Assembly: GCF_947077775.1 (NCBI RefSeq)
Contig: NZ_CAMTTE010000001.1
Coordinates: forward strand, 806,001-870,000
Origin: Salinibacter pepae
GTDB taxonomy: Bacteria > Bacteroidota > Rhodothermia > Rhodothermales > Salinibacteraceae
DNA length: 64,000 bases
Direction of reading: 5' to 3'
The translations under genes were made by a program, and so were the position numbers. The notes beneath the pieces were generated by a model. It ran no database searches. It was not told the DNA's origin and was given only the letters and a program-made list of their open reading frames with translations. This document shows, in pieces, positions 1-64,000 of this stretch (positions are counted from its first letter, which is position 1; each line of letters begins with the position of its first letter).

Positions 1-1665
1 ATGGATGTATTCGGTCCACACGTTTGCCTGGGCGCCGACGATGTGCCGCACGGCCTCGGTGCCGAGCGAGTCGGGAACCGGGTCGTACCCGTATACGTCG
101 CGGAGCGTCGTCAGGCCGCCGATGGCCAGGGGCTCGCTGTCTGGATCGGCCTGATAGTAGTCGAAGTAGAGCGCATCCGTCGGCGTCATGATCGCATTTT
201 GCCCTTGATGGGCCGCTTCGATGCCCCCCGCGGTGCCGCGCCACGACATGACGGTGGCGCCGGGCGGAAGCCCCCCTTCCAAAATCTCATCCCAGCCAAT
301 CAGCGTCCGTCCGTGCTCGCTGAGGAACTCCCCAATGCGGCGGATGAAGTAGCTCTGCAGTTCCTTTTCGCCGGCCAGGCCCTCCCGTTCGATCACCGCC
401 TGGGCGACCCTGCTCTTTCTCCACTGCTCTTTGGGCGCCTCGTCGCCGCCAATGTGGATGTACCTGCTCGGGAACAGCTCCATGACCTCCGTGAGCACGT
501 TCTTCAGGAACGTGAAGGTTTCTTCGTTGGGGCAGTAGATCTGTTCGTGGACGCCCCAGGTGGTTGCCACCGTGTAGGACGAGTCGGTGACGCTCGTGCA
601 TCCCATCTCGGGGTACGCCGCCAGGGCCGCCCGGGCATGCCCCGGCATTTCAATTTCGGGCACCACTGTCACGTGCCGCTCTTGGGCGTACCGCACGACC
701 TCACGCACCTCCTCCTGGGTGTAGTATCCGCAGTATTCGGAGCCGTCGTAGGTCCCGGCCTCGTAGTGGCCAACCATCGACGAGTCGCGGCACGCCCCTA
801 TGCTCGTAAGCCGGGGATACGGCTCAATCTCGATGCGCCACCCCTGGTCCTCGGTCAGGTGCCAGTGAAAGGTGTCGAGCTTGTGGAGCGCCAACAGATC
901 GATGTACGTCTTGATGAAGGACACCGGAAAGACGTGACGCCCGACATCCAAATGCATGCCGCGATAGGGAAAGCGCGGGGCGTCTTCGATCCGGACGGCG
1001 GGCAGCGCCCACTCGATGTGCTCGTCGTCGTGCCCGAGTCCCCGTTCGACCGGTGGCGGCAGGAGTTGGCGCAGCGTCTGCATGCCGTAGAAGAGCCCTT
1101 TCGGGGTCGGGGCGCGCACCGCAACGGCACGGGGCGTGACCGTCAGTTCGTAGCGGCCGTCCGCCTCCCCCTCGCTGGGCGTGTTGGCTAGACGAGCGTC
1201 ATTCGGACGGGACGCGTCGCTCTCGTCGGGGGCGTCTCCGTCGGTCAGAATGAAAGCAACCGTGTTTTCCGGCTGCTCGGAGACGGGGCCCTTGGGGGCC
1301 GTCGTTCGGGCAACCCGCATCGGAAACACCGTGGCGTTGCGCACCAGGGTCGCTAGGGCCTCGGCGGGCGCTCGTGCGGTTTTGTTTTCCGGGTCGGACA
1401 CGAGAATTCGGGTCTCCTCGTCCAACGCGAAGGTGCCCTCCCGGGGCTCCAGCCGGCGCGGCCAGGGAATGATCGGATAACGCTCGCCCTCCGCCATGGC
1501 CGCCGAGCGCTGGGCCGCGGCCCGGTCGGACGCCCCCGCCGGCGACTGTGTGTGCGTGCTCTGCTCAGCGGCGGTGCACCCCACGCCGAAGAGCATTCCA
1601 ACACAGAGGATGATCGAGGCAGCGGAATGGTCTGCCCCGAAACGTGCGCATTTCGTTGGCCACAT
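1..1665 (-). CDS. beta-N-acetylhexosaminidase, GH20 (3' end outside window)
   Basis: Family GH20 enzymes remove terminal beta-linked GlcNAc or GalNAc from glycans by substrate-assisted catalysis. The first 555 codons are present and the gene runs off the left edge. The N-terminus is a hydrophobic signal ending LFGVGC, probably a lipoprotein signal although the lipobox is not canonical. An N-terminal GH20b-like domain (about residues 50-200) precedes the TIM barrel, which opens with RFPYRGMHLDVGRH. The family catalytic pair lies in HIGGDEAP (D408-E409). The ATG at 1665 is the only ATG before the signal peptide. The gene lies 78 bp after the GH109-like gene and is the distal member seen of the PUL. 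It probably acts in the periplasm or at the cell surface. GH20 assignment is firm; GalNAc versus GlcNAc preference is inferred from neighbours. Confidence 0.93.
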   Translation of the reverse strand, partial: MWPTKCARFGADHSAASIILCVGMLFGVGCTAAEQSTHTQSPAGASDRAAAQRSAAMAEGERYPIIPWPRRLEPREGTFALDEETRILVSDPENKTARAPAEALATLVRNATVFPMRVARTTAPKGPVSEQPENTVAFILTDGDAPDESDASRPNDARLANTPSEGEADGRYELTVTPRAVAVRAPTPKGLFYGMQTLRQLLPPPVERGLGHDDEHIEWALPAVRIEDAPRFPYRGMHLDVGRHVFPVSFIKTYIDLLALHKLDTFHWHLTEDQGWRIEIEPYPRLTSIGACRDSSMVGHYEAGTYDGSEYCGYYTQEEVREVVRYAQERHVTVVPEIEMPGHARAALAAYPEMGCTSVTDSSYTVATTWGVHEQIYCPNEETFTFLKNVLTEVMELFPSRYIHIGGDEAPKEQWRKSRVAQAVIEREGLAGEKELQSYFIRRIGEFLSEHGRTLIGWDEILEGGLPPGATVMSWRGTAGGIEAAHQGQNAIMTPTDALYFDYYQADPDSEPLAIGGLTTLRDVYGYDPVPDSLGTEAVRHIVGAQANVWTEYIH

Positions 1666-1743
1666 GTGGACGTTCTGATTGGTGCAATCCTTGCGGCATT
1701 GCGCCGAACGCCGGACGCCGCGGGGGGCGCTCCCGCGCCGCCG

Positions 1744-3081
1744 TTAAAATTCAGCGTCCGGGTCGAAGGAGCGCTCGTCAGTCATCCAGCGGCCGTCGGT
1801 GAAGTCGGGGATGGCCACCGGCTCGCCGCCCTGCTCGATCGACCGCTCGGACAGGGGACTCAGCACGCTCCACGTCGCGGCGTCGTAGACGTCGATCGGC
1901 GGCGCCACGTCCCGCTTGATCGACTCGACGAAGGCGTTCCGGACGAAGTAGTCCATGCCCCCGTGTCCGGAGCCTTCCGCCTCCTCCTCGTACCGCGACC
2001 AGAGGTCGGCGTCGAACTCGTTCTGGTACTGCTTCCAGTCCTCCCACCGGTGGGCAGGGCTGCGTCCCTCGACGTGCACGCTCTGATTGTCGACCGTCCA
2101 CAGCCCGTCGGTGCCCTGCATCCGGAAGCCCAGGGAGTAGGGGCGGGGCAGGCTGGTGTCGTGGGTCATGACGATCGACTCCCCGTTGGCCGTCGTAATC
2201 GTGCTCGTCACGATATCGCCCTGCGCAAAGTTGACGTCGGCCTTCGGGTGATCCGTGCCGCCCTCCTCGACGATGTGGTCGTGCATGCCTCGGGCTTTCG
2301 TGGCGGTCGAGGTGAGCCGCTCAAACCGGTTGCCGCTGTTGATGTCGAGCCAGTGGGCCACCGGCCCGATGCCGTGCGTAGTGTACAGGTCGCCGTTCCG
2401 CTTCGTGTAGTGCTCGGTGCGCCAACTGGACACGCTGCCCGTGCCCGGCCCGAACGAGGTGTTCTCGTCGAACAGGTACGGGAGGAGGCTGTGTTGGTAC
2501 CCGCAGCGACAGTGAATGGGCTCCCCAAACAGCCCCTCGCGGACCATTTTGAGGACGGCCATCACGTCGCGGCGGTAGCACACGTTCTCGAGAAACATGC
2601 AGTGCGACCCGGTCCGCTCGGCGGTGTGGACGAGGTCCCAGCACCCCTCCACGGTCGTCGCGGCCGGCACCTCAAGCCCCACGAACACACCGGCCTCCAT
2701 CGCCTCGACGGCCATGGGGACGTGCCAGAGCCACGGCGTGGAGATCAGAACCCCATCGAGGTCGCTGCGAGAAAGGAGGCCTCGGTAGGCCCGATCGCCC
2801 TCCCCGTATCCCTCCGGGCGCGGCCGTCCGGATTGCTGAACGAGATCGAGCGCTCGGTTCAGGTTCTCCGACTTGACGTCGCACACCGCCGGAATCCTCA
2901 CGTCGTCGCGCTGAATGAGCCCTCGGAGGTGAGACGTCCCGCGGGCCCCCACCCCGATAAGGCCGAGGCGCACAGGCTCATCTCGTGCCTGCCGGAACCC
3001 ACTGAAGGGCGCGAGCGACACGCCCAGCCCCGCCGCGGCAGTCGTCTGCAAGAACGATCGTCGATCCATAGAGTCGGACAT
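1744..3081 (-). CDS. Gfo/Idh/MocA-fold protein, GH109-like (putative alpha-N-acetylgalactosaminidase)
   Basis: Predicted 445-aa Tat-exported protein with an NAD-binding Rossmann fold and a Gfo/Idh/MocA C-terminal domain. The N-terminus has a twin-arginine motif (DRRSFLQ) and an Ala-rich h-region. The nucleotide-binding loop is LGLIGVGARGTSH (about residues 42-54). The motifs THGIGPVAHWLDIN and GHGGMDYFVRNA resemble GH109 alpha-N-acetylgalactosaminidases, which use NAD in a redox-assisted hydrolysis. I chose ATG 3081 because it places the Tat motif at the N-terminus; upstream in-frame starts run into the preceding gene. It follows the amidohydrolase by 38 bp. An ordinary periplasmic sugar oxidoreductase is the main alternative, but the GalNAc-type catabolic neighbours favour GH109. 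Confidence 0.8.
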   Translation of the reverse strand: MSDSMDRRSFLQTTAAAGLGVSLAPFSGFRQARDEPVRLGLIGVGARGTSHLRGLIQRDDVRIPAVCDVKSENLNRALDLVQQSGRPRPEGYGEGDRAYRGLLSRSDLDGVLISTPWLWHVPMAVEAMEAGVFVGLEVPAATTVEGCWDLVHTAERTGSHCMFLENVCYRRDVMAVLKMVREGLFGEPIHCRCGYQHSLLPYLFDENTSFGPGTGSVSSWRTEHYTKRNGDLYTTHGIGPVAHWLDINSGNRFERLTSTATKARGMHDHIVEEGGTDHPKADVNFAQGDIVTSTITTANGESIVMTHDTSLPRPYSLGFRMQGTDGLWTVDNQSVHVEGRSPAHRWEDWKQYQNEFDADLWSRYEEEAEGSGHGGMDYFVRNAFVESIKRDVAPPIDVYDAATWSVLSPLSERSIEQGGEPVAIPDFTDGRWMTDERSFDPDAEF

Positions 3082-3119
3082 AGCAAATACAGTTGTGATG
3101 ATGAGAAACGGGAAGACAC

Positions 3120-4169
3120 TCAGGTACGGCTGCGGGCGGGGCTGCTTCGAGGTTCGTTCTCCCACCCGTAAAGTTGAGCCGCGTTGTCGTGGCAGACGGC
3201 CTGTACCACATTCGATGGAAGATTGAGGCCGGAGACCCGAACGGGGTCGACCAGTTTGTCCCGAACCAGCATGGAGTCGCCGCTGGTCAGGTAGTCCCAG
3301 TGATTGGCGAGCATCGACTCGTACGCCTCCTTTTCCTGGGCACGCTGCGCCTCGGACACCCGATCGGCCGGATGTTCAACGATGACGTCGGTGCCGTACA
3401 CGATGCGGTCGGCATGCTGCTCGAAAAAGGCGCGGACCTTCTGACTCGACTGGGTGACGAGGTCGCCAAAACGCTCGGCGGTGTCGACGTAGAAATTGTC
3501 GTAGCGCTCGAGCCGGTCGCTCACCATGTCGACGTCGTGGGCCATGCTTCCGAGGTGGGCCCCCACGACCGTAAGGGCTGGGTTCTGTTCGAGCCATCGG
3601 TCCCGGGCCTCCATGATCGTGGCCCAGTCGGGAACGTCGTCGCGCCCGTGCAGGTGGTACGTCGGATTCTCGCTGTAGAAGCGGTAGTGCGGACTCTCTT
3701 TGTTCAGGGGCTGCCAGGCCGCCCGCGGCTCCCCCGTGTGGGCAATCACCGGCACCTCCCGGTCCGCCAAGAAGTCCCAGATGGGCTCGAATCGAGGGTC
3801 GTCGATCTGGACGAAGCGCCCCTCTTCGTCGCGCACGGCCAGCCCGATGTCCTTCCACACCTTCACGGCCGTCGCCCCGGCCTCAATGTGCCGCCGTAGT
3901 CGTTCGATCACGTGGTCGGCGAAGCCAGTCTCCGTCACGGGGGACGGGTCGAAGGTCGTGCAGAGGGACACCTGGGACGGATACCGGTTCTTCATCGCTT
4001 TCATCGCCTCCCAGCGCTGCTCCATGGGCGCTTCGAAGAGGGCCTCGCCGGTAATGTTGATGATGAGAACGCGCAGGCGCTCCTCTTCGAGGCGCGTTTT
4101 CAAGAACCCCCGGTCGTGAAACAAGTGCGTGTGGGCGTCGAACCGCGGCGGCGGCGAATGCTGAATCAT
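3120..4169 (-). CDS. TIM-barrel metal-dependent amidohydrolase (amidohydrolase_2 type)
   Basis: This 349-aa protein has no signal peptide, so it is probably cytoplasmic. It shows the metal-ligand pattern of the amidohydrolase superfamily: DAHTH (H13, H15), a strand histidine in VIAHTGEP, another in VVGAHLGS and the late aspartate in IVYGTD. It resembles COG2159-type hydrolases/decarboxylases rather than the NagA family. In this locus it sits between the symporter (111 bp upstream) and the GH109-like gene (38 bp downstream). No NagA-like amino-sugar-phosphate deacetylase is visible nearby, so a role in deacetylation or lactone/amide hydrolysis of the imported sugar is possible. That role is context inference only. 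Fold assignment is good; substrate unknown. Confidence 0.85.
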   Translation of the reverse strand: MIQHSPPPRFDAHTHLFHDRGFLKTRLEEERLRVLIINITGEALFEAPMEQRWEAMKAMKNRYPSQVSLCTTFDPSPVTETGFADHVIERLRRHIEAGATAVKVWKDIGLAVRDEEGRFVQIDDPRFEPIWDFLADREVPVIAHTGEPRAAWQPLNKESPHYRFYSENPTYHLHGRDDVPDWATIMEARDRWLEQNPALTVVGAHLGSMAHDVDMVSDRLERYDNFYVDTAERFGDLVTQSSQKVRAFFEQHADRIVYGTDVIVEHPADRVSEAQRAQEKEAYESMLANHWDYLTSGDSMLVRDKLVDPVRVSGLNLPSNVVQAVCHDNAAQLYGWENEPRSSPARSRT

Positions 4170-4280
4170 GGGAAGCCGGAAGGGCTGTCGTCAGACAAGT
4201 TCTGGGGACACGTGCAACTGGGCGTCTTTGTCTCTCGGGGCGGCCGACGGGCAGGCCCGAACGCCCTGGGGGCGGGGGGC

Positions 4281-6158
4281 TCAGACGGGCTCGGCCTCGT
4301 GCCGAGCAGCCTCCTCCCCGTCCTCCCTCCGCTTCGGTCCAGGGCCCGCCTCATCGCTGTCATCCGAGAAGGAAAGATACGGCCACAGGGCCCCGATGCC
4401 CCCGAGTGCGGCCGCAGCGATGACGGCACAGATGCCCCCAAGCAGGAACCGGCCGTAGAGAACAAAGCCCGTCGCGAAGAGGACCCCGTAGATCCCCATT
4501 GAGCCGAGCAGGACACAGCTCAGGGCATAGGGCAGATCCGAGGGCGCATCCACGTCAATTTCCGTCTCTCGCGCCCGGAGCGTATCGACAACCGGGCCCC
4601 ATCCCGGCCCCCCAGGGCGGACGGTCGTGTAAAACTCGATCAGGGTGTCCTCGTCCGTCGGCCGCGTGAGGTAGGTCACCGCCACCCAGGCCACGGTCGT
4701 AACCGCCACAATCGCCAGCAGCCGCTCCCAGTCGGCCAGCCCGCCCCCCATCCAGCCAAAGCGCCCGGCGGCCTGAAAGTAAATGGCCAGGCTGAAGGAG
4801 ACGGCCATCGCCGTCAACTCGGTCGCGGCATTGATCCGCCACCAGAACCAGCGCAGCAGGAACAGAAGCCCCGTGCCGGCCCCAATCTGGAGGAGGATGT
4901 TGAAGGCCTGTAGGGCGTTTTTGAGAAGGAGGGCCAGCACGCACGCCGTGGTCATCAACGCCACCGTCGCAATCCGGCCCACCCACACCTGCTGCCGTTC
5001 CGTGGCGTCCGGCTCAATGAAGCGGTTGTAGAGGTCGTTGACGACGACGGACGCGCCCCAGTTGACCTGCGACGACATGGTCGACATGTAGGCCGCCGCG
5101 AGCGAGGTCACGACCAGCCCCAGAAGGCCGGGCGGCAGGAGCGTCATCATGGCCGGGTAGGCCATGTCGTTCTGCACCACCCGGTCGGGAAGGTGCGAAA
5201 ACTGCGCCCGAAGGGCTTCCAGATCGGGAAAAACGACCAGCGACGCCAGCGCGACCAGGATCCACGGCCAGGGGCGGAGGGCGTAATGGGTGGCCGTAAA
5301 CAGAAGCGTCGCACTGACGGCATTTTCTTCGTCCTTCGCCGAGAGCATACGCTGGACAATGTATCCCCCGCCGCCCGGCTCGGCCCCTGGGTAGTAGGAG
5401 GCCCACCACTGCACGGCAATTGGAATGATGAAGGCCGGCATCATCTGCTGCCAGGTCATGGTTTCGAAGGAGGGCCAAAAGGCCGTCGCCTCCTGCACCG
5501 ACGCATGGGCCAGGAGCCCGTCGAGCCCGCCCACCTCCGGCAGCGTGAGCACGTACCACGCGGCGCCCACGGACCCAACCATCGCCATCGCAAACTGAAG
5601 GAGGTCGGTCAACAGCACGCCGGTCAGGCCGCCGAGCGCGCTGTACACCATCGTAACCGAGGCGGCCACCACCACAACCTCCACGGGCGAGAGCCCGAGC
5701 AGCGCGCCCCCAATCTTAATCGCCGCCAGCGTCACGGTCGCCATGATGACGACGTTGAAGACGATACCGAGGTAGGCGGCCCGAAACCCCCGAAGGAGCG
5801 CGGCCAGGCGCCCGGAGTAGCGCAGCTCGTAGAACTCCACGTCGGTGAACACGCCCGAGCGGCGCCAGAGCTTCGCGTAGAGGAAGACGGTGAACATGCC
5901 CGTCAGCAGGAACGCCCACCACGTCCAGTTGCCCACCGTCCCCGTCGAGCGGACGATGTCGGCGACCAGGTTCGGCGTGTCCGTCGAGAAGGTCGTCGCA
6001 ACCATCGAGATGCCCAACAGCCACCACGGCATCTGCTGGTTCCCGAGGAAGAAGCTGCCGAAATCCTCGCCGGCCCGCCGGTACACCGCCACCCCAATCC
6101 CGAGGGAGACGGCGAAGTAGGCGGCCATGATGGCCCAGTCTACGAACGCGAGCTCCAT
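4281..6158 (-). CDS. sodium:solute symporter (SSS family), sugar-type
   Basis: This 625-aa integral inner-membrane protein has roughly 14-15 predicted transmembrane helices and the layout of SSS/SGLT transporters. It begins with an unstructured short N-terminus and DWAIMAAYFAVSLGIGV. SSS features include FFLGNQQMPWWLLGISMVATTF in TM2 and the Ala/Gly-rich SLAAAYMSTMSSQVNWGAS helix that houses the sodium site. The tail is charged. The start codon is 3 bp from the KbaZ stop, so the two genes are almost certainly co-transcribed and probably translationally coupled. Likely role: sodium-driven import of the mono- or disaccharide released by the periplasmic glycosidases, sensible in a halophile. Because import is not phosphorylating, a cytoplasmic kinase is required downstream. 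Substrate is inferred from the operon. Confidence 0.9.
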   Translation of the reverse strand: MELAFVDWAIMAAYFAVSLGIGVAVYRRAGEDFGSFFLGNQQMPWWLLGISMVATTFSTDTPNLVADIVRSTGTVGNWTWWAFLLTGMFTVFLYAKLWRRSGVFTDVEFYELRYSGRLAALLRGFRAAYLGIVFNVVIMATVTLAAIKIGGALLGLSPVEVVVVAASVTMVYSALGGLTGVLLTDLLQFAMAMVGSVGAAWYVLTLPEVGGLDGLLAHASVQEATAFWPSFETMTWQQMMPAFIIPIAVQWWASYYPGAEPGGGGYIVQRMLSAKDEENAVSATLLFTATHYALRPWPWILVALASLVVFPDLEALRAQFSHLPDRVVQNDMAYPAMMTLLPPGLLGLVVTSLAAAYMSTMSSQVNWGASVVVNDLYNRFIEPDATERQQVWVGRIATVALMTTACVLALLLKNALQAFNILLQIGAGTGLLFLLRWFWWRINAATELTAMAVSFSLAIYFQAAGRFGWMGGGLADWERLLAIVAVTTVAWVAVTYLTRPTDEDTLIEFYTTVRPGGPGWGPVVDTLRARETEIDVDAPSDLPYALSCVLLGSMGIYGVLFATGFVLYGRFLLGGICAVIAAAALGGIGALWPYLSFSDDSDEAGPGPKRREDGEEAARHEAEPV

Positions 6159-6161
6159 GGA

Positions 6162-7460
6162 TCACGCGGGGTCTTGTGCCGGGAGCAGAACGCGTTCGAG
6201 ACGACTATTGAAGTCGATCAGATTGAACGCATGATAGTACTTCATCATGGACTGTTTAATCCTCCACAGCACATACCCCTCAGCATCCCGGTATCCATCG
6301 AGATTTTCGTAGAGGCGCGCTCGCGCCGTGCTGACCTCACGGTCGCTCCACACGTACCGGCTCCCGGTGCGAATCAGCCAGTTCTGCCGTTCCTCGTCTA
6401 GCTCGTTGAACGCGCGGCCTTCTTCGTCGGCGTGACGCCATTTTTTCCACCGCCCGCTTTCGACGACGGCCTCCCGGAGCGCCTTCTTCAGGCCGGACGT
6501 CTTGCCAATCTTCTTCTCCAGCGCGACCAGGTCCATCAGGGCCTTGTACTCCTCTTCGGTAAACTCCGGCCCCACGTTCGCCCCGCCCATGCCCGCCAGC
6601 GGGTAGTCGTCCGGGTTGTCAACGTAGTCGGTGTAGTGTCCCTTCACCAAGGCCCCGTACGGCTTCGTTCGCGTGGTCAGGTCCCGCGCCGTGTCGGGCT
6701 CGAAGTACGACGTGTCGAGGTCGGTCCCCACCTTGCCCACGACGAAGCAGGGCCAGGCGTCGTCGAGCCCGCGCTCGTGGAGTCCCGCATCGAGCCCTTC
6801 CAGAAAGCGCTCAAACTTGTCGCGGTCCGCCAGCCCCCCGTGCACCTCCTCGGTGCCCACTTCGTAGCTGATTGGCGGGCGTCCCTGTCCGCGCCGGTAC
6901 GCTTCGGCGTGCTCGATGAGCTCAAGCGTATGCTCCACGACCCAGTCGATGGAGGTCGGCGCCCGATCCGGCTGGCGTTGATCCACGGTCGGATCGATGT
7001 GCAGGAGTTCGTAGCCGGCATCGATGCACGATTCGAGCGACCGTTTGACCGCGCGCATCGCCTCCTCGTACGTGTAGTCCTCGATGACGTGGCGGTCCTT
7101 CAGCCAGGGGCCGCCGTGATCGAGGCACGGGAGAATCGGGACGTCGAGATCAAGCCGATCGGCCTTCCGGTCGATGAACGCGATGAGGTCATCGTGCGTC
7201 CAGCCGGTGTACCCGCGGTCGCGGTCTACCTGGTTCAGCGTCGAGGTGAAGAGAAGCGGGGCATTGGCTTCTTGGGCGGCCAACAGCGCGGCCTTCGTCA
7301 CGGCCCGCGAGTTGGGGCAGATCGCAAGAAGGCAGGTTTGCCCTTCGAAATGGTCCGCCAGCGCCTGAACCAGCGCCTTTACCACCGGGGTGTTCTCGTC
7401 CTGTAGCGCCCGAACGAGCGGGTGGGCGTTCCGCGATGTCGACTTACCTGTGACTGCCAT
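6162..7460 (-). CDS. kbaZ: KbaZ/GatZ/AgaZ family protein (tagatose-1,6-bisphosphate aldolase subunit-like)
   Basis: This 432-aa cytoplasmic protein matches the KbaZ/GatZ family along its length, with hallmarks such as LLAICPNSRAVTKAALLAA, LDHGGPWLKD, HIDPTVDQ and YEVGTEEVHGG. In E. coli these proteins are the non-catalytic partners of class II tagatose-bisphosphate aldolases (KbaY, GatY). For AgaZ-type members a tagatose-6-phosphate kinase role has been proposed instead. No KbaY/GatY partner is visible in this window, and a class I LacD-type aldolase is encoded two genes upstream. That makes a stand-alone function more likely here. It lies 39 bp after agaS and 3 bp before the symporter. Confidence 0.9.
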   Translation of the reverse strand: MAVTGKSTSRNAHPLVRALQDENTPVVKALVQALADHFEGQTCLLAICPNSRAVTKAALLAAQEANAPLLFTSTLNQVDRDRGYTGWTHDDLIAFIDRKADRLDLDVPILPCLDHGGPWLKDRHVIEDYTYEEAMRAVKRSLESCIDAGYELLHIDPTVDQRQPDRAPTSIDWVVEHTLELIEHAEAYRRGQGRPPISYEVGTEEVHGGLADRDKFERFLEGLDAGLHERGLDDAWPCFVVGKVGTDLDTSYFEPDTARDLTTRTKPYGALVKGHYTDYVDNPDDYPLAGMGGANVGPEFTEEEYKALMDLVALEKKIGKTSGLKKALREAVVESGRWKKWRHADEEGRAFNELDEERQNWLIRTGSRYVWSDREVSTARARLYENLDGYRDAEGYVLWRIKQSMMKYYHAFNLIDFNSRLERVLLPAQDPA

Positions 7461-7499
7461 AACAAGTCCTCTGCCTCGAAAGTGCTTGGTTTCGTAAAG

Positions 7500-8711
7500 C
7501 TAACGATGGGTCCCCGAGCCCGCCTCGTAGGCCCCGGCCGGGTCGTAGATCTGAACGCCCTGCACGGTCCGGTTGTACAGTGCCTTCTCGGCGGACGGCT
7601 CGTCCACGTTCACCCCGCGCCGGTAGGCCGCAAACAGGCCCGCCATTTGGCCGATCAGCACGGCGACATTGGTCTGCTGCAACGCGGGCACCGCCCCTTC
7701 CGCGTCGTAGGCAAACACCGAGAGGTGGTCCGTCTCCTCGATCTCCGGCCGCTGGGGCGCGACCACGGCGATGCTCGCCCCAAGCTCCTCGAAGGCATCC
7801 TGATACTGGCGGACGACGTCTAGCTCGTACCGCCGCGTATGGCGACGGGCCGAGAGGTAAAACACAACCAGAGAATGCGCGTCGACCGCAGAGATGGGCC
7901 CGTGCCGAAAGGCCAGGGTGTCCTCGGCCCCGGCGAGAATCTGCCCCGCCGTGAGCTCTTGGACCTTGAGGGCCGACTCGGTGGCCGCGCCGTACAGGTC
8001 GTTGTTGCCCAGGAAGAACGCGCGACGCACGTCGCCGGCCATCAACGCGTCGACAGCATCTGGATGCTCGGCGAGCACCGTCTCCCCAATCTCCGCCGTG
8101 CGGTCGGTCTGCTGCACGAAGGCCTCCATGCGGTCGAGGTGGGCGAGGGCCTGACTCGCCACCACCATGCTCGTGTAGGAGCTGGTCATGGCCAGCCCCT
8201 GGTCGTTCGTGTCGTCGGGCAGCACCAGCAGGTGCACACGATCGGGGTGGGCCCGAGCCAGCTCCGCGAGGGTCCCCGCGCCGTTGCACGTGATCACCAG
8301 GTGCCGTCCCGCCTCCCCCATGCATTCCAGCCCCCCCTCAAGCACGGCCCTGCTCTCCGGGCTGTTGCCGGATCGAGCGAAGTGGACCATGAGGGTCGGC
8401 TCCCCCTCCCGAAGAAACAGATCCGGGTTGGGCGTAATGCCGGTGGTGGGCCGGCTTTCACAGGACGTGCCAAAGTGGCGGCGGAGCAGGTCCACGACCG
8501 AGAGGCCCACGTAGTGGGACGTTCCCGCCCCCGTCAGGAGGATGCGGGACGGGGCCTCCTCGGAATAGAGACCCGCCGCGTCCAGGAACCGCCTGAGGGC
8601 CGGCGCGCGGTCCCGAACCAAACGGGCCGTCTGCCGCCACATCTCGGGCTGCTGCGCAATTTCACCGGGGGTGTGAACCGTTCCCCGATCCGGATCGGGA
8701 TGGTCGACCAT
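7500..8711 (-). CDS. agaS: SIS-domain galactosamine-6-phosphate deaminase/isomerase (AgaS family)
   Basis: The 403-aa product contains two SIS domains and closely follows E. coli AgaS. Conserved stretches are ILLTGAGTSHYVGLS, FARSGNSPESRAVLEGG, ITCNGAGTL, GLAMTSSYTSM, GAATESALKVQELTAG and FRHGP. AgaS converts galactosamine-6-phosphate to tagatose-6-phosphate plus ammonia in the GalNAc/GalN pathway. ATG 8711 gives a length near the family norm (about 385 aa). An upstream in-frame GTG at 8783 would add 24 residues and cannot be excluded, because neither start has a strong ribosome-binding site. Of all genes in the locus this one points most specifically to galactosamine rather than galactitol or lactose catabolism. 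Confidence 0.92.
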   Translation of the reverse strand: MVDHPDPDRGTVHTPGEIAQQPEMWRQTARLVRDRAPALRRFLDAAGLYSEEAPSRILLTGAGTSHYVGLSVVDLLRRHFGTSCESRPTTGITPNPDLFLREGEPTLMVHFARSGNSPESRAVLEGGLECMGEAGRHLVITCNGAGTLAELARAHPDRVHLLVLPDDTNDQGLAMTSSYTSMVVASQALAHLDRMEAFVQQTDRTAEIGETVLAEHPDAVDALMAGDVRRAFFLGNNDLYGAATESALKVQELTAGQILAGAEDTLAFRHGPISAVDAHSLVVFYLSARRHTRRYELDVVRQYQDAFEELGASIAVVAPQRPEIEETDHLSVFAYDAEGAVPALQQTNVAVLIGQMAGLFAAYRRGVNVDEPSAEKALYNRTVQGVQIYDPAGAYEAGSGTHR

Positions 8712-8847
8712 GTGCTGAAGCACATCGCCGTTCGAATCTCCTCGTTCTGGTTGTGCGGCGACCGATGGGTGACGTTGACTCACGTACGTTTGTGTATTGG
8801 GTTGATGCAAAGAGTCGGTGTGTGGCCCTCCCCGGCGGCCGGGCCGA

Positions 8848-9906
8848 TTATTCAGTGGAGAGCGCGTCCGTCCCGGCCGGGGCCGCCCTGGACTGATACT
8901 TCGGATGGTCCGTCCACGCCCGTGCGGACTCGTTCGCGTCGAGCAGGCGCTCGACCCTGCCGGTCCCCACCTTCGCCATAAAGTGGCGCATTTCACGTTC
9001 ATTCGGGGCGTGGCGCACAATGTCCTTCCACACGGCTCGCCCGCAGAGAAATCCGCTGGCCCCGGCGTCATTCGCAAACTTGAGGGTCTCGATAAACTCG
9101 TCGATCCCCACCCCTGAGCTGAGGATGACCCAGGGAACGCCCGCCGCGCGGTCGAGGCGCTCGCACGCCTGTTCGACCGTCTTGCGGTCGTACACCGCCT
9201 CCCCCGCCCCAAACGGCGCGTCCTGGTAGGCCCCCACAAACCGTAGATTGGCGGGAAACTCCAGCTTGAGAACGTCCACCTTGTACGCTGGATCGGAAAA
9301 CGTCTTGGCGGCGTCCGCGACGAGTGCAGGCTTTCGGCGCGCCTGCACGGCGGGCGTCCGTGCCGCCTCGCCCATCGGGTACGTGACGACCTCAAGAATG
9401 AAGGGCATCCCGGCTTCCTCGCAGGCCTCCCCCATCGACGCCACAATCTCTTGCTCGTGTCGATGCGTCTCTTCGGACGCGTCCGGATGATGATAGACCA
9501 GCAGCTTTATCGCATCGCCCCCGCTCCGCAAGGCTCGCCGAGGGGACCACGCCTCCAGCAGCCGGGTGCGCCGCTCGTCCTCCCCGACGGCGACGTAGCC
9601 CGTTTGCTCCCCCGAAAGGAGCACGCCCGTGGACGCCGGCAGAACATCGATCGACGCAGGATACCCGTACAGCGGATCGGTCAACAGACCACTCACCATG
9701 GGCGCGACCGCCTGGGTTACCACGCGTTTCACCTGTCGCAGTCGATCCGGGGCCACCTCGGCCGGCTCGGTGCCGTGCTCGCGAGCAAACATGCGGCGCA
9801 AGGAGCCGCGCTGGTCGACGGCAAGCATCGAAAAGCGGTCCGCAGCATCACTGAGTCGCTTGAGGCGGCGGTACTTTCCCGGCGCAAGGGGGTCCGGAAT
9901 CTGCAT
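8848..9906 (-). CDS. lacD: class I tagatose-1,6-bisphosphate aldolase, LacD-like
   Basis: The 352-aa cytoplasmic TIM-barrel enzyme resembles LacD. It is predicted to split tagatose-1,6-bisphosphate into dihydroxyacetone phosphate and glyceraldehyde-3-phosphate through a Schiff base, without a metal. The Schiff-base lysine is expected in YKVDVLKLEFPAN (K214), matching the LacD active-site strand. Other conserved stretches are MLAVDQRGSLRRMF near the N-terminus and VPWVILSSGVGIDEF. The gene lies 123 bp after the PfkB kinase and 136 bp before agaS. It supplies the aldolase step of the pathway by itself, which raises the question of what the KbaZ protein does. Confidence 0.9.
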   Translation of the reverse strand: MQIPDPLAPGKYRRLKRLSDAADRFSMLAVDQRGSLRRMFAREHGTEPAEVAPDRLRQVKRVVTQAVAPMVSGLLTDPLYGYPASIDVLPASTGVLLSGEQTGYVAVGEDERRTRLLEAWSPRRALRSGGDAIKLLVYHHPDASEETHRHEQEIVASMGEACEEAGMPFILEVVTYPMGEAARTPAVQARRKPALVADAAKTFSDPAYKVDVLKLEFPANLRFVGAYQDAPFGAGEAVYDRKTVEQACERLDRAAGVPWVILSSGVGIDEFIETLKFANDAGASGFLCGRAVWKDIVRHAPNEREMRHFMAKVGTGRVERLLDANESARAWTDHPKYQSRAAPAGTDALSTE

Positions 9907-10029
9907 GTTAAGGGGCTCAGTTCAAACACAAGCGCGATGGAAATCCAGCCCTGGAATGTCAAGGCATGGGCTCCCGGTTCCCGGTCCGGTGCGGGGGCAC
10001 GAACGCTTCGAACGTTCGGCCAAATGCCC

Positions 10030-10962
10030 TCATTCGAGGCGGGAAGCGGCAAACGACCGGAACCCGTCGACGTCCTCGAACGCCGCGGTCCCTCCGGGGC
10101 CCCGGGTCGAGTACGCCCCCGCCAGGAGGCCAAACGCGACGCATTCAGGGAGGGCCGCCCCCTTGAGATACTGCGCCAGGAACCCTGCATTGAAGCTGTC
10201 CCCGGCCCCCACGGCGTCGACAGGGTCGACCTGCGGGGCCGAGAACGACTGGAGCCGACCGTTGTGGTAGAGGGACGCCCCGTCGTCTCCCTGGGTCACA
10301 ACCACAGCCCCGGCCCGGTTTCCAAGCGCAGCCATGGCCTGATCGAGACGATCTTCGCCCGCGATGAGCCGCGCTTCGTCGTCGTTCGGGAGAAACACGT
10401 CCACCGCGTCGAGCACATCCAGAATACCGCCGCCCCACGTCTCGTCGGGGTCCCAGTTCGTATCGAGGGAGGTCGTGAGGCCTTCGGCTTTGGCGGTGCG
10501 GAAGAGCGTGCCCACGTCGGGCTGAAGTCCCGTCTGCAGGTAGAAGGAGGAGAGGTGCAGGTGGTCGGACTGGCCCACATAATCTAGGGGAACGTCCTCA
10601 AGGGTGAGGGCCTCCATGGCCCCGGGATACGTTATCATCCCCCGGTCGTCTCCGTGCGTGTAGATGACCGTCAGGCCCGTGGCCTCCTCCGACGTGGACT
10701 GTACGAACCGGCACTCGACGTTCCGCTCCTTCAGCCGCTCACGCACGAAGTCCCCGAAGGCATCGTTGCCGACCTGCCCGACAAACCCAACGTCCATCCC
10801 GATTGCGCTGGCGTTCGACGCCACGATTGCCGATGAGCTGCCCAGGGTCAGGGTCATGCCCTCCGCAACCCGCTCTTTCTCGAGGGCGGGACGGGCCTGC
10901 ACCCCCTCCATAATGAGGTCGGCATTGAGCTCCCCGACGACGATGAGGGATGGGGTCTGCAC
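10030..10962 (-). CDS. PfkB-family carbohydrate kinase (candidate tagatose-6-phosphate or amino-sugar kinase)
   Basis: This is a ribokinase-fold kinase of 310 aa from GTG 10962. The N-terminal glycine motif is LIVVGELNADLIMEG. The second PfkB signature DAVGAGDSFNAGF holds the predicted catalytic aspartate D255. The GTG start puts the fold at the N-terminus in the usual way. A TTG at 11055 would add a 31-residue Pro-rich leader that overlaps the spacer after susD and looks non-native. No clear ribosome-binding site supports either start. In a tagatose-6-phosphate pathway it could phosphorylate tagatose-6-phosphate (LacC role) or the incoming sugar. The sequence looks more like general ribokinase/KDG-kinase members than LacC, so the substrate stays open. 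Confidence 0.85.
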   Translation of the reverse strand: MQTPSLIVVGELNADLIMEGVQARPALEKERVAEGMTLTLGSSSAIVASNASAIGMDVGFVGQVGNDAFGDFVRERLKERNVECRFVQSTSEEATGLTVIYTHGDDRGMITYPGAMEALTLEDVPLDYVGQSDHLHLSSFYLQTGLQPDVGTLFRTAKAEGLTTSLDTNWDPDETWGGGILDVLDAVDVFLPNDDEARLIAGEDRLDQAMAALGNRAGAVVVTQGDDGASLYHNGRLQSFSAPQVDPVDAVGAGDSFNAGFLAQYLKGAALPECVAFGLLAGAYSTRGPGGTAAFEDVDGFRSFAASRLE

Positions 10963-11070
10963 GGTGGTGGCGGTCGGTGGGTGAGGAGTCGTGTAAGGCG
11001 GACTGCCCGGGAAGGCGTTCGAACGCACTGGGGCCCGATGCTTCGCGGGGGCCAAATGCCCCCGGATCCA

Positions 11071-12576
11071 CTAGGGGTTTTGTGTCATGCCGGTCAGCTC
11101 CACCTCGTCTTCCGGAAGGAAGTGGACCACACGCGGGTGATCGGCCGGAATGGTCTGTGTTGCGGGGGTGGTGGCGGCATTCAGGCCGGGCGCGATATTG
11201 GTTTTGGTGTGGATGCCGGGGTAGGACCGGACCATGTCCCGCCCGTTGCGCCAGAGGTCAATGGGCCGGTGTCCCTCAAAAGCCAGTTCGAGGCGGCGCT
11301 CGCGCAGCACGATGTCCAGGGCTGTCTGGGCCCCACCCAGGTCACGCATTTCGTAGAGCGCGTCGCCACTCAATCCGGCTCGCTTCCGAATCTTGTTCAC
11401 GTCATTGAGGGCTTTCTGGTCTCGGTCAAGCTTTGCACGGGCCTCCGCCCGGTTGAGATACATCTCGGCCAGCCGAAGAATCACAGGGGAGGACAGCGTT
11501 ACGTTGCCTCCCTGACCCGTGAACTTTTTGACGTAATAGACGGGGTATCCATTTCGCTCCTGGATATTCCCACTCTCGTCTCGCTTCGCCTCAATGAACC
11601 CGCGGCGATTGTCTTCAGGGTGCTGGCCCAAGAGATCGCGATACTCCTTCGAGGCGTACATTTCGCCCCATCCCTTGCCCGACGGGCTCGTGTAGTACAT
11701 CGATCCAATAGACCCAAAGTCTTTGTTATCCTCTTCGGTAAACTTGTACGCAAAGATGGTCTGCGAATTCTCCTCCGGCGGCCGGGTGGGCCACGTTACA
11801 TATTGCGCGGAGTCTTGGATCAGAGAATATCGCCCCGAATTGATGACCTTGTTTGCGTAGTCAATGGCCTTCTGGTTGTCTTCCCGGTACAGGTGCACGC
11901 GGGAGAGTAGTGCCTGGGCCACCTCTTTTGAGGCATACGCATTGGACTTCTCCCGTGTCATGAGGTCTGCCGCCCGCTTCAGGTCCTCAACGACGAAGTC
12001 GTACACCTCTCCGACGGTACTGCGCGGGGCCTTCGCGTCGGTATCGGGTGACTTGGCGATGGGGACGCCAAGATTGTCTCGTCCCTGCGAGTAGGGCCGC
12101 CCGAAGACATTCACGAGTTGAAAGTGCACCAGGGCCCGCAGGAAGTAATTTTCTCCCAGCAGCTGATCCCGCTTCGCCGATTGCCCCGCTTCGACTTCGT
12201 CGATCACCCGATTGGCTCCGTAGATCGCCTCGTATCCCAGGGTCCAGATGTTGCTGGCACTGGTCTGATTCTTCTTGTGCCCGAGGGTGTAGGAGTAAAA
12301 CAGCGGATCCGTCGTCGCACCACTCAACGAGACGTTGTCTCCCGGAAACTCTTTCATGTAGAAGAGGTGACGGGCGTAATGGTAGTAGCCTCCGCTCACA
12401 AAGCGGTTGTAATTGCCCTGTGTGGCCGCTCTGAGACCGTCGAGCGAGGTTACCACCTCTTCGGGAGGAAGCCGGTCTTTCGGGCTTACGTTGCTGGGCC
12501 CATCACAGCCAACAACGGCCACCATGAGGATGAGGAAAAACAGTACGCGAGGAACGGGTCGGCCCTGAGAAGTCAT
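11071..12576 (-). CDS. susD: SusD/RagB-family outer-membrane glycan-binding lipoprotein
   Basis: This 501-aa lipoprotein has a signal peptide ending in the lipobox VVGC (Cys24), expected to anchor it at the outer-membrane surface. The body has the helical TPR-rich SusD layout: an N-terminal region with NYNRFVSGGYYHYARHLFY, a central segment with RALVHFQLVNVFGRPYSQG, and the typical C-terminal RRLELAFEGHRPIDLWRNG. SusD proteins capture glycans and act as a lid on the partner SusC transporter. The gene follows susC by 125 bp. It precedes the catabolic genes, so substrate capture and catabolism share one transcription direction. Confidence 0.94.
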   Translation of the reverse strand: MTSQGRPVPRVLFFLILMVAVVGCDGPSNVSPKDRLPPEEVVTSLDGLRAATQGNYNRFVSGGYYHYARHLFYMKEFPGDNVSLSGATTDPLFYSYTLGHKKNQTSASNIWTLGYEAIYGANRVIDEVEAGQSAKRDQLLGENYFLRALVHFQLVNVFGRPYSQGRDNLGVPIAKSPDTDAKAPRSTVGEVYDFVVEDLKRAADLMTREKSNAYASKEVAQALLSRVHLYREDNQKAIDYANKVINSGRYSLIQDSAQYVTWPTRPPEENSQTIFAYKFTEEDNKDFGSIGSMYYTSPSGKGWGEMYASKEYRDLLGQHPEDNRRGFIEAKRDESGNIQERNGYPVYYVKKFTGQGGNVTLSSPVILRLAEMYLNRAEARAKLDRDQKALNDVNKIRKRAGLSGDALYEMRDLGGAQTALDIVLRERRLELAFEGHRPIDLWRNGRDMVRSYPGIHTKTNIAPGLNAATTPATQTIPADHPRVVHFLPEDEVELTGMTQNP

Positions 12577-12701
12577 GTCCAGAGTGTTTTGATTGTCCAG
12601 GTTGACCGAAATGGCTTCGGCGACGGAGGATGTGTGGGACCCCCCACCCCCTCGTGAGGAGGCAGGCCTTCGTCCCGGGATTACAGGTGCATCGCGGGGG
12701 A

Positions 12702-15700
12702 CTAAAAGCGGACCCCGAGTCCGAAGATCACCTTTCGACTAATCGGGTATTTTGTGCCAGCAACGCCGTCGAGCCCCACCTCCGGATCCATTCCCGAGAA
12801 GTCGGTGAACGTAAGGAGGTTGTCGCCGCTCACGTACACGCTCGCCGACCGCAGATTCACCGAGCGAGTCCACGCACTCGGGAGGTCGTACGACAGCCGC
12901 ACATTCTTCAGTCGCAGGTAGGTCCCGTCCTCGATATACCGGGACGATACGTCGTTCGAGTTGCTGTTCCCCCCTGCGACCGGCTTGGGGTGGGTCGCGT
13001 CGTCCCCCGGCTCCTGCCAGCGGCTCCAATCGTCCTCGAGCTCCATGTAGTTGTAGGTCAGGTAGCCCCCATCGGAATCGAAGAGCTCGCGGGCGCTGTG
13101 GTAGACCTTGTTGCCGTAGACGAAGTTGAAGAACGTGCTCAGCGTGATGCCTTTGTATTCGACCGTGTTGCGCAGCCCGCCGGTGAAGTCGGGACTGGCG
13201 CTGCCGAGCATCTGCAGGGTCGCCTCGTTGTAATTGCTGGTCAACTCGGTGTCGACCACCTTCCCTTGGTCGTTCGTGATCTGCTTTTCCCACAGGGGCT
13301 TTCCGGTTTGGGGATCCACACCAGCCCACTTGCGCATGTACCAGGTCCGAATTTCTCCGCCCTCCTGCAGTCGCTGATTGGCGTTGGGCACGTCGAGCAC
13401 GGGCTCTCCCCCGGCCAGCTCAAGCACCTCGTTGCTGTTGAATCCAATGTTGAAGTCTGTCGTCCAGCGGACGCCCTCTTGGAGATTGATGGTCGAAAGC
13501 GATACTTCGAGCCCCTGATTCCGGACCTTCCCCACGTTTTGAATCTGACTGGTGTACCCGGTCACGGAGGGTTGGGGGACGTTCTGAAGCAGGTCGTCGT
13601 TGATCCGGCGGTACGCGTCCACGCTGAGGTCGACGCGGTCGAAGACGCTCAGGTCGACGCCGACGTTGGTCTTGCGGGCGATCTCCCAGGTCAAATCGGG
13701 ATTGCCTTGCTGGGTCGCCCGGGCCCCAATTTCGCCGTTGTAGGGCGCCGCGAAGTCGTAGAGCTCCCGCGCGACGAAATTCCCGATGCTCGCGTTCCCC
13801 GTCGTTCCGTAACTGGCCCGAAGCTTGAGCTCTTGAACCCAGTCCCGCCCCTCGAGAAAGGGTTCGTTGTTGAGCGCCCAGGAGCCGGCAATCGAGTAGA
13901 AGTTTCCGTACCGGTTGTTTTCCCCAAACTTCGAGGACCCGTCTCGCCGGAAGGACACCGACGCGAAGTAGGTCCGGTCGTAGTTGTAGTTGAACTGGCT
14001 AAATCCGGAAATAAAGTTGCTTTTCGTGATCGTGCCCTGGACGCTCAGGGCCTCGGCCGACACGTCAAGGGCACGGAGGTTGGGGAAGACCCCTCCTCCC
14101 TCGGCGTCAAATCCGCTATAGTGATTGTTCTCGTACTCAAACCCGAGAATGCCTCCGGTGCTGTGCTTTCCCACACTCCGATCAAACGAGAACTGGCTGG
14201 ACGACAGAAGGGTCGTGCTCTCCGCGTAGGAATTGAACAGCTCCCCGTCGTTGTCACCGCCCACCTGGGTCCGAATGTCTCGATACTGATCCGCGTCGTC
14301 TCGTTGAAGGGTGACCTGATTCGTGGTCTCGAACGACACCCAGGACGTGAGGCTGTAGTCGAGCTTTAGCGTGCCGTTGAAGTCGTACTGCCGGCTTTTG
14401 TCCTCGTTGTACTGAAGTGGGTAGAGAAAATTCGTGTTGTCCCGCCCAATCCAATCGCTCTCCCGACCAGTACGGAGGGATCCATCCTCCGATCGAGGTG
14501 CGTCCCACGGGAGATTCGTGTACGCTTCGTAGAGCGCCCCCGTCGGATTATTTGCTTCGTCGGTGTATCGCCCGTTGAGACGAGTGTCAACGGTAAAGTC
14601 CTCCGTGACGGAGTGATTGACGTTGACCCGCCCGCCAAACCGGGTCAACTCGTCTTCCGCAAGGGTTCCTTCCTCGCGGTAGACATTGCCGGACAGATAA
14701 AATGACGTGTTCTCGCTCCCGCCCGTGACGGACGCTTCAATGCTGTTGGTCATGGCCGTCCGGAAGGCAAGGTTCTGCCAGTCCGTATTTTGACTAAAGT
14801 CTCGGTCTGCGTAGGCCGATCCCATCTGGTCGTGAAGCCCTTCCAGCTGGGAAGCGTCCATGACGCTGAAGTTGCCCGTCGTCTTCCCGTTGAAGCCTGT
14901 GCTTGCCTGAATGCTCACTTCAGTCTCACTGCCCCGCTCCCCCTGCTTCGTGTTGATAAGCACCACGCCGTTGGCCGCCCGCGAGCCGTAAAGGGCACTC
15001 GCAGCCGCGTCCTTGAGAACCGTTACCGATTTGATGTTGCTGGGGTCGGGCAGCACGCCTCCGGAAATGGTTCCGTCGACCACGTAGAGCGGATCCGCGC
15101 CGGCGCTGATGGACCCCGTCCCGCGAATCCGGACTGTCGGGTCTGCTCCGGGGTCCCCGGATCCCGTCGTCACATACAGCCCCGAGCTCTTGCCCTGAAG
15201 CAAACTGGTCGCGTCGTTGACCGTCACGTCGTCCAACTCGGCCTCCCCGACGGTCTCCACCGAGCTCGTAATCTCGCGACGAGACTTCTCCGTGTACCCG
15301 ACCACAACCGTCTCTTCAAGGTTTTGCACGGACGGCCGAAGAGCGAAACGTACCTGCGTCGTCTCCCCACTGGCAACGGTGACCTCACGAACTTCGGCCT
15401 GAAACCCAATGAACGACGCTTTCAGGGTGTACTGTCCAGGGGCCACGTTCTCGATGGAAAACGTCCCCTCGGCTCCCGTGGCCGTGCCCTCGTCGCTGCC
15501 CTGGGCCACGACGTTGGCCCCCGGCAGCGGCTCCCCATTGTTTGTGGACGTGACACGCCCCTCAATTCGCCCCCCTTCCTGCCCCAAGGCCTCTCCTGGC
15601 ATTACTAGAAGGAGGCCCAGAAGGGCGCCCCCCGCGCCGAGCAAGGCGACGCCCGCGAGGCCCCCAGCCCTTTGATAAGACCATCGTTGACGGGCCATTC

Positions 15701-15737
15701 TCGTCAGCCCCCGGAGAAGTTGGACAGCACAATCCAT
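12702..15737 (-). CDS. susC: SusC/RagA-family TonB-linked outer-membrane transporter
   Basis: The 1011-aa protein from ATG 15737 starts with a long basic and hydrophobic signal region ending near GEALGQ. A carboxypeptidase-regulatory-like beta domain (RIEGRVTSTNNGEPLPGANV, about residues 54-140) follows. A TonB-box-like stretch (LEETVVVGYTEKSR) and the plug with the family SusC signature come next (DPTVRIRGTGSI, DPLYVVDG, LKDAAASALYGSRAANGV). A 22-strand barrel ends in an aromatic-terminated strand (FGLGVRF). ATG 15737 was chosen over upstream starts because the preceding residues are Pro/Glu-rich and non-signal-like. It is the first gene of the PUL, with a promoter about 150 bp upstream. Homologues import oligosaccharides with SusD; the GalNAc-glycan specificity is inferred from the downstream genes. 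Confidence 0.94.
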   Translation of the reverse strand: MDCAVQLLRGLTRMARQRWSYQRAGGLAGVALLGAGGALLGLLLVMPGEALGQEGGRIEGRVTSTNNGEPLPGANVVAQGSDEGTATGAEGTFSIENVAPGQYTLKASFIGFQAEVREVTVASGETTQVRFALRPSVQNLEETVVVGYTEKSRREITSSVETVGEAELDDVTVNDATSLLQGKSSGLYVTTGSGDPGADPTVRIRGTGSISAGADPLYVVDGTISGGVLPDPSNIKSVTVLKDAAASALYGSRAANGVVLINTKQGERGSETEVSIQASTGFNGKTTGNFSVMDASQLEGLHDQMGSAYADRDFSQNTDWQNLAFRTAMTNSIEASVTGGSENTSFYLSGNVYREEGTLAEDELTRFGGRVNVNHSVTEDFTVDTRLNGRYTDEANNPTGALYEAYTNLPWDAPRSEDGSLRTGRESDWIGRDNTNFLYPLQYNEDKSRQYDFNGTLKLDYSLTSWVSFETTNQVTLQRDDADQYRDIRTQVGGDNDGELFNSYAESTTLLSSSQFSFDRSVGKHSTGGILGFEYENNHYSGFDAEGGGVFPNLRALDVSAEALSVQGTITKSNFISGFSQFNYNYDRTYFASVSFRRDGSSKFGENNRYGNFYSIAGSWALNNEPFLEGRDWVQELKLRASYGTTGNASIGNFVARELYDFAAPYNGEIGARATQQGNPDLTWEIARKTNVGVDLSVFDRVDLSVDAYRRINDDLLQNVPQPSVTGYTSQIQNVGKVRNQGLEVSLSTINLQEGVRWTTDFNIGFNSNEVLELAGGEPVLDVPNANQRLQEGGEIRTWYMRKWAGVDPQTGKPLWEKQITNDQGKVVDTELTSNYNEATLQMLGSASPDFTGGLRNTVEYKGITLSTFFNFVYGNKVYHSARELFDSDGGYLTYNYMELEDDWSRWQEPGDDATHPKPVAGGNSNSNDVSSRYIEDGTYLRLKNVRLSYDLPSAWTRSVNLRSASVYVSGDNLLTFTDFSGMDPEVGLDGVAGTKYPISRKVIFGLGVRF

Positions 15738-15894
15738 CGTGATTGCTTCGGTTGTCTGTTCGGCAGGACCTTGTGGTGGTTGAGCCGACCGACCTCTGCG
15801 AGCCCGGAAGGCACCAGTTTGAGTCGGCTCAGGGACGCTCTCCTCGTCTGGCACGTGTCCTTCGGGCGAGCTTCATCTACAATTTCACAGTCAC

Positions 15895-15923
15895 TTGTTA
15901 ACGCTAGCATTACAAACCGTCAA
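15895..15923 (-). promoter_or_regulatory. putative sigma70-like promoter of the susC-led locus
   Basis: On the minus strand a TTGACG hexamer (15918-15923) is followed after exactly 17 bp by TAACAA (15895-15900). The element sits in the only markedly AT-rich stretch of this intergenic region (about 15,885-15,970). It would start transcription near 15,887, leaving a leader of about 150 nt before susC. It was read by eye and there is no expression evidence. Confidence 0.5.
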
Positions 15924-15966
15924 CTTTTTTCTTGCGAAAATATTTTGTTTAACATTATCTTAACTC

Positions 15967-15979
15967 AAACGAAACGAAA
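15967..15979 (-). promoter_or_regulatory. putative DeoR/AgaR-type operator upstream of susC
   Basis: Read on the minus strand the site is TTTCGTTTCGTTT, two overlapping TTTCG repeats. It agrees at every position with the TTTCRTTTYRTTT core of the E. coli AgaR operator consensus as I recall it; the flanking consensus positions agree only partly. It lies about 45 bp upstream of the proposed -35 element. A DeoR-family regulator gene lies 5.6 kb upstream. Confidence 0.45.
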
Positions 15980-16831
15980 AAAGGCCTTTGGGGAGCCCAA
16001 TACAGGTCTGGGTTTCGTATCGAAAGAGCGCGATCCCGCAATCTGATAGACGGCCCCGCCCCAAAACACCCCGCCACCGTTCGAATACGGCCCTGGCGTC
16101 TGGCGCACTGCCCGAGGAATCCCTCCTTTGCGCTACCGTCTTGCCGCGGGGCCCCCGGCGAGTTGGCCGTTGAGAGAACGTCGCTGACGTTCGCCAACCG
16201 AGGGAGAGGGGGTCGGAAGGCCTCACCTGGCACGAAGACGTGTGGCCCCACAGGCCAGTCGGACAACCGGGCCGTTCTCGTAGGGCCGATCGTGCATGTC
16301 CGGGTGCCACCGCGAGTGCGCCGGCGGGCAAGAACAGTACGGGCATCGATCCCCCGCTTCTGCGGATCAGTGGCCATGGCCGCCCGACTGTTGTTGAGGG
16401 TGGGCCCCGACGGCCCGCATAGATCAACCATGCGGCCCCGACAGGACAAACGGGACGCCAAGGGACCGGTCCCCCCAAGAAAGTCGGGGACGGGTGATGC
16501 TACCGCCCAGGGGGCCCGGACTGCCACAGACGGGCCTTCGGGGGACAAAACGAGCCCGGAGGCCGCAAGACCACGGGACGGGCCTCTGGGCCGCGCACCC
16601 GTCAGTGCCGTGCAGCCGGCGCTTCCCTGCGCCTCGTCGACTCGTCCGACGGTGTGGCCGTCCACCGGCGATCATTCGTCCCGTCGGGCGGCGTCACGGG
16701 GCGGTCTCTGAATCGACCTGATGGATGATCTGTCGGCGCTCTCTGGGGGCGGCTTCGCAACCAGCCCAAGAGATTGTCTTGATTTCAGGCTCCGGTAACG
16801 GGCACCAAAAAACAGAAGGGAATGAGTCAGC
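15980..16831. other. intergenic region without a supported gene
   Basis: About 850 bp between the susC control region and the IS5-like remnant. Open frames exist on both strands, but their translations are Arg/Pro/Gly-rich, lack recognisable motifs and look like GC-rich chance frames. No RNA gene or clear terminator was seen. Confidence 0.6.
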
Positions 16832-17210
16832 ATGCCCCTCCGACAACGAACAATCGGATCCATGCGCCAGAAGCGCTACGGCCCCGCCCACTCGGGTCCC
16901 AGCGGGAACGGTCAGCCGCTTTTCCACGACCGGTCACAGGCGGAGCTCCCCCCTTGCTACCACGTGTTGGATGCAATTCTGCACGTAGTTAAGCCAGGAA
17001 CGCAGTGGCGCGTTTTGCCCAATGAATTTACCCCATACCAAACGCTCTAGTATGGTTTCCAGCGGCGGCGCGAGGACGGACGAATCTCCTGCATTTTGAG
17101 CATCACATGCAGGTCGGTCCAGAGACGAACCGGGCGGCGTGGAGCACCCGGTGCGCTGACTATTGGCTGCCAGTCGGCGTCCAGCGCGCGGGCAGGGCCC
17201 TGCAGCTTCT
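16832..17210 (+). pseudogene. decayed IS5-family transposase (DUF4096-type N-terminus)
   Basis: A frame from 16832 carries YHVLDAILHVVKPGTQWRVL then PNEFTPYQTL, matching the N-terminal DUF4096 domain of IS5-group transposases. It ends at a TAG at 17048. Reading on past that stop in the same frame gives YGFQRRREDGRI and RRTGRR...ALTIGCQSA, which match the next part of such transposases (REDGRIE..., then DSQSV). The DDE catalytic core is not recognisable. The element is therefore truncated and carries a nonsense mutation. No terminal inverted repeats or target duplication were identified. Confidence 0.7.
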
Positions 17211-17716
17211 CAGACCGGCAGCCTCCGGCTTGGGTCGAGTGGAGAGGGCCTTTGCAAACCAATCCTTCTAAACTCTCGAAACGCCCTTGCAGAAGGAGGG
17301 TGCCTGGGAGCCCCACGTTGTGAAATCTGGCGACGGCCCCGGCTTTCTCGTGGACCCAACGTGACCGGTCGCCCAACGGAACTTACCGATGGGTCGGAGA
17401 CCGGCGGCAGCCGGTCCGGACGCATGAGCGGCGGACCGACCCCAAAGAGACGATGGTCAAGCCTGCTACGCCCCGCATTGCCCTTGGTCGGCCCAATTAA
17501 AGATCAAAGCAGGTTCTGGGCACCTTCTGGGCCTCGCAACCCGTGCAGTCGTGTCGTCGGGGCGCCGCTGGCGCTGGGTCCGTTCGTCGACAACGCCTCG
17601 AGAAGCGGCATTCTCTGCCCCTCGTGGATGTCTCGGATCATCGGATGGGGTGGGCTGGTGAGCCGGACGCAACATCGCTCAAACAGCGCCCGTCACTGCT
17701 TGCCGGACCGCGGTTC
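17211..17716. other. intergenic region without a supported gene
   Basis: About 500 bp between the IS5-like remnant and the 3' end of the chemoreceptor gene. It probably includes further decayed mobile-element DNA, but no residual reading frame could be recognised. No clear terminator was found for the convergent chemoreceptor gene. Confidence 0.5.
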
Positions 17717-20080
17717 TTATCCTTTGCCCTCCAGATGCCCAGCTCCAGAAAGGGATCCATCGCCTCCGTGGTCAGCCGGTCTCGGGTCACGTCCAGTTCT
17801 GCTTTGCTCTTCGAGAGCGAACCGCTCGACGCCTTCACGGAGCCGATCGGTGAGGTCGTCCAGGTGACCGGCCGCCTCGGACACTTGGGCAACCCCTGCC
17901 GCCGACTGCTGGGCCGCCGTCGAGATCGACTGCACGCTCCGGGCGATCTGCTCGCTGGTGGTGGACTGCTCTTCGGAGGCCGCCGCGATCTCGTCGGCTT
18001 TCTGCTCAACCCGCTCGATGGAAGAGACAATCTCGCCGAGGGTCTCGCTCGCCTTCTCGGACAGCTCAATTCCGTCCTCCGCGTTCGAACTGCTTCGCCG
18101 CGCCGCCTGGACGGCCTCGTCGATTTCCGACTGCACCTCTCCGATGATGCCTTCGATCTCGGAGGTGGCCGCCTCCGTCTCGCTGGCAAGCGCCCGCACC
18201 TCCTCGGCAACCACGGCAAACCCCTGCCCGGTCTCGGCCCCGGCCTCGTCCCCGCCGGCCCGCGCCGCTTCGATGGCTGCGTTGAGGGCCAACAGGTTGG
18301 TCTGGTCCGCAATCTCGTCAATCGTCTCGACCACCGTGCTGATCTGCTCGCTGGAGTCCTGGAGGCGGCCAATGGTTTCGGCCGTGTCCTGCACGTCGGC
18401 CGCAATCTCTTTGATCTTCGCGGTGGCCTCCGAGACCACGTCTTGCCCGGTTCGGGCCTGGCGGCTGCCGTCCCCGGCCGCCTCGGCAACCGATTGGACG
18501 CTTTTGGCGTTCTCGCCGATCGTCTGGTTGAGCTCCTCAACGGCCGCGGCGACCTCCTCGGACTGGGCGGACTGCTCCTCCGCGCTGGCGGCCATCTGAT
18601 CCGACGACGAGCTGATCTGGCCCGCCGACGAAGCGGTCGCTTCGGCCGCCTCTCTCACCTCTGAGAGAAGCCGGCGAATGCTCCTCACCGCCTGGTTGAA
18701 TTCCTCGAAGAGGCGGTCCATCATGGCCTTTTGGTCGCTGAGATCGCCGTCGCCGTCCTCAAGGCGTGCCTGCACTGTCAGGTCCCCGTCGGCGAACCGG
18801 TTCATCGCGTCCAGCATCGTCTCGATGTTCTCGCTGAGATAGGCACGCTGCTCATTCGCTTTGGCCTTGGCGGCCTTCGCCTCGCGGGCCGCCTCGTGAG
18901 CCGCCTCACTTTTCTCTTCCATCTGGGTCATTGCCTCTTGGATTTGGCGCACCATCGTGTTGAATGAAGCGGCCAGTCGCCCCACCTCATCCTGTGTGTC
19001 GCGCTCCACGTGCACGCTGTAATCCCCGTCCGCGGCAGCATCTGCGGCAGCGGCCAACTCCTGTATCGGGACAATAACCGTCCGCCGCGCCGCCATGTAC
19101 AGGATGCCGGCGATGATGACGAGGACGACACTGCTGAAGAGAAGAATCATCCTCCGTACGCCAGTGAGCTTGGCATTGATGTCACGATTCGGATAGGCGG
19201 CGACAATTGTGAATCCCCACGCTTCGAAGGTTGACCGCCGCACGTTCCACGCTTTTCCTTTGCTGCGCCCCTCTTTACTGGCCCGCCCCTCATTGGCAAG
19301 TGCAGACTGTAGCGTGTTGGGGCTGATGTGCTTTGAGTTGAACATAACCTCTCCTTCCTCGTCCAGCACAGCCAAGAACCCGTTCTCCAAGATGCGGGTC
19401 TCCTGGACAGATGCTTGAAGCGCCGTCATGCCACTCAGCTCATACCCTACGTACCAGATGCCCACCACGTCGCCCTGGGCATCCCGCATCGGTTCGTATC
19501 CCGTCAGGTATTTGTCCCCCAAGATGTCGACCATTCCGTAGTAGGACTCCCCGTCGGTGATGGCCGCGTAGGCGTTGCCGTCCGGATTCAGAACAGTTCC
19601 CACGGCTCGGCTGCCGTCGTCTTTTGTCACGTTGGTGCTAACGCGAACGAACGTGTCGCCGTCGCGCGCAAACAGCGTGGCCGTCCCCCCAAGTTGCTCG
19701 GTAACCTGATCCGGCAGTTGATAGCGGCCCACCTGACTGACACGGCCAAACTGCAGGTCCGGCACCGCTTTCCCCTCAAGCGACGTGCGTCCTCGCAGAG
19801 CAGGGGTGCCGAGTTGCTGGGCCTCGTCTTTTAGGGCCCGTATTCCGCTGCGTACCATCTGCAGGCGGAGCCGGTTGATGGCTTGCATCCGCTCTGTGAA
19901 GCGCGCCGTACTGCTTTTGGCTTTCTCCTGGGCGGCTCGCCGGACGTCGTCGCCGATTCGCATCGAGACGACAACCCCCGCTGCCACCACGCCCAGTCCG
20001 ACCACGAGAATAGTCGGAATCATAAACTTGGCGGCAATACGGGTGGTAGCGGCCGACCAAAGAGCAGTCAGGTATTTCAT
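17717..20080 (-). CDS. methyl-accepting chemotaxis protein with Cache sensor
   Basis: This 787-aa transmembrane chemoreceptor has TM1 at about residues 18-40. A periplasmic Cache_3-Cache_2-type sensor follows (about 45-300; note [41 protein letters not shown]). TM2 is about 310-332, then a HAMP domain, a coiled coil rich in Ala/Lys/Glu, a second HAMP-like segment (about 425-475) and the long MCP signalling hairpin. The hairpin tip is [20 protein letters not shown]. Such proteins control CheA activity; no che genes are nearby. The C-terminal tail is Gly/Arg-rich and lacks a CheR/CheB pentapeptide. The ATG at 20080 directly precedes the TM1 region. Ligand unknown; small organic acids are common for this Cache class. 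Confidence 0.94.
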
Positions 20081-20655
20081 AACAGAATCCCAGTCCTACG
20101 TCGAATTTTGCATCGAGAGAGAAGCTTTAGCAGACCGTCTGGGGAACCGATCGAACCAACACGAGAGACCAACATGTCGGGCCAGCATGGGGGGAATGCG
20201 CACGTGAAAATACGCACGTACAACAGACCCGCCAAGTGACTCTGCCCTTGAGTTGATCTCGGTCGCGGCCGGGATCGCCGCCTACGGACCGATGCCAGCC
20301 CGCTCCCTTCGGATGGGACCGCAACGGATGGGACCGCAACGGATTGGACCGCAACGGATTGGACCGCAGTTGGTCGTCAACGAACAGGGAGCATTCGGTC
20401 AGATGAGCTTTGAGGTCACGGGTTTTCTCACCGCCCACAGGCCGTCGGGGCGGATCAGTTTAGGGAGCGGGCAACTACTCAATCTTGTGAGCCGGTCGCT
20501 CCGACGGTCATCTCTGCTTTCCAGCCCGCAACTTGGCTTGAGTTATCGGCGCATGTCCGACATCCTTAAGTTCAAAGGGCCGCTCCTTCGGGATGTGGGC
20601 CCGAATATTTGGACCAGTTGGGCGGCTACTTTCGGCTCAGACGCAGCGGTAAGTT
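20081..20655. other. intergenic region with tandem repeats
   Basis: About 575 bp upstream of the chemoreceptor gene without a supported coding sequence. It contains the four-copy 15-bp repeat described separately. Short frames on both strands lack family motifs. Confidence 0.55.
20311..20370. repeat. 15-bp tandem repeat, four copies
   Basis: Four contiguous 15-bp units start at 20311, 20326, 20341 and 20356. Units 1 and 2 are identical (GGATGGGACCGCAAC). Unit 3 differs by one base (GGATTGG...), and unit 4 shares that change plus two at its end. The pattern suggests two rounds of duplication with mutation in between. Confidence 0.95.
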
Positions 20656-21039
20656 GCCGTACTGATTCGGGAATGGCGAGGGGTGGCTCGAGATGTTCGC
20701 GGGGGTGGAAGAGCAGACCGACGAGCGTCAGGGGTGTCGAACCGGGTCGTACGAGCGCGGCGAACGCATCCACCTGAGGCCCTGATCGCCGCCCTGGTGC
20801 AGATGGTAATTCGGGGCTCGGCTACAGCCTGCCTTGAAAGCGATGACACCGACCTTCTATCCTTATCGAGACTCCTTGGAAAATACCAAATTCACTGGCC
20901 ACAAGGGGCGTCGGGGGCCGACAGAGAGCCGAACACGATCGACTTCGTTTGTGAGCGTCTCGTGTGCCTCTGCGCCTCGATCACTGATGAAATGACGGCG
21001 TGGCAGGACGGACATGTGCCCGGCCACCTATTTCCGTGA
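20656..21039 (+). pseudogene. decayed IS256/Mutator-type transposase remnant
   Basis: Three pieces in the order expected for an IS256-family transposase are visible. The first reads LEMFAGVEEQTDERQGCRTG followed by SYERGERIHL, like the family's ER..ERxGYRNG...ER segment. After a frame change and an apparent internal deletion come EALIAALVQMVIRGSAT (like EALV..L.EMVVRGVST) and ITDEMTAWQDGHVPGHLFP, like the segment before the first catalytic Asp. The catalytic core and ends are missing. Similarities are recalled by eye and weaker than for the IS5-like remnant. Confidence 0.45.
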
Positions 21040-21626
21040 ATGCATCCCGGGACGAGAGAAAAGCATGGCAATCGGGCCAAAAGACTACTTTCGCTCGGCG
21101 CGTGCCCCTGGCCCGCAAAAGCACCAGAGCCGCGATCCCGCCCGTATTCTCTCAGCTGCCTGAAGCCGGACGGACCGCTTCTTGAGAACGGCTCGTGCTA
21201 CAGCACAAGAGACATTCAGCCCCCTCAGACCAGCGCCCTCACAAGCAAAAACCTCCGTCGCTCCGCACTCGATTCAAAGCCCGCCAACCGAACGGAGTGG
21301 CTTCAATGATTGGAGGGATGGACCCCGCGTCATTCGTGGAGCGACGGCGGGGGAGATTCTGGCGTTGAAACCGGAATCCACATGTTGCTCGCACGTGGGA
21401 CGACACGTACAAGGGATTGCACGGGCCACTTCGCGCGTTGTCTTCGCACCGGGTGCCTACCGGAGAGCCCACACTTGCGGCCCTCGGCGCGGTGGAAGAG
21501 CCAACGAGGGCACCCTCCCCCGAGGATCAGATCCGTGAGTGCCCCGGGGGCTCCCCCTCGCACCTCCTGCTCTTCTCTTGGTCCCTCGCGACCAGGCCCA
21601 GCCAGTCACGGACGAAGCGACCTCGC
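21040..21626. other. intergenic region without a supported gene
   Basis: About 590 bp downstream of the DeoR gene's stop. No frame here shows recognisable protein features, and no clear terminator hairpin with a T-run was found. It is probably degraded mobile-element DNA continuing from the IS256-like remnant. Confidence 0.5.
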
Positions 21627-22436
21627 TCAAGCAACCACGACGCGTATGTTTTGCTCTGCCAGCCGCTGATCGATGTCATCAGGGGTGGCGTCGGTAATTA
21701 GCACATCGATTGCCTCCGTTTTGCAAATTCGGCAGAGCCCTCGGCGCCCGAACTTCGAAGAGTCCACGACGGCAATGGTTTGGTCGGCGGACTCGATCAT
21801 CAGCTGGTTCAGATGGGCCTCTTGATCATCAGTCGTCGTCAGGCCGTGTCCAAGATCGAGCCCATCTCCGGCAAGGAACAGCTTGCTAAAAGCATGGTCT
21901 CGAAGCATCTGCTCGGCGTACGGCCCCACGACCGAGGCGGATTTGGAGCGAACCGACCCGCCGAGCAACAACACTTCAATCGCAGAAATACCCACGGTCT
22001 CCAACGCGATGTGAATGGAGTTGGTCGAAACGGTCAGGTCTTCGACCTCCCGATTTTTGAGGCCCCGGAGGACCTGAAGGGTCGTCGTTCCTGAATCGAG
22101 GATCACGGTATCCTGATCTGTGACCATTTGAGCGGCCTTCTTCCCGATGCGACGCTTCTCCTCCTTCTGACGCTGGGCCTTCTTCTCGAAGGGGACATCG
22201 TACGCGAAACGATCGGCCGAAAGGGCCCCCCCGTGGGTTCGGATCACGAGGTTCTGATCCTCTAGGAATTGGAGATCCTTTCGGATCGTAACGTCAGAGA
22301 CGTCCAGTTCGTTGCCGAGGTCCTGAACGGATACGTGCCCCTTCTCGTCCAACTGGTCGAGGACATAGCTACGCCGTTCGGCAGGATCAAGAGAGGCCAC
22401 GGGACAAAACAGGTTGCTGAGGTTCGGTTCACGCAA
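21627..22436 (-). CDS. DeoR-family transcriptional regulator (AgaR/GlpR-like)
   Basis: The 269-aa regulator has an N-terminal DeoR winged helix (AERRSYVLDQLDEKGHVSVQ, then DLGNELDVSDVTIRKDLQFL) and a C-terminal DeoR sensor domain. The sensor domain contains ILDSGTTTLQVLRGL, LLLGGSVRSKSASVVGP, LAGDGLDLGHGLTTTDDQEA and VVDSSKFGRRG. Such regulators bind sugar phosphates and usually repress neighbouring catabolic operons. The TTG at 22436 was chosen as start because a CGGAG sequence sits five bases upstream and an in-frame stop directly precedes it. A GTG at 22400 is the alternative. The sugar-phosphate sensor and the AgaR-like site before susC suggest control of the PUL, but insertion remnants and the chemoreceptor gene now separate them. 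Confidence 0.93.
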   Translation of the reverse strand: MREPNLSNLFCPVASLDPAERRSYVLDQLDEKGHVSVQDLGNELDVSDVTIRKDLQFLEDQNLVIRTHGGALSADRFAYDVPFEKKAQRQKEEKRRIGKKAAQMVTDQDTVILDSGTTTLQVLRGLKNREVEDLTVSTNSIHIALETVGISAIEVLLLGGSVRSKSASVVGPYAEQMLRDHAFSKLFLAGDGLDLGHGLTTTDDQEAHLNQLMIESADQTIAVVDSSKFGRRGLCRICKTEAIDVLITDATPDDIDQRLAEQNIRVVVA

Positions 22437-22460
22437 CTAATCTCCGAAGCTTGGTAGGGT

Positions 22461-22868
22461 TCAGAAAATGCAAGGTGATCTGATCCGATGGAAAACCAAA
22501 TCGTGCTGTGGGAACGCGGAAGACCCAGAACCCAACCCGTGCCCCTTGAGACTGCGGGCGCTATCGGGAAGGTGGAGGCGCCGGTGCGGCAGACCGGCGT
22601 TGCCGATGAGCATCAACGCAAGGGAGATGCGCCGGCGCACCGGGTGGCCAACGATGTGCTCGGCCTCGTCGGTCGTGAAGCCGGTGCCGGTGATGATGGA
22701 ACGGGCCTGAAACCGAGCGGCCTCCCTGGAGAGCCCCGTGAGCATGAAGGCCCGGGTGGCAATCCGGGCCACGCGGATCGAGACGGCAACGACCGAAAGC
22801 AGAATCAGGAGCGCAGCCACGGCAGCAATGAGGCGTGACGCCAGTCGCACCGAACGGCCGCAAGGCAC
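22461..22868 (-). pseudogene. truncated, frameshifted TrkA-associated membrane protein
   Basis: The frame encodes a membrane segment (AAVAALLILLSVVAVSIRVA) followed by RAFMLTGLSREAARFQARS, IITGTGFTTDEAEHIV and GHPVRRRISLALMLIGNAG. These resemble the N-terminal membrane part of bacterial proteins carrying C-terminal TrkA-C domains. At about 22,595 homology moves into another frame (TGASTFPIA), so a frameshift is present. The TrkA-C domains and rest of the protein are absent. The remnant lies just upstream of the DeoR gene, and the original function is lost. Confidence 0.65.
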
Positions 22869-22937
22869 TGCGCCTTCGTTTCCCGGGTCGGACGGGCGTT
22901 ACGATCGCCGTTCCGCCTCTACCGAGAATCGGCGACA

Positions 22938-23468
22938 CTACCGTGTGACGGATTGGGGCTGGGGGATGGACGTCCCGGCCTCCGGATGAGGCTTTTTGGT
23001 GGAGCCTCTTTTTTCGTACGCGCCTTGGCCGTCCTCCTCAACCGGCTCCACAATCACAACCCCACGCATCGCCGCCTCGTGCGGCACGCAGAAGTAGCGG
23101 TACCGACCCGGGGTCTCGAAGGTGTACTCGAACGTCGCCTCCGGCTCCAGGTCGCCGGAATGGAACGGCGTCGCGCCGTCCGGGAGACGCATGCTCTCGT
23201 CCACGGTGGCCCTTTCGGGGTCGGCCGTAACCGTATGCACAATCACAGAGGTGTTTTTCCACCGCACCGTCTCTCCGACCTCCACGCGCACCGTGTCCTG
23301 CGTGAACGACAGGGTGTTGGTCATGCCCACGGTCGCGGCCGGCGCCCCGGTGGTCTGGGCGACGACGGGGCCGGCGAGCAGGTTCCCCCCTAGCACCAGA
23401 AGCCCGAAGGCCCAAAGGCAGAGACGCACACATCGAGCAGCACTGGGCGAATAGAACGACACCGACAT
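22938..23468 (-). CDS. secreted cupredoxin (plastocyanin/halocyanin-like)
   Basis: This 176-aa exported blue-copper protein has a signal peptide from ATG 23468 (hydrophobic core AFGLLVLGGNLLAGPVVA). The single cupredoxin domain has VGETVRWKNTSVIVHTV and a C-terminal YFCVPHEAAMRGVV loop. Expected type-1 copper ligands are H78, C127, H130 and probably M134. A Lys/Pro-rich tail of about 30 residues follows the fold. In-frame upstream starts would add an Arg/Pro-rich stretch that is unlikely to be translated. Likely role: periplasmic electron carrier or copper-binding protein. It lies 125 bp after a secreted Cys/His-rich protein gene on the same strand; the two may work together. Confidence 0.9.
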   Translation of the reverse strand: MSVSFYSPSAARCVRLCLWAFGLLVLGGNLLAGPVVAQTTGAPAATVGMTNTLSFTQDTVRVEVGETVRWKNTSVIVHTVTADPERATVDESMRLPDGATPFHSGDLEPEATFEYTFETPGRYRYFCVPHEAAMRGVVIVEPVEEDGQGAYEKRGSTKKPHPEAGTSIPQPQSVTR

Positions 23469-23593
23469 GATGGTCTGGAGAATTGAGCAATAGACATACA
23501 TCGGAATGGGGGGCGGAAGCGGGCCCCGCTTTCCCCGGCCCCACCGGCGGCCGGGACCGGGCCATGCCCTGCGTCTTCCCGGGGCCGACACCG

Positions 23594-24622
23594 TTACTCT
23601 CCGCGCTCGCTGTCGATGTCGAGGTTTTCAAACATCACGTGCCAGAACGGAAGCTCCTTGCCGTTGGGCAGGGTGAAGCCCGTGCTCACGTTGTCGTGCT
23701 CAAACTTGTGCTCCCCCTGCACCGGCATGAACGGAGCGACCATGAGGTGAAAGTGCTTGCGCGTCGGCGTCACCTCGCTGTCCGAGGCAAGCTCGTAGCC
23801 CTCTGTTCGCACGTACTCGGTGAGCATCCCGTGCACGACGCGAGGCTTGTCGACGACCTCCCCGTTTTTGAGAACCGCCCCCATGCCCCAGAAGGCGGCG
23901 TACGTGTATTCGGTGGGCATGAGCGGCGTCCCCACGCCACTGAAGCCGTGCAGCAGGTGGTTGGTCACCACGCCGCCGAACGTCGGGAATTCGGGCCCCG
24001 CCGTGGCGAGCATCTCGCAGCACCGCACCGCGTAGGTGTTGCCCTCCGCGTCTTCCCACGACGCCTTGAACGTAACCTCATCCTCCGTGGTGGCGGCGTC
24101 GGTGGCGGTCACGTCGGCGGCCTTCAGCATCATGGTGCCGTTCGGCATCGCCGTGCTCTTGTTGCCGAAGGGGGTGTTCCGGTCGAGCTGGGTAAACCTG
24201 CCGGTTTCCGTCTCGCGGAAGGGAACCGGCACGCCCGTCATCCCCGGCGTGCCCGTGAAGGCGAGCGGCCTGTCCGGGGTGCCGAACACGTCGTTGTCGA
24301 GCTCGCGCTTGTCCGGCAGGCCGACGAACACGCCGCCGCTATTCTGCTGGACCGTGAAGGAAAGGGGCCCCCCCAGCAGTTCGGGCGGATTTTCGACGCC
24401 TCGGTGGGCCTCCAGGTAGCCGTCGGCCTGGTTCATCTCCTGAAGTTGCATCAGCATCTTCTTCATTTTCTTGTCCTGGGCCCGTGCCGTGCCGGAGACC
24501 GCGAGCACAAGCAGGGCCCCGACCAGCACGGCGATCCCGGCGGAGAGCCCTCGACCAAGGCCTGGTGCCGTGGACAATTGTTGCGACGAAAGGTCAACGA
24601 AAGAACGTGGAATACGAGTCAT
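23594..24622 (-). CDS. secreted protein of unknown function, Cys/His-rich C-terminal half
   Basis: The 342-aa protein from ATG 24622 has a long n-region and a signal core (AGIAVLVGALLVLAVSGTARA) cleaved before QDKK. I do not recognise the family. The mature part begins with a short Met/Gln-rich helix (KKMLMQLQEMNQADG). It then has a vicinal cysteine pair in AVRCCEMLATAG and many histidines: TNHLLHGF, VVHGM, RKHFHLMVAPFMP, HKFEHD and PFWHVMFE. The pattern suggests a metal-binding beta-rich domain, but this is inference. It precedes the cupredoxin gene by 125 bp, which supports a metal or redox role in the periplasm. Confidence 0.8.
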   Translation of the reverse strand: MTRIPRSFVDLSSQQLSTAPGLGRGLSAGIAVLVGALLVLAVSGTARAQDKKMKKMLMQLQEMNQADGYLEAHRGVENPPELLGGPLSFTVQQNSGGVFVGLPDKRELDNDVFGTPDRPLAFTGTPGMTGVPVPFRETETGRFTQLDRNTPFGNKSTAMPNGTMMLKAADVTATDAATTEDEVTFKASWEDAEGNTYAVRCCEMLATAGPEFPTFGGVVTNHLLHGFSGVGTPLMPTEYTYAAFWGMGAVLKNGEVVDKPRVVHGMLTEYVRTEGYELASDSEVTPTRKHFHLMVAPFMPVQGEHKFEHDNVSTGFTLPNGKELPFWHVMFENLDIDSERGE

Positions 24623-25415
24623 GGAAATGGAGGATTGTTGAGTAGGAGATGCGGCAGACAGTGTCTGTAGCGGATCAGAGGAAGAAGAAGCGTCCATCCG
24701 TCTTCTCTCGCCGCTCTGTGTCGGCGTATTGCATTTGCGTTACAATCGATGCGCGGGCATTCACAATCCACTCGGCCGTTTTCTCGTCGAAGAACCGCTC
24801 CCAAGCAGTGGCGCCACACCGCCGCCTTCCGGTCGTCCCGCACAACTCTCTGCCCATTGGGGTTCGCAATACTTCTCTTCTCAACCGCTGCCCGTGTTGC
24901 CCCGGCGACCTTCAGGCCACCCATCGGACCTGCTCCGCCCCTGCAGCTCTCACTTCTCCCTCCTTCCCCCTCTTGACTCCCGCGCCTCTCGGGGATACGC
25001 TCAAGCCGAGTCCCCTGAGGATTGGCCCCTGCACCCAAGCCATCGTCCCGAACGGGCTGCCATTCCATCTTCCGTCGGTCTGTCGGAACGTCAGAAGCAG
25101 TCCGCAGAGGCAGTCCGCCGGCGGATCGCCCTGTTGGTGTGCTTCGTGGACCGCTCAGGACCTGTTTGGCGGATGGATATTCAGCCGAGACACAGCGGGC
25201 AACGTGCATGAGACCAAACGTGCCCTGTAGCGGGGGCCGAGCAGAAGCGAGGGCATGCCTCTGATGCGCTACCGGGCGATGATGCGCTACCGGGCGCGTG
25301 CAGAAGCCGTTCTGCGCTGGGAACGCAGTGACCGAGTAGTGCCTGGGCTGCACGAGATCCGCGACGTCGCAGGCCATAGACAGCCCGCCAAACAGGGTCT
25401 CAACCGGTAATGCTC
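24623..25415. other. intergenic/decayed region without a supported gene
   Basis: About 790 bp. Open frames on both strands translate to Arg/Pro/Ser-rich sequence. One minus-strand stretch near 24,680-24,880 (GATAWERFFDEKTAEWIVNA) looks more protein-like than the rest and may be a remnant of unknown origin. An 18-bp near-duplicate lies at 25,263-25,298. No promoter or RNA was recognised. Confidence 0.45.
25263..25298. repeat. 18-bp imperfect tandem duplication
   Basis: Two adjacent 18-bp units share GATGCGCTACCGGGCG and differ only in the last two bases. They lie in non-coding DNA downstream of the broken ROK kinase. Confidence 0.85.
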
Positions 25416-25903
25416 TCAACGTCGCTCGCCCGCGAGTCCCTGTCCTCCCTCCAGCACGTGCCCGTCGTTCACAATGCCCCCACCAATGCTCGTGCCCACG
25501 GACACCACGACCAAATTGTCGGTGCCGCGGCCCGCCCCGTAGGCCCACCCCCCATGCGTGATGGCGCGCACATCGTTGGCCACCGTCACCGGCAGGTCGA
25601 GGACATCCTCAAGGCACTCCCGCAGCGGGGCCTCTCGCCAGTCGAGGCTCGGGGCCGACCGGACGACGCCCGTTTCCGGGTCGACCCGGCCCGCCCCCCA
25701 ACTCCCGCCACAACGGCACGACGCGACGCCTGTGACAGGCACGAGCGCACACACCGGACAATGTCGTCAACGACGCGGTGCGCTCCGCGATCAGCGTTGA
25801 CGGGGTGTCGGTGTGCAGCACGGACGGATCCATCGGCGTCAACACGAGCGGACTCCACCTTCGTGCCCCCCACGTCGATGCCGAGGGTGGATGCAAAGGA
25901 CAT
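25416..25903 (-). pseudogene. broken ROK-family sugar kinase
   Basis: The 5' part starts at ATG 25903 and encodes the ROK phosphate-binding motif (TLGIDVGGTKVESARV) through RSCLSQASRRAVVAGVG. Homology then moves to a second frame. That frame encodes VDPETGVVRSAPSLDWREAP, LPVTVANDVRAITHGGWAYG, NLVVVSVGTSIGGGIVNDG and HVLEGGQGLAGE before a stop at 25416. A frameshift near 25,700 separates the two parts. The C-terminal half, including the ROK zinc/substrate motif, is missing, so the gene is dead. In life it would have been a glucokinase/N-acetylhexosamine-kinase-type enzyme. Confidence 0.85.
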
Positions 25904-25945
25904 GGGCTCGGAGACGCAGTGGGGGAGGTCGGACGAACGTCGAGC

Positions 25946-26194
25946 CTACGGCCCAGCCGCATCGGACCCGGCACAGTCCCTGAGCACCTCAGGGGCACCG
26001 GCCTCGAGAATCAGGAGTTGGTCCAGGCCGGTTCCTGCCCGCAGCATGACCGATTGCCGGGCGTCTTGCAGACACGGCAGGACCGCCGACTCGGCGAGCC
26101 CGAAGCGGTTGGAAAGCTGCTGAATCGTTCCGATGACCTCGCCGTCTTCCATCTGGGCGCAGCGAACAGAGAGGCGGTCTTGAAGCATGGTCAT
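25946..26194 (-). CDS. small hypothetical protein downstream of sigma factor gene
   Basis: This possible 82-aa protein starts at ATG 26194 and has helical, mildly acidic sequence (MEDGEVIGTIQQLSNRFG, PCLQDARQSVMLRAGTG). A GTG at 26284 abuts the sigma-factor stop and would give 112 residues, but the extra N-terminus is Cys/Pro/Arg-rich. No family is recognised. It lies in the same direction between the sigma factor gene and the broken ROK kinase. It might be an accessory of the sigma factor, but there is no anti-sigma zinc motif or transmembrane helix. Confidence 0.35.
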   Translation of the reverse strand: MTMLQDRLSVRCAQMEDGEVIGTIQQLSNRFGLAESAVLPCLQDARQSVMLRAGTGLDQLLILEAGAPEVLRDCAGSDAAGP

Positions 26195-26284
26195 AACGGT
26201 CTGAAGCACCGATGAGAAGGCACAGGGGCACCGGCTTGAAAATCCTACTCGTGGAGCGCCGCGGGCGGGTGTCGGAAGCCCCAC

Positions 26285-26896
26285 CTACGCAGCCATCTCG
26301 TACGTCTCTCGGTATGCGTCGTCGAAACGGGACTGCAGCGCGTCCCGCAGGGCCCTGCGGGCACGGTGGAGACGAACCCGAACGTTGACTCGCGTTAGGT
26401 CAAGCTGCTCGGCGACTTCTTTTGTCGATCGCTCTTCGAGATCGCGAAGACGAATAATCCGACGATAGGACTCAGACAGCTCTTCCATTGCCTCGTGGAG
26501 AAGGGTGTACTTCTGGGCCGCCTGGGTCTCTTTCAAGGGATTGGAGCCCATAGACTTTTCGGGCGTCGTGCCCGCCTGGACGTGTTCGAGCGTGTCTTCC
26601 TCCAGGTAGCTGTGCCGCTGGTCTTCGCGGTGCTGGCTCAGGGCCACGTTCTTGGCAATGCTGTGGAGCCACGTCGTGACCTTCGAGTCGCCCCGGAAGT
26701 TCGGCAGGCTCCGCAGGGCCTGAAAGAAGGTTTCCTGCACGAGGTCGCGCGCCCGCTCAGAACTGCTGGAATACCGCTGGAGGACGCTGTGGATGTAGTC
26801 GCGGTTGCCGTGGATCCAGCGGCGGACAGCGTCCGGATCGCGATTGCGAAGGGCCTCAAGCTCGTCGTCGGTCAGGGGAGAGGCAGAATCGGGCAT
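26285..26896 (-). CDS. ECF-type RNA polymerase sigma factor
   Basis: The 203-aa sigma70-family factor has region 2 (RWIHGNRDYIHSVLQRYSSS, then ERARDLVQETFFQALRSLPN and TTWLHSIAKNVALSQHRED) and region 4 (EELSESYRRIIRLRDLEERS, then EVAEQLDLTRVNVRVRLHRA). The gene uses ATG 26896; an upstream start would add a His/Cys-rich segment with no sigma homology. It redirects RNA polymerase to a small regulon. The linker between regions 2 and 4 (about 45 residues, Thr/Glu-rich) is of normal length. No recognisable anti-sigma factor gene is adjacent. It is divergent from the MEDS-led signalling cluster, with a 431-bp gap. Confidence 0.92.
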   Translation of the reverse strand: MPDSASPLTDDELEALRNRDPDAVRRWIHGNRDYIHSVLQRYSSSSERARDLVQETFFQALRSLPNFRGDSKVTTWLHSIAKNVALSQHREDQRHSYLEEDTLEHVQAGTTPEKSMGSNPLKETQAAQKYTLLHEAMEELSESYRRIIRLRDLEERSTKEVAEQLDLTRVNVRVRLHRARRALRDALQSRFDDAYRETYEMAA

Positions 26897-27327
26897 CGGC
26901 GTAGGCGAATGGTGAGAGAAGCGATGTGCATGGCACGCCAGCCTCCATTGTCTGGCATTGGTTGGTAGGCCCAACACCGTGCCAGCCCTCCGCCCCGCAA
27001 GAATACATGTCGCCTAAACACGTGAGACACACAAGGATACGCGGCAAATGTCTGGGCGAAGCTTTCCTCGTGTTCTGACGATAAGTCGACACCGTGTGGA
27101 TATATCGTCACGCCGTACCCGTCCCCGGCCGTCAGTAAAATCAGTAAAAGGTGCTGGATTGGGGGTGTAACTGAGCGTTGGGGTGGCACACGAAGGATTA
27201 ACCGCATTCTGCTCTCCGAAGCTACCAACTGGCCCCGCCCGGGATCTTCACCCTCAGTGAACATTTCTACGCCGCATCTTATTCTGTATAGACCATTCAT
27301 GCTCCCGTCCACGCAGCCGGTTCAATT
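26897..27327. other. divergent intergenic control region
   Basis: 431 bp between the sigma-factor gene (minus) and the MEDS gene (plus), so it should hold both promoters. It includes a 9-bp exact tandem duplication (TCAGTAAAA, 27,132-27,149) and a TGTATAGA stretch at about 27,285 that could be an extended -10 for the plus-strand gene. No matching -35 hexamer was found. Confidence 0.45.
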
Positions 27328-27972
27328 ATGGATGCTCGCACAGAGACCGAAGAAAACGTGCAGGAGGGGGACGTGAGCGGTGTGCCCCTCGGCTTTGGGG
27401 GTGTAGAGGCCGATGTGGGCGACCACATTGCCCACTTTTTCCGTGGCGGTGAGCGGCGGTTTTCCGTGCTCGGGCCGTACGTTGAAGCCGGGTTGCGGCG
27501 AGGCGACCGGTGCGTATTTATCTCGCGGCCCGACGTAGGGGCGGCCCTGTGCGACTGGCTGGCGGAGCGAGGGATGGATGTCGACGAGGCCCGCTCGGCC
27601 GACCGGTTGATCCTGGATCCCGGCCGGGATACGGAGGACGACATGAAGCGCCTCGCCGAACGGATCGACGCGAGCGTCCAGGAGATGGACGAGTCGTTCG
27701 TTCGGTGGGCCGGGGACGGCGAGTGGTGCCTGGAACGGGAGATCACGGTAGAAGAGATGCTGCGCTGGGAAGCGCTCTACGACGAGCACTCGTCGGAGTG
27801 GCAACTGCTGGCGCTGTGCCAGTTCGACCTGGCTGTTTTCGAGAGCGACGTCATCATGGACGCACTCCGCACGCATCCGTACTGCGTGATGGGGGAGGTC
27901 GTGGTGCCGAATCCGTTCCACGAGTCCCCGGAAACGGTGCGGCAGGAGCTGGCCGGTCGCCACCGCGCGTAG
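27328..27972 (+). CDS. MEDS-domain sensory protein
   Basis: The 214-aa protein matches the MEDS (methanogen/methylotroph DcmR sensory) domain along nearly its whole length. It begins after about 30 residues with GDHIAHFFRGGERRFSVLG, PYVEAGLRRGDRCVFISRP and LCDWLAERGMDVDEARS, and ends with YCVMGEVVVPNPFHESPE. MEDS domains occur alone or beside histidine kinases and are thought to sense small ligands or to relay redox/light signals. There is no DNA-binding or kinase domain. The gene precedes a large histidine kinase by 83 bp on the same strand and probably serves it. Confidence 0.88.
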   Translation: MDARTETEENVQEGDVSGVPLGFGGVEADVGDHIAHFFRGGERRFSVLGPYVEAGLRRGDRCVFISRPDVGAALCDWLAERGMDVDEARSADRLILDPGRDTEDDMKRLAERIDASVQEMDESFVRWAGDGEWCLEREITVEEMLRWEALYDEHSSEWQLLALCQFDLAVFESDVIMDALRTHPYCVMGEVVVPNPFHESPETVRQELAGRHRA

Positions 27973-28055
27973 GCGTGCCGCCGCCCCGCCCCCTGCGCCG
28001 ACCGTCCACGATTCCGCCATCCTCTCGGCACTCATCGCGACCGCCCCCCCATAGC

Positions 28056-30812
28056 ATGGAGGCCTCCCACTACACATCGGACCTCGACCCCTCGTCGGTC
28101 CTCGGCTTCGGGTCGGCCCTGGCCATGCTCGACTCGACCGAGGAAGTGGCCCGTCTCCTTACAGGGGCCCTGCGGTCGATGGGCCTCGCGGACCTGCAGG
28201 CCGTGGTGCTGGATTCGAGCGCCGACGACCCGACACGCGTGTTTGGGAGTCTCGGCACCCGCCCGCTGCCCGGCCCGGTCGTCGACGAACTGCGCCGGGG
28301 GGCTCCCTTCCCCGACACGGCCGACGCACGCGGCACGCCGTCGCACCACCGGGTGGAGGTGCCCGAGGAGAGTGCCCTCGCCGACCAGGGCATCGATCAC
28401 CTCGCTACCGTTCGGCTGGGCACCCTCGACCAGGAGTTTGGCAGGGTGGTGGCGGGCCTGCGCGCGGACGACACCCATACGTCGCTGCAGCTGTCGTCGC
28501 TGCAGATGATGGCCGCGCAGGCGTCGATGGCGCTGCATCGAATCGCGCTCCACCGGGAGCAGGCCGCCCAGCAGGAGGCCCTCCGCGAGAGCGAGGCGCG
28601 CTACCGCGAACTGTACGAGAACGCCCCCGTGGCCTACCTCTCCGCCACCGCCGAGGGTAAGATCCGCATGGCCAATCGGCGGGCGACCGAGCTGTTTGGG
28701 GCCTCCAGGGAGGCGCTCACAGGGCGCTCGATCCCCAACTTTTGTGCCAGTACGCCCACCGGCCAGGAGGCCGCCCAGCGGCTGGCGGAGTGCCTCCGGA
28801 GCGGAGCACCGGTGCGCGACGACGAGGTGGAGCTGTGCCTCCCCGACGGGGGACGCGTCTGGGTGAGCCTCACGATGCGGCCCATCGAGGCGGGCGACCG
28901 GGCCAGCGATCGCCTTGTCATGATGGTCGACGTGACCGAGCGGCGCCGGATGGAATCAGCCCTGCGCGAGGCTAGAAATGAGTTGGAGCGTCGTGTAAAG
29001 GAGCGGACGGCGGAGCTGGAACAGGCCAACGAGCACCTCGAACAGCGCACGCGCCGCCTCCAGGCGCTCCGCGACATCGACCAGGCCATCCTGGCCGCCG
29101 AGTCGCCCGAGGAGATCGCCACGGCCACGCTCCGGCGCGCCCGCGAGATTATGCTTTTTCATCGGGCCAGCGTGTCGGTCGTCGACTGGGAGGCGGAGCG
29201 CGCACAGGTGCTCGCCACTCGTCAAGAGGACGAGACCTTGGCGGGGGGGACCACAATTCCCCTCGACGACTTTTTTCTGACCGATGCCCTGCGGGCGGGC
29301 GAGGCGGACACGATCGACGACCTCGCGGCCCGGTCGTCCTCGGGGGTCGCCGAGACGGTGAAGGACCTCGGCGTCCGGTCCGTCCTCTGCCTCCCGATGA
29401 TGGACGACGAGGAGCTCCTCGGCCTTCTTCAGATCGGGCGCACGCGCCCCCAAGCCTTCACGGACGAGGACCGGCGCGTGGGCACGGAGCTGGCCGACCA
29501 CCTCGCCATCGCGCTCCGCCAGGCCCACCTGCGGCAGCGGGTCGAGACGCGCACCACCGCGCTCGAGCAGGCCAACGACCGCCTGGCCCACCAGACGCAG
29601 CGCCTGCAGACCCTCCGCGACATCGACCAGGCCATCCTGGCCGCCGAGTCGCCCGAGGAGATCGCCACGGAGGCGATCCGCCGCGTGCGGTCCATCCTGC
29701 CGTACGAGAGCGCCACCGTGACGGTCACGGACTGGGAGGCCGGAACGGCCCACGTGCTGGCCGCCGCGGACAACGTACTGGCCGCCCCCTCCACCCTTCC
29801 GCTCGACGAGGTCTACCTCAGCGACACCCTGCGGGCCGGCGACACCGAGGTGCTGTCCGTTGAGGCCTACGAGCCGGTGCCGGAGGCGGAGGCCCGCATG
29901 CAGGAGATGGGGCTCCAGTCCATCCTCTGCGTCCCGATGGTCGTCGAGGAGCAGGTGATCGGCGTCGTGCACGTGGGTCGCACCCAGCCCGAGGCCTTCG
30001 CGGACGAGGACCGACGGGTTGGGCGCGAGTTGGCCGACCACATGGCCATCGCCCTCCGACAGAGCCAGCTTCTGGAAGAGGTGCAGGCCCAGCGCGAGCG
30101 GCTCGAAGAGCGGGTGCAGGAGCGCACCGAAGAGCTGGAGTCGTTTACCTACTCGGTGTCCCACGACCTGCGCACTCCCCTCCGCGCCATCGACGGCTAC
30201 ACGCGCATCCTGAGGGAGGACCACGCCGATCAGCTCGACGAAGAGGGCCGGCGCCTGCTCGACGTGGTGCACGAGAGCACACAGACGATGGGGACCCTCA
30301 TCGACGACCTGCTCACGCTCTCGCGCCTGGGCCGCCACGAGATGAACCGCGTACCGATCGACATGCAGGCCCTCGCACAGGAGACGATCGACGAGGTGCG
30401 CCGGGCCCACGCCACCGAGGCGGTGACGTTCGACCTCGCCGCCCTCCCCGCGGCGGCGGGGGACCGGTCCATGATCCGGCACGTGTTCTCCAATTTGCTG
30501 GCCAACGCCGTCAAGTTTACGCAAACCGAATCGGATCCCCGGGTTGAAGTGTCCGGAGAGGTTCGAGACGGCAAGCGGGTGTTCGTGGTGCGCGACAACG
30601 GCGTGGGGTTTGACCCGGACCGGGCCGATGCGCTCTTCGGGGTGTTCGAGCGGGCCCACGAAGCAGACGACTTCGAGGGCACGGGCGTGGGGCTGGCCAT
30701 CGTGGACCGAATCGTGCGTCGCCACAATGGGCGGGTGTGGGCTAAGGGCAAGGAGGGCGAGGGGGCCTCCTTCTTTTTTGCCCTGCCCTCTCCGGACACT
30801 GAAACGCCGTAG
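28056..30812 (+). CDS. multi-sensor histidine kinase (GAF-PAS-GAF-GAF-HisKA-HATPase)
   Basis: This 918-aa cytoplasmic kinase has no transmembrane helices. ATG 28056 begins the conserved sequence. Residues about 1-165 form a GAF-like domain. A PAS domain (about 173-300, SEARYRELYENAPVAYLSAT) comes next, then a coiled coil. Two consecutive GAF domains (about 338-488 and 518-669) are each introduced by the same LRDIDQAILAAESPEEIAT segment. HisKA carries the phospho-acceptor H703 in SVSHDLRTPLRAIDGY. The HATPase has NLLANAVKF, DNGVGFDPDRAD and GTGVGLAIVDRIV. The HisKA type is that of bacteriophytochrome-like kinases, which usually signal to Rcp1-like regulators such as the one at 31.9 kb. The GAF domains lack an obvious bilin-binding cysteine, so the ligand is unknown. 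Confidence 0.93.
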   Translation: MEASHYTSDLDPSSVLGFGSALAMLDSTEEVARLLTGALRSMGLADLQAVVLDSSADDPTRVFGSLGTRPLPGPVVDELRRGAPFPDTADARGTPSHHRVEVPEESALADQGIDHLATVRLGTLDQEFGRVVAGLRADDTHTSLQLSSLQMMAAQASMALHRIALHREQAAQQEALRESEARYRELYENAPVAYLSATAEGKIRMANRRATELFGASREALTGRSIPNFCASTPTGQEAAQRLAECLRSGAPVRDDEVELCLPDGGRVWVSLTMRPIEAGDRASDRLVMMVDVTERRRMESALREARNELERRVKERTAELEQANEHLEQRTRRLQALRDIDQAILAAESPEEIATATLRRAREIMLFHRASVSVVDWEAERAQVLATRQEDETLAGGTTIPLDDFFLTDALRAGEADTIDDLAARSSSGVAETVKDLGVRSVLCLPMMDDEELLGLLQIGRTRPQAFTDEDRRVGTELADHLAIALRQAHLRQRVETRTTALEQANDRLAHQTQRLQTLRDIDQAILAAESPEEIATEAIRRVRSILPYESATVTVTDWEAGTAHVLAAADNVLAAPSTLPLDEVYLSDTLRAGDTEVLSVEAYEPVPEAEARMQEMGLQSILCVPMVVEEQVIGVVHVGRTQPEAFADEDRRVGRELADHMAIALRQSQLLEEVQAQRERLEERVQERTEELESFTYSVSHDLRTPLRAIDGYTRILREDHADQLDEEGRRLLDVVHESTQTMGTLIDDLLTLSRLGRHEMNRVPIDMQALAQETIDEVRRAHATEAVTFDLAALPAAAGDRSMIRHVFSNLLANAVKFTQTESDPRVEVSGEVRDGKRVFVVRDNGVGFDPDRADALFGVFERAHEADDFEGTGVGLAIVDRIVRRHNGRVWAKGKEGEGASFFFALPSPDTETP

Positions 30813-30912
30813 GGGGCTCGTCAACTGTAGTATTCCCCGTTCCCCGCACTCGCAGGAGCGCGCCAGTGGCCCGACGAAGGAGTACGCCCTTCAGAACTCG
30901 GGCCCAGGGCCG

Positions 30913-31974
30913 ATGCCGATGCTCAGCCGACTCGCCTTTTCCGCCCTTCCCTTCGTCGCACTTCTCGGAAGTGCCGGCTACACGGTCGTGGCCGCCTACC
31001 GGCTTCGGGACTGGCGGCCCGCGCTCTTCGTCGGGGTCCTCGTGCTCATGGCCATCCACCAGGGAAACGAGCTGCTCGTGTGTGCCGAACGCGGCACGGA
31101 GGCCGCGCTGTCGGGCTTCGGGGAGTACCCCGAGACGACGGCAAACCTCCTGGCAAGCGCCGCCACCGTGCTGTTGCTCCGCTTCGTTACCCGGGAACGG
31201 GACCTGTCCGAACGGCTCCGCAGCCTGACCGGCACGCTCGAAGAGCGGGTGCGGGAACGGACCGAAGAGCTCGAATCGTTTGCCTACTCGGTGTCCCACG
31301 ACCTGCGGGTCCCCCTCCGCGCCATCGACGGCTACACGCAGCTCCTCAAACAAAACCACGCCCCCCAGCTCAACGAGGAAGGCCGGCGCCTCCTGACGGC
31401 CGTCCGGGACAACACCCGGACGATGGGCACCCTCATCGACGACCTGCTCGCGCTCTCGCGCGTCGGACACTGTGAGATGACGTTTCGTCCCCTCGACATG
31501 AACAGTCTCGTTCAGGATGCCATCAACGACCTGCGGCGGACGGAGGCGGCCACCGGCGGCGTGGAATTTGACGTGCAGCCCCTCCCTCCCGCCGCCGGCG
31601 ACCCGTCGATGGTGCGCCAGGCCGTTCTGAACGTGCTGTCCAACGCCGTCAAGTTTTCCCGCCGCGAGCCCGCCCCCCGGGTGGAGGTGCGCGGCACCGA
31701 GGCCGACGAGGAGGTCGTCTTCTCCGTGCACGACAACGGCGTGGGGTTCGACATGGCGTACACCGACAAGCTCTTCGGCGTCTTTGAGCGCCTCCACGAG
31801 GAGACGGCGTTCGAGGGCACTGGGGTGGGCCTGGCCATCGTCGATCGCGCCGTGCGCCGCCACGACGGCCGGGTATGGGCCGAGAGCACGGAGGGGGACG
31901 GAACCACCGTATATTTCTCGCTGCCACGCCCCACCGACCTGTATGAACAGCCCCGTCGTGACCGAGCACATTGA
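30913..31974 (+). CDS. membrane-anchored histidine kinase
   Basis: The 353-aa kinase begins at ATG 30913 with a short membrane module of about three helices (LSRLAFSALPFVALLGSAGY, PALFVGVLVLMAIHQGNELL, TANLLASAATVLLLRFV). A coiled coil follows, then HisKA with H129 in SVSHDLRVPLRAIDGYTQLL, and a HATPase domain (NVLSNAVKFSRRE, DNGVGFDMAYTDK, GTGVGLAIVDRAV). The catalytic half is very similar to that of the preceding kinase, so the two are recent paralogues or share domain origin. The stop codon lies inside the downstream response-regulator gene (32-bp overlap), so the pair is translationally coupled. Sensed signal unknown. Confidence 0.92.
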   Translation: MPMLSRLAFSALPFVALLGSAGYTVVAAYRLRDWRPALFVGVLVLMAIHQGNELLVCAERGTEAALSGFGEYPETTANLLASAATVLLLRFVTRERDLSERLRSLTGTLEERVRERTEELESFAYSVSHDLRVPLRAIDGYTQLLKQNHAPQLNEEGRRLLTAVRDNTRTMGTLIDDLLALSRVGHCEMTFRPLDMNSLVQDAINDLRRTEAATGGVEFDVQPLPPAAGDPSMVRQAVLNVLSNAVKFSRREPAPRVEVRGTEADEEVVFSVHDNGVGFDMAYTDKLFGVFERLHEETAFEGTGVGLAIVDRAVRRHDGRVWAESTEGDGTTVYFSLPRPTDLYEQPRRDRAH

Positions 31975-32398
31975 CCTTTTGCTGGTGGAGGACCAGCCGT
32001 CCGACGCCGAGCTCACCCTGCGCGCGCTCCGCGACCTCGATCTTACAAAGCGCTTTCACCGGATCGGGGACGGGGCGCAGGCCCTCGACTTCCTCTTCGG
32101 ACGCGCGGCCCACGCCGACCGGAGCGTGGCGGACGCGCCGGGCCTCATCCTGCTGGACCTGAAGCTGCCAAAGGTGAGCGGCCACGAGGTGCTCCGGGCC
32201 CTCAAGTCCGACGAGCGAACCCGACACATCCCCGTCGTCGTGCTGTCCTCGTCGGGGGAGCGCAGCGACGTGGAGCGGTGCTACGCCCTCGGGGCCAACA
32301 GCTACGTCGTGAAACCGGTCGACTTCGACGCGTTCACGAACACTGTGCAGCGCATCGGCACCTACTGGCTCCAAATGAATGAGACGTGTGGGGCGTGA
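31943..32398 (+). CDS. Rcp1-like single-domain response regulator
   Basis: The 151-aa protein is a stand-alone receiver domain of the Rcp1 type that partners bacteriophytochrome-like kinases. The acidic pocket is [18 protein letters not shown], the phospho-acceptor is D72 in [20 protein letters not shown], and Thr/Ser and Lys switch residues lie in [12 protein letters not shown] and [15 protein letters not shown] 31943 overlaps the end of the kinase gene by 32 bp. It has no output domain, so it may pass phosphate on or act by protein contact, perhaps to the REC-containing regulator encoded next. Confidence 0.92.
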
Positions 32399-32444
32399 TG
32401 CCTGGAGGGGGGCTCGCCGTTCTTCGCCGATCCCATCGTGCCAC

Positions 32445-34391
32445 ATGTCGACCGACGACCCGCTTCACGTTTTGATGCTGGAGGACGTGGCCACCGACGC
32501 CGAGCTCGTGCGGCGCGAGCTGGAGCAAGAGGGGTTTGACTTCGAGGCGGAGCGGGTGACCACCGAGCAGGGCTTCACGCAGGCGCTCGATGCGTTTGCC
32601 CCCGATATCATTCTGGCCGACTACTCGCTCCCCCGCTACGACGGCCTGTCGGCCCTGGAGGTGGCCCGGGCAGAGCGGCCGCACGTCCCGGTCGTGTTCG
32701 TCTCCGGCGCCATTGGCGAGGAGCGGGCCATCGAGACGCTCAAGCAGGGGGCCACGGACTACGTGCTAAAAGACAAGCTCTCCCGGCTGGGGCCCGCCGT
32801 GCGCCGGGCCCTCCGCGAGGCCGAAGAGCGGCGGGCGCGCCGCGAGGCCGAGGCCGCCCTCCGCCGGGCCCACGACGAGCTGGAGCAGAAGGTGGCGGCC
32901 CGCACCGCGGAGCTGCGGGACGCAAACGATGCCCTGAAAGAAGAAATCGAGGAGCGCACACGCGCCGAGCGGGCCCTGCGCAAGAGCCGCGAGCGCCTGA
33001 CCCGCATCATCGATTCGGCGATCGATGCCATCATCAGCATCGACGCGTCACTGGAGGTGCACCTGTTCAACGCGGCCGCCGAGGAGATTTTTCAGTGCTC
33101 CGCCGAGGCCATGGAGGGGGAGTCGCTCGCCGCCTTCCTCGCCGACCCGTTCGAGGCGCTCGTGCACCGCCACATCGACGCCCACCAGGAGGCCCAGGCC
33201 GGCGACGGGACCGCCCCGGAGGCGGCGGGGCGTTACCTGACGGCACCGGACGGCCTGCAGGCGCGCCGGGCCGACGGCACGACGTTTCCGGTCGAGGCCA
33301 CGCTGTGCCCCGTCCGGCTCCCGGCAGAGGACCGCTACCTCATTATTCTCCGCGACGTGGACGAGCTGAAGCAGGCCGAAGAAGAGGTCGCCCAGCTCGA
33401 GTCCGAACGCTTGTACCTGCAGGAGGAGCTCAAAAGCGAGTACAACTTCGACGAGATCGTCGGCACCTCCGCGCCGATGCAGTCCGTATTCGACGCCATC
33501 GACCAGGTGGCCAACACCGAGACCACCGTCCTCGTCACCGGCGAAACCGGCACGGGCAAGGAGCTCGTGGCCCGGGCCCTCCACGAGCGCAGCCGCCGGG
33601 CCGATCAGGTGTTCGTAAAAATGAACTGCGCGGCCCTCTCCACCGACCTCATCGAGAGCGAGCTGTTTGGCCACGAACAGGGGGCCTTTACCGGCGCTAC
33701 CGAACGGCGCGAGGGCCGCTTCGAGTTGGCCGACGGGGGCACCCTCCTCCTCGACGAGATCGGTGAGCTGCCGCTCGAGACCCAGGCGAAACTGCTCCGC
33801 GTCCTGCAGCACCAGACCTTCGAGCGCGTCGGGGGAAGCGAGACCATCGAGGTGGACACCCGCATCCTCGCGGCCACCAACCGCGACCTGGAGGCGGCGG
33901 TGGAGGCGGGGAATTTCCGGTCGGACCTCTACTACCGCCTCAACATTTTCCCCATCAAGCTCCCCCCGCTCCGCAACCGCACGGGCGACATTCCGCTGCT
34001 GGCAGAGCACTTCTGCGAGATGTACGCCGCCCGCACGGGCAAAGACATCGACGGCTTCCACCCGGACGCGATGGCTGCACTGCAGGGGTACGACTGGCCC
34101 GGCAACGTGCGGGAGCTGGCCAACATCGTCGAGCGGGCCGTCATCCTCACCCGAGACCAAAAAATTCGGGCCGAGCACCTGTCGATCGAGGCGGACACCG
34201 ACGCGCCGGGCCCCGCCTCCTTCGAGACCCTGGAGGAGGCGCAGCGCCGTCATATCGAGCGGGCGCTTGAGGTAACCGATGGGGTCGTCGGCGGGGACGA
34301 GGGCGCCGCTCGGCTTCTGGACGTGAAGCGGACCACGCTCCTCTCCCGGATGGACCGGCTGGGCATCGACCCCGAGGTGCACCGGCCGTAG
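32445..34391 (+). CDS. REC-PAS-AAA+ sigma54-type transcriptional activator
   Basis: This 648-aa regulator has a receiver domain (D59 in [13 protein letters not shown]), a long coiled coil (about 115-190) and a PAS domain (about 190-310, [20 protein letters not shown]). An AAA+ sigma54-interaction domain follows, with Walker A GETGTGKE (366-373), the GAFTGA loop (413-418) and [14 protein letters not shown] Fis-like C-terminal helix-turn-helix ([20 protein letters not shown]) closes the protein. The intact GAFTGA implies that it can remodel sigma54 polymerase. It is 46 bp after the Rcp1-like regulator and likely the output of the cluster. Fusion of REC and PAS lets it take both a phosphorelay and a second signal. 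No -24/-12 promoter was identified in this window. Confidence 0.93.
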
Positions 34392-34456
34392 GGCGGTCGT
34401 CCCCGATTCGTCGCGTGGAGGGCAACGGACCGGATCCTGGGACACGCGGCCGCCGG

Positions 34457-35311
34457 TCAGTGCAGCCCGGCCTCGAAGAGCAGCAGGCCCGCTGTGATGG
34501 TGAACAGGCCCCCGAGCCCAATCTCCATCACCCGATCCGGCACGCGCCTGGCCAGCTCGGGCCCGAGTTGGGCCCCGATGACGACCTCTGGCACCGTAAA
34601 AAGCAGGAGGCGGCCCATGGTGGCAAGGCCGGTGAGCCCGCCTTGGGCCACCTGAAAAATGTGCCCGACGGAGGCGATAAGCGCCGTAATCGCGACGACG
34701 AAGACGCTCGTGGCCACCGCCACGCTGCTGGGCACGCGGCACCGCTGGAGAAGGAAATAGCCATTGAGTTCGCCGAGGCCGGACGACACCATGCCGACGA
34801 ACAGCCCCCCGATGCCGGAGATGAGGCGACCTTCGGTCGTGTTGCACACGGTATAGCAGATCTCTTCGTCTTCGGCCGTCACGAGGCACGTCTCCGCCTC
34901 GTCCGGATCCTCGTGCGCCATGTTCTCGAGCGTCGCCTCCATCTCGTCGTCCGGGGCCCGCAGGAAGCTCACCGCAACGGCGAAGAGCCCCATTCCGAGG
35001 ATGACCTTCAGGATGTCGGCGTCCGCAAAGTGGGCGATCACGACCCCGGCGACGGCGGCCGGCACGGTGGCCGCGAGCAGCATGCCGCCCACCCGGTAGT
35101 CGATGAGCTGTCGCCGCACGTAGGCGTAGACGCCGCTGCCGAAGCCGAACACCTCAACCACGAGGCCCGCCCCCACGGCCAGCTCCGGCGACAGGCCGAG
35201 CCCCAGGATAAAAAGCGGGGAGAAGAAGGTGGCGCCCCCGACGCCCGAGGCCATCGCGATGGTGGCGATGGCAATGCCGATGGGAAACATGTACCAGAAT
35301 TCGACGCTCAT
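34457..35311 (-). CDS. TauE/SafE (TSUP) family permease
   Basis: The 284-aa inner-membrane protein has the two four-helix halves of the TSUP family, which export or take up sulfite, sulfoacetate and other organosulfur anions. The N-terminal repeat starts IGIAIATIAMASGVGGATFF and the C-terminal repeat ISGIGGLFVGMVSSGLGELN. Between the halves lies an unusual acidic insert of about 45 residues with three cysteines (ETCLVTAEDEEICYTVC). The gene converges on the sigma54-activator gene and is separated by 278 bp from the small membrane-protein gene upstream. Substrate cannot be told from sequence. Confidence 0.9.
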   Translation of the reverse strand: MSVEFWYMFPIGIAIATIAMASGVGGATFFSPLFILGLGLSPELAVGAGLVVEVFGFGSGVYAYVRRQLIDYRVGGMLLAATVPAAVAGVVIAHFADADILKVILGMGLFAVAVSFLRAPDDEMEATLENMAHEDPDEAETCLVTAEDEEICYTVCNTTEGRLISGIGGLFVGMVSSGLGELNGYFLLQRCRVPSSVAVATSVFVVAITALIASVGHIFQVAQGGLTGLATMGRLLLFTVPEVVIGAQLGPELARRVPDRVMEIGLGGLFTITAGLLLFEAGLH

Positions 35312-35590
35312 CGTACAACTCGAGACTTTGCTGACGAGACGGACGGAAACGCCCCTGCGGACGCGTTGCGGTGTCGTTCAAAATACGTGCGCCGACCTCC
35401 AGACGCCGAGGGGCGTCGTGCACGGGCGGTGCCCTGGCGCCCATCCAGCCGCAAGACGAGAAATTCGGGGCGCGCTGGGCAAGCCCCGTGCCCGGGTCGG
35501 CGCGGCGAAAGGATGGGGGCGAAGAATGACAGGTCATTTCCGGAGTTGCCCCATGCCCTGCGCCACAACACGCGTCCTCCTGCACGAAGG

Positions 35591-35974
35591 CTACGGGTCT
35601 TCAGGGGCATCGGGTGCGGGGGGCGCGGCGGTCTTCGCTCGCACCGTCTGGACGGTCGAGTAGGCGCTGTACCCGATGAGCACGACCACGAGGGCGTACA
35701 CCCAGAGCGGCAGGTTCTCGCCGGCAATGAACAGGTAGACGTACGCCGACAGGACACAGAGCCCGGTGGCCACCACTGGCAAGAAGGGGGAGCGGCCCTG
35801 GCGCAGATTCCGCACGAGCCACGCCACCGACAGCCAGAAGAAGGGGATCGCCCCGACCGAGATGCTTCCGAAGATGATCGGGTCGACCCCGTACTGCACC
35901 CCCAGACTGAAGAACCAGTCTTTGAATGCGGTCCAGAGTCCGGCAAGAAAAAGGCTTGCGAAGGGGGCTGTCAC
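35591..35974 (-). CDS. small multi-spanning membrane protein, unknown function
   Basis: The 127-aa protein has about four hydrophobic segments (PFASLFLAGLWTAFKDWFF, IIFGSISVGAIPFFWLSVAW, FLPVVATGLCVLSAYVYLFI, LWVYALVVVLIGYSAYSTV) and a short Ala/Pro-rich tail. No family is recognised. Hydrophobic periodicity and an ATG at the beginning of the first helix support a real gene. It runs in the same direction as the TauE gene 280 bp downstream but is too distant to call an operon. Confidence 0.75.
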   Translation of the reverse strand: MTAPFASLFLAGLWTAFKDWFFSLGVQYGVDPIIFGSISVGAIPFFWLSVAWLVRNLRQGRSPFLPVVATGLCVLSAYVYLFIAGENLPLWVYALVVVLIGYSAYSTVQTVRAKTAAPPAPDAPEDP

Positions 35975-36209
35975 GGGGAGTTCAGCACTTGATTGAAGAC
36001 ACTGCTGCTCTACGTTCTGTCGGACCCCCGTCCGTTACGCGAGGCAGCGCGCACCGGGCCCAACGCGGTCGAGTTGCCCCCCAGTGGCGGTGCTGAAGCC
36101 TGGCGGACGAGCCCGCCCGATCGCGGGCAAGAAGTGCGGCCCATCGTAACGCCCATTCAGGCCGGGACACCGAGTGAGGCGCTGCGCTGCGGCATCGCCT
36201 TGTCCCCCC

Positions 36210-37622
36210 ATGCGATTCGTCCTGCCCCTGCTTTTCGCACTGGCGCTTGTCCCTCCGGCCCACGGCCAGCCCGCATCGGCCGAGGCCCCCACTCCCAGGT
36301 CGCTTGCGCAACTGAGCAACGAGGCCCAGGCGCTGGCCCGTCAGGTGCGCCGGGCCGTCGTGCAGGTGAAAGTGCGACGGGGACCGGGCCTTCAGGGCTC
36401 CGGAGAGGGATCGGCGCGGTGGTCCGAGGTTTCCGGGACCGGCTCGGGATTCTTCGTGGACTCGGCGGGGCTTGTCGTCACGAACGCACACGTCGTGGCG
36501 GAGGCGACGGAGGTGTGGGTCCAGCGCGCAGCGCCGCCGCCCCCGCCGCCGGGAGAGGCGTCCCTCCTCCGTCCCCGTGGCTCGCTGCTGAAGGCGGAGG
36601 TGGTGGGCGTCGACCCCGAGACCGACGTCGCCGTGCTCGATGTGTCCGGGACGGGCTATCCCACGTTGCCGTTCGGCAACTCCGACCGGCTGCGACGGGG
36701 ACAGACGGTCTTTGCCTTCGGCGGCCCCATGGGCCTGGAGAACTCCATGACGATGGGGATCGTCAGCGCCACGGCCCGGCAGATGCGCCCCGGCGACCCG
36801 ATGGTCTACGTGCAGACCGACGCCTCCATCAACCCGGGGAGCAGCGGCGGGCCGCTGGTCAATACGGTGGGGGAAGTGGTGGGCCTCAACACATTCAACG
36901 TCTCGAAGTCCGGCGGAAGCCAGGGCCTCGGGTTCGCCGGGCCCAGCAACATCGTGGAGGCGGTGTACCGGCAGATCCGGGCGCACGGACACGTGCGACG
37001 GGGCACCATCGGGGTGAACGCGCAGACAATCACGCCGGAGATGGCTCAGGAGTTGAAGGTTAGCCAGGGCTACCGGGTCGTTCTGGGCGACGTGTCTCCG
37101 CGCAGCCCCGCGGAACGGGCCGGCCTCCGCCCCGGCGACATCGTGACCCATCTGGACGGCGAGCGGATGCACAACGGCCGCGAGCTGGACGTAAACCTGT
37201 ACCCCAAGGTGGGGGCGACCGTGACGCTGGGCGTCGTGCGCGGGGACTCTACCTTCGAGCAGCGGGTGCGCGTGGTCCGGCGCGAGAACCCGTCGGCGCG
37301 CTTCAACGAAATGGCCGACGCCGAGGACCACCTCGTGGGGCGCCTCGGCATCCTGGGCCTCCCCCTCACGGATGAGGTGGCCCAACACATCCCCACCCTG
37401 CGGGTGCCGTCCGGCGTGGTCGTGGCGGCCAGCAACCGGCCGGCCGCCCCCTGGGGCGACCAGCTCCGCCCGGGCGACGTGATCTATACCGTCGAGGGCA
37501 AGCGGGTAAGCGGGCCCGGAGACCTTCGCGCGCTGCTCCGGTCGGACGAGACGGACGGGCGCGTGCTGGCCCATGTGCTCCGCGACGGGACGATGCACTA
37601 CCTCGTACTGCCGGTAGGGTGA
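36210..37622 (+). CDS. HtrA/DegP-like serine protease with two PDZ domains
   Basis: The 470-aa periplasmic protein has a signal peptide (RFVLPLLFALALVPPAHGQ). The chymotrypsin-fold domain has the triad H94 (TNAHVV), D139 (ETDVAVLDV) and S212 (INPGSSGGPLVN), so it should be active. A poly-proline surface loop ([10 protein letters not shown]) sits between H and D. PDZ1 spans about residues 260-350 (SPAERAGLRPGDIVTHLDGE) and PDZ2 about 380-470 (WGDQLRPGDVIYTVEGKRV). Such proteases degrade or chaperone misfolded envelope proteins. ATG 36210 begins the signal peptide directly. Neighbouring genes do not form an operon with it. Confidence 0.94.
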   Translation: MRFVLPLLFALALVPPAHGQPASAEAPTPRSLAQLSNEAQALARQVRRAVVQVKVRRGPGLQGSGEGSARWSEVSGTGSGFFVDSAGLVVTNAHVVAEATEVWVQRAAPPPPPPGEASLLRPRGSLLKAEVVGVDPETDVAVLDVSGTGYPTLPFGNSDRLRRGQTVFAFGGPMGLENSMTMGIVSATARQMRPGDPMVYVQTDASINPGSSGGPLVNTVGEVVGLNTFNVSKSGGSQGLGFAGPSNIVEAVYRQIRAHGHVRRGTIGVNAQTITPEMAQELKVSQGYRVVLGDVSPRSPAERAGLRPGDIVTHLDGERMHNGRELDVNLYPKVGATVTLGVVRGDSTFEQRVRVVRRENPSARFNEMADAEDHLVGRLGILGLPLTDEVAQHIPTLRVPSGVVVAASNRPAAPWGDQLRPGDVIYTVEGKRVSGPGDLRALLRSDETDGRVLAHVLRDGTMHYLVLPVG

Positions 37623-38190
37623 GGCCTGCACGTGCACGCTGCGCATGGTGCATCCCGCCGACGGGACCGGGAGACCGAACGGGAGGCCTCGGCGGAGCCG
37701 AAAGACGCCGCCGTCCGTCTGGTGTTCGGCACCTCCTATTCTTCGCCGTGACAGATCTTGTTCAGCTTCGTCGCCCACTGGTGCAGGCGATGGATCTGTC
37801 CCCGCTCCACGCACTGATCGAGCACGCGCTGGATGCTTTCGCGGGCGGGCCATCGGTCCTCAACAGGAGCCTCGTCTATGGAAACCCTGTGCACGGACGC
37901 TACGGCGCCTACTGCCCAACCAACGTCACATCATCCAATCCTACGCGCCAGGGGGAGTTGCCACGAGTTGTCACTCCCAAGTTACGGAAACGCTTTCTAC
38001 GAGAGGAGTTGACGAGGCGTCGTGCTCGAAGCAGCTTCCAGGGCACCCTGGACCGTGTTTCAGGTGTTCTGCAAACGCACCAATGGTGGTTGGAAATACC
38101 GAGAGGCACCCTGACAGCCCGGGACGAGTCGTCAGTCGGGGACGGCGTGTCTCCATAACCCCGTGTAACGGGTTCCCCCCGACTACACAA
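37623..38190. other. intergenic region without a supported gene
   Basis: About 570 bp between the HtrA-like protease gene and the small hypothetical gene. A plus-strand stretch around 37,737-37,930 (LVQAMDLSPLHALIEHALDA) looks mildly protein-like but has no good start and no recognised family. It may be a remnant. No terminator or RNA was recognised. Confidence 0.45.
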
Positions 38191-38586
38191 ATGAGTGCGC
38201 CGCATTCGGAAGCGCTTCCGAATGCGGCCATCACTGCGGTGTTCTCATTTTTCCGACGCGTGCCGATGTCTTCCTGCCTCCGCCGAGCCGACCGTAATAC
38301 GCAACCGACCCCGCCCTCCCAGACCACTCCCCGATCCTCGTCCCCTCGATCCGACGAATCGAGCCTTCCAGGAGAAGCCCTCCTGCTCCTGCTGCCGTAC
38401 CGCGCCCCAGAAACTGTGGACCAACATCCCGACGTGGTAGCGTGGCGACGGCGCGGGTGGCACGTCGGCAACGTTGAGGAACGGCTCGTGGAGGGCAAGG
38501 GCACGCGTCTTCTCATCACGCTCCACTCGGCAGCTTCCCCCTCGGCGGACGCCGCCTCCGGAGACGCCACCGGACGTAACAAGTAA
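38191..38586 (+). CDS. small hypothetical protein
   Basis: A 131-aa frame from ATG 38191. The first half is Ser/Pro/Arg-rich. The second half looks like a folded segment (GEALLLLLPYRAPETVDQHP, VVAWRRRGWHVGNVEERLVE, KGTRLLITLH) followed by an Ala/Ser-rich tail. The first 12 codons overlap a 30-bp perfect palindrome, so translation may really begin at a later ATG (38266, MSSCLRRADRN). No family recognised. It converges on the MlaD gene. Confidence 0.45.
   Translation: MSAPHSEALPNAAITAVFSFFRRVPMSSCLRRADRNTQPTPPSQTTPRSSSPRSDESSLPGEALLLLLPYRAPETVDQHPDVVAWRRRGWHVGNVEERLVEGKGTRLLITLHSAASPSADAASGDATGRNK
38199..38228. repeat. 30-bp perfect palindrome
   Basis: Arms CGCATTCGGAAGC (38201-38213) and GCTTCCGAATGCG (38214-38226) are exact reverse complements with no loop, and one further GC pair on each side extends the symmetry to 30 bp. 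It is not directly followed by a T-run. It could be a regulator-binding site, an mRNA hairpin or a mobile-element scar. Confidence 0.97.
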
Positions 38587-38691
38587 CAAGGAAAAATGAG
38601 GCGGGCGGCGCGTCCCGACGGGACCATCGCCCTCCCGACCGGTGTCGGCGCAGAGAAACAAGCGGGAGGCGACTCCCAATCGTCCCCATCT

Positions 38692-39663
38692 TCAGAAAAT
38701 CTCGACGGTCGTATCGAGGTAGTGCCCGGGACGCCGCTGGAAATCGCTGAGGATGCTGTCGACGCGGACCGAGATGGAATCGAGCCGTCGGTAGAGGCGG
38801 GGATCGGTCAGGAGCTGCCCGGCAGTGCCCTCGCCCCGGCGCAGACCGGACAGGATGGTTTCCAGTTCCTGGGCACTCTGTGCGAGCGACTTTGCGGTCC
38901 GGCGCGTGTGATGGACGGTTCGCTCCGCGTCCTGCACGGTCTGTTCGAGGGTGTCGCGGTTGCTGGCGGCGACGTGCTCAAGGTTGCCGGCAAGGGCCTC
39001 CATCGACGCGGACGTTTCTTCGAGGTGGGCCAGCACGCGGTGCAGCCGGTCGCGCTCGTTCTGCACGAACGACTCGACCCCGGCGGACGCGGACCGGAGG
39101 TTGGTCAGAAGGGTCTGCACCTCCGGCTCCGAGTTGCCCAGCACCTGCCGCGCCTCCGAAAACGTGCCGGTGGCCTCGGCGAGTGCACTGTCCACCCGCT
39201 GCGCGATCGGCACGGCCCGTTTCCGGAGCTGGTCCAGCGTGCCCCCCTGGGCGGTGGGGATGCGGGCCCCGGGGGCGAGGGGCTCCCCGCCCGGCGTGCG
39301 CTGGAGGGAGACGCTCACGTCGTCGAGCGCCGCGAGGCCCCGGATGGAGGCGGTGGTGCCCTCCGTTAACCCCACCTCGTCCTGGATGCGGAGCCGGGCA
39401 CGCACCCCGCCCTGCTCGCTAAGGGACACGTTGTCGACGGTGCCCACCGGAAGCCCCCGCACGGTCACGGGCGTGCCCTCGGCGATTCCGTCTGCGCTCT
39501 CAAACTGGGCGATCAGGGCGTAGGTGCTTCCCAGAAGAGGGGTCCCCTGCAAGAACCGAACGCCCAGGAACAGGAGGGCGATCGCCCCCACGGCGAGGAC
39601 GCCGATGCGGAACTCGTTCCAGAAGCGCTCCTGTTCCTTCTCTTCGTTACGGTCTGTACTCAT
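38692..39663 (-). CDS. mlaD: MlaD/Mce-family lipid transport substrate-binding protein
   Basis: The 323-aa protein has one N-terminal transmembrane anchor (FRIGVLAVGAIALLFLGVRF) and a single Mce/MlaD beta domain (about residues 40-130; ADGIAEGTPVTVRGLPVGTV, VSLSEQGGVRARLRI). A long helical region (about 150-300) follows. In Mla systems the hexameric Mce protein shuttles phospholipids or hydrophobic molecules between membranes, powered by MlaE/MlaF. ATG 39663 puts the charged N-terminus before the TM anchor. It is 68 bp after mlaF, giving the order mlaE-mlaF-mlaD. No MlaC or MlaB gene is adjacent. Confidence 0.93.
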   Translation of the reverse strand: MSTDRNEEKEQERFWNEFRIGVLAVGAIALLFLGVRFLQGTPLLGSTYALIAQFESADGIAEGTPVTVRGLPVGTVDNVSLSEQGGVRARLRIQDEVGLTEGTTASIRGLAALDDVSVSLQRTPGGEPLAPGARIPTAQGGTLDQLRKRAVPIAQRVDSALAEATGTFSEARQVLGNSEPEVQTLLTNLRSASAGVESFVQNERDRLHRVLAHLEETSASMEALAGNLEHVAASNRDTLEQTVQDAERTVHHTRRTAKSLAQSAQELETILSGLRRGEGTAGQLLTDPRLYRRLDSISVRVDSILSDFQRRPGHYLDTTVEIF

Positions 39664-39731
39664 GGCGTGTGAGCGGCACGTCCGAAAAAAACGAAACGGT
39701 GTACTCTTTTGCCCGGCAGGCCCTCGGGATG

Positions 39732-40466
39732 TCACAACTCGTAGGCATTGGCCTCCACGAAGCCGCAGAGGATCGGGTCGTCGCAGCGCCGCAACTCGTC
39801 GACGGCCCCCACGAACCGCATCGTGCCCTCGTGCAGAAACCCAACCTTGTCGGCGATGGACAGCACCGAGTGCATGTCGTGGGTGACCATGATCCCCATT
39901 CGGCAGAGCGTTTCCGACAGCCGCTGGATGAGGGTGTCGATGACGCCGGAGGTGCGGGGGTCGAGGCCGCTGCTGGGCTCGTCGTAGAACAGGTACTTCG
40001 GCTCGCGAACGATCGCCCGCGCCAGGGAGGCGCGCTTCACCTGCCCGCCCGAGAGGGAGGCCGGCATCTGGTCGGCCGCGCCCGCGATCTCCACGCGCTC
40101 CAGCTCCGTCATCACCCGCTCCTCGATCTCGGCGTCCGACTGATCGTCGAGCAGGCGAAGGGGGAGGGCCACGTTGTCGTACACCGTCATCGAATCGAAC
40201 AGGGCCCCGCCCTGAAAGAGCATCCCGAAGCGCCGCCGCACCGCCTCCAGCTCGTCGTCGGGCAGGCCCGCGAGGTTGGTGCCCCCCACGCGCACCGCCC
40301 CACGGTCCGGCCGCAGCAGCCCGACGAGGTGGCGGAGCAGGACGCTCTTGCCGGAGCCGGAGTGGCCGATGATGGCGAAGAGGTTGCAGTCCTCAATTTC
40401 AAGATCCACGCCGGTGAGCACCTCGGTGTCCCCGAACGACTTATGGACATTTTCGATCTCGATCAT
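39732..40466 (-). CDS. mlaF: MlaF-type ABC transporter ATPase
   Basis: The 244-aa ATPase has Walker A (IGHSGSGKSVLLRHLVG), the Q-loop region (GMLFQGGALFDSMTVYDNVA) typical of MlaF, ABC signature LSGGQVKRASLARAI, Walker B YLFYDEPSSGLDPRTS and the switch histidine in MVTHDMHSV. It powers lipid transport with the MlaE permease encoded 54 bp upstream and MlaD 68 bp downstream. All catalytic elements are intact. Confidence 0.95.
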   Translation of the reverse strand: MIEIENVHKSFGDTEVLTGVDLEIEDCNLFAIIGHSGSGKSVLLRHLVGLLRPDRGAVRVGGTNLAGLPDDELEAVRRRFGMLFQGGALFDSMTVYDNVALPLRLLDDQSDAEIEERVMTELERVEIAGAADQMPASLSGGQVKRASLARAIVREPKYLFYDEPSSGLDPRTSGVIDTLIQRLSETLCRMGIMVTHDMHSVLSIADKVGFLHEGTMRFVGAVDELRRCDDPILCGFVEANAYEL

Positions 40467-40520
40467 GAGTGTCGGTGGGTAGCGGGAGGGGCGCGACAGA
40501 GCAGCGCGATGCCGCCAGGC

Positions 40521-41288
40521 TCAGAGCATGAGGAGGGCGAGGAGGTAGTCGGCGACCAGGACGAACATACAGGCGCCCACCGCCGCCCGCGTGGCGCTCC
40601 GGCCCACGCCCCGCGCCCCGCCATCGGCGTGGAAGCCGACGTAGCACGGGATGGCCGTGATCAAAAACCCGAAGACGACGGCCTTCACCAGGCCGTAGAC
40701 CGCCATGAAGCCCGTAAAGAACGACCGGGCCCCCGTGAGGAACTGCGCGGTCGTCACGTCGCCGGACGCGGCGGCAATCCCGAGGCCGGCGGCGCTCCCC
40801 ACCGTGCTGGCGACGACGTACAGCAGCGGAAACGCAAGGACGCCCGCCAGCACGCGCGGCAGGACGAGGTATCCGGACGCGCTCACGCCCATCACGCTGA
40901 GCGCCTCAATCTGTCCGCCGATGCGCATGGACCCGAGCTCCGCCGCGATCCGGGCGCTCACGCGCCCCGCCAGGATAAAGGCCGTAATGAGCGCCCCAAA
41001 CTCCAGAATGACGGAGGGCACCACGATGGCACCGATCGTGCTCTCGGGGATGAGGGGATAGCGCATCTGGTAGATCGTCTGCTCCGTGGTGACGCCGCCG
41101 GTGAACGCCGCCGCCACGGCCACGATGGGCAGCGACTCAACGCCAATCTGCCGCATCTGCCGGGCGAGGTTTTGGCGGTAGGTCGCCCTGTCGTAGATGG
41201 GACTCCGGACGGCCTTGGCCATTAGAAGAAGGAACGCCCCGACGTGGCGAAAGAGCGCGACGCTGTGTGCTCGGAGGGTGTGCAGCAT
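40521..41288 (-). CDS. mlaE: MlaE-type ABC transporter permease
   Basis: The 255-aa inner-membrane permease of the MlaE family has about five to six TM helices and family features such as GVESLPIVAVAAAFTGGVTT, LAGRVSARIAAELGSMRIGG, QIEALSVMGVSASGYLVLPR and GFLITAIPCYVGFHADGGAR. It is the first gene of the mla operon. It starts at ATG 41288, 39 bp after the DUF4279 gene, which may belong to the same transcript. Confidence 0.94.
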   Translation of the reverse strand: MLHTLRAHSVALFRHVGAFLLLMAKAVRSPIYDRATYRQNLARQMRQIGVESLPIVAVAAAFTGGVTTEQTIYQMRYPLIPESTIGAIVVPSVILEFGALITAFILAGRVSARIAAELGSMRIGGQIEALSVMGVSASGYLVLPRVLAGVLAFPLLYVVASTVGSAAGLGIAAASGDVTTAQFLTGARSFFTGFMAVYGLVKAVVFGFLITAIPCYVGFHADGGARGVGRSATRAAVGACMFVLVADYLLALLML

Positions 41289-41327
41289 GACGGACCTCGC
41301 GGCGGGGTTGGGAGGCGTGCGATCGGT

Positions 41328-41744
41328 CTACTCGAACACGACCGACACCTCAAGGGGAATCGACAGGGCCTGCACGATCTCCAGGGCCTCGGGCTGCACC
41401 TCAAAGCCACATTCGGCGCAGTCGCTCCGGTAGCCGCAGAACAGGTCGACGTCGATCCCGTCTTCCGCGGCGAGCTCGCGAAAGAACGCCTGGTGCGGCT
41501 GTACCCGCTCCCAGAGCCATCCTAGGTGTTTGTCCAGTGGGGCGCCGCGGGGCAGGGGCGACTCGAGCCCCCAAAGGTCCTTCGGCCAGGGACGGCCCAG
41601 GAGGCCCGGATCGCCGTGCTCGTGCTGATGCGTTGGCGTTAGGCCGGTGACCGTCTCGATCTCGTCGTGCCGGTCGGCTGCACACAGGACGCGGAGCGTG
41701 GCCGAGAAGCCGAACCGGACGGGTTCGTTCGACGCGTCGGGCAT
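41328..41744 (-). CDS. DUF4279-like protein
   Basis: The 138-aa soluble protein resembles DUF4279: an N-terminal beta strand (FGFSATLRVLCAADRHDEI), a WxLESPLP-type core (LWGLESPLPRGAPLDKHLGW), LWERVQPHQAFFREL and VDLFCGYRSDCAECGFEVQP. Function of the family is unknown. Three cysteines lie in the last strand pair. It is 39 bp upstream of mlaE, so co-transcription is likely, though no functional link to lipid transport is known. Confidence 0.75.
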   Translation of the reverse strand: MPDASNEPVRFGFSATLRVLCAADRHDEIETVTGLTPTHQHEHGDPGLLGRPWPKDLWGLESPLPRGAPLDKHLGWLWERVQPHQAFFRELAAEDGIDVDLFCGYRSDCAECGFEVQPEALEIVQALSIPLEVSVVFE

Positions 41745-41851
41745 ACGCGCGGCGGGCAGTTGAATCGCGTGGAGGGTCGTAGCGCGTTCAGTGGGATCGG
41801 ACGACGGAAGCGCCGCAAAATCCGCCTCTCCGTCTGCGGTGGGGGCGGGGC

Positions 41852-41896
41852 GTTACATCTGTCGTTCCCAAGAGCACCCGGGGCTTGAGATGTAAC
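41852..41896. promoter_or_regulatory. 9-bp inverted repeat upstream of GH15 gene
   Basis: GTTACATCT (41852-41860) and AGATGTAAC (41888-41896) are exact reverse complements separated by 27 bp. The element sits 135 bp before the GH15 start, in the 286-bp region divergent from the DUF4279/mla genes. It could be an operator pair or an RNA stem. No promoter hexamers were identified with confidence. Confidence 0.5.
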
Positions 41897-42030
41897 AGGG
41901 GAGGACGGGGAGGAACGAAGTCTGGGCCCTGACAGGACCGGCAGAAAGATTGGCTTTTACCTACCGGACTCTTTCACCTCCACATCTCTTCTCACTTCCC
42001 TTCACTCACGTTCCTCCTCCCTGGCAATCT

Positions 42031-43899
42031 ATGAATACGGCTTCGACGTCCCCATCCGGAAGCAGCTACCGTCCCATCGAGGACTACGGGGTCATTGGCG
42101 ACATGCACACCGTCGCGCTCGTCGGCACCGACGGCTCCATCGACTGGTGCTGCCTGCCCCGGTTCGACGGGCCGAGCGTCTTCGCCCGGCTCCTGGACGC
42201 CGAAACGGGCGGGCACTTCCAGGTCGCGCTGTGCGGAGACGACGTCACGACGAAGCAGTTCTACTGGCCCGACACGAACGTGCTGGTGACGCGCTTTCTG
42301 TCGAACGACGGCGTGGGGGAGGTGCGCGACTTCATGCCGGTGGCCGGGCGCGCCGCCGAGTCGGACCGGCGGCAGATCATCCGCATGGTGCGGGCCGTGC
42401 GCGGGACCGTGACGTTCCGGGTGTCGTGCCGCCCGGCCTTCGACTACGCCCGGGCCGACCACGAGACGGTCCGCACCAATCGGGGCGTCTGCTTCCACGG
42501 CGACGAGCAGGCGCTCAGCCTGGCGACGGAGATCGACTTGGCGCGAGACGGCGACGGCGTGGCGGCGGACGTGACGCTGCGGGAGGGCGCGAGCACGACG
42601 CTCCTCCTCCGCGACATCGACCCCGGGGAGGGGTGCGCACCGACCCTGAGCCCGGAGGCGGCCGAGCGCGCCTTCCGCGACACCGTGCAGTACTGGCGCG
42701 ACTGGCTGCGTCAGTGCACCTACACCGGCCGCTGGCGCGAGGAGGTCCGCCGATCGGCCCTCGCCCTCAAACTGCTCACCTACGAGCCCACCGGGGCCAT
42801 CGTGGCGGCGCCCACCTGCAGCCTGCCGGAAGACATCGGCGGGGAACGCAACTGGGACTACCGCTACACCTGGATTCGCGATGCCGCCTTCACGCTGTAT
42901 GCCTTCCTCCGCATCGGCTTTATCGACGAGGCGCGCGACTTCATCGGCTTCCTCACCCGGTCGTGCCAGCTGGACACTGCCGGCGAGGGGCCGCTCCAGA
43001 TCATGTACGGCATTGACGGATGCACCGACCTCACCGAGGAGACGCTCGACCACCTGGAGGGCTACCGGGGCTCCTCTCCCGTTCGCATCGGCAACGGCGC
43101 CTACGACCAGCTCCAGCTCGACATCTACGGCGAGCTCATCGACGCCATCTACCTGCACGACAAGTACGGCGTGCCCATCTCGTACGAGACGTGGCAGTCG
43201 GTGCGCCACTTCGTGAACTGGGTCTGCGACCACTGGCGCCGAGCCGACGAGGGCGTGTGGGAGGTGCGCGGCGGACAGCAGCAGTTCGTCTACTCGAAGC
43301 TCATGTGCTGGGTCGCCGTCGACCGCGCCCTCCGCCTCTCGCGCAAGCGGTCCCTTCCGGCCCCGGAGACCGAGTGGCAGCAGTGCCGCGACGCAATCTA
43401 CGCGGCGATCATGGAGAAGGGCTGGAGCGACGAGCGGCAGGCGTTCACGCAGCAGTTCGGGGGCGACACGCTCGACGCGTCGACCCTCATGATGCCGCTG
43501 GTGCGATTCATCTCGCCGGGCGACCGGCGCCTTTTGAGTACCCTCGCGGAGACCCTCAAGTCTCCCGATCAGGGCGGGCTCGTCTCCAACGGGCTCGTCT
43601 ACCGCTACAACGTGGAGGAGACCGAGGAGGGCCTGGAGGGGGAGGAGGGCACGTTCAACATCTGTACGTTCTGGCTGGTGGAGGCGCTCACGCGGGCCAG
43701 CGCGGTCGAGCCGGAGCGGCTGGAGGACGCGCGCCTCACTTTCGAGCAGATGCTCGGCTACGCGAATCACCTCGGCCTCTACGCGGAGGAGACGGGCACC
43801 CACGGCGAGGCCCTCGGCAACTTCCCACAGGCCTTCACGCACCTCGCCCTCATCAGCGCCGCCTACAACCTCGACCGGAGGTTGGGGGAGTTGAGGTGA
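42031..43899 (+). CDS. glycoside hydrolase family 15 (glucoamylase/trehalase-like)
   Basis: This 622-aa cytoplasmic enzyme has an N-terminal beta-sandwich (trehalase-like; [40 protein letters not shown]) and a C-terminal (alpha/alpha)6 barrel. The barrel starts around residue 235 ([40 protein letters not shown]). Late motifs YEMV-like are absent, but [15 protein letters not shown] and NHLGLYAEE, holding the second catalytic Glu, are present. Homologues hydrolyse alpha-1,4-glucans or trehalose. In a halophile trehalose turnover is plausible. ATG 42031 is preceded by an in-frame Pro/Phe-rich stretch unlikely to be translated. It is not in an operon with the next gene by function. Confidence 0.93.
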
Positions 43900-43966
43900 G
43901 ATCCGCGCGCCGTACACTGAGCACGTGCTGTACCATCCGTGTCGCCCTCATCACATGCCCGGATGA

Positions 43967-45052
43967 ATGCCCTCGTCCCCGCCCCCATTGCCGTCCTCAG
44001 ACCTTGGTGAAGCGGACCTGAACCGGTCTCCGCAGCCCCAGGCCTCTGGCTCCGCCCGCAACATTGTGGTGTCCCTCCTGCTGAGCGGGCTGGTGCTGGC
44101 CGGGGTCGGGTACGCCACCTTCGACGCCGGCGCCTTCCGCCGCCTGATCCAACACCTGCGCCCGGGACTGCTGGCCGCGGCCCTCGCCGTCGCCATCGCC
44201 CGCATCGGCCTCGGGGGGTGGCGCCTCCGCCAGGTCTCGGAGGGCCGCCTCTCCCTCCGGAGCGGCACCCGCGGGCAGCTGGCCTGGGACTTCTTCTCCA
44301 GCGTCACCCCCTCGGTCGTCGGCGGCGGCCCGGTGGCCGCCTTCTACGTGGCCCGCGACGAGGACCTCGCGGTTGGGGAGTCGGCCGCCCTCCTGTTCTT
44401 CTGCGTCCTGCTGGACCAGCTCTGGTTCCTGGTCGCCATCCCGCTGCTGGTCCTGGCCACCTTTACCATCGACCTGCTGCCCCGCGCGGCCGGCGCGGTC
44501 GGGGGGTGGACCCTGCTTGCCTACTTCGGCGGGCTGGGGGGCTGGGCGGCCCTCTACGCCTACGCCACCCTGGTCCGCCCCCGCCTGCTGGTGGCGGGGG
44601 CCGACTGGTGCGTCCGGTGGCCCTACCTGCGCCGCTTCCGCAAGACGGTCATGCCGGAGATGCGGGCCTACTTCCGGCGGGCGCGCCACCTCGGGAGCCG
44701 CCCCCCTGCCTTCTACGCCTCCGGCTTCGCCCTGACGGCCCTCACCTGGATCGCCCGCTACGCCCTCGTGGTTCTCGTCGTCCGCAGCGTCTACGCGGCC
44801 GACGCCCTGCTTCTCTTTGCCCGCTCGGCGGCAATGATGCTGGTGGGCCTGATCATGCCCACCCCCGGGGGCTCCGGCGGCCTGGAGGGCCTCTACGCCC
44901 TCTTCATCGGCCCGCTGATGCCGGAGGCGCTCCTGGCCCCCACCCTCCTGACCTGGCGCCTGCTGGGCTACTACCTCTTCATCGCGCTCGGGGCCTCCCT
45001 CTTCCTCCACCAACTGCACCAAAGACGGGCCACCGGGGCGCCCCCGCGATGA
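43967..45052 (+). CDS. flippase-like / LPG-synthase-type TM domain protein (UPF0104)
   Basis: The 361-aa integral membrane protein has about eight helices of the lysylphosphatidylglycerol-synthase transmembrane superfamily. Landmarks are AWDFFSSVTPSVVGGGPVAA, LFFCVLLDQLWFLVAIPLLV and the terminal PTPGGSGGLEGLYALF motif typical of the group. No MprF-like aminoacyl transferase domain is attached. Likely role: flipping or handling of lipid-linked molecules. It lies 67 bp after the GH15 gene and converges on the PAP2 gene, leaving only 21 bp. Confidence 0.88.
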   Translation: MPSSPPPLPSSDLGEADLNRSPQPQASGSARNIVVSLLLSGLVLAGVGYATFDAGAFRRLIQHLRPGLLAAALAVAIARIGLGGWRLRQVSEGRLSLRSGTRGQLAWDFFSSVTPSVVGGGPVAAFYVARDEDLAVGESAALLFFCVLLDQLWFLVAIPLLVLATFTIDLLPRAAGAVGGWTLLAYFGGLGGWAALYAYATLVRPRLLVAGADWCVRWPYLRRFRKTVMPEMRAYFRRARHLGSRPPAFYASGFALTALTWIARYALVVLVVRSVYAADALLLFARSAAMMLVGLIMPTPGGSGGLEGLYALFIGPLMPEALLAPTLLTWRLLGYYLFIALGASLFLHQLHQRRATGAPPR

Positions 45053-45073
45053 TTGGCCCGCAGGGGGCATTCG

Positions 45074-45967
45074 CTAAAACTGAATCGAGAGCCCCACCCG
45101 ATCCGTGGAGAGGATGGGGGCGTACGTGATGTCCGACGGCGACGTGGGAGACGACACCGCCCGCCCGATCAGATATCCCAGCGCGCCGCCCACCGCCACG
45201 TCGGTTAGCCAGTGGTCCCCGCTCCGGATGCGTTCCATCCCCACCGAAGCCGCCAGCCCGTAGGCCGGCACCGAGACATACCACCGGTCGGCCTGGTGGG
45301 CCAGCACCGACGCGATCGCGAAGGCGCGGGCCGTGTGCCCCGAAGGCATGGACGTATGCGTGTGGGCGCCGTCGAACGTGCCGGGTGCCCCGGCGAACGG
45401 GCCGCCGCCCACGAACGGACGCGCCCGGCTCACGAGCCCCTTTGCGACCCCCGTCACGACCTTCGTGTAGGCGACCGCCTCGAGCACGCGGACCGAGGTT
45501 CGGGTCCAGGCCCGGCGCCCCGCCACGAGGCCGCCGGCCGCCAGGATTCCCGCCGTCCCGAGGGCCGCCCGGTCCGGGCCCAGTCGGTCGTACCACCGGC
45601 CGGGGGCGGCCAGCCCCCCAGTGGTGGCGCGGACAGCCCCCGACCGGTCCTGCAAGCGTCGATGAACAGGCCGGTCGAGGGTGGACATCGCACTGAGCAC
45701 CACGCCGGAGGCCCCAAGCGTGAGAAGCTGTTCGGAGCGCGATAGGGTGACGGGCGCCTCCACAATCGCCAGCGCGTTCTGGCCCATGCTTCGAAACGAC
45801 GGGACCCATCCTCTCGGATTGGATTTGTAAACAGGGTCTGGGCCGCTCAAATCCTCAGGGGCCTGTGCACACACGCACCGCGCCCCGAGCAGAACGACCA
45901 CGAAGCAGGCAAACACCGTGCGCAATCGCGCACAGAAACATTTTTCAACGGCGGAACGGAGAGGCAC
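45074..45967 (-). CDS. PAP2-family phosphatase
   Basis: The approximately 297-aa exported protein has the three PAP2 phosphatase motifs: KGLVSRARPF, MPSGHTARAFAIA and MERIRSGDHWLTDVAVGGAL. Homologues dephosphorylate lipid pyrophosphates such as undecaprenyl-PP, or phosphatidic acid. No ATG precedes the signal peptide (FACFVVVLLGARCVCAQ). GTG 45967 gives a sensible signal sequence; a TTG at 46030 would add 21 basic residues. A start with a clear ribosome-binding site was not found, so the 5' end is uncertain. Confidence 0.85.
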   Translation of the reverse strand: MPLRSAVEKCFCARLRTVFACFVVVLLGARCVCAQAPEDLSGPDPVYKSNPRGWVPSFRSMGQNALAIVEAPVTLSRSEQLLTLGASGVVLSAMSTLDRPVHRRLQDRSGAVRATTGGLAAPGRWYDRLGPDRAALGTAGILAAGGLVAGRRAWTRTSVRVLEAVAYTKVVTGVAKGLVSRARPFVGGGPFAGAPGTFDGAHTHTSMPSGHTARAFAIASVLAHQADRWYVSVPAYGLAASVGMERIRSGDHWLTDVAVGGALGYLIGRAVSSPTSPSDITYAPILSTDRVGLSIQF

Positions 45968-46400
45968 GGCGGTTGCGAATGGGCTTGAAATTACCAACGT
46001 TGGACGACGGTCGCGCCTGATGCGTATCAATTTGCCATGGGCGTGTGGGTCCTGTGTGTGCCCCCATTGGTAAGACGGACCGGAGGCCGTGGCCGGCTGC
46101 CCCGAAGGGGATTGGGGGTCGAACTGGCTGAGCAGAAATCGGAAATCTGGAGCGTGTTCCCGAATTGAATTTCAACCCGCTGCCCGCTGCCGCGGAATCA
46201 GCCGGTGGGTGCCGGACCGCCCCCCCAGCAGTCACGGTTTGGGCAATCCCACTCCACGGCCGCGTCACCACACGGCCTTCCATGTAACGCCTCTCAGCTC
46301 GTCCGGACGTATTTGGGCTGCGGACGCGCCCCGCGCCCGGACGCCTGGGTCGCTAAAGTCCCTGCAATGTCTGCCCCGCCACGCTATCGTCCCTGAGAGA
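45968..46400. other. divergent intergenic region
   Basis: About 430 bp between the PAP2 gene and the outer-membrane barrel gene, expected to carry promoters for both. No confident hexamers, inverted repeats or RNA were found. A GAGAGA ribosome-binding stretch ends it, just before ATG 46401. Confidence 0.45.
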
Positions 46401-47714
46401 ATGCCCCCCATGGCACCTTCGACCTGTACGGCACAGACGCTTTTCGGACTTCTTCTGGGCACCTTTCTCGTGGCATCTCCTCCTGCCAGGGCCCAGTCCG
46501 CCTCCCCACCGGCCGACTCCGCGGTGGCGGTCGATTCGAGCACCGCCCCCGCCCCGGAGCCGTACACAACCTCCCGCAGCGTGGCCTACCACGTCCTGGC
46601 GGCGCCCGCGTACGTCCTTCACGGAGCGACGCGGCCGTTGGGATGGGCCGCCCAGTACGTGGAGCGCAACTTTCCCGATCTCTTCGAGCCCCGCCGTCCG
46701 CCGCGGGGCGTACTTCCCCTCGTGGAACTAGGGGGGCCCACCGGGTTTCTCGGGGGCCTTGCCCTGTACGACAACCGCCTGTTTGGCAGCGGCCACGCGG
46801 CCCGGATTGAGGGCCTCTACGGCGGGCCGGACACCTTTGAAGGGGAGGTGTCGTACTCGGCCCCCACGCCCATCGGGGCCGGCTCACGCTTTGACCTGGT
46901 GGCCAATGTCTTCTCCGACCCGGAGAGCGAGTTCTACCTGGATGGGAACAGCAACGACCGGACGACAGACGAGGCCCTGTTCTCGCGGGATCAGGTCGAC
47001 GTGACCGCGGGCCTGCGGTCTAGGCTGCCCGGGTCTCCCCTGCGGGGCGCATTTGACCTGCTGTACGAGCACGTGGAGGCCAGCGGGGAGGATCAAAAGC
47101 TGAGCAGGGCCTCCCCCCCAGGCCTCGGCACGGTCGACCTGTTGACGTCCCGGCTCACGCTGGGCCTCGACGACACCGGCGAGCCGCCGCGCGTGTCTCG
47201 GGGCACCGAGGTTCTTCTTCAGCTCGACTACACCCACGACCTGACCGGCAAACGCTTCCGGTACGGTCGCTACGTGGCCGAGGTGCGGCAGTATCTGCCC
47301 GTGGGCTTCTTTCCCGACTCCCGGCGGCTTGCGCTGCGGGGCCGCCTCGAACAGGCTGAGCCCTTGTTCGACGGCTCGGCGGTCCCCTTCTACCAGCTTT
47401 CGAGTCTTGGCGGCCAAAACACCCTCCGTGGCTTCCAGTCTCGACGCTTCCAAGACGACGGGGCGCTGATGCTGAATGCCGAGTACCGGTACCCCATCTG
47501 GTCAACCCTCGATGCCCTCGTCTTTGTCGACACCGGGCAGGTGTTCGATGAGATCTCCGAGGTTAGCGGCGAGCGATTTCAATGGAGCTACGGGGGCGGC
47601 CTGCACCTGCTGAACCGGAACGGCCTCAGTGCTCGCTTCGAGGTCGCCGGCAGTACGGAGGGCCTCCGGACCATCCTGACCGTGGATCCCAGCTTCCGAC
47701 GCGTTGCCCGCTAG
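46401..47714 (+). CDS. BamA/TamA-like outer-membrane beta-barrel (surface antigen)
   Basis: The 437-aa protein has a signal peptide (TLFGLLLGTFLVASPPARAQ), a Pro/Ala-rich spacer and a barrel related to the Omp85 C-terminal surface-antigen domain. Evidence is the late SSLGGQNTLRGFQSRRFQ and ALMLNAEYRYPIWSTLDALV motifs, like the (V/I)RGF loop of Omp85 proteins, and alternating beta strands throughout. No POTRA domains are present. It may export or insert a partner protein. ATG 46401 has a GAGAGA sequence directly upstream. The lipoprotein-kinase-like gene follows after 53 bp, suggesting one transcript. Confidence 0.85.
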   Translation: MPPMAPSTCTAQTLFGLLLGTFLVASPPARAQSASPPADSAVAVDSSTAPAPEPYTTSRSVAYHVLAAPAYVLHGATRPLGWAAQYVERNFPDLFEPRRPPRGVLPLVELGGPTGFLGGLALYDNRLFGSGHAARIEGLYGGPDTFEGEVSYSAPTPIGAGSRFDLVANVFSDPESEFYLDGNSNDRTTDEALFSRDQVDVTAGLRSRLPGSPLRGAFDLLYEHVEASGEDQKLSRASPPGLGTVDLLTSRLTLGLDDTGEPPRVSRGTEVLLQLDYTHDLTGKRFRYGRYVAEVRQYLPVGFFPDSRRLALRGRLEQAEPLFDGSAVPFYQLSSLGGQNTLRGFQSRRFQDDGALMLNAEYRYPIWSTLDALVFVDTGQVFDEISEVSGERFQWSYGGGLHLLNRNGLSARFEVAGSTEGLRTILTVDPSFRRVAR

Positions 47715-47767
47715 CGTCGGCACGTGTCTACACCCTCGCTCCCTTCCTTCGATCTCTCCTCGATCGC

Positions 47768-49552
47768 ATGATGCGTGTTCGCGTTCTTCCGAGCCCCCCT
47801 CCGGGCCTGCTCCTTGCGGGCCTCCTCGTGGGGCTTGCCGTGGGGGGGTGCGGCAGTACATCCCCCTACACCCTCGGCCCCATCCAGACGACGGATCCGG
47901 ACGACCGCCCGACGGACCGCCCGGAGCAAACCAGGGAGAGCATGTACTGGGACCGGGTCGACATGAGCGTCTTCCACCAGCTGGAAAAGCCCCTGAACCT
48001 GAACTGGACGGGCCGGACGGTGGGCCGCGCTCTGGGGCTGGCCGCCCCGGACCCGGCCGACAACGTGAACGTGCTGGACGAGCCGCCGACCTCCAGCTGG
48101 TACAAGCGGCGCCACTTCTACGACGAAATGTCGCCTCGTGAGCTCGCCGTCGGGCCCAACGAGCGCGACACGACGGGCGTGGCGGCGGGGCCCGCCCAGA
48201 CCGCGCCCTGGACCGTGACGAGCGGGAAGTTTCAGGGAGCGGCCCGCGGCTTTGAAATCAAAGACGCCCGCGGCGACCGGTACCTGATCAAGCTCGACGG
48301 CCCGAAGTGGCCCGAACTTACGACCTCGGCGGAGGTGATCTCGACGAAAATCTTGTACGGGGCCGGGTACCACGTGCCCCAGAACACGATCACCCGCTTC
48401 TCCCCCGACCAGCTCCGCATTGCCGACGACGCCATGGTGAACGGCACGAGCGGCCGCCGCCCCATGACCCGCGAGGACCTCCAGGCCCTCCTGAAGCCCT
48501 ACGACCGGGGCCCGGACGGGACCCTTCGGGGGCTCGCCAGCAAGTATGTGGAGGGCGAGCCGCTGGGGCCGATTTTCTTCCGCGGCACCCGCGACGGCGA
48601 CCCCAACGATCGGGTGCGGCACGAGCAGCGACGCGAACTGCGGGGCCTGCGCGTCCTCTCGGCGTGGCTCAACGACGCGGATCGGCGCCACGCAAACACG
48701 CTGGCCGTCTACACCGACGAGCAGTACGTAAAACACTACCTATTGGACATGGGCTCAACCCTCGGCGCCAACGCGAGCGGCGTCCACACGCCCATCTACG
48801 GCCAGGCCTACCTGATCGACCAGCGCAAAATTACGAGCGCCCTCTTCTCCCTCGGGGCCTACCGCTTTCCCTGGTGGGGCTACGACCCGACCCCGTCGTA
48901 CGAGTCGGTGGGCTATTTTCGGGCGGACGTCTTCCGGCCGGGCGACTGGGTGCCCACCTACCCCAATCCGGCCTTCGAGAAGATGACCGACCGGGACGGC
49001 TACTGGGGGGCCAAGCTCGTCATGAGCTTCACCGACGAGGACCTGGAGGCCATCGTCGCAACCGCTCGAATGAGCAATCCCGACGCGGAGGCCCGCCTCA
49101 TCGACGTCCTTCGGAAGCGCCGCGACAAGATTGGGCGGCACTGGTTTGACAAGGTCAATCCCCTGGACCGGTTCGCTGTGACCCACTCCATCCCCCTGGC
49201 CGAAACGGAGGGGGAGGCATCCAGCGGGCCGGCCCGCCTCACGTTCGACGACCTGGCGGTTCAGGGGGGCCTGGCCCCCGCCACGGCCCGCACCTACACC
49301 TACCGCATGCACCTCGGCGACACGGCGATCGGCAACGCCCGATCGACGGCCTCCACTCACCTTCCCCTGGCCGTCAACGGCGTCCCCCTTCGCCGCGCCC
49401 TCGACCGTCGCGGCCGCTCGACCCCCGAGGCTCGGGTCGTCCGCATCGACCTCCGGACGCGCCACGACGGCTCCCTGAGCGACGCCACACGGGTGTACCT
49501 GCACATTCCGTCCTCCGAGCCCCCACGCGTCGTGGGACTGGATCGCGAGTAG
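47768..49552 (+). CDS. lipoprotein with divergent protein-kinase-like signature
   Basis: This 594-aa lipoprotein has a signal ending VGGC, so it should lie on the periplasmic or outer-membrane face. I know no named family for it. The central region has the order of kinase motifs. There is a lysine in DRYLIKLDGPKWPE (K175) and a helix glutamate in TSAEVISTKILYGAGYHVP (E189). WLNDADRRHANTL has D305 and N310 spaced as in the kinase catalytic loop, and YLLDMGSTLG has D327-x-G like the metal-binding DFG. This resembles HipA/PI3K-like folds. The C-terminal 90 residues are beta-rich. It follows the barrel gene by 53 bp and precedes two nucleotide-type transporters. Catalysis is inferred; it could instead bind a nucleotide or be a pseudokinase. 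Confidence 0.75.
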   Translation: MMRVRVLPSPPPGLLLAGLLVGLAVGGCGSTSPYTLGPIQTTDPDDRPTDRPEQTRESMYWDRVDMSVFHQLEKPLNLNWTGRTVGRALGLAAPDPADNVNVLDEPPTSSWYKRRHFYDEMSPRELAVGPNERDTTGVAAGPAQTAPWTVTSGKFQGAARGFEIKDARGDRYLIKLDGPKWPELTTSAEVISTKILYGAGYHVPQNTITRFSPDQLRIADDAMVNGTSGRRPMTREDLQALLKPYDRGPDGTLRGLASKYVEGEPLGPIFFRGTRDGDPNDRVRHEQRRELRGLRVLSAWLNDADRRHANTLAVYTDEQYVKHYLLDMGSTLGANASGVHTPIYGQAYLIDQRKITSALFSLGAYRFPWWGYDPTPSYESVGYFRADVFRPGDWVPTYPNPAFEKMTDRDGYWGAKLVMSFTDEDLEAIVATARMSNPDAEARLIDVLRKRRDKIGRHWFDKVNPLDRFAVTHSIPLAETEGEASSGPARLTFDDLAVQGGLAPATARTYTYRMHLGDTAIGNARSTASTHLPLAVNGVPLRRALDRRGRSTPEARVVRIDLRTRHDGSLSDATRVYLHIPSSEPPRVVGLDRE

Positions 49553-49663
49553 GCATGGCAGCGCCCCTGGACGCCCACGCCCCTGCGCCCACAAACCTCC
49601 CGCGCGGACGGCGCGTTGGAGAAAGGCGTGCGGCACTCCTCCACATAGCCTTTGTTCTGCTCC

Positions 49664-52399
49664 ATGGGACGCCTTCTGGGCTCGCTGTTTGGACTCCGCC
49701 GCGACGAGCGCGCGATGGCCTTCTGGATGGCCTCCTATCACGTGCTCTTGCTGGTGTCGCTGTACCTGCTGAAGCCGGTGCGCGACAGCCTCTTTCTCTC
49801 TTCCCGCGGCGCCGCCGAACTGCCGTTCGTTTTCATTCTCACGACGGTCGTCGTCGTGCCCGTGGCTCTCCTCCACACCCGGGCGGGCGACCGATTTCGT
49901 CTCGGTGGGCTGATTGACGGCGGCTCCCTGCTGCTCGTCCTGAGCCTGATCGGGCTTCGCGGTCTCCTTGACGTGAGCGGCGCGTGGTCCTCGTATGTGC
50001 TCTACGCGTGGGTCAGCATCTACGGGCTGCTGGTGACGTCGCAATTCTGGCTGATGGCGAACGCCCTGTTTACCTCGTCGCAGTCGAAGCGCGTGTTTAC
50101 CGTTCTGAGCGCGGGCGCCATCTTCGGGGCCATTGTGGGCGGGCAGGTCACGAGCCTGCTGGTGGACACCGTGGGCATGCACAGTGCGAACCTTCTGTGG
50201 GTCGCCAGTGGCGTGCTGCTTGCCGCGACCGTGCTGGCGCGCTGGATCCGGCACCGCTACGCCGCCCCGAGCGACAAACCGCAGGACGCCCCGGACGCGC
50301 CCCCCGAGAAAAGCGAGGCGTCGCCCCTGTCGATCATTCGCGACTCGCGTCACATCCAACTGATCGTCGGCCTCCTGACGCTCATGGTGGTCGTCACGAC
50401 CCTGGTGGACTATCAGTTCAAAACGGTGGCGGCCCGTGCCTACCCGACGGAGGCGGGGCTGACGTCCTTCATGGGGCAGTTCTACGGGGGCGTGAGCGTC
50501 GTCGCGCTCCTCGTTCAGTTCGTGCTCGCCCCGCGATTGATGCGCGTGGTGGGCATCGGCGGGGCCCTGTCGGTGCTGCCCGGCGTTCTGGCGCTCGGCA
50601 GCCTGGGGATGCTCGTCGTGCCGGGTCTTTTGGCGGGCATCTTCCTGCGCGGGGCCGGGCAGAGCCTGAAGCACTCCATCGACAAGACCGGGCGGGAGCT
50701 CCTCTTCGTGCCGGTCCCGCTGCCGAAGAAGAAGCGCGTGAAGGTGTTTATCGACGTGTTCGTGGACCAGGGGGCGCAGGGAATCGGGGGCGTCCTGCTG
50801 CTGGGGCTGGTCACGAGCCTAGGCCTCAGTGTGCAGATGCTGGGCCTCGTCACCCTGGGCCTCATTGCGGGGTGGGGCGTGCTCGCGTACCGGGCCCGCC
50901 AGTCGTACGTCGATCAGTTCCGGACCCGGCTGCGGGACCAAGAGGCGCTCTACGAATCGCCTGCGGAGACCGATGCCTCCACCACCGACACCGACGAGGT
51001 GATCGACTCGCTCTGCAGCCGCGCCGAGACGGAGGCGCTTCAGGCCCTGGAGACGCTGGCGAACGGAACCGGCCCCGTGCCCGTCGATGCGCTGCTCTGC
51101 CTGCTCGACCATCCCGCGCCCGCCGTGCGGGCCCAGACGCTTCGCGTGCTCCGCACGCGCCAGGTGGAGGGGGTCGGCGAGGAGGCCGCAGAAGCGCTTC
51201 GGGACCCGGACCCGGACGTGCAGGTGGCGGCGGCACGCTACCTCTACTGTCAGACTACGGACCGCCACAGGGAACGGCTCCGTCAGGGCCTGAACCACGA
51301 GGACCCCCGAATCCAGGCGGCCACGCTCGGCCTCATCGCCACGGATGGCGACCCCGACGAGTACGAACTCGTCTCCGAGTCGCTCCTGCAGCGGCTCATG
51401 GAGTTAAACGGCGAGACCGGCGCGCAGACCCGCACCCACGTGGCCCGCGTCCTCGGGGTGCTCGACCGCCCCTACCGAAACGACCTCCTCCATCACCTTC
51501 TGCGGGACGACAGCCCCGAGGTGGTGCGGACTGCGATCGAGGCCGCCGGCAACACGAACGACCGCTCGTTTCTCTTCCCGCTGGTCCAGCGGCTCGGCGA
51601 GGACGCCTACGCCTCGGCCGCCCGGCAGGCCCTCTCACGCTTCGACCCGCCGGTGCTGGGCACCCTCTACGACTGCCTCGTGGACCCCCAGACCGGTACG
51701 GACATCCGATCCCGCATCCCTGCCATCTTCGTCGATCAGTCGGGGCCCTTCGCGGTTGCGATTCTCGTACGGGGCCTCCGGAAGGTGGCGGTGCCGGTGC
51801 GACACGCCATCGCCCGGGCCTTGAGCAAGCTGCACAAGACCGTCGACGCCTCCCCCTCGGATCCCGACGAACTGGACACGGTGATTAAACGGGAGGCGGA
51901 GCACTACGCCGCCCTCGGACAGATTCAACGCCTCCTGCGGCGCCCCGCTACGCATTCGGCCTCCATCGATCCGGCCGCGCTGCGGCCCCTCCAGAAGGAG
52001 GGGCTCGAGCGCATTTTCCGCCTGCTGGGCCTCCGCTACAACCAGCGCGACATCTACGACGCCTACCTCGGCATCACCAGCCCCGACCCGACGCTCCGGG
52101 ACAGCGCCATCGAGTTCGTCGATAACCTCGTCGACTACGACACGCGTCGCTACCTGCTTCCACTCCTGGACGACCCGGAGGGGCAACACGTTCTGGAGGT
52201 GGGGGCCAAGTTCTTCGACCGGGCCCTTCGGGACTGGGCCGCCGCCCGCAAGTACCTGCGCGCGGCGGACGACCCACGGCTCACGGCGCTCCTCGAAGAC
52301 GGCACCGACGCCGACATCGAAACGATGCTGGACCCCGAGGCGGCCCGGTCCGAGTCGGGCACCGCCCCTGCTTCCGCCTCCCCGGACGTAACGGCCTAG
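49664..52399 (+). CDS. NTT/TLC-type (ATP/ADP exchange-like) transporter fused to HEAT repeats
   Basis: The 911-aa protein has an N-terminal 12-helix membrane domain (about 1-425) like nucleotide exchange transporters. LLKPVRDSLFLSSRGAAELP, LPKKKRVKVFIDVFVDQGAQ and GQSLKHSIDKTGRELLFVP are motifs shared with bacterial Npt/TLC proteins. A long cytoplasmic region of HEAT-type helical repeats follows (about 460-870; PAPAVRAQTLRVLRTRQ, DPDPDVQVAAARYLY, DDSPEVVRTAIEAAGNTNDR). ATG 49664 starts just before the first helix, 111 bp after the kinase-like gene. HEAT repeats suggest docking of partner proteins. Transport of nucleotides is inferred from family; direction is unknown. Confidence 0.85.
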   Translation: MGRLLGSLFGLRRDERAMAFWMASYHVLLLVSLYLLKPVRDSLFLSSRGAAELPFVFILTTVVVVPVALLHTRAGDRFRLGGLIDGGSLLLVLSLIGLRGLLDVSGAWSSYVLYAWVSIYGLLVTSQFWLMANALFTSSQSKRVFTVLSAGAIFGAIVGGQVTSLLVDTVGMHSANLLWVASGVLLAATVLARWIRHRYAAPSDKPQDAPDAPPEKSEASPLSIIRDSRHIQLIVGLLTLMVVVTTLVDYQFKTVAARAYPTEAGLTSFMGQFYGGVSVVALLVQFVLAPRLMRVVGIGGALSVLPGVLALGSLGMLVVPGLLAGIFLRGAGQSLKHSIDKTGRELLFVPVPLPKKKRVKVFIDVFVDQGAQGIGGVLLLGLVTSLGLSVQMLGLVTLGLIAGWGVLAYRARQSYVDQFRTRLRDQEALYESPAETDASTTDTDEVIDSLCSRAETEALQALETLANGTGPVPVDALLCLLDHPAPAVRAQTLRVLRTRQVEGVGEEAAEALRDPDPDVQVAAARYLYCQTTDRHRERLRQGLNHEDPRIQAATLGLIATDGDPDEYELVSESLLQRLMELNGETGAQTRTHVARVLGVLDRPYRNDLLHHLLRDDSPEVVRTAIEAAGNTNDRSFLFPLVQRLGEDAYASAARQALSRFDPPVLGTLYDCLVDPQTGTDIRSRIPAIFVDQSGPFAVAILVRGLRKVAVPVRHAIARALSKLHKTVDASPSDPDELDTVIKREAEHYAALGQIQRLLRRPATHSASIDPAALRPLQKEGLERIFRLLGLRYNQRDIYDAYLGITSPDPTLRDSAIEFVDNLVDYDTRRYLLPLLDDPEGQHVLEVGAKFFDRALRDWAAARKYLRAADDPRLTALLEDGTDADIETMLDPEAARSESGTAPASASPDVTA

Positions 52400-52528
52400 C
52401 CGGGAACGAGACGAAGGCTGCGTCGGGGCACCAGCCGGGGGCCAGCCGGCCCTGCCGACCGCCACGGCCAACTGGGCCCGGCCGGGACGTGAGCCGCTCT
52501 CGATCCCCATCGACGCGACGGACCCGCT

Positions 52529-53881
52529 ATGATTGAGCGCCTCCGCAAAGAGTTCTTCGACATCCGGCCCGGAGAGTGGCCCCTGGCGCTGGGGCTGTCG
52601 ACCTACTTCTTCCTCGTCATCGCCATCTTCTGGGTGCTCAAGCCCATCAAGCGGGGCCTCGTCATCAGCTACTTCGGCGACAACCCGATCCACCTCGCCG
52701 GCTGGGTCCTGTCGGGCGCGCAGGCCGAGCAGGTGGGCAAGGTGCTCAACATGCTCGTGGCGTTCGCCGTGGTGGGCCTCTTTACGTGGCTGGTCCGGCG
52801 CTACGCCCGCCACTACCTGATCGTGATCTTCTGCGGGGTGTTCGGGGCGCTCTTTCTCTTCTTCGGGAGCGTCATCAACCAGATCGAAGGGCTGGGGCAG
52901 GCCGGCGTCTGGTCGTTCTACGTGACGGGCGACATCTGGACGACCGTCATGGTGGCCACCTTCTGGGCCTTCGCCAACGACCTGAATACGGGCGACCAGG
53001 CGGAGCGGCTGTACGGGATCGTAGGGCTGGGCGGGGTGGTCGGCGGTTTCGTCGGGGCCTTCGTGGTAAGCGGGCTCGTGGAGCAGATGGGACGCTCCAC
53101 GCTCGTGCTGGCCTGCCTCGTCCCCACCGCCCTGATCGCGGTGCTGGCCGTCTGGATTCACCGGCGCGAGTGCCGGGCCAACCCGGAGGTTCCCTGCGCC
53201 CCAAAGGCGGACGCCGTGCTCGACCCGGAGGAGGAAAACGCATTTCTGGAGGGCGGCAAGCTCGTCCTGAACTCGACGTACCTGCTCGGCATTGCCGCCG
53301 TGCTGGGGATCTACGAGATGGTGTCCAACATCGTCGACTTTCAGCTGGCCCTGGTCGTCGAGGAGCAGATCGCCGACACGTCGGACCGGTCCGCGTTCTT
53401 CGGGCGCGTGGGCTGGGTCACCAGCCTCGTGTCAATCGGCGTGCAGCTGCTTCTGACCTCCTTCGTAATGAAGCGCTACAGCGTGAAGGTGGCGCTTCTG
53501 TTCCTCCCACTGGCCATCCTCGGCGGCACCGTCGGCTTCGTCCTCCTGCCCACCCTCACGTTCGTCGGGTTCATGTCCGTGAGCGACAACGCGCTCAACT
53601 ACTCGATCAACCAGTCGGCGAAGGAGGCGCTCTACACCCCCACCACGCAGGACGAGAAGTACAAGGCGAAGTCGTTCATCGACATGTTCGTGCAGCGGGC
53701 CGCGAAGGTCGCGTCGGTGGTGCTCAACCTGGGCCTCACGGCACTCGTGGTCGCGGACGCGCGGTGGCTGTCGCTGGCCGTCGGGATCCTGCTCGTGGCC
53801 TGGATTGCCGTGATCCGCTTCCTGGGGCGGCAGTACGAGACGCGCAAGGAGGCGGACGAGCCCGCGTTTGCCGGCGCCTAA
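52529..53881 (+). CDS. NTT/TLC-type nucleotide exchange-like transporter
   Basis: The 450-aa membrane protein has about 12 helices and NTT-type motifs: FFLVIAIFWVLKPIKRGLVI at TM1, LERLYG-type GDQAERLYGIVGLGGVVGG, DNALNYSINQSAKEALYTPT and EKYKAKSFIDMFVQRAAKVA. It lacks the HEAT extension of the preceding paralogue. It lies 129 bp downstream in the same direction, so the two may form a hetero- or homo-oligomeric pair. Family members in intracellular bacteria swap ATP for ADP; in free-living Bacteroidota the substrate is not established. Confidence 0.88.
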   Translation: MIERLRKEFFDIRPGEWPLALGLSTYFFLVIAIFWVLKPIKRGLVISYFGDNPIHLAGWVLSGAQAEQVGKVLNMLVAFAVVGLFTWLVRRYARHYLIVIFCGVFGALFLFFGSVINQIEGLGQAGVWSFYVTGDIWTTVMVATFWAFANDLNTGDQAERLYGIVGLGGVVGGFVGAFVVSGLVEQMGRSTLVLACLVPTALIAVLAVWIHRRECRANPEVPCAPKADAVLDPEEENAFLEGGKLVLNSTYLLGIAAVLGIYEMVSNIVDFQLALVVEEQIADTSDRSAFFGRVGWVTSLVSIGVQLLLTSFVMKRYSVKVALLFLPLAILGGTVGFVLLPTLTFVGFMSVSDNALNYSINQSAKEALYTPTTQDEKYKAKSFIDMFVQRAAKVASVVLNLGLTALVVADARWLSLAVGILLVAWIAVIRFLGRQYETRKEADEPAFAGA

Positions 53882-53911
53882 GCCTGCTGGCCGCCCTGCA
53901 CGAAGGCCCTT

Positions 53912-53941
53912 CTCCGGGCTTCCATCCTCCGGGCTTCCATC
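53912..53941. repeat. 15-bp exact tandem duplication
   Basis: Two identical copies of CTCCGGGCTTCCATC (53912-53926, 53927-53941) lie between the convergent transporter and PhoD genes, ending one base before the PhoD stop codon. Confidence 0.97.
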
Positions 53942-53942
53942 A

Positions 53943-55322
53943 TCAGGGAGCGGGAAAGCATCGGCCCCACTCGAAGAGGGTGACGAGCCGCTCAGTCCCG
54001 ACTTCGTACCGCTTGCCGGTCCAGGTGACGCACACCTCCTCCCCGCCGTCGTCTTCCACGTCCATGAGGACGAACTGGCCGTCGGGCCGCCCGAAGAGGC
54101 GGAACGGGTTGGGGTACGGGCCGTGGGTGTACGGCCCCCCTTTTACGGACCCGGGGCGCGCGAAGGCCGCCGCGTGCACGACCGGAAACCCCGTCCCCTC
54201 CCCCCGTCCGTACGCGCTGTGCGTCCCGTCGTCGAGGGCGACCATGTGGGCGTCGCCCGACAGCATGACCAGTTGGTCCGCCACCCCAATTGAGTCGATG
54301 TACGTCGCCAGCTCACGTCGCTCCGCAGCAAACCCGCCCCAGTGGTCGTCGGACCCGCCCGCCGCCCCAATCCAGGGCACGCTGCTCCCCCAGGCGATAA
54401 CGGGGTAGCGGTCCTTGGCCCGGGCCAGCTGCCGCTTGAACCAGGCTTTCTGGGCGCGCCCCATCATGGTCTGCGCGGAGTCGGGGGCGTCGTTGCGGGT
54501 ACGGGCCGATCGTAGGTCGGTGAGCAGCACCCGCACGCGGCCGACCGTAAACGCCTGGTAGATCGGCCGCCGCCGTGCCTCCGGGGCCAGGGGGTAGTGC
54601 GGGACGTACTCCCGGTACACCTGCTGGGCGACGTCCTGCCCAGGCGCCTGGCGTGAGCTGTTGTTGGGGCCGTAGTCGTGGTCGTCCCACGTGTACGCCA
54701 GCGCCGTGGACCGAAACAGGCGCGCCTGGGGCCCAGAGGCGTGGACCCGCCGGTAGGCCGTGCGGAAGGCCGCCGGATCGGGGGCGTCAATGTTTTCGTA
54801 GTGGAGGTCGCCCAGGTGCAGAAACACGTCCGGCTGGGCGCGTCGAATGGCGCCGAAGACAGGGTGCTGCGCCCCCGTCCGGGCACAGGCCCCGAGGGCC
54901 ATCCGGAACGAGAATGGGTCCGACGCAAAGGTCTGAAATCGGCCCTGCCGGGCAGTGTCAACCACGCCCCCCCGATACAACGCGTAGTGGTACGTGGTTC
55001 GAGGGGTGAGGCCCTCGAGGCGAAAGTGGCGCACGTTGGTGTTCGTGGCGGGGGCGGTGCCGCCAACGATGCGCGGATCCGTCCAGGAGCCGGTCGTGTC
55101 GACCGCCAGACGGAGCCCCGCGGCCGCGACCGGTGGACGCGCCACAACTCGTGCGGAGGAGTCCGTGACGCCCCCGGCCCAGAGAACCGTCGCCGAATCC
55201 ACCGGGACCGATGGCCGCTCCGCTGGTTCGAGGAGACGACACGCGGCGCTTGCGCCGAGGATCATCCCCCCGAGTGCGACGACCGCAGCCAGAGTGCGAG
55301 CGCGAATGGGCGGCACGGGCAC
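53943..55322 (-). CDS. phoD: PhoD-like alkaline phosphatase
   Basis: The approximately 459-aa secreted protein has a signal sequence that may be a lipoprotein signal (GGMILGASAACRLL). An N-terminal Ig-like domain holds LTPRTTYHYALYRGG. The PhoD metallophosphatase domain has FLHLGDLHYENIDAPD, TWDDHDYGPNNSSR, MMGRAQKAWFKRQL and MLSGDAHMVALDDG, which provide iron/calcium ligands. PhoD releases phosphate from phosphomono- and diesters and teichoic acids. The start is GTG 55322; a second GTG lies two codons on and no ATG is available. It converges on the nucleotide-type transporter gene. Confidence 0.92.
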   Translation of the reverse strand: MPVPPIRARTLAAVVALGGMILGASAACRLLEPAERPSVPVDSATVLWAGGVTDSSARVVARPPVAAAGLRLAVDTTGSWTDPRIVGGTAPATNTNVRHFRLEGLTPRTTYHYALYRGGVVDTARQGRFQTFASDPFSFRMALGACARTGAQHPVFGAIRRAQPDVFLHLGDLHYENIDAPDPAAFRTAYRRVHASGPQARLFRSTALAYTWDDHDYGPNNSSRQAPGQDVAQQVYREYVPHYPLAPEARRRPIYQAFTVGRVRVLLTDLRSARTRNDAPDSAQTMMGRAQKAWFKRQLARAKDRYPVIAWGSSVPWIGAAGGSDDHWGGFAAERRELATYIDSIGVADQLVMLSGDAHMVALDDGTHSAYGRGEGTGFPVVHAAAFARPGSVKGGPYTHGPYPNPFRLFGRPDGQFVLMDVEDDGGEEVCVTWTGKRYEVGTERLVTLFEWGRCFPAP

Positions 55323-55666
55323 AGGAGCAATCAGCAGATCGAAATGGCCGCCCGGCGTCTCTTGGGGTTGTTCGTCCGACGGCCTGGAGGGGTCGTTCCA
55401 CTTCCAGTGCCCCTACATTGTTTGCCGGCGCCACTGGGGGTGCGCTCGGGACAGCCCCCCAAGGGGGCGGCGCCTCGTGGCCCACCCCGAGGAACGGGGA
55501 TGTCTCTCGGAGCGACGATGCGACCGTGGTGCCCCAGGCATCCGCCGGGGACGGTTGAACCGGGTGTTGTCAGACGCAGCCTGACGGCCGAGTCGTTGAC
55601 CGGTGAGGCCGCCCAGGGGGCAACCAGGCCATTCCAACACGTCGCCGGCCCTTTCCCGGAGACGGC
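55323..55666. other. intergenic region without a supported gene
   Basis: 344 bp between the PhoD start and the 3' end of the PH-domain gene. It includes a short GC-only hairpin (arms at 55454-55459 and 55463-55468, three-base loop) that could end transcription of the PH-domain gene, but it lacks a T-run in either direction. Confidence 0.4.
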
Positions 55667-56113
55667 CTATCCGTGTTGCTGATAGATGAGGTCCCGGACC
55701 GCCTCAGGATCGTGCAGGTCGCGCATCGTGAGCTCGATGCCGGACTGGCCGGCACTTGAGAGCCGGAGCGTGCCGCATTGCATAAGCCGATGGATGGGGC
55801 CCTGATCGATCTGAACGTTTCGGATGTTGCGATGGGCGAGTTCGGTCGTGCGGTTGCTGAGGATTCCGGACCGCTTTCGAACCCGAGAGCGGGTGACCAC
55901 CAGCTCCCTGCTCCGCGCCTGAAGCCACATCCAAAGCAGCGGGAGCGGCCCACAAAGCCCGGCCATTAGGGCCGCCGTCCACCCGGTGTCGACGAGCGCT
56001 CCCCCTAACACGAACGGCGCGACGGTGGCCGACAGCAGGCCGAAAAGCGTCACGCTAAACGGATGTGCCTTCCACAATCGTGGCTGCGCCCGGAAAATGA
56101 CATCTTCGGTCAT
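55667..56113 (-). CDS. bacterial PH-domain membrane protein (bPH2-like)
   Basis: The 148-aa protein has two transmembrane helices (FSVTLFGLLSATVAPFVLGG, WTAALMAGLCGPLPLLWMWL). They are followed by a bacterial PH domain with the typical VTRSRVRKRSGILSNRTTEL and HRNIRNVQIDQGPIHRLM core. Members of this group (YdbT/YdbS-like) are envelope proteins of unknown exact role. ATG 56113 begins the gene, and no neighbour shares its transcript. Confidence 0.85.
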   Translation of the reverse strand: MTEDVIFRAQPRLWKAHPFSVTLFGLLSATVAPFVLGGALVDTGWTAALMAGLCGPLPLLWMWLQARSRELVVTRSRVRKRSGILSNRTTELAHRNIRNVQIDQGPIHRLMQCGTLRLSSAGQSGIELTMRDLHDPEAVRDLIYQQHG

Positions 56114-56523
56114 AGTCCCAGATCCAGATCATCACCATGCAGTTCAGATGGGCCGGCAGTGGGCGATACGGCTGCCCGATGCAGTAGGATGCATGACCTG
56201 CAATGGGGCCCCGGCGCGGAATCGCCTCCTGGAGAGGAAGAGAGATCGCGAATGGTCGGTTCTGAAGGGGCACGAGGGCCCCAGGACAGGGGCGGGGGGC
56301 CTATCACGGCCCCACAGGGAGGACGCCCCAGCCCCATTTGGGCGTGGGCTCGACGCCCCACGGGCCCGGACAAAATTGCCTGCGTTCCGGGCGGAGGCGT
56401 TCGATTGGGGGCGTTGTGCTCTCCCCGTGTGCGTACTGGGATGCATCGAGGCGACCGCCTGCTTGGACCCAGTTCCCAGGGCACGGCCGAGTTGGGCCGG
56501 CTCACCGATGGGCACGCCCTTCC
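56114..56523. other. intergenic region without a supported gene
   Basis: About 410 bp upstream of the PH-domain gene. Frames on both strands are Gly/Arg/Pro-rich without motifs. It presumably carries the PH-domain gene promoter, which could not be recognised. Confidence 0.5.
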
Positions 56524-56829
56524 CTACTCCTCCACGACACTGATCGACTCGACATCCTCCTCCGAAAACCGCAGGACATCTCCGTCGGTCGTTTCGATCT
56601 TGTATCCCTCTCGGGTTTTTCTAATGTCGTCTTTCGACTCGACCTGATATCTGGTCTTTCGCAGATCCGTGGTGGTTACTTCGGCAACGGGCACGCTACT
56701 GCGCTTTTTGGCTTCGAGTGCGATAAGGGAGGAACTCGGCTCAGGATCTGGAACGGAACGGCCCGATCGCCCCCCGTCCGCGCCACCGATCCCAGTTGGA
56801 GGGCGCCATTCGTCCTCCTTCTCCTGCAT
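56524..56829 (-). CDS. small hypothetical protein
   Basis: A 101-aa frame from ATG 56829. The first third is Arg/Gly/Pro-rich. The remainder looks like a compact beta domain (PVAEVTTTDLRKTRYQVESK, IRKTREGYKIETTDGDVLRF, SEEDVESISVVEE). No family is recognised with confidence; the end resembles small SH3-like or YgdR-like lipoprotein repeats, but it has no signal peptide here. A GTG at 56907 could extend it. Confidence 0.5.
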   Translation of the reverse strand: MQEKEDEWRPPTGIGGADGGRSGRSVPDPEPSSSLIALEAKKRSSVPVAEVTTTDLRKTRYQVESKDDIRKTREGYKIETTDGDVLRFSEEDVESISVVEE

Positions 56830-56924
56830 CGTTCGTGACGCGGTGGGTTCCCGAATCGATCTACCAGGCCTACAGTCTTCCGGGGTGTTGTCTCCAGCCG
56901 GTGGCACTTCTGCGAGGGGGCCGC

Positions 56925-57149
56925 CTAGCGACCGGCCGGTCCGGCGTACCGGCGGGCGGCCTCTCGTACAACCGACCGGGCGGCTTCCCCCCCTCCAACT
57001 CCGCGTGACCGGCTCTCCGCCCCCTTGTAGTGGATAAACCAGGTCTCAAGGATTTTCAGCACGCCAGGGTACCGGTCCTGCAGGTCATCAATGCCGCGGA
57101 CCTCGCCTGGCGTCGGGGCACGCGAAACGGCCCAAGCGTCCAGCCCCAC
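56925..57149 (-). pseudogene. fragment of inorganic pyrophosphatase
   Basis: The translated stretch (GEVRGIDDLQDRYPGVLKIL, ETWFIHYKGAESRS, GEAARSVVREAARRY) resembles the C-terminal region of soluble family I inorganic pyrophosphatases: their D-D-V/I-P..., ...I.HFF..YK and ...A...I..A..RY motifs. The catalytic N-terminal two thirds are missing, and a sequence upstream in another frame is not recognisable. It is a decayed gene end. Confidence 0.5.
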
Positions 57150-57306
57150 GGGACCGCACTCGCCCGGCAGCTCACTAGAGGTGTGACGCCGCTTGCTGCA
57201 TCTCGGCTGCGCACTCGTCCCCCGATCAGCTTTTGAAGGTTTTGAGCGCAGTCATAAAGGTATGAAAACACCGAGTTTCCAGCCAGGTGAACTCAGCTTT
57301 TTACCA

Positions 57307-57990
57307 TGATATGCCGTTCAGCAGAACGAACCGGAGCACCAGGAACAGAATCCGGATCCGGCCCCCTACCGATCCATGAATTTTGACCTCAGTACCGAGT
57401 ATTACTTCACGAACGGCGGACTGGTGTCGCTGGCCGGGCTCTGCAAGCGGATCGACAATGCGATCTACGAGGACGTTCGCAGAGACACGGACGGCCCGTT
57501 TGACGTCCCGGGAGTCAACGGGCCGATCGACGAAGTCGAGGTCACACAGCCCGAGAACGCGGACCTCGTCACGGTGCTGGGCCTGGGGGCCGCGTATCAG
57601 CAGCCGTTCACGTTCCTTCCGTCTTCCCTCAGCGGACTCGGTGGGAACTCGAACGTGACGGGGACCGACTCCGAAGTCGACGTGCCCGATCGGGGAGGCC
57701 TGCCGTTCTTCCCACAGTCCAATCTGGTGTACAACATCGTTCCGTACTTCCAGAAGAGCGGGTTTCAGGCACGCGTGGCCATCAACCGCCGCGGCGACTG
57801 CCTCTTGGGGCTGGCGGACAGGCAGGTCAACGACACGTGGGTGAAGGCCCGCACGACGGTGGACATCAACGCCGGCGACCAACTTGAGCACCTTCTCACC
57901 CAGCCGGCCCTGATGGTGCAGAACCGGACCAACGCATCGGAGGTCGGATGCGCCGGGGAAATGAGCCTTCCTTTCATCACCTCAGCGGTC
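57307..57990 (+). pseudogene. fragment of TonB-dependent receptor barrel
   Basis: The frame reads NPDPAPYRSMNFDLSTEYYF, FTNGGLVSLAGLCKRIDNAI, VTQPENADLVTVLGLGAAYQ, FFPQSNLVYNIVPYFQKSGF and DRQVNDTWVKARTTVDINAG. These are successive strands of the C-terminal barrel of a TonB-dependent receptor. Signal peptide, plug and most of the barrel are missing upstream. After about 57,880 the family sequence stops and non-homologous residues follow. This is a broken internal piece, not a functional gene. Confidence 0.85.
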
Positions 57991-58003
57991 ATCACCTCAG
58001 CGG
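57974..58003. repeat. 15-bp exact tandem duplication
   Basis: Two identical copies of TCATCACCTCAGCGG (57974-57988 and 57989-58003) at the decayed 3' end of the TonB-receptor fragment. Confidence 0.97.
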
Positions 58004-58153
58004 CCGCCCCGTGTCGGTGGGGCTGCCGATGGGCCCCCAAACGTCATCTCTGAGATTGAGTCGGGCTCCAGCACGCCCCCCCTCCCTTCCCGCCCGGAGG
58101 AAAGGGGCAGCGTGTTGTTTTTTCTCTTCACTTTGCCGAAGCAAAGCCCACTT

Positions 58154-59932
58154 ATGCAACGATTCGACGCGCCCCTTCTCGTCTGCGTATTACTCCTGCT
58201 GCCGCTGGGCCTGCTGGCGACCGCCTGCTCGACGCCCTCGTCGGGCTCGGCGGCGGAGGCCGAGGACACGACCCAGCCTACGTCGGCAGAGCCGCCCCAG
58301 CTGCCCTCGACCCTGCCTGGGCCCTACCCCGACCGCGTCGTGCTGAGCCACGCGGCGGATCCGTCCTCGTCGCTGAGCGTCACCTGGCGCACTGACAGCA
58401 CCGTCACGGGCGCGAAGGCCCAGGTCGCCCCGGCCACGGGCGGCCCCTCCTTCTATACCCAAGCCCGTACCGTTGAGGCGGAGACCCAGGACCTCCACGC
58501 CCACAAGGTGACCGGCGAACACGCAAACGTCAACTACCACTCCGTCACCTTCAAGGGCCTCACGGCCGACACCCTCTACGCGTACCGCGTCGGCGATGGC
58601 GAGCGCTGGAGCGAGTGGTTTCACGCCCGCACCGCCAGCCAGCAGCCGGAGCCCTTCTCCTTCGTCTACGTCGGAGATGCGCAGAACAACGTGCGCTCCC
58701 ACTGGTCCCGCCTCATCCGGCAGGCCTACACCGACGCGCCCGAGATGGCCTTTCTGCTCCACGCCGGCGACCTGGTCGACAACGCCCACCGGAACGTCGA
58801 GTGGGGCCACTGGAACGCCGCAGGGGGGTTCATCCAGAGCATGGTCCCAAACATCGCGGTGCCCGGCAACCACGAGTACGCGGGCCACCGCACGTGGCGG
58901 GCGCGCGACACTTTCCAGGTCGAGGTGGAGGCCAACGGCCAGGAGATGACCGGCACCATCCTGGAGCCGGACGGCAACCCCGAGCCGCTGGAGGCCACCA
59001 ACAGCGGGGCCACGCCGTCGAGCGACCGCTCCCCGGCCGGCGACTGGGCCTACAACGTCGACAACGGCGAGTACGTGGGCACCCTCAAGATTGAGAACGG
59101 CGGATCCGGCTACAGCGCCTCCCTCGTCAGTGAGTATGGCCAGGAGTTCCCCCTCCGGGACGTGTCCGTCGACGAAACTACGCTGACCGGCCACTTCCTC
59201 ATGGAGGTCGAGAAGGAAAGCCCGGAGCAGCTCTCGGTCCACTGGCATCCCCAGTTCGCCTTTCCCGAGAACGGGCCGGACGGGGTGAAGGAGACGGTCT
59301 ACCACCTCGACTATCAGGGCATGCGTGTCGTCGGCCTCAACTCGGAGGCGGCCAAGATGGACGCGGAAGTGCTGCGCACCCAGACCGAGTGGCTGCGGTC
59401 GACGCTCCGGGAGGCGGAGCAGGATCCAAGCATCCGTTGGACGGTCGTCACCTTCCACCACCCGATGTTCTCCTCCGGCGAGGGCCGAAACAACAAGCAG
59501 CTCCGCGAGGCGTGGCGGCCGCTCTTCGACGCGTACAGCGTGGATCTCGTCCTGCAGGGCCACGACCACACCTACGCCCGCGGCCAGACGAAGAACCTGA
59601 AGCAAGGCGTGAGCGCCCGGTCGCCGGAGGGCGGCACCGTGTACGTCAACTCCGTCAGCGGCGCGAAGATGTACGAGATCAAGCCCGACCGGTGGGAGGA
59701 TTTCGACGGCGTCGAGATGGAGCGCGGCGGGGAAAACACGCAGCTCTACCAGGTGGTGCGCGTCGGGGCGGACACGATCCAGTTCCGTGCCTACACGGCC
59801 ACCGGCGCGCCCTACGACGCCTTCGACCTCGTGCGGCCCGGCGACGGCGGGCCCAGCCGCATGATCGAGCGGCCGCCGGCCCACCGGCCGGAGCGCACCC
59901 ACGAGAACACCCTCGACTACACGCGGCCGTAG
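58154..59932 (+). CDS. purple acid phosphatase-like metallophosphoesterase lipoprotein
   Basis: The 592-aa lipoprotein has a signal ending LLATAC. An FN3-like N-terminal domain (about 55-165; PDRVVLSHAADPSSSLSVTW) is followed by the metallophosphoesterase domain with FVYVGDAQNN (D175), LLHAGDLVDNA, AVPGNHEYAG, VTFHHPMFSSGEG and LVLQGHDHTYARG. A beta-rich stretch of about 140 residues lies between the GNHE and HHP motifs (KIENGGSGYSASLVSEYGQE and others) and is not part of the basic fold. Likely role: extracellular phosphomonoesterase. ATG 58154 starts the signal peptide. It is followed by another lipoprotein gene after 140 bp. Confidence 0.92.
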   Translation: MQRFDAPLLVCVLLLLPLGLLATACSTPSSGSAAEAEDTTQPTSAEPPQLPSTLPGPYPDRVVLSHAADPSSSLSVTWRTDSTVTGAKAQVAPATGGPSFYTQARTVEAETQDLHAHKVTGEHANVNYHSVTFKGLTADTLYAYRVGDGERWSEWFHARTASQQPEPFSFVYVGDAQNNVRSHWSRLIRQAYTDAPEMAFLLHAGDLVDNAHRNVEWGHWNAAGGFIQSMVPNIAVPGNHEYAGHRTWRARDTFQVEVEANGQEMTGTILEPDGNPEPLEATNSGATPSSDRSPAGDWAYNVDNGEYVGTLKIENGGSGYSASLVSEYGQEFPLRDVSVDETTLTGHFLMEVEKESPEQLSVHWHPQFAFPENGPDGVKETVYHLDYQGMRVVGLNSEAAKMDAEVLRTQTEWLRSTLREAEQDPSIRWTVVTFHHPMFSSGEGRNNKQLREAWRPLFDAYSVDLVLQGHDHTYARGQTKNLKQGVSARSPEGGTVYVNSVSGAKMYEIKPDRWEDFDGVEMERGGENTQLYQVVRVGADTIQFRAYTATGAPYDAFDLVRPGDGGPSRMIERPPAHRPERTHENTLDYTRP

Positions 59933-60072
59933 CCCCAACAGCCCGTCGGCTCTTTCCCCTTCCCGATCGCTTTTCGGGAAAACGCCCTTCTTCGACCCAG
60001 CGGCTCCCCTGCGTTCCGGCCAGGCCGTGGCGCCCCCTTCTGAACCGCTCTGCCCCCACCTCCCTCCTTTTC

Positions 60073-61842
60073 ATGACGCCCGCTTCCGCCCATCCCATTG
60101 CGACTCTTCTGTGCCCCGCCCTGCTGGGCCTCATCCTCGGGGCGGCGTCTGGCTGCGCGACCAGCGCCGATGCCCCCGGCGAGACGGAGGACACCTCGCC
60201 TGCCCGCCAGACCGCCTTCCGGGTGCGCTCGGACATCGGCGCCGGCCTCAACGCCGACCGGGGCTGGGCGGGGCCGACGAACCAGTCCGTGACGCTGCCG
60301 GTCGAGGCGCCGTTCCGGCTTCGGTTCGAGGTGGAGACGCCCCCGGACGCGCCGTTCGTGGAGCGCTTTCGCCTCCAGTACCGCCGCAACGGCGGGGCGT
60401 GGCGCCCGGTGCCGGCCGCCGACTTTCCCTACGCCCCGTCGGAGGTCACCCCTCGGGTGAGCGTCGTCTCCGCCGCCTACGCCGATCGCGCAGACGCCGC
60501 CGACCTGCTCGACGGCTCCACGGCGTCGTACGCGGGTGGAAAAGGCATTGCCCTCTCCGGCACGGGCCCCGCCCTCCCGGATCACGGGGTGCAGAGCGAG
60601 TGGGCGTGGCCGCTGGTGATCCGACGCTACGCGGACGGGGCCGTGACCAACGAGCCGGGCGATCGGTTTGAGTTCCGGCTGGTGGACGTGAAGGGGCGTC
60701 CGCTGCCCGCCCCCGCAACGCCTGAGGTGACGGCCTCCGTGCCCCCCCGGCTCCTGGGCGGCACGTACCCCGAGACCCCGGGCCGCCTCGGGCCCTGGGA
60801 GGCCTCCGACGGCAGCCTGTATTTTCTCATGGAACCGGCGGAGTCCTACAACAAGTTGATGACCGTGAAGTCGACCGACGGCGGGCGGACGTGGCGGGAG
60901 GTGGACGGCGCCAACCGCCCCGTGGCGGGCGACCTGGAAGGATTTGCCTCGGCCGTCCACGACGGAACGATTCACATGCTCCACCAGATCGATGCGGGCG
61001 TGCTGCACCACGCCTTCCGGACCACGGACCACCCGCGCACTCCGGACGCGTGGGCCGTGCGGGACGACACGGTGGCCACGCCCGGCGCGCCCCCCGTGCA
61101 GGTCGCCTCGGTCGCCGCCCGGTCGGACGGCAGCCTCGTCGGGGTGTACGGGGGGCCGGAGCACCTTCACTACAGCATCCGCAGTCCTGAGGGAACGTGG
61201 GGCGATCGGAAACCGATCTCTGGCGGGGCGGGCGATGCCCGTTCGGGGCCGCAGCTGGCACGCGGCGCGGACGACACGGTGCACCTCGCGTACACGCGCC
61301 GCGACGGGACGGCGTGGTACCGCCGCATTCGGCCCGACGGCCGCCTCACGTCCCCCCAGCGGGTCTCCTCCAGCCTGGGGACGGCCGTGACGGACGTCGG
61401 CTCCGTGCTCCCGCTGGTGCACCTCCCGGAGACGAATACGACGGTCCTTCTCTACCGCCGGGCCGACGGCACGCTGTGGGCGCGGCGCGCAGACGCGGAG
61501 GGGCGACTCAGCCCGCCGGTGCAGGTCACCGAACGAGCGGTCGCCCAGAGCGCCGCCGACTCCGATCAGGTCGGGGCCGACGCCGTTGCCCTCGGATCAT
61601 CGGTCCACGTCCTGTTTATCGAAGCGCAAACCGGCTCCCTCTACCACACCCGCAGCGACGAGCGCGGCTCCTGGGCGCCCGCCACGGTACAGGTCGACAG
61701 CGTCGACGCGCAGTGGGTCCGGGGGCAGCCGGTCTCGAAAGGGACGTCGTCCCCGACGGCGTACGGGTACGTCTACGACGCGGGGTCGAACGGCGGGTCG
61801 GGGATGAACTGGTACAACGAGGTGCCCGTGCGCCGGCGGTGA
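60073..61842 (+). CDS. lipoprotein with sialidase-like (BNR) beta-propeller
   Basis: The 589-aa lipoprotein has a signal ending AASGC. An N-terminal beta-sandwich (about 45-215) is followed by a propeller with BNR/Asp-box-like repeats: VKSTDGGRTWREVDG is a clear Asp box, and weaker copies follow (DGTIHMLHQID, DDTVHLAYTRRDGTAWYRRI, SSVHVLFIEAQTGSLYHTRS). The sialidase FRIP motif and catalytic triad were not found, so it may be a carbohydrate- or protein-binding propeller. It is 140 bp after the phosphatase and probably surface-exposed. Confidence 0.8.
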   Translation: MTPASAHPIATLLCPALLGLILGAASGCATSADAPGETEDTSPARQTAFRVRSDIGAGLNADRGWAGPTNQSVTLPVEAPFRLRFEVETPPDAPFVERFRLQYRRNGGAWRPVPAADFPYAPSEVTPRVSVVSAAYADRADAADLLDGSTASYAGGKGIALSGTGPALPDHGVQSEWAWPLVIRRYADGAVTNEPGDRFEFRLVDVKGRPLPAPATPEVTASVPPRLLGGTYPETPGRLGPWEASDGSLYFLMEPAESYNKLMTVKSTDGGRTWREVDGANRPVAGDLEGFASAVHDGTIHMLHQIDAGVLHHAFRTTDHPRTPDAWAVRDDTVATPGAPPVQVASVAARSDGSLVGVYGGPEHLHYSIRSPEGTWGDRKPISGGAGDARSGPQLARGADDTVHLAYTRRDGTAWYRRIRPDGRLTSPQRVSSSLGTAVTDVGSVLPLVHLPETNTTVLLYRRADGTLWARRADAEGRLSPPVQVTERAVAQSAADSDQVGADAVALGSSVHVLFIEAQTGSLYHTRSDERGSWAPATVQVDSVDAQWVRGQPVSKGTSSPTAYGYVYDAGSNGGSGMNWYNEVPVRRR

Positions 61843-62003
61843 GACGGCGCCACCAGGGGTGGGCTACAGAGCACTGCCGGGCGCAAGGCACAAGGATCCG
61901 GCCGCGTCACTCGGCGGCTGAAGGGCGGGCCGCCGAGAAGGCGAGAATGCAGGCCCTGCTCTCGGATGCGCCCACGGAGGGTGCCTCCGCCCCGACGCAC
62001 GCC

Positions 62004-62033
62004 ATTCTCACACAAACAATTCTCACACAAACA
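62004..62033. repeat. 15-bp exact tandem duplication overlapping a stop codon
   Basis: Two identical copies of ATTCTCACACAAACA (62004-62018 and 62019-62033). The second copy contains the stop codon and last codons of the exchanger gene, so the duplication has copied the gene's 3' end. Confidence 0.97.
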
Positions 62034-63060
62034 AAAGCCCGAACGCGCCGAAGTAGAGCACCAGCGCCAGGAAGCTCTCGAATCCGATTCCGAAGGCCCC
62101 CCGGCGCTCGCGGCGCAGGAGGCCCATCAGCAAAATGCCCGTCAGGAGAAGCGTGAGGGCAATGATGAACACCTGCTGCTCGGTCATGGCGTGGTAGATC
62201 GAGCCCTCCTGGTAGCCAACATCCGAAAAGGCCACGAACAGGACATCGAAGCTGTTGCCGCCAATGATGCCCCCGACGGCGAGGGTCAGCGCCCCACGCC
62301 GCACCGCCGCCACCGACGTGACCAGTTCCGGGAGCGAGGTGGACACGGCCGTCATGAGCCCGCCGACGAGCCCTTCGGAGAGGCCCGTCCGGGCGGCCAC
62401 CTGCCCGCCCGTCTTGGCGATCACGTATCCGGCGGCGCCGACCACGAGGGACAGGGCCACGAACTCCAACCAGAGCGTCGAGAGGGCGGCCGACTCGCGG
62501 CCCTCCGCTCCGGTGTCCTGGCGGGTCTTGTCGGTTTGGCGCGCCATCCAGTACGGGGTCGACCGGGCCTCGGCCACGAGGTGAATGCCGTAGAGGTAGC
62601 CCGCAACCAGCAGCACGGAGGCAGGGTGGATCCCGAACAGGTCGAGGCGCGGTCCGGCCATTCCGAGCAGGGGAATCGCCAGGAGGGTCGACAGCAGGGC
62701 GCCCTGCAGGAGGTTCTCGACAGAGGCGGCAGCGTGTTCGAGATTCGCGGGCCGGTAGGCCATGTCCGCCACCGCAAGGAAAACGGTCTGGGCGGCGATC
62801 CCGCCAATGGCGTTGCTGATGGCCAGGGACGGAAGCCCGTCCACCGCGGCCGTCACGGACGTCGTGATGCCGGCAATGGAGGTGGTACTGCCCAGCAGGA
62901 CGGCCCCGAAGATCGCCTCTCCGAGACCGGTTTCGTCGGCGAGGCGGTCGGCGGCCCGGGTCATCCGCGTTCCGACGACGGCGATGAGTAGGGCCGAGGC
63001 CCCGAATGCCGCAGAGACGACCGGAAAGGAGAGGGTCTTCCAGGCAAAAAGGTCCATCAA
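62023..63060 (-). CDS. sodium/calcium exchanger-family cation antiporter
   Basis: The 345-aa inner-membrane protein has two inverted alpha repeats of the CaCA family: GLGEAIFGAVLLGSTTSIAG in the first half and GLSEGLVGGLMTAVSTSLPE in the second, with about ten TM helices and a short acidic loop between them. In CaCA proteins these repeats carry the ion-binding residues. The first repeat has Thr/Ser where many members have an acidic residue, so ion choice is uncertain. The gene begins with two ATGs (63060 or 63057). Likely role: sodium-driven cation homeostasis in a salty habitat. Confidence 0.88.
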   Translation of the reverse strand: MMDLFAWKTLSFPVVSAAFGASALLIAVVGTRMTRAADRLADETGLGEAIFGAVLLGSTTSIAGITTSVTAAVDGLPSLAISNAIGGIAAQTVFLAVADMAYRPANLEHAAASVENLLQGALLSTLLAIPLLGMAGPRLDLFGIHPASVLLVAGYLYGIHLVAEARSTPYWMARQTDKTRQDTGAEGRESAALSTLWLEFVALSLVVGAAGYVIAKTGGQVAARTGLSEGLVGGLMTAVSTSLPELVTSVAAVRRGALTLAVGGIIGGNSFDVLFVAFSDVGYQEGSIYHAMTEQQVFIIALTLLLTGILLMGLLRRERRGAFGIGFESFLALVLYFGAFGLLFV

Positions 63061-63239
63061 GCGTCAGGTGCGGGCGGACGGACAGCGTCGAAAACTACGC
63101 GTGCATACCCTACACATGGTCCCCCACATGTGGGCTCGGTCTGGTTGTTGAGGCCAGCCCCCGTTTCTGACGCTGGGGCAGACGCGTCCGCCGGTGGAGC
63201 GACTCCCTGGGCGTCATCGGCAATGTCCGGCGCCGTGCC

Positions 63240-63593
63240 CCTCTCGGCCCGCCGGATCATCTCAGAGGCCCACCTCCAGGGCCAGGAGCACCAGATTTGC
63301 AAGGCCCGCCTACGGGCCGACCACCGCGAACGCGGGGTACACCCAGCGCCCCATGCCTTCCGGCATGCGGTGACAAGACAGGTCCACCGCTCCCCGAAAG
63401 AACTGCCCCAGCGTGACCGCCGTCCCGATGGCGGCAACCGAGAGGCCCCACACCGCCCCCCTTCGGCCCCGGCTTGCCTCCACGGCAGGTGGAAGGCGGC
63501 CATTCCCTTCCGGATCAGGGCCTGCGCTACGACACCGACGAACGCGACGAGAACGCCAAGTTGGCCGACAAGCCACTGCTGTGCCTGAGTCAT
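63240..63593 (-). pseudogene. frameshifted small membrane protein
   Basis: ATG 63593 begins a membrane segment (QQWLVGQLGVLVAFVGVVAQ) followed by LIRKGMAAFHLPWR. The protein-like sequence then continues in another frame (VWGLSVAAIGTAVTLGQFFR, GMGRWVYPAFAVVGP), meets a stop, and resumes as AGLANLVLLALEVGL before a final stop. At least one frameshift near 63,480 and one nonsense codon disrupt it. The apparent original was a three-helix protein. Family not recognised. Confidence 0.55.
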
Positions 63594-64000
63594 GAGTCCG
63601 GGTCAGTTGATTGCCCTTGGGGGTTGAGGACGGGGGATTCGGCGGCCAAGTGCTTGGGGACCGGACAGTGGAACGCCAAGACATTGGACCTTTGACCCTG
63701 CGTCGTGTTCGACGGGCCAGGTGGCCGTCGGGTGCACCACGGAAAGGAGAGGACTGCCGAAGGCTGAAGGCCCAAAAGAGAGATCCCCGCCGCCCAGAAC
63801 AAAACGGAGGCTGGACGACGGGGTCTCTCGTGATGGTACCCGTTCAGGCGCCGGGCCCTCAGGACTAAAGGTTGGGTACTTTCACCCACGAAACGTCCTG
63901 TCTTCCGGCGGGTGAGTCAGCTCGGGCCGGGTCGAACCGATCGGGGACGCCAATCGGTTGTCCCCATGTTCGCTTACCGGCTCTTGGAATCAGCGACTTC
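63594..64000. other. intergenic region without a supported gene
   Basis: About 400 bp to the window edge. Frames on both strands carry no recognisable motif. A short six-pair stem (GGGGAC...GTCCCC) lies close to the right end. Nothing else was identified. Confidence 0.5.

Follow-up and report, generated by a model that had tools for sequence, protein, structure and literature searches.

A gene of the salt-loving bacterium Salinibacter pepae encodes a predicted lipoprotein with the active-site residues of a kinase. Our preferred interpretation is that of an envelope enzyme related to the HipA_2 family, most likely a kinase, which works together with an outer-membrane barrel of the Omp85 type and uses ATP supplied by carriers of the NTT type. 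We hold this interpretation to be rather probable as a whole. The assignment as a kinase is strong; catalysis, the supply of ATP and its direction, and the substrate are inferred, and no activity data are available. What can be derived from sequence comprises a predicted export signal, the catalytic residue set, the relation to HipA_2, the constant Omp85 neighbour and the linkage to NTT genes.

How a bacterial kinase can operate outside the cytoplasm is puzzling, the periplasm being commonly regarded as free of ATP. Homologues of ATP/ADP carriers, as well as NTT-HEAT fusions, have been described as widespread in free-living bacteria, the function of the fusions being unknown (Major et al. 2017, PMC5381601).

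The gene was analysed within a stretch of 64,000 nucleotides (“the window”; RefSeq assembly GCF_947077775.1, contig NZ_CAMTTE010000001.1, positions 806,001 to 870,000 of the forward strand), the relevant features of which are compiled in Table 1.

Table 1. Features of the kinase lipoprotein locus; positions refer to the window unless a contig is named, and residue numbers to the lipoprotein.
Feature	Position	Strand	Basis
Omp85-type outer-membrane barrel, directly upstream of the kinase gene	46245..47714	+	Pfam Omp85 (PF01103), 79.2 bits, cut-off 24
Kinase-like lipoprotein KINLP, 594 aa	47768..49552	+	ORF, lipobox, conservation, HipA_2 profile match
Lipoprotein signal peptide (predicted)	47768..47851	+	lipobox Cys28 at 47849-47851, aligned in all lipoprotein-clade homologues
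Kinase N-lobe (predicted), residues ~148-260	48209..48547	+	AlphaFold, VIA, hhalign to HipA_2 and HipA_C
K175, ATP-binding lysine, in YLIKLDG	48290..48292	+	30/30 catalytic members; missing from 12 pseudokinases
E189, helix C glutamate	48332..48334	+	29/30 catalytic members (one Asp); pseudokinases Ala or Gly
Catalytic loop D305-RRHA-N310, within WLNDADRRHANTL	48680..48697	+	invariant in catalytic set; aligns with HipA_2 D-x4-N loop
D327-M-G329, metal-binding loop (DFG-like)	48746..48754	+	Asp in 29/30 catalytic members (one Glu), kept by 8/12 pseudokinases
C-terminal beta-sandwich (predicted), FN3-like, residues ~477-594	49196..49549	+	AlphaFold pLDDT up to 84; VIA Z at most 5.9, weak
NTT-HEAT fusion, TLC ATP/ADP carrier + HEAT repeats	49664..52399	+	TLC (PF03219), 57.6 bits, cut-off 21; HEAT_2 E 1.9e-17
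Single-domain NTT, TLC ATP/ADP carrier	52529..53881	+	Pfam TLC (PF03219), 89.5 bits, cut-off 21
Pseudokinase paralogue, source genome (L002, L185)	G000:C1:3150026-3151648		same architecture, signal-like N-terminus, no lipobox Cys

Gene Start, Export Signal and Homologues

The protein belongs to the class of bacterial lipoproteins insofar as a predicted signal peptide with a lipobox cysteine is present, lipidation itself being inferred. The lipobox reads VGG-C28, and its cysteine is kept by every sequence of the lipoprotein clade in the alignment, which bears out the export that a preliminary description of this DNA had deduced from VGGC. The open frame extends upstream as far as 47582; since this longer frame runs into the Omp85 gene, which ends at 47714, it is more sensible to place the start at the two ATG codons at 47768/47771. 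On the reverse strand, very long open reading frames lie antisense to the kinase and NTT genes (47711-53161 of the window); they are probably shadow frames of high-GC DNA.

Convincing homologues were found only in the same class and fall into two groups, namely lipoproteins with the lipobox cysteine and paralogues with a signal-like N-terminus devoid of it. Among the relatives retrieved, the nearest is S. altiplanensis (81% identity), and the source genome—i.e., that of the window—carries one member of each group. Weak matches in two other Bacteroidota genomes (G205 and G261) were rejected as chance; when inspected, one of the proteins looked like a beta-barrel of the outer-membrane type and the other like an AraC regulator. 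No homologue was found in the viral contigs searched.

Active-Site Residues and Their Concerted Loss

Conservation was counted in an alignment of 42 homologues, 30 of which were classed as catalytic, the remaining 12 being devoid of the lysine, glutamate, aspartate and asparagine of the putative active site (K, E, D, N). The elements on which the preliminary description had relied—K175, E189, WLNDADRRHANTL with D305 and N310, and YLLDMGSTLG with D327-x-G—are all located exactly where it had placed them. Non-conservation of K175, D305, N310 and D327, which it had named as grounds for refutation, was not encountered in the catalytic set, the first three residues being intact in all 30 catalytic sequences and the last in 29 of them.

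The locus L190 (G330:C18) was counted as catalytic; the script had labelled its halves as degraded, each being without some of the residues. There, the kinase gene is split over two frames (209 and 386 aa), which jointly hold all catalytic residues, and the split is ascribed to a frameshift or an assembly error.

The 12 sequences that have jointly lost K, E, D and N (hereafter, pseudokinases) all belong to the non-lipoprotein group. The lysine is replaced by L, V, W or R, the aspartate by K, A, S, M or G, and the asparagine by H, R or A. In a tree calculated with the catalytic columns masked, they form a single clade (support 100), which is nested inside non-lipoprotein members that retain the catalytic residues. 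Out of 80 near-invariant columns, seven have been lost clade-wide, i.e., K175, E189, G263, D305, N310, Y320 (to F) and D351 (to E). Since pseudokinases typically arise by loss of ATP-binding and catalytic residues with the rest being kept, this pattern is strong evidence that the true active site was picked. The pseudokinase of the source genome has L/A/K/H in place of K/E/D/N, possesses its own Omp85 gene upstream, and is without a linked NTT. One kinase (L172 of genome G400, contig C395), which is sister to the pseudokinases, has K, E, D and N intact together with a D327E exchange and is a possible intermediate in catalytic loss.

Kinship with HipA_2 and Other Kinase Families

Pfam, NCBIfam and PDB sequence searches with the kinase lipoprotein gave no match, and PDB profile searches with its family returned chance matches only. 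The earlier impression that the protein cannot be assigned to a named family is, thus, correct as regards Pfam and NCBIfam models. The profile-profile search proposed at that time was carried out with hhalign against four PKL families sampled from the same phylum, and HipA_2 (PF20613, HipA-like kinase) proved nearest, with a probability of 91.6% (E 8e-7) versus 10.7% for HipA_C, 0.1% for CotH and 0.2% for APH; reversed versions did not exceed 0.4% with the same query. The match was repeated in a second comparison with a different alignment (88.3%, E 2.9e-6), and its score of 50.3 (50–55 overall) compares with maxima of 21.8 and 25.4 among 150 column and 100 block shuffles of HipA_2, respectively. 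The alignment covers ~150 columns from strand 1 through the metal-binding loop with all catalytic residues in register; HipA_2 has the invariant residues K44, D148, N153 and D171, and its order of Lys, Glu, D-x4-N and Asp matches that of the lipoprotein. In Pfam scans of single sequences, furthermore, HipA_2 is touched more often than any other family, namely by 6 of 26 homologues (best E 0.028). The lipoprotein itself scores below the Pfam threshold of HipA_2; it is a distant relative of this family by inference from profiles only, and the domain falls in a known superfamily.

With HipA_2 proteins, the lipoprotein shares the kinase core, the lysine, the helix-C glutamate, the D-x4-N loop and the subsequent aspartate. 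However, the HipA_2 proteins retrieved are mostly short and single-domain (223–364 aa), whereas the lipoprotein is exported, comprises 594 aa and possesses an extra C-terminal beta domain. The HipA/HipT toxin kinases (PF07804) have an N-lobe that is weakly in register with that of the lipoprotein (hhalign value for HipA_C as above), with no full-length profile match, and no HipA_C domain over the cut-off is present in the lipoprotein or in the source genome. Unlike these toxins, the lipoprotein is exported and neighboured by Omp85 and NTT genes, with no HipB/HipS-type gene noticed alongside.

FAM20/Golgi casein kinases, which are non-cytosolic, are the best structural look-alikes of the partial lipoprotein model, the likeness being weak and limited to the N-lobe. 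No match to Fam20C (PF06702) was obtained in the lipoprotein or the source genome, and that family is effectively absent from the phylum sample. CotH (PF08757) is a bacterial PKL kinase family, for which no domain was detected in the lipoprotein or the source genome. Kinship with CotH and APH was dropped, given the lack of similarity in the profile comparison. Likewise, the kinase lipoprotein has no Pfam match to PI3_PI4_kinase (PF00454).

Predicted Structure

Two AlphaFold models were calculated with six close sequences as input and, because only these six were used, they are poor (overall pLDDT 45.5 and 41.6). In the predicted N-lobe, strand 1 (148-153), strand 2 (161-165), strand 3 (171-176, with K175) and a helix (187-198, with E189) are followed by more strands, which is the order of a kinase N-lobe; pLDDT is ~70–85 across much of the strand-bearing part and lower near the helix. 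The placement of K175 in a beta strand and of E189 in a helix, as originally read from the sequence, is reproduced by these models, which, with the lysine in strand 3 and the glutamate in helix C, meet what is expected of a PKL N-lobe. The C-lobe is without a confident model (pLDDT ~25), so that the lobe with the catalytic and metal-binding loops is supported by profile alignment only.

The best PDB matches of the model in Foldseek are Golgi casein kinase and SidJ (E 0.03–0.06), which is not significant alone. When the trimmed model was submitted to VIA-align, kinase-fold chains occupied 47 of 50 rows (Z 6.0 to 4.2), headed by Fam20A (Z 6.0, 107 aligned residues, rmsd 4.6); with the whole model, the rows were taken up by FN3 domains that align with the C-terminal part, the last 110 residues showing a weak resemblance to them (Z 5.9). 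As the Z values are middling, they count as support only. Regarding the kinase-like fold that had been postulated, structure prediction and superposition have, thus, upheld the N-lobe, which resembles kinases including Fam20A; the C-lobe could not be modelled with confidence, and catalysis is not demonstrated.

In view of the low pLDDT of the whole protein and the absence of a direct PDB sequence match, one might suspect that an unrelated fold carries the kinase signature merely by chance. This can hardly be upheld against the concerted loss of the residues, the HipA_2 alignment in register and a kinase N-lobe in the confident part of the model, and it is largely refuted by the shuffle controls. 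The initial judgement that the motifs are too well arranged for chance is, hence, sustained: they are conserved as a set, lost as a set, and in HipA_2 register above the shuffled and reversed controls.

The Omp85 and NTT Neighbourhood

The Omp85 and NTT context, which had been missed in the preliminary description, is the most informative part of the analysis. An Omp85 gene adjoins the kinase gene on the same strand in every locus examined, pseudokinase loci included; no POTRA domain was detected in the upstream Omp85-type protein of the window. An NTT gene is linked on the same strand in 28 of the 30 scorable catalytic loci—mostly within 2 kb, at 4.3 kb in L190—and in none of 11 pseudokinase loci, with flanks of at least 7.7 kb per side. 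In G320, G322 and G424, contig ends made the linkage unscorable.

The association of catalytic state with NTT linkage is pronounced when related sequences are counted as independent (Fisher p 2.5e-8); a tree-aware test had one informative pair and no power, and the contrast, accordingly, amounts to one evolutionary event. Independent of this single transition are the variation in gene order and the adjoining NTT that is also found in three catalytic non-lipoprotein paralogues (L173, L174, L175). The orders include Omp85>KIN>NTT>NTT-HEAT, Omp85>KIN>NTT-HEAT>NTT, NTT-HEAT>Omp85>KIN and others, from which it follows that the kinase-NTT linkage has outlived rearrangement. There are two exceptions: in G306 (L187, full flanks), an intact kinase has no nearby NTT and the one NTT is unlinked, and in G400 (L172), no NTT is present on the 8.7-kb contig. 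Genomes with only pseudokinases (G147, G426, G430, G431, G435, G436) gave no PF03219 match, and no PF03219 genes were found in the source genome beyond the two downstream of the kinase gene. Conversely, NTTs without the kinase gene occur in ~9 genomes of the class.

Both downstream genes of the window encode carriers of the kind known from free-living bacteria (PF03219 and its HEAT fusion), for which the accessible part of Major et al. 2017 (PMC5381601) makes no mention of a linkage of NTT-HEAT to an envelope kinase or Omp85. For the single-domain NTT, phmmer gave a match to a chloroplast ADP,ATP carrier of solved structure (9j3j, E 1.4e-16). Omp85, kinase and NTT were the only conserved same-strand families recognised around the loci; the remaining neighbourhood clusters are reverse-strand open reading frames overlapping these genes, or are sparse.

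Several further observations concern the surroundings. One locus (L065, G081:C3:269000-288900) contains two Omp85-kinase pairs in 20 kb, with NTT-HEAT upstream of one and NTT pieces downstream of the other. In loci of the Salinibacter type, the NTT genes are followed by a reverse-strand gene (53943-55322 of the window) for a protein with a lipobox-like N-terminus (ASAAC) and the look of a PhoD-type metallophosphatase, which is a possible phosphatase counterpart. A PAP2 phosphatase (Pfam, 64.6 bits) is encoded on the reverse strand at 45074-46030; in loci of this type, its gene and the Omp85 gene are transcribed divergently.

The persistence of Omp85 beside pseudokinases has to be weighed in two respects. 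Firstly, the domain might derive from a kinase and serve the Omp85 barrel as a scaffold or chaperone; ATP bound by the catalytic residues would then have a structural role, and the function would be other than phosphorylation. A non-catalytic role does exist in the family, as the pseudokinases have kept Omp85 and most invariant residues after loss of K, E, D and N; as an account of the catalytic members, though, the proposal appears distinctly unlikely, considering that their catalytic set is nearly drift-free in 30 divergent sequences and linked to nucleotide carriers. Secondly, a PKL enzyme of the envelope that is not supplied by the NTTs might form a system of nucleotide uptake together with them and the barrel, in which extracellular ATP enters via the barrel, is detected or consumed by the kinase, and is imported by the NTTs. 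The combination of outer-membrane barrel, lipoprotein and inner-membrane carrier would also fit this scheme, and parasite NTTs of known function import nucleotides (PMC5381601). We nevertheless consider uptake doubtful, since Omp85 stays with pseudokinases that have no NTT and an importer has no need of an intact kinase. The usual task of Omp85 proteins is, moreover, the folding or translocation of proteins and not the conduction of solutes.

Proposed Mechanism

In the preferred reading, i.e., that of an ATP-supplied envelope kinase, the two NTT-type carriers encoded downstream would release cytoplasmic ATP into the periplasm and take up ADP in return. The lipoprotein would bind ATP via K175 and E189 and Mg2+ via N310 and D327, with D305 as the putative catalytic base, and would phosphorylate an outer-membrane substrate, for which the Omp85 barrel partner, or something that the barrel handles, is the most probable candidate. 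The pseudokinases, which keep Omp85 and not NTT, indicate that the partnership with the barrel probably includes a non-catalytic function and that ATP supply belongs to catalysis. The direction of transport by the NTTs is not readable from sequence.

The substrate may also be other than a protein. A PKL enzyme of the envelope could act on a small molecule, lipid or glycan (e.g., LPS or phospholipid) or perform AMPylation or glutamylation; the HipA_2 profile touches PI4K type 2 and HipT in the PDB, both weakly, and the glutamylase SidJ ranks high in the Foldseek list. We regard this as unlikely in view of the strict Omp85 pairing, which suggests an outer-membrane protein partner, although there are no substrate data either way.

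Taken to its full extent, the kinase reading describes a self-contained system of envelope phosphorylation, in which NTT and NTT-HEAT of a free-living Gram-negative bacterium export ATP into the periplasm and, thereby, drive a lipid-anchored HipA_2-like kinase acting on the Omp85 barrel or its clients. In this complete form, it is a tentative proposal, which we put forward as a serious possibility and not as the expected outcome.

Significance

In the open-access literature, no paper was found that combines NTT carriers, a periplasmic kinase and Omp85 in Bacteroidetes. The neighbourhood of kinase and NTT genes joins two problems, namely the ATP source of extracytoplasmic kinases and the role of NTT-HEAT, both of which are testable in culturable Salinibacter; the pseudokinase of the source genome, with its Omp85 partner and no linked NTT, provides a natural built-in control. 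If true, the proposal would assign a physiological role to NTT-HEAT carriers and would show how a bacterium runs a kinase where ATP is absent.
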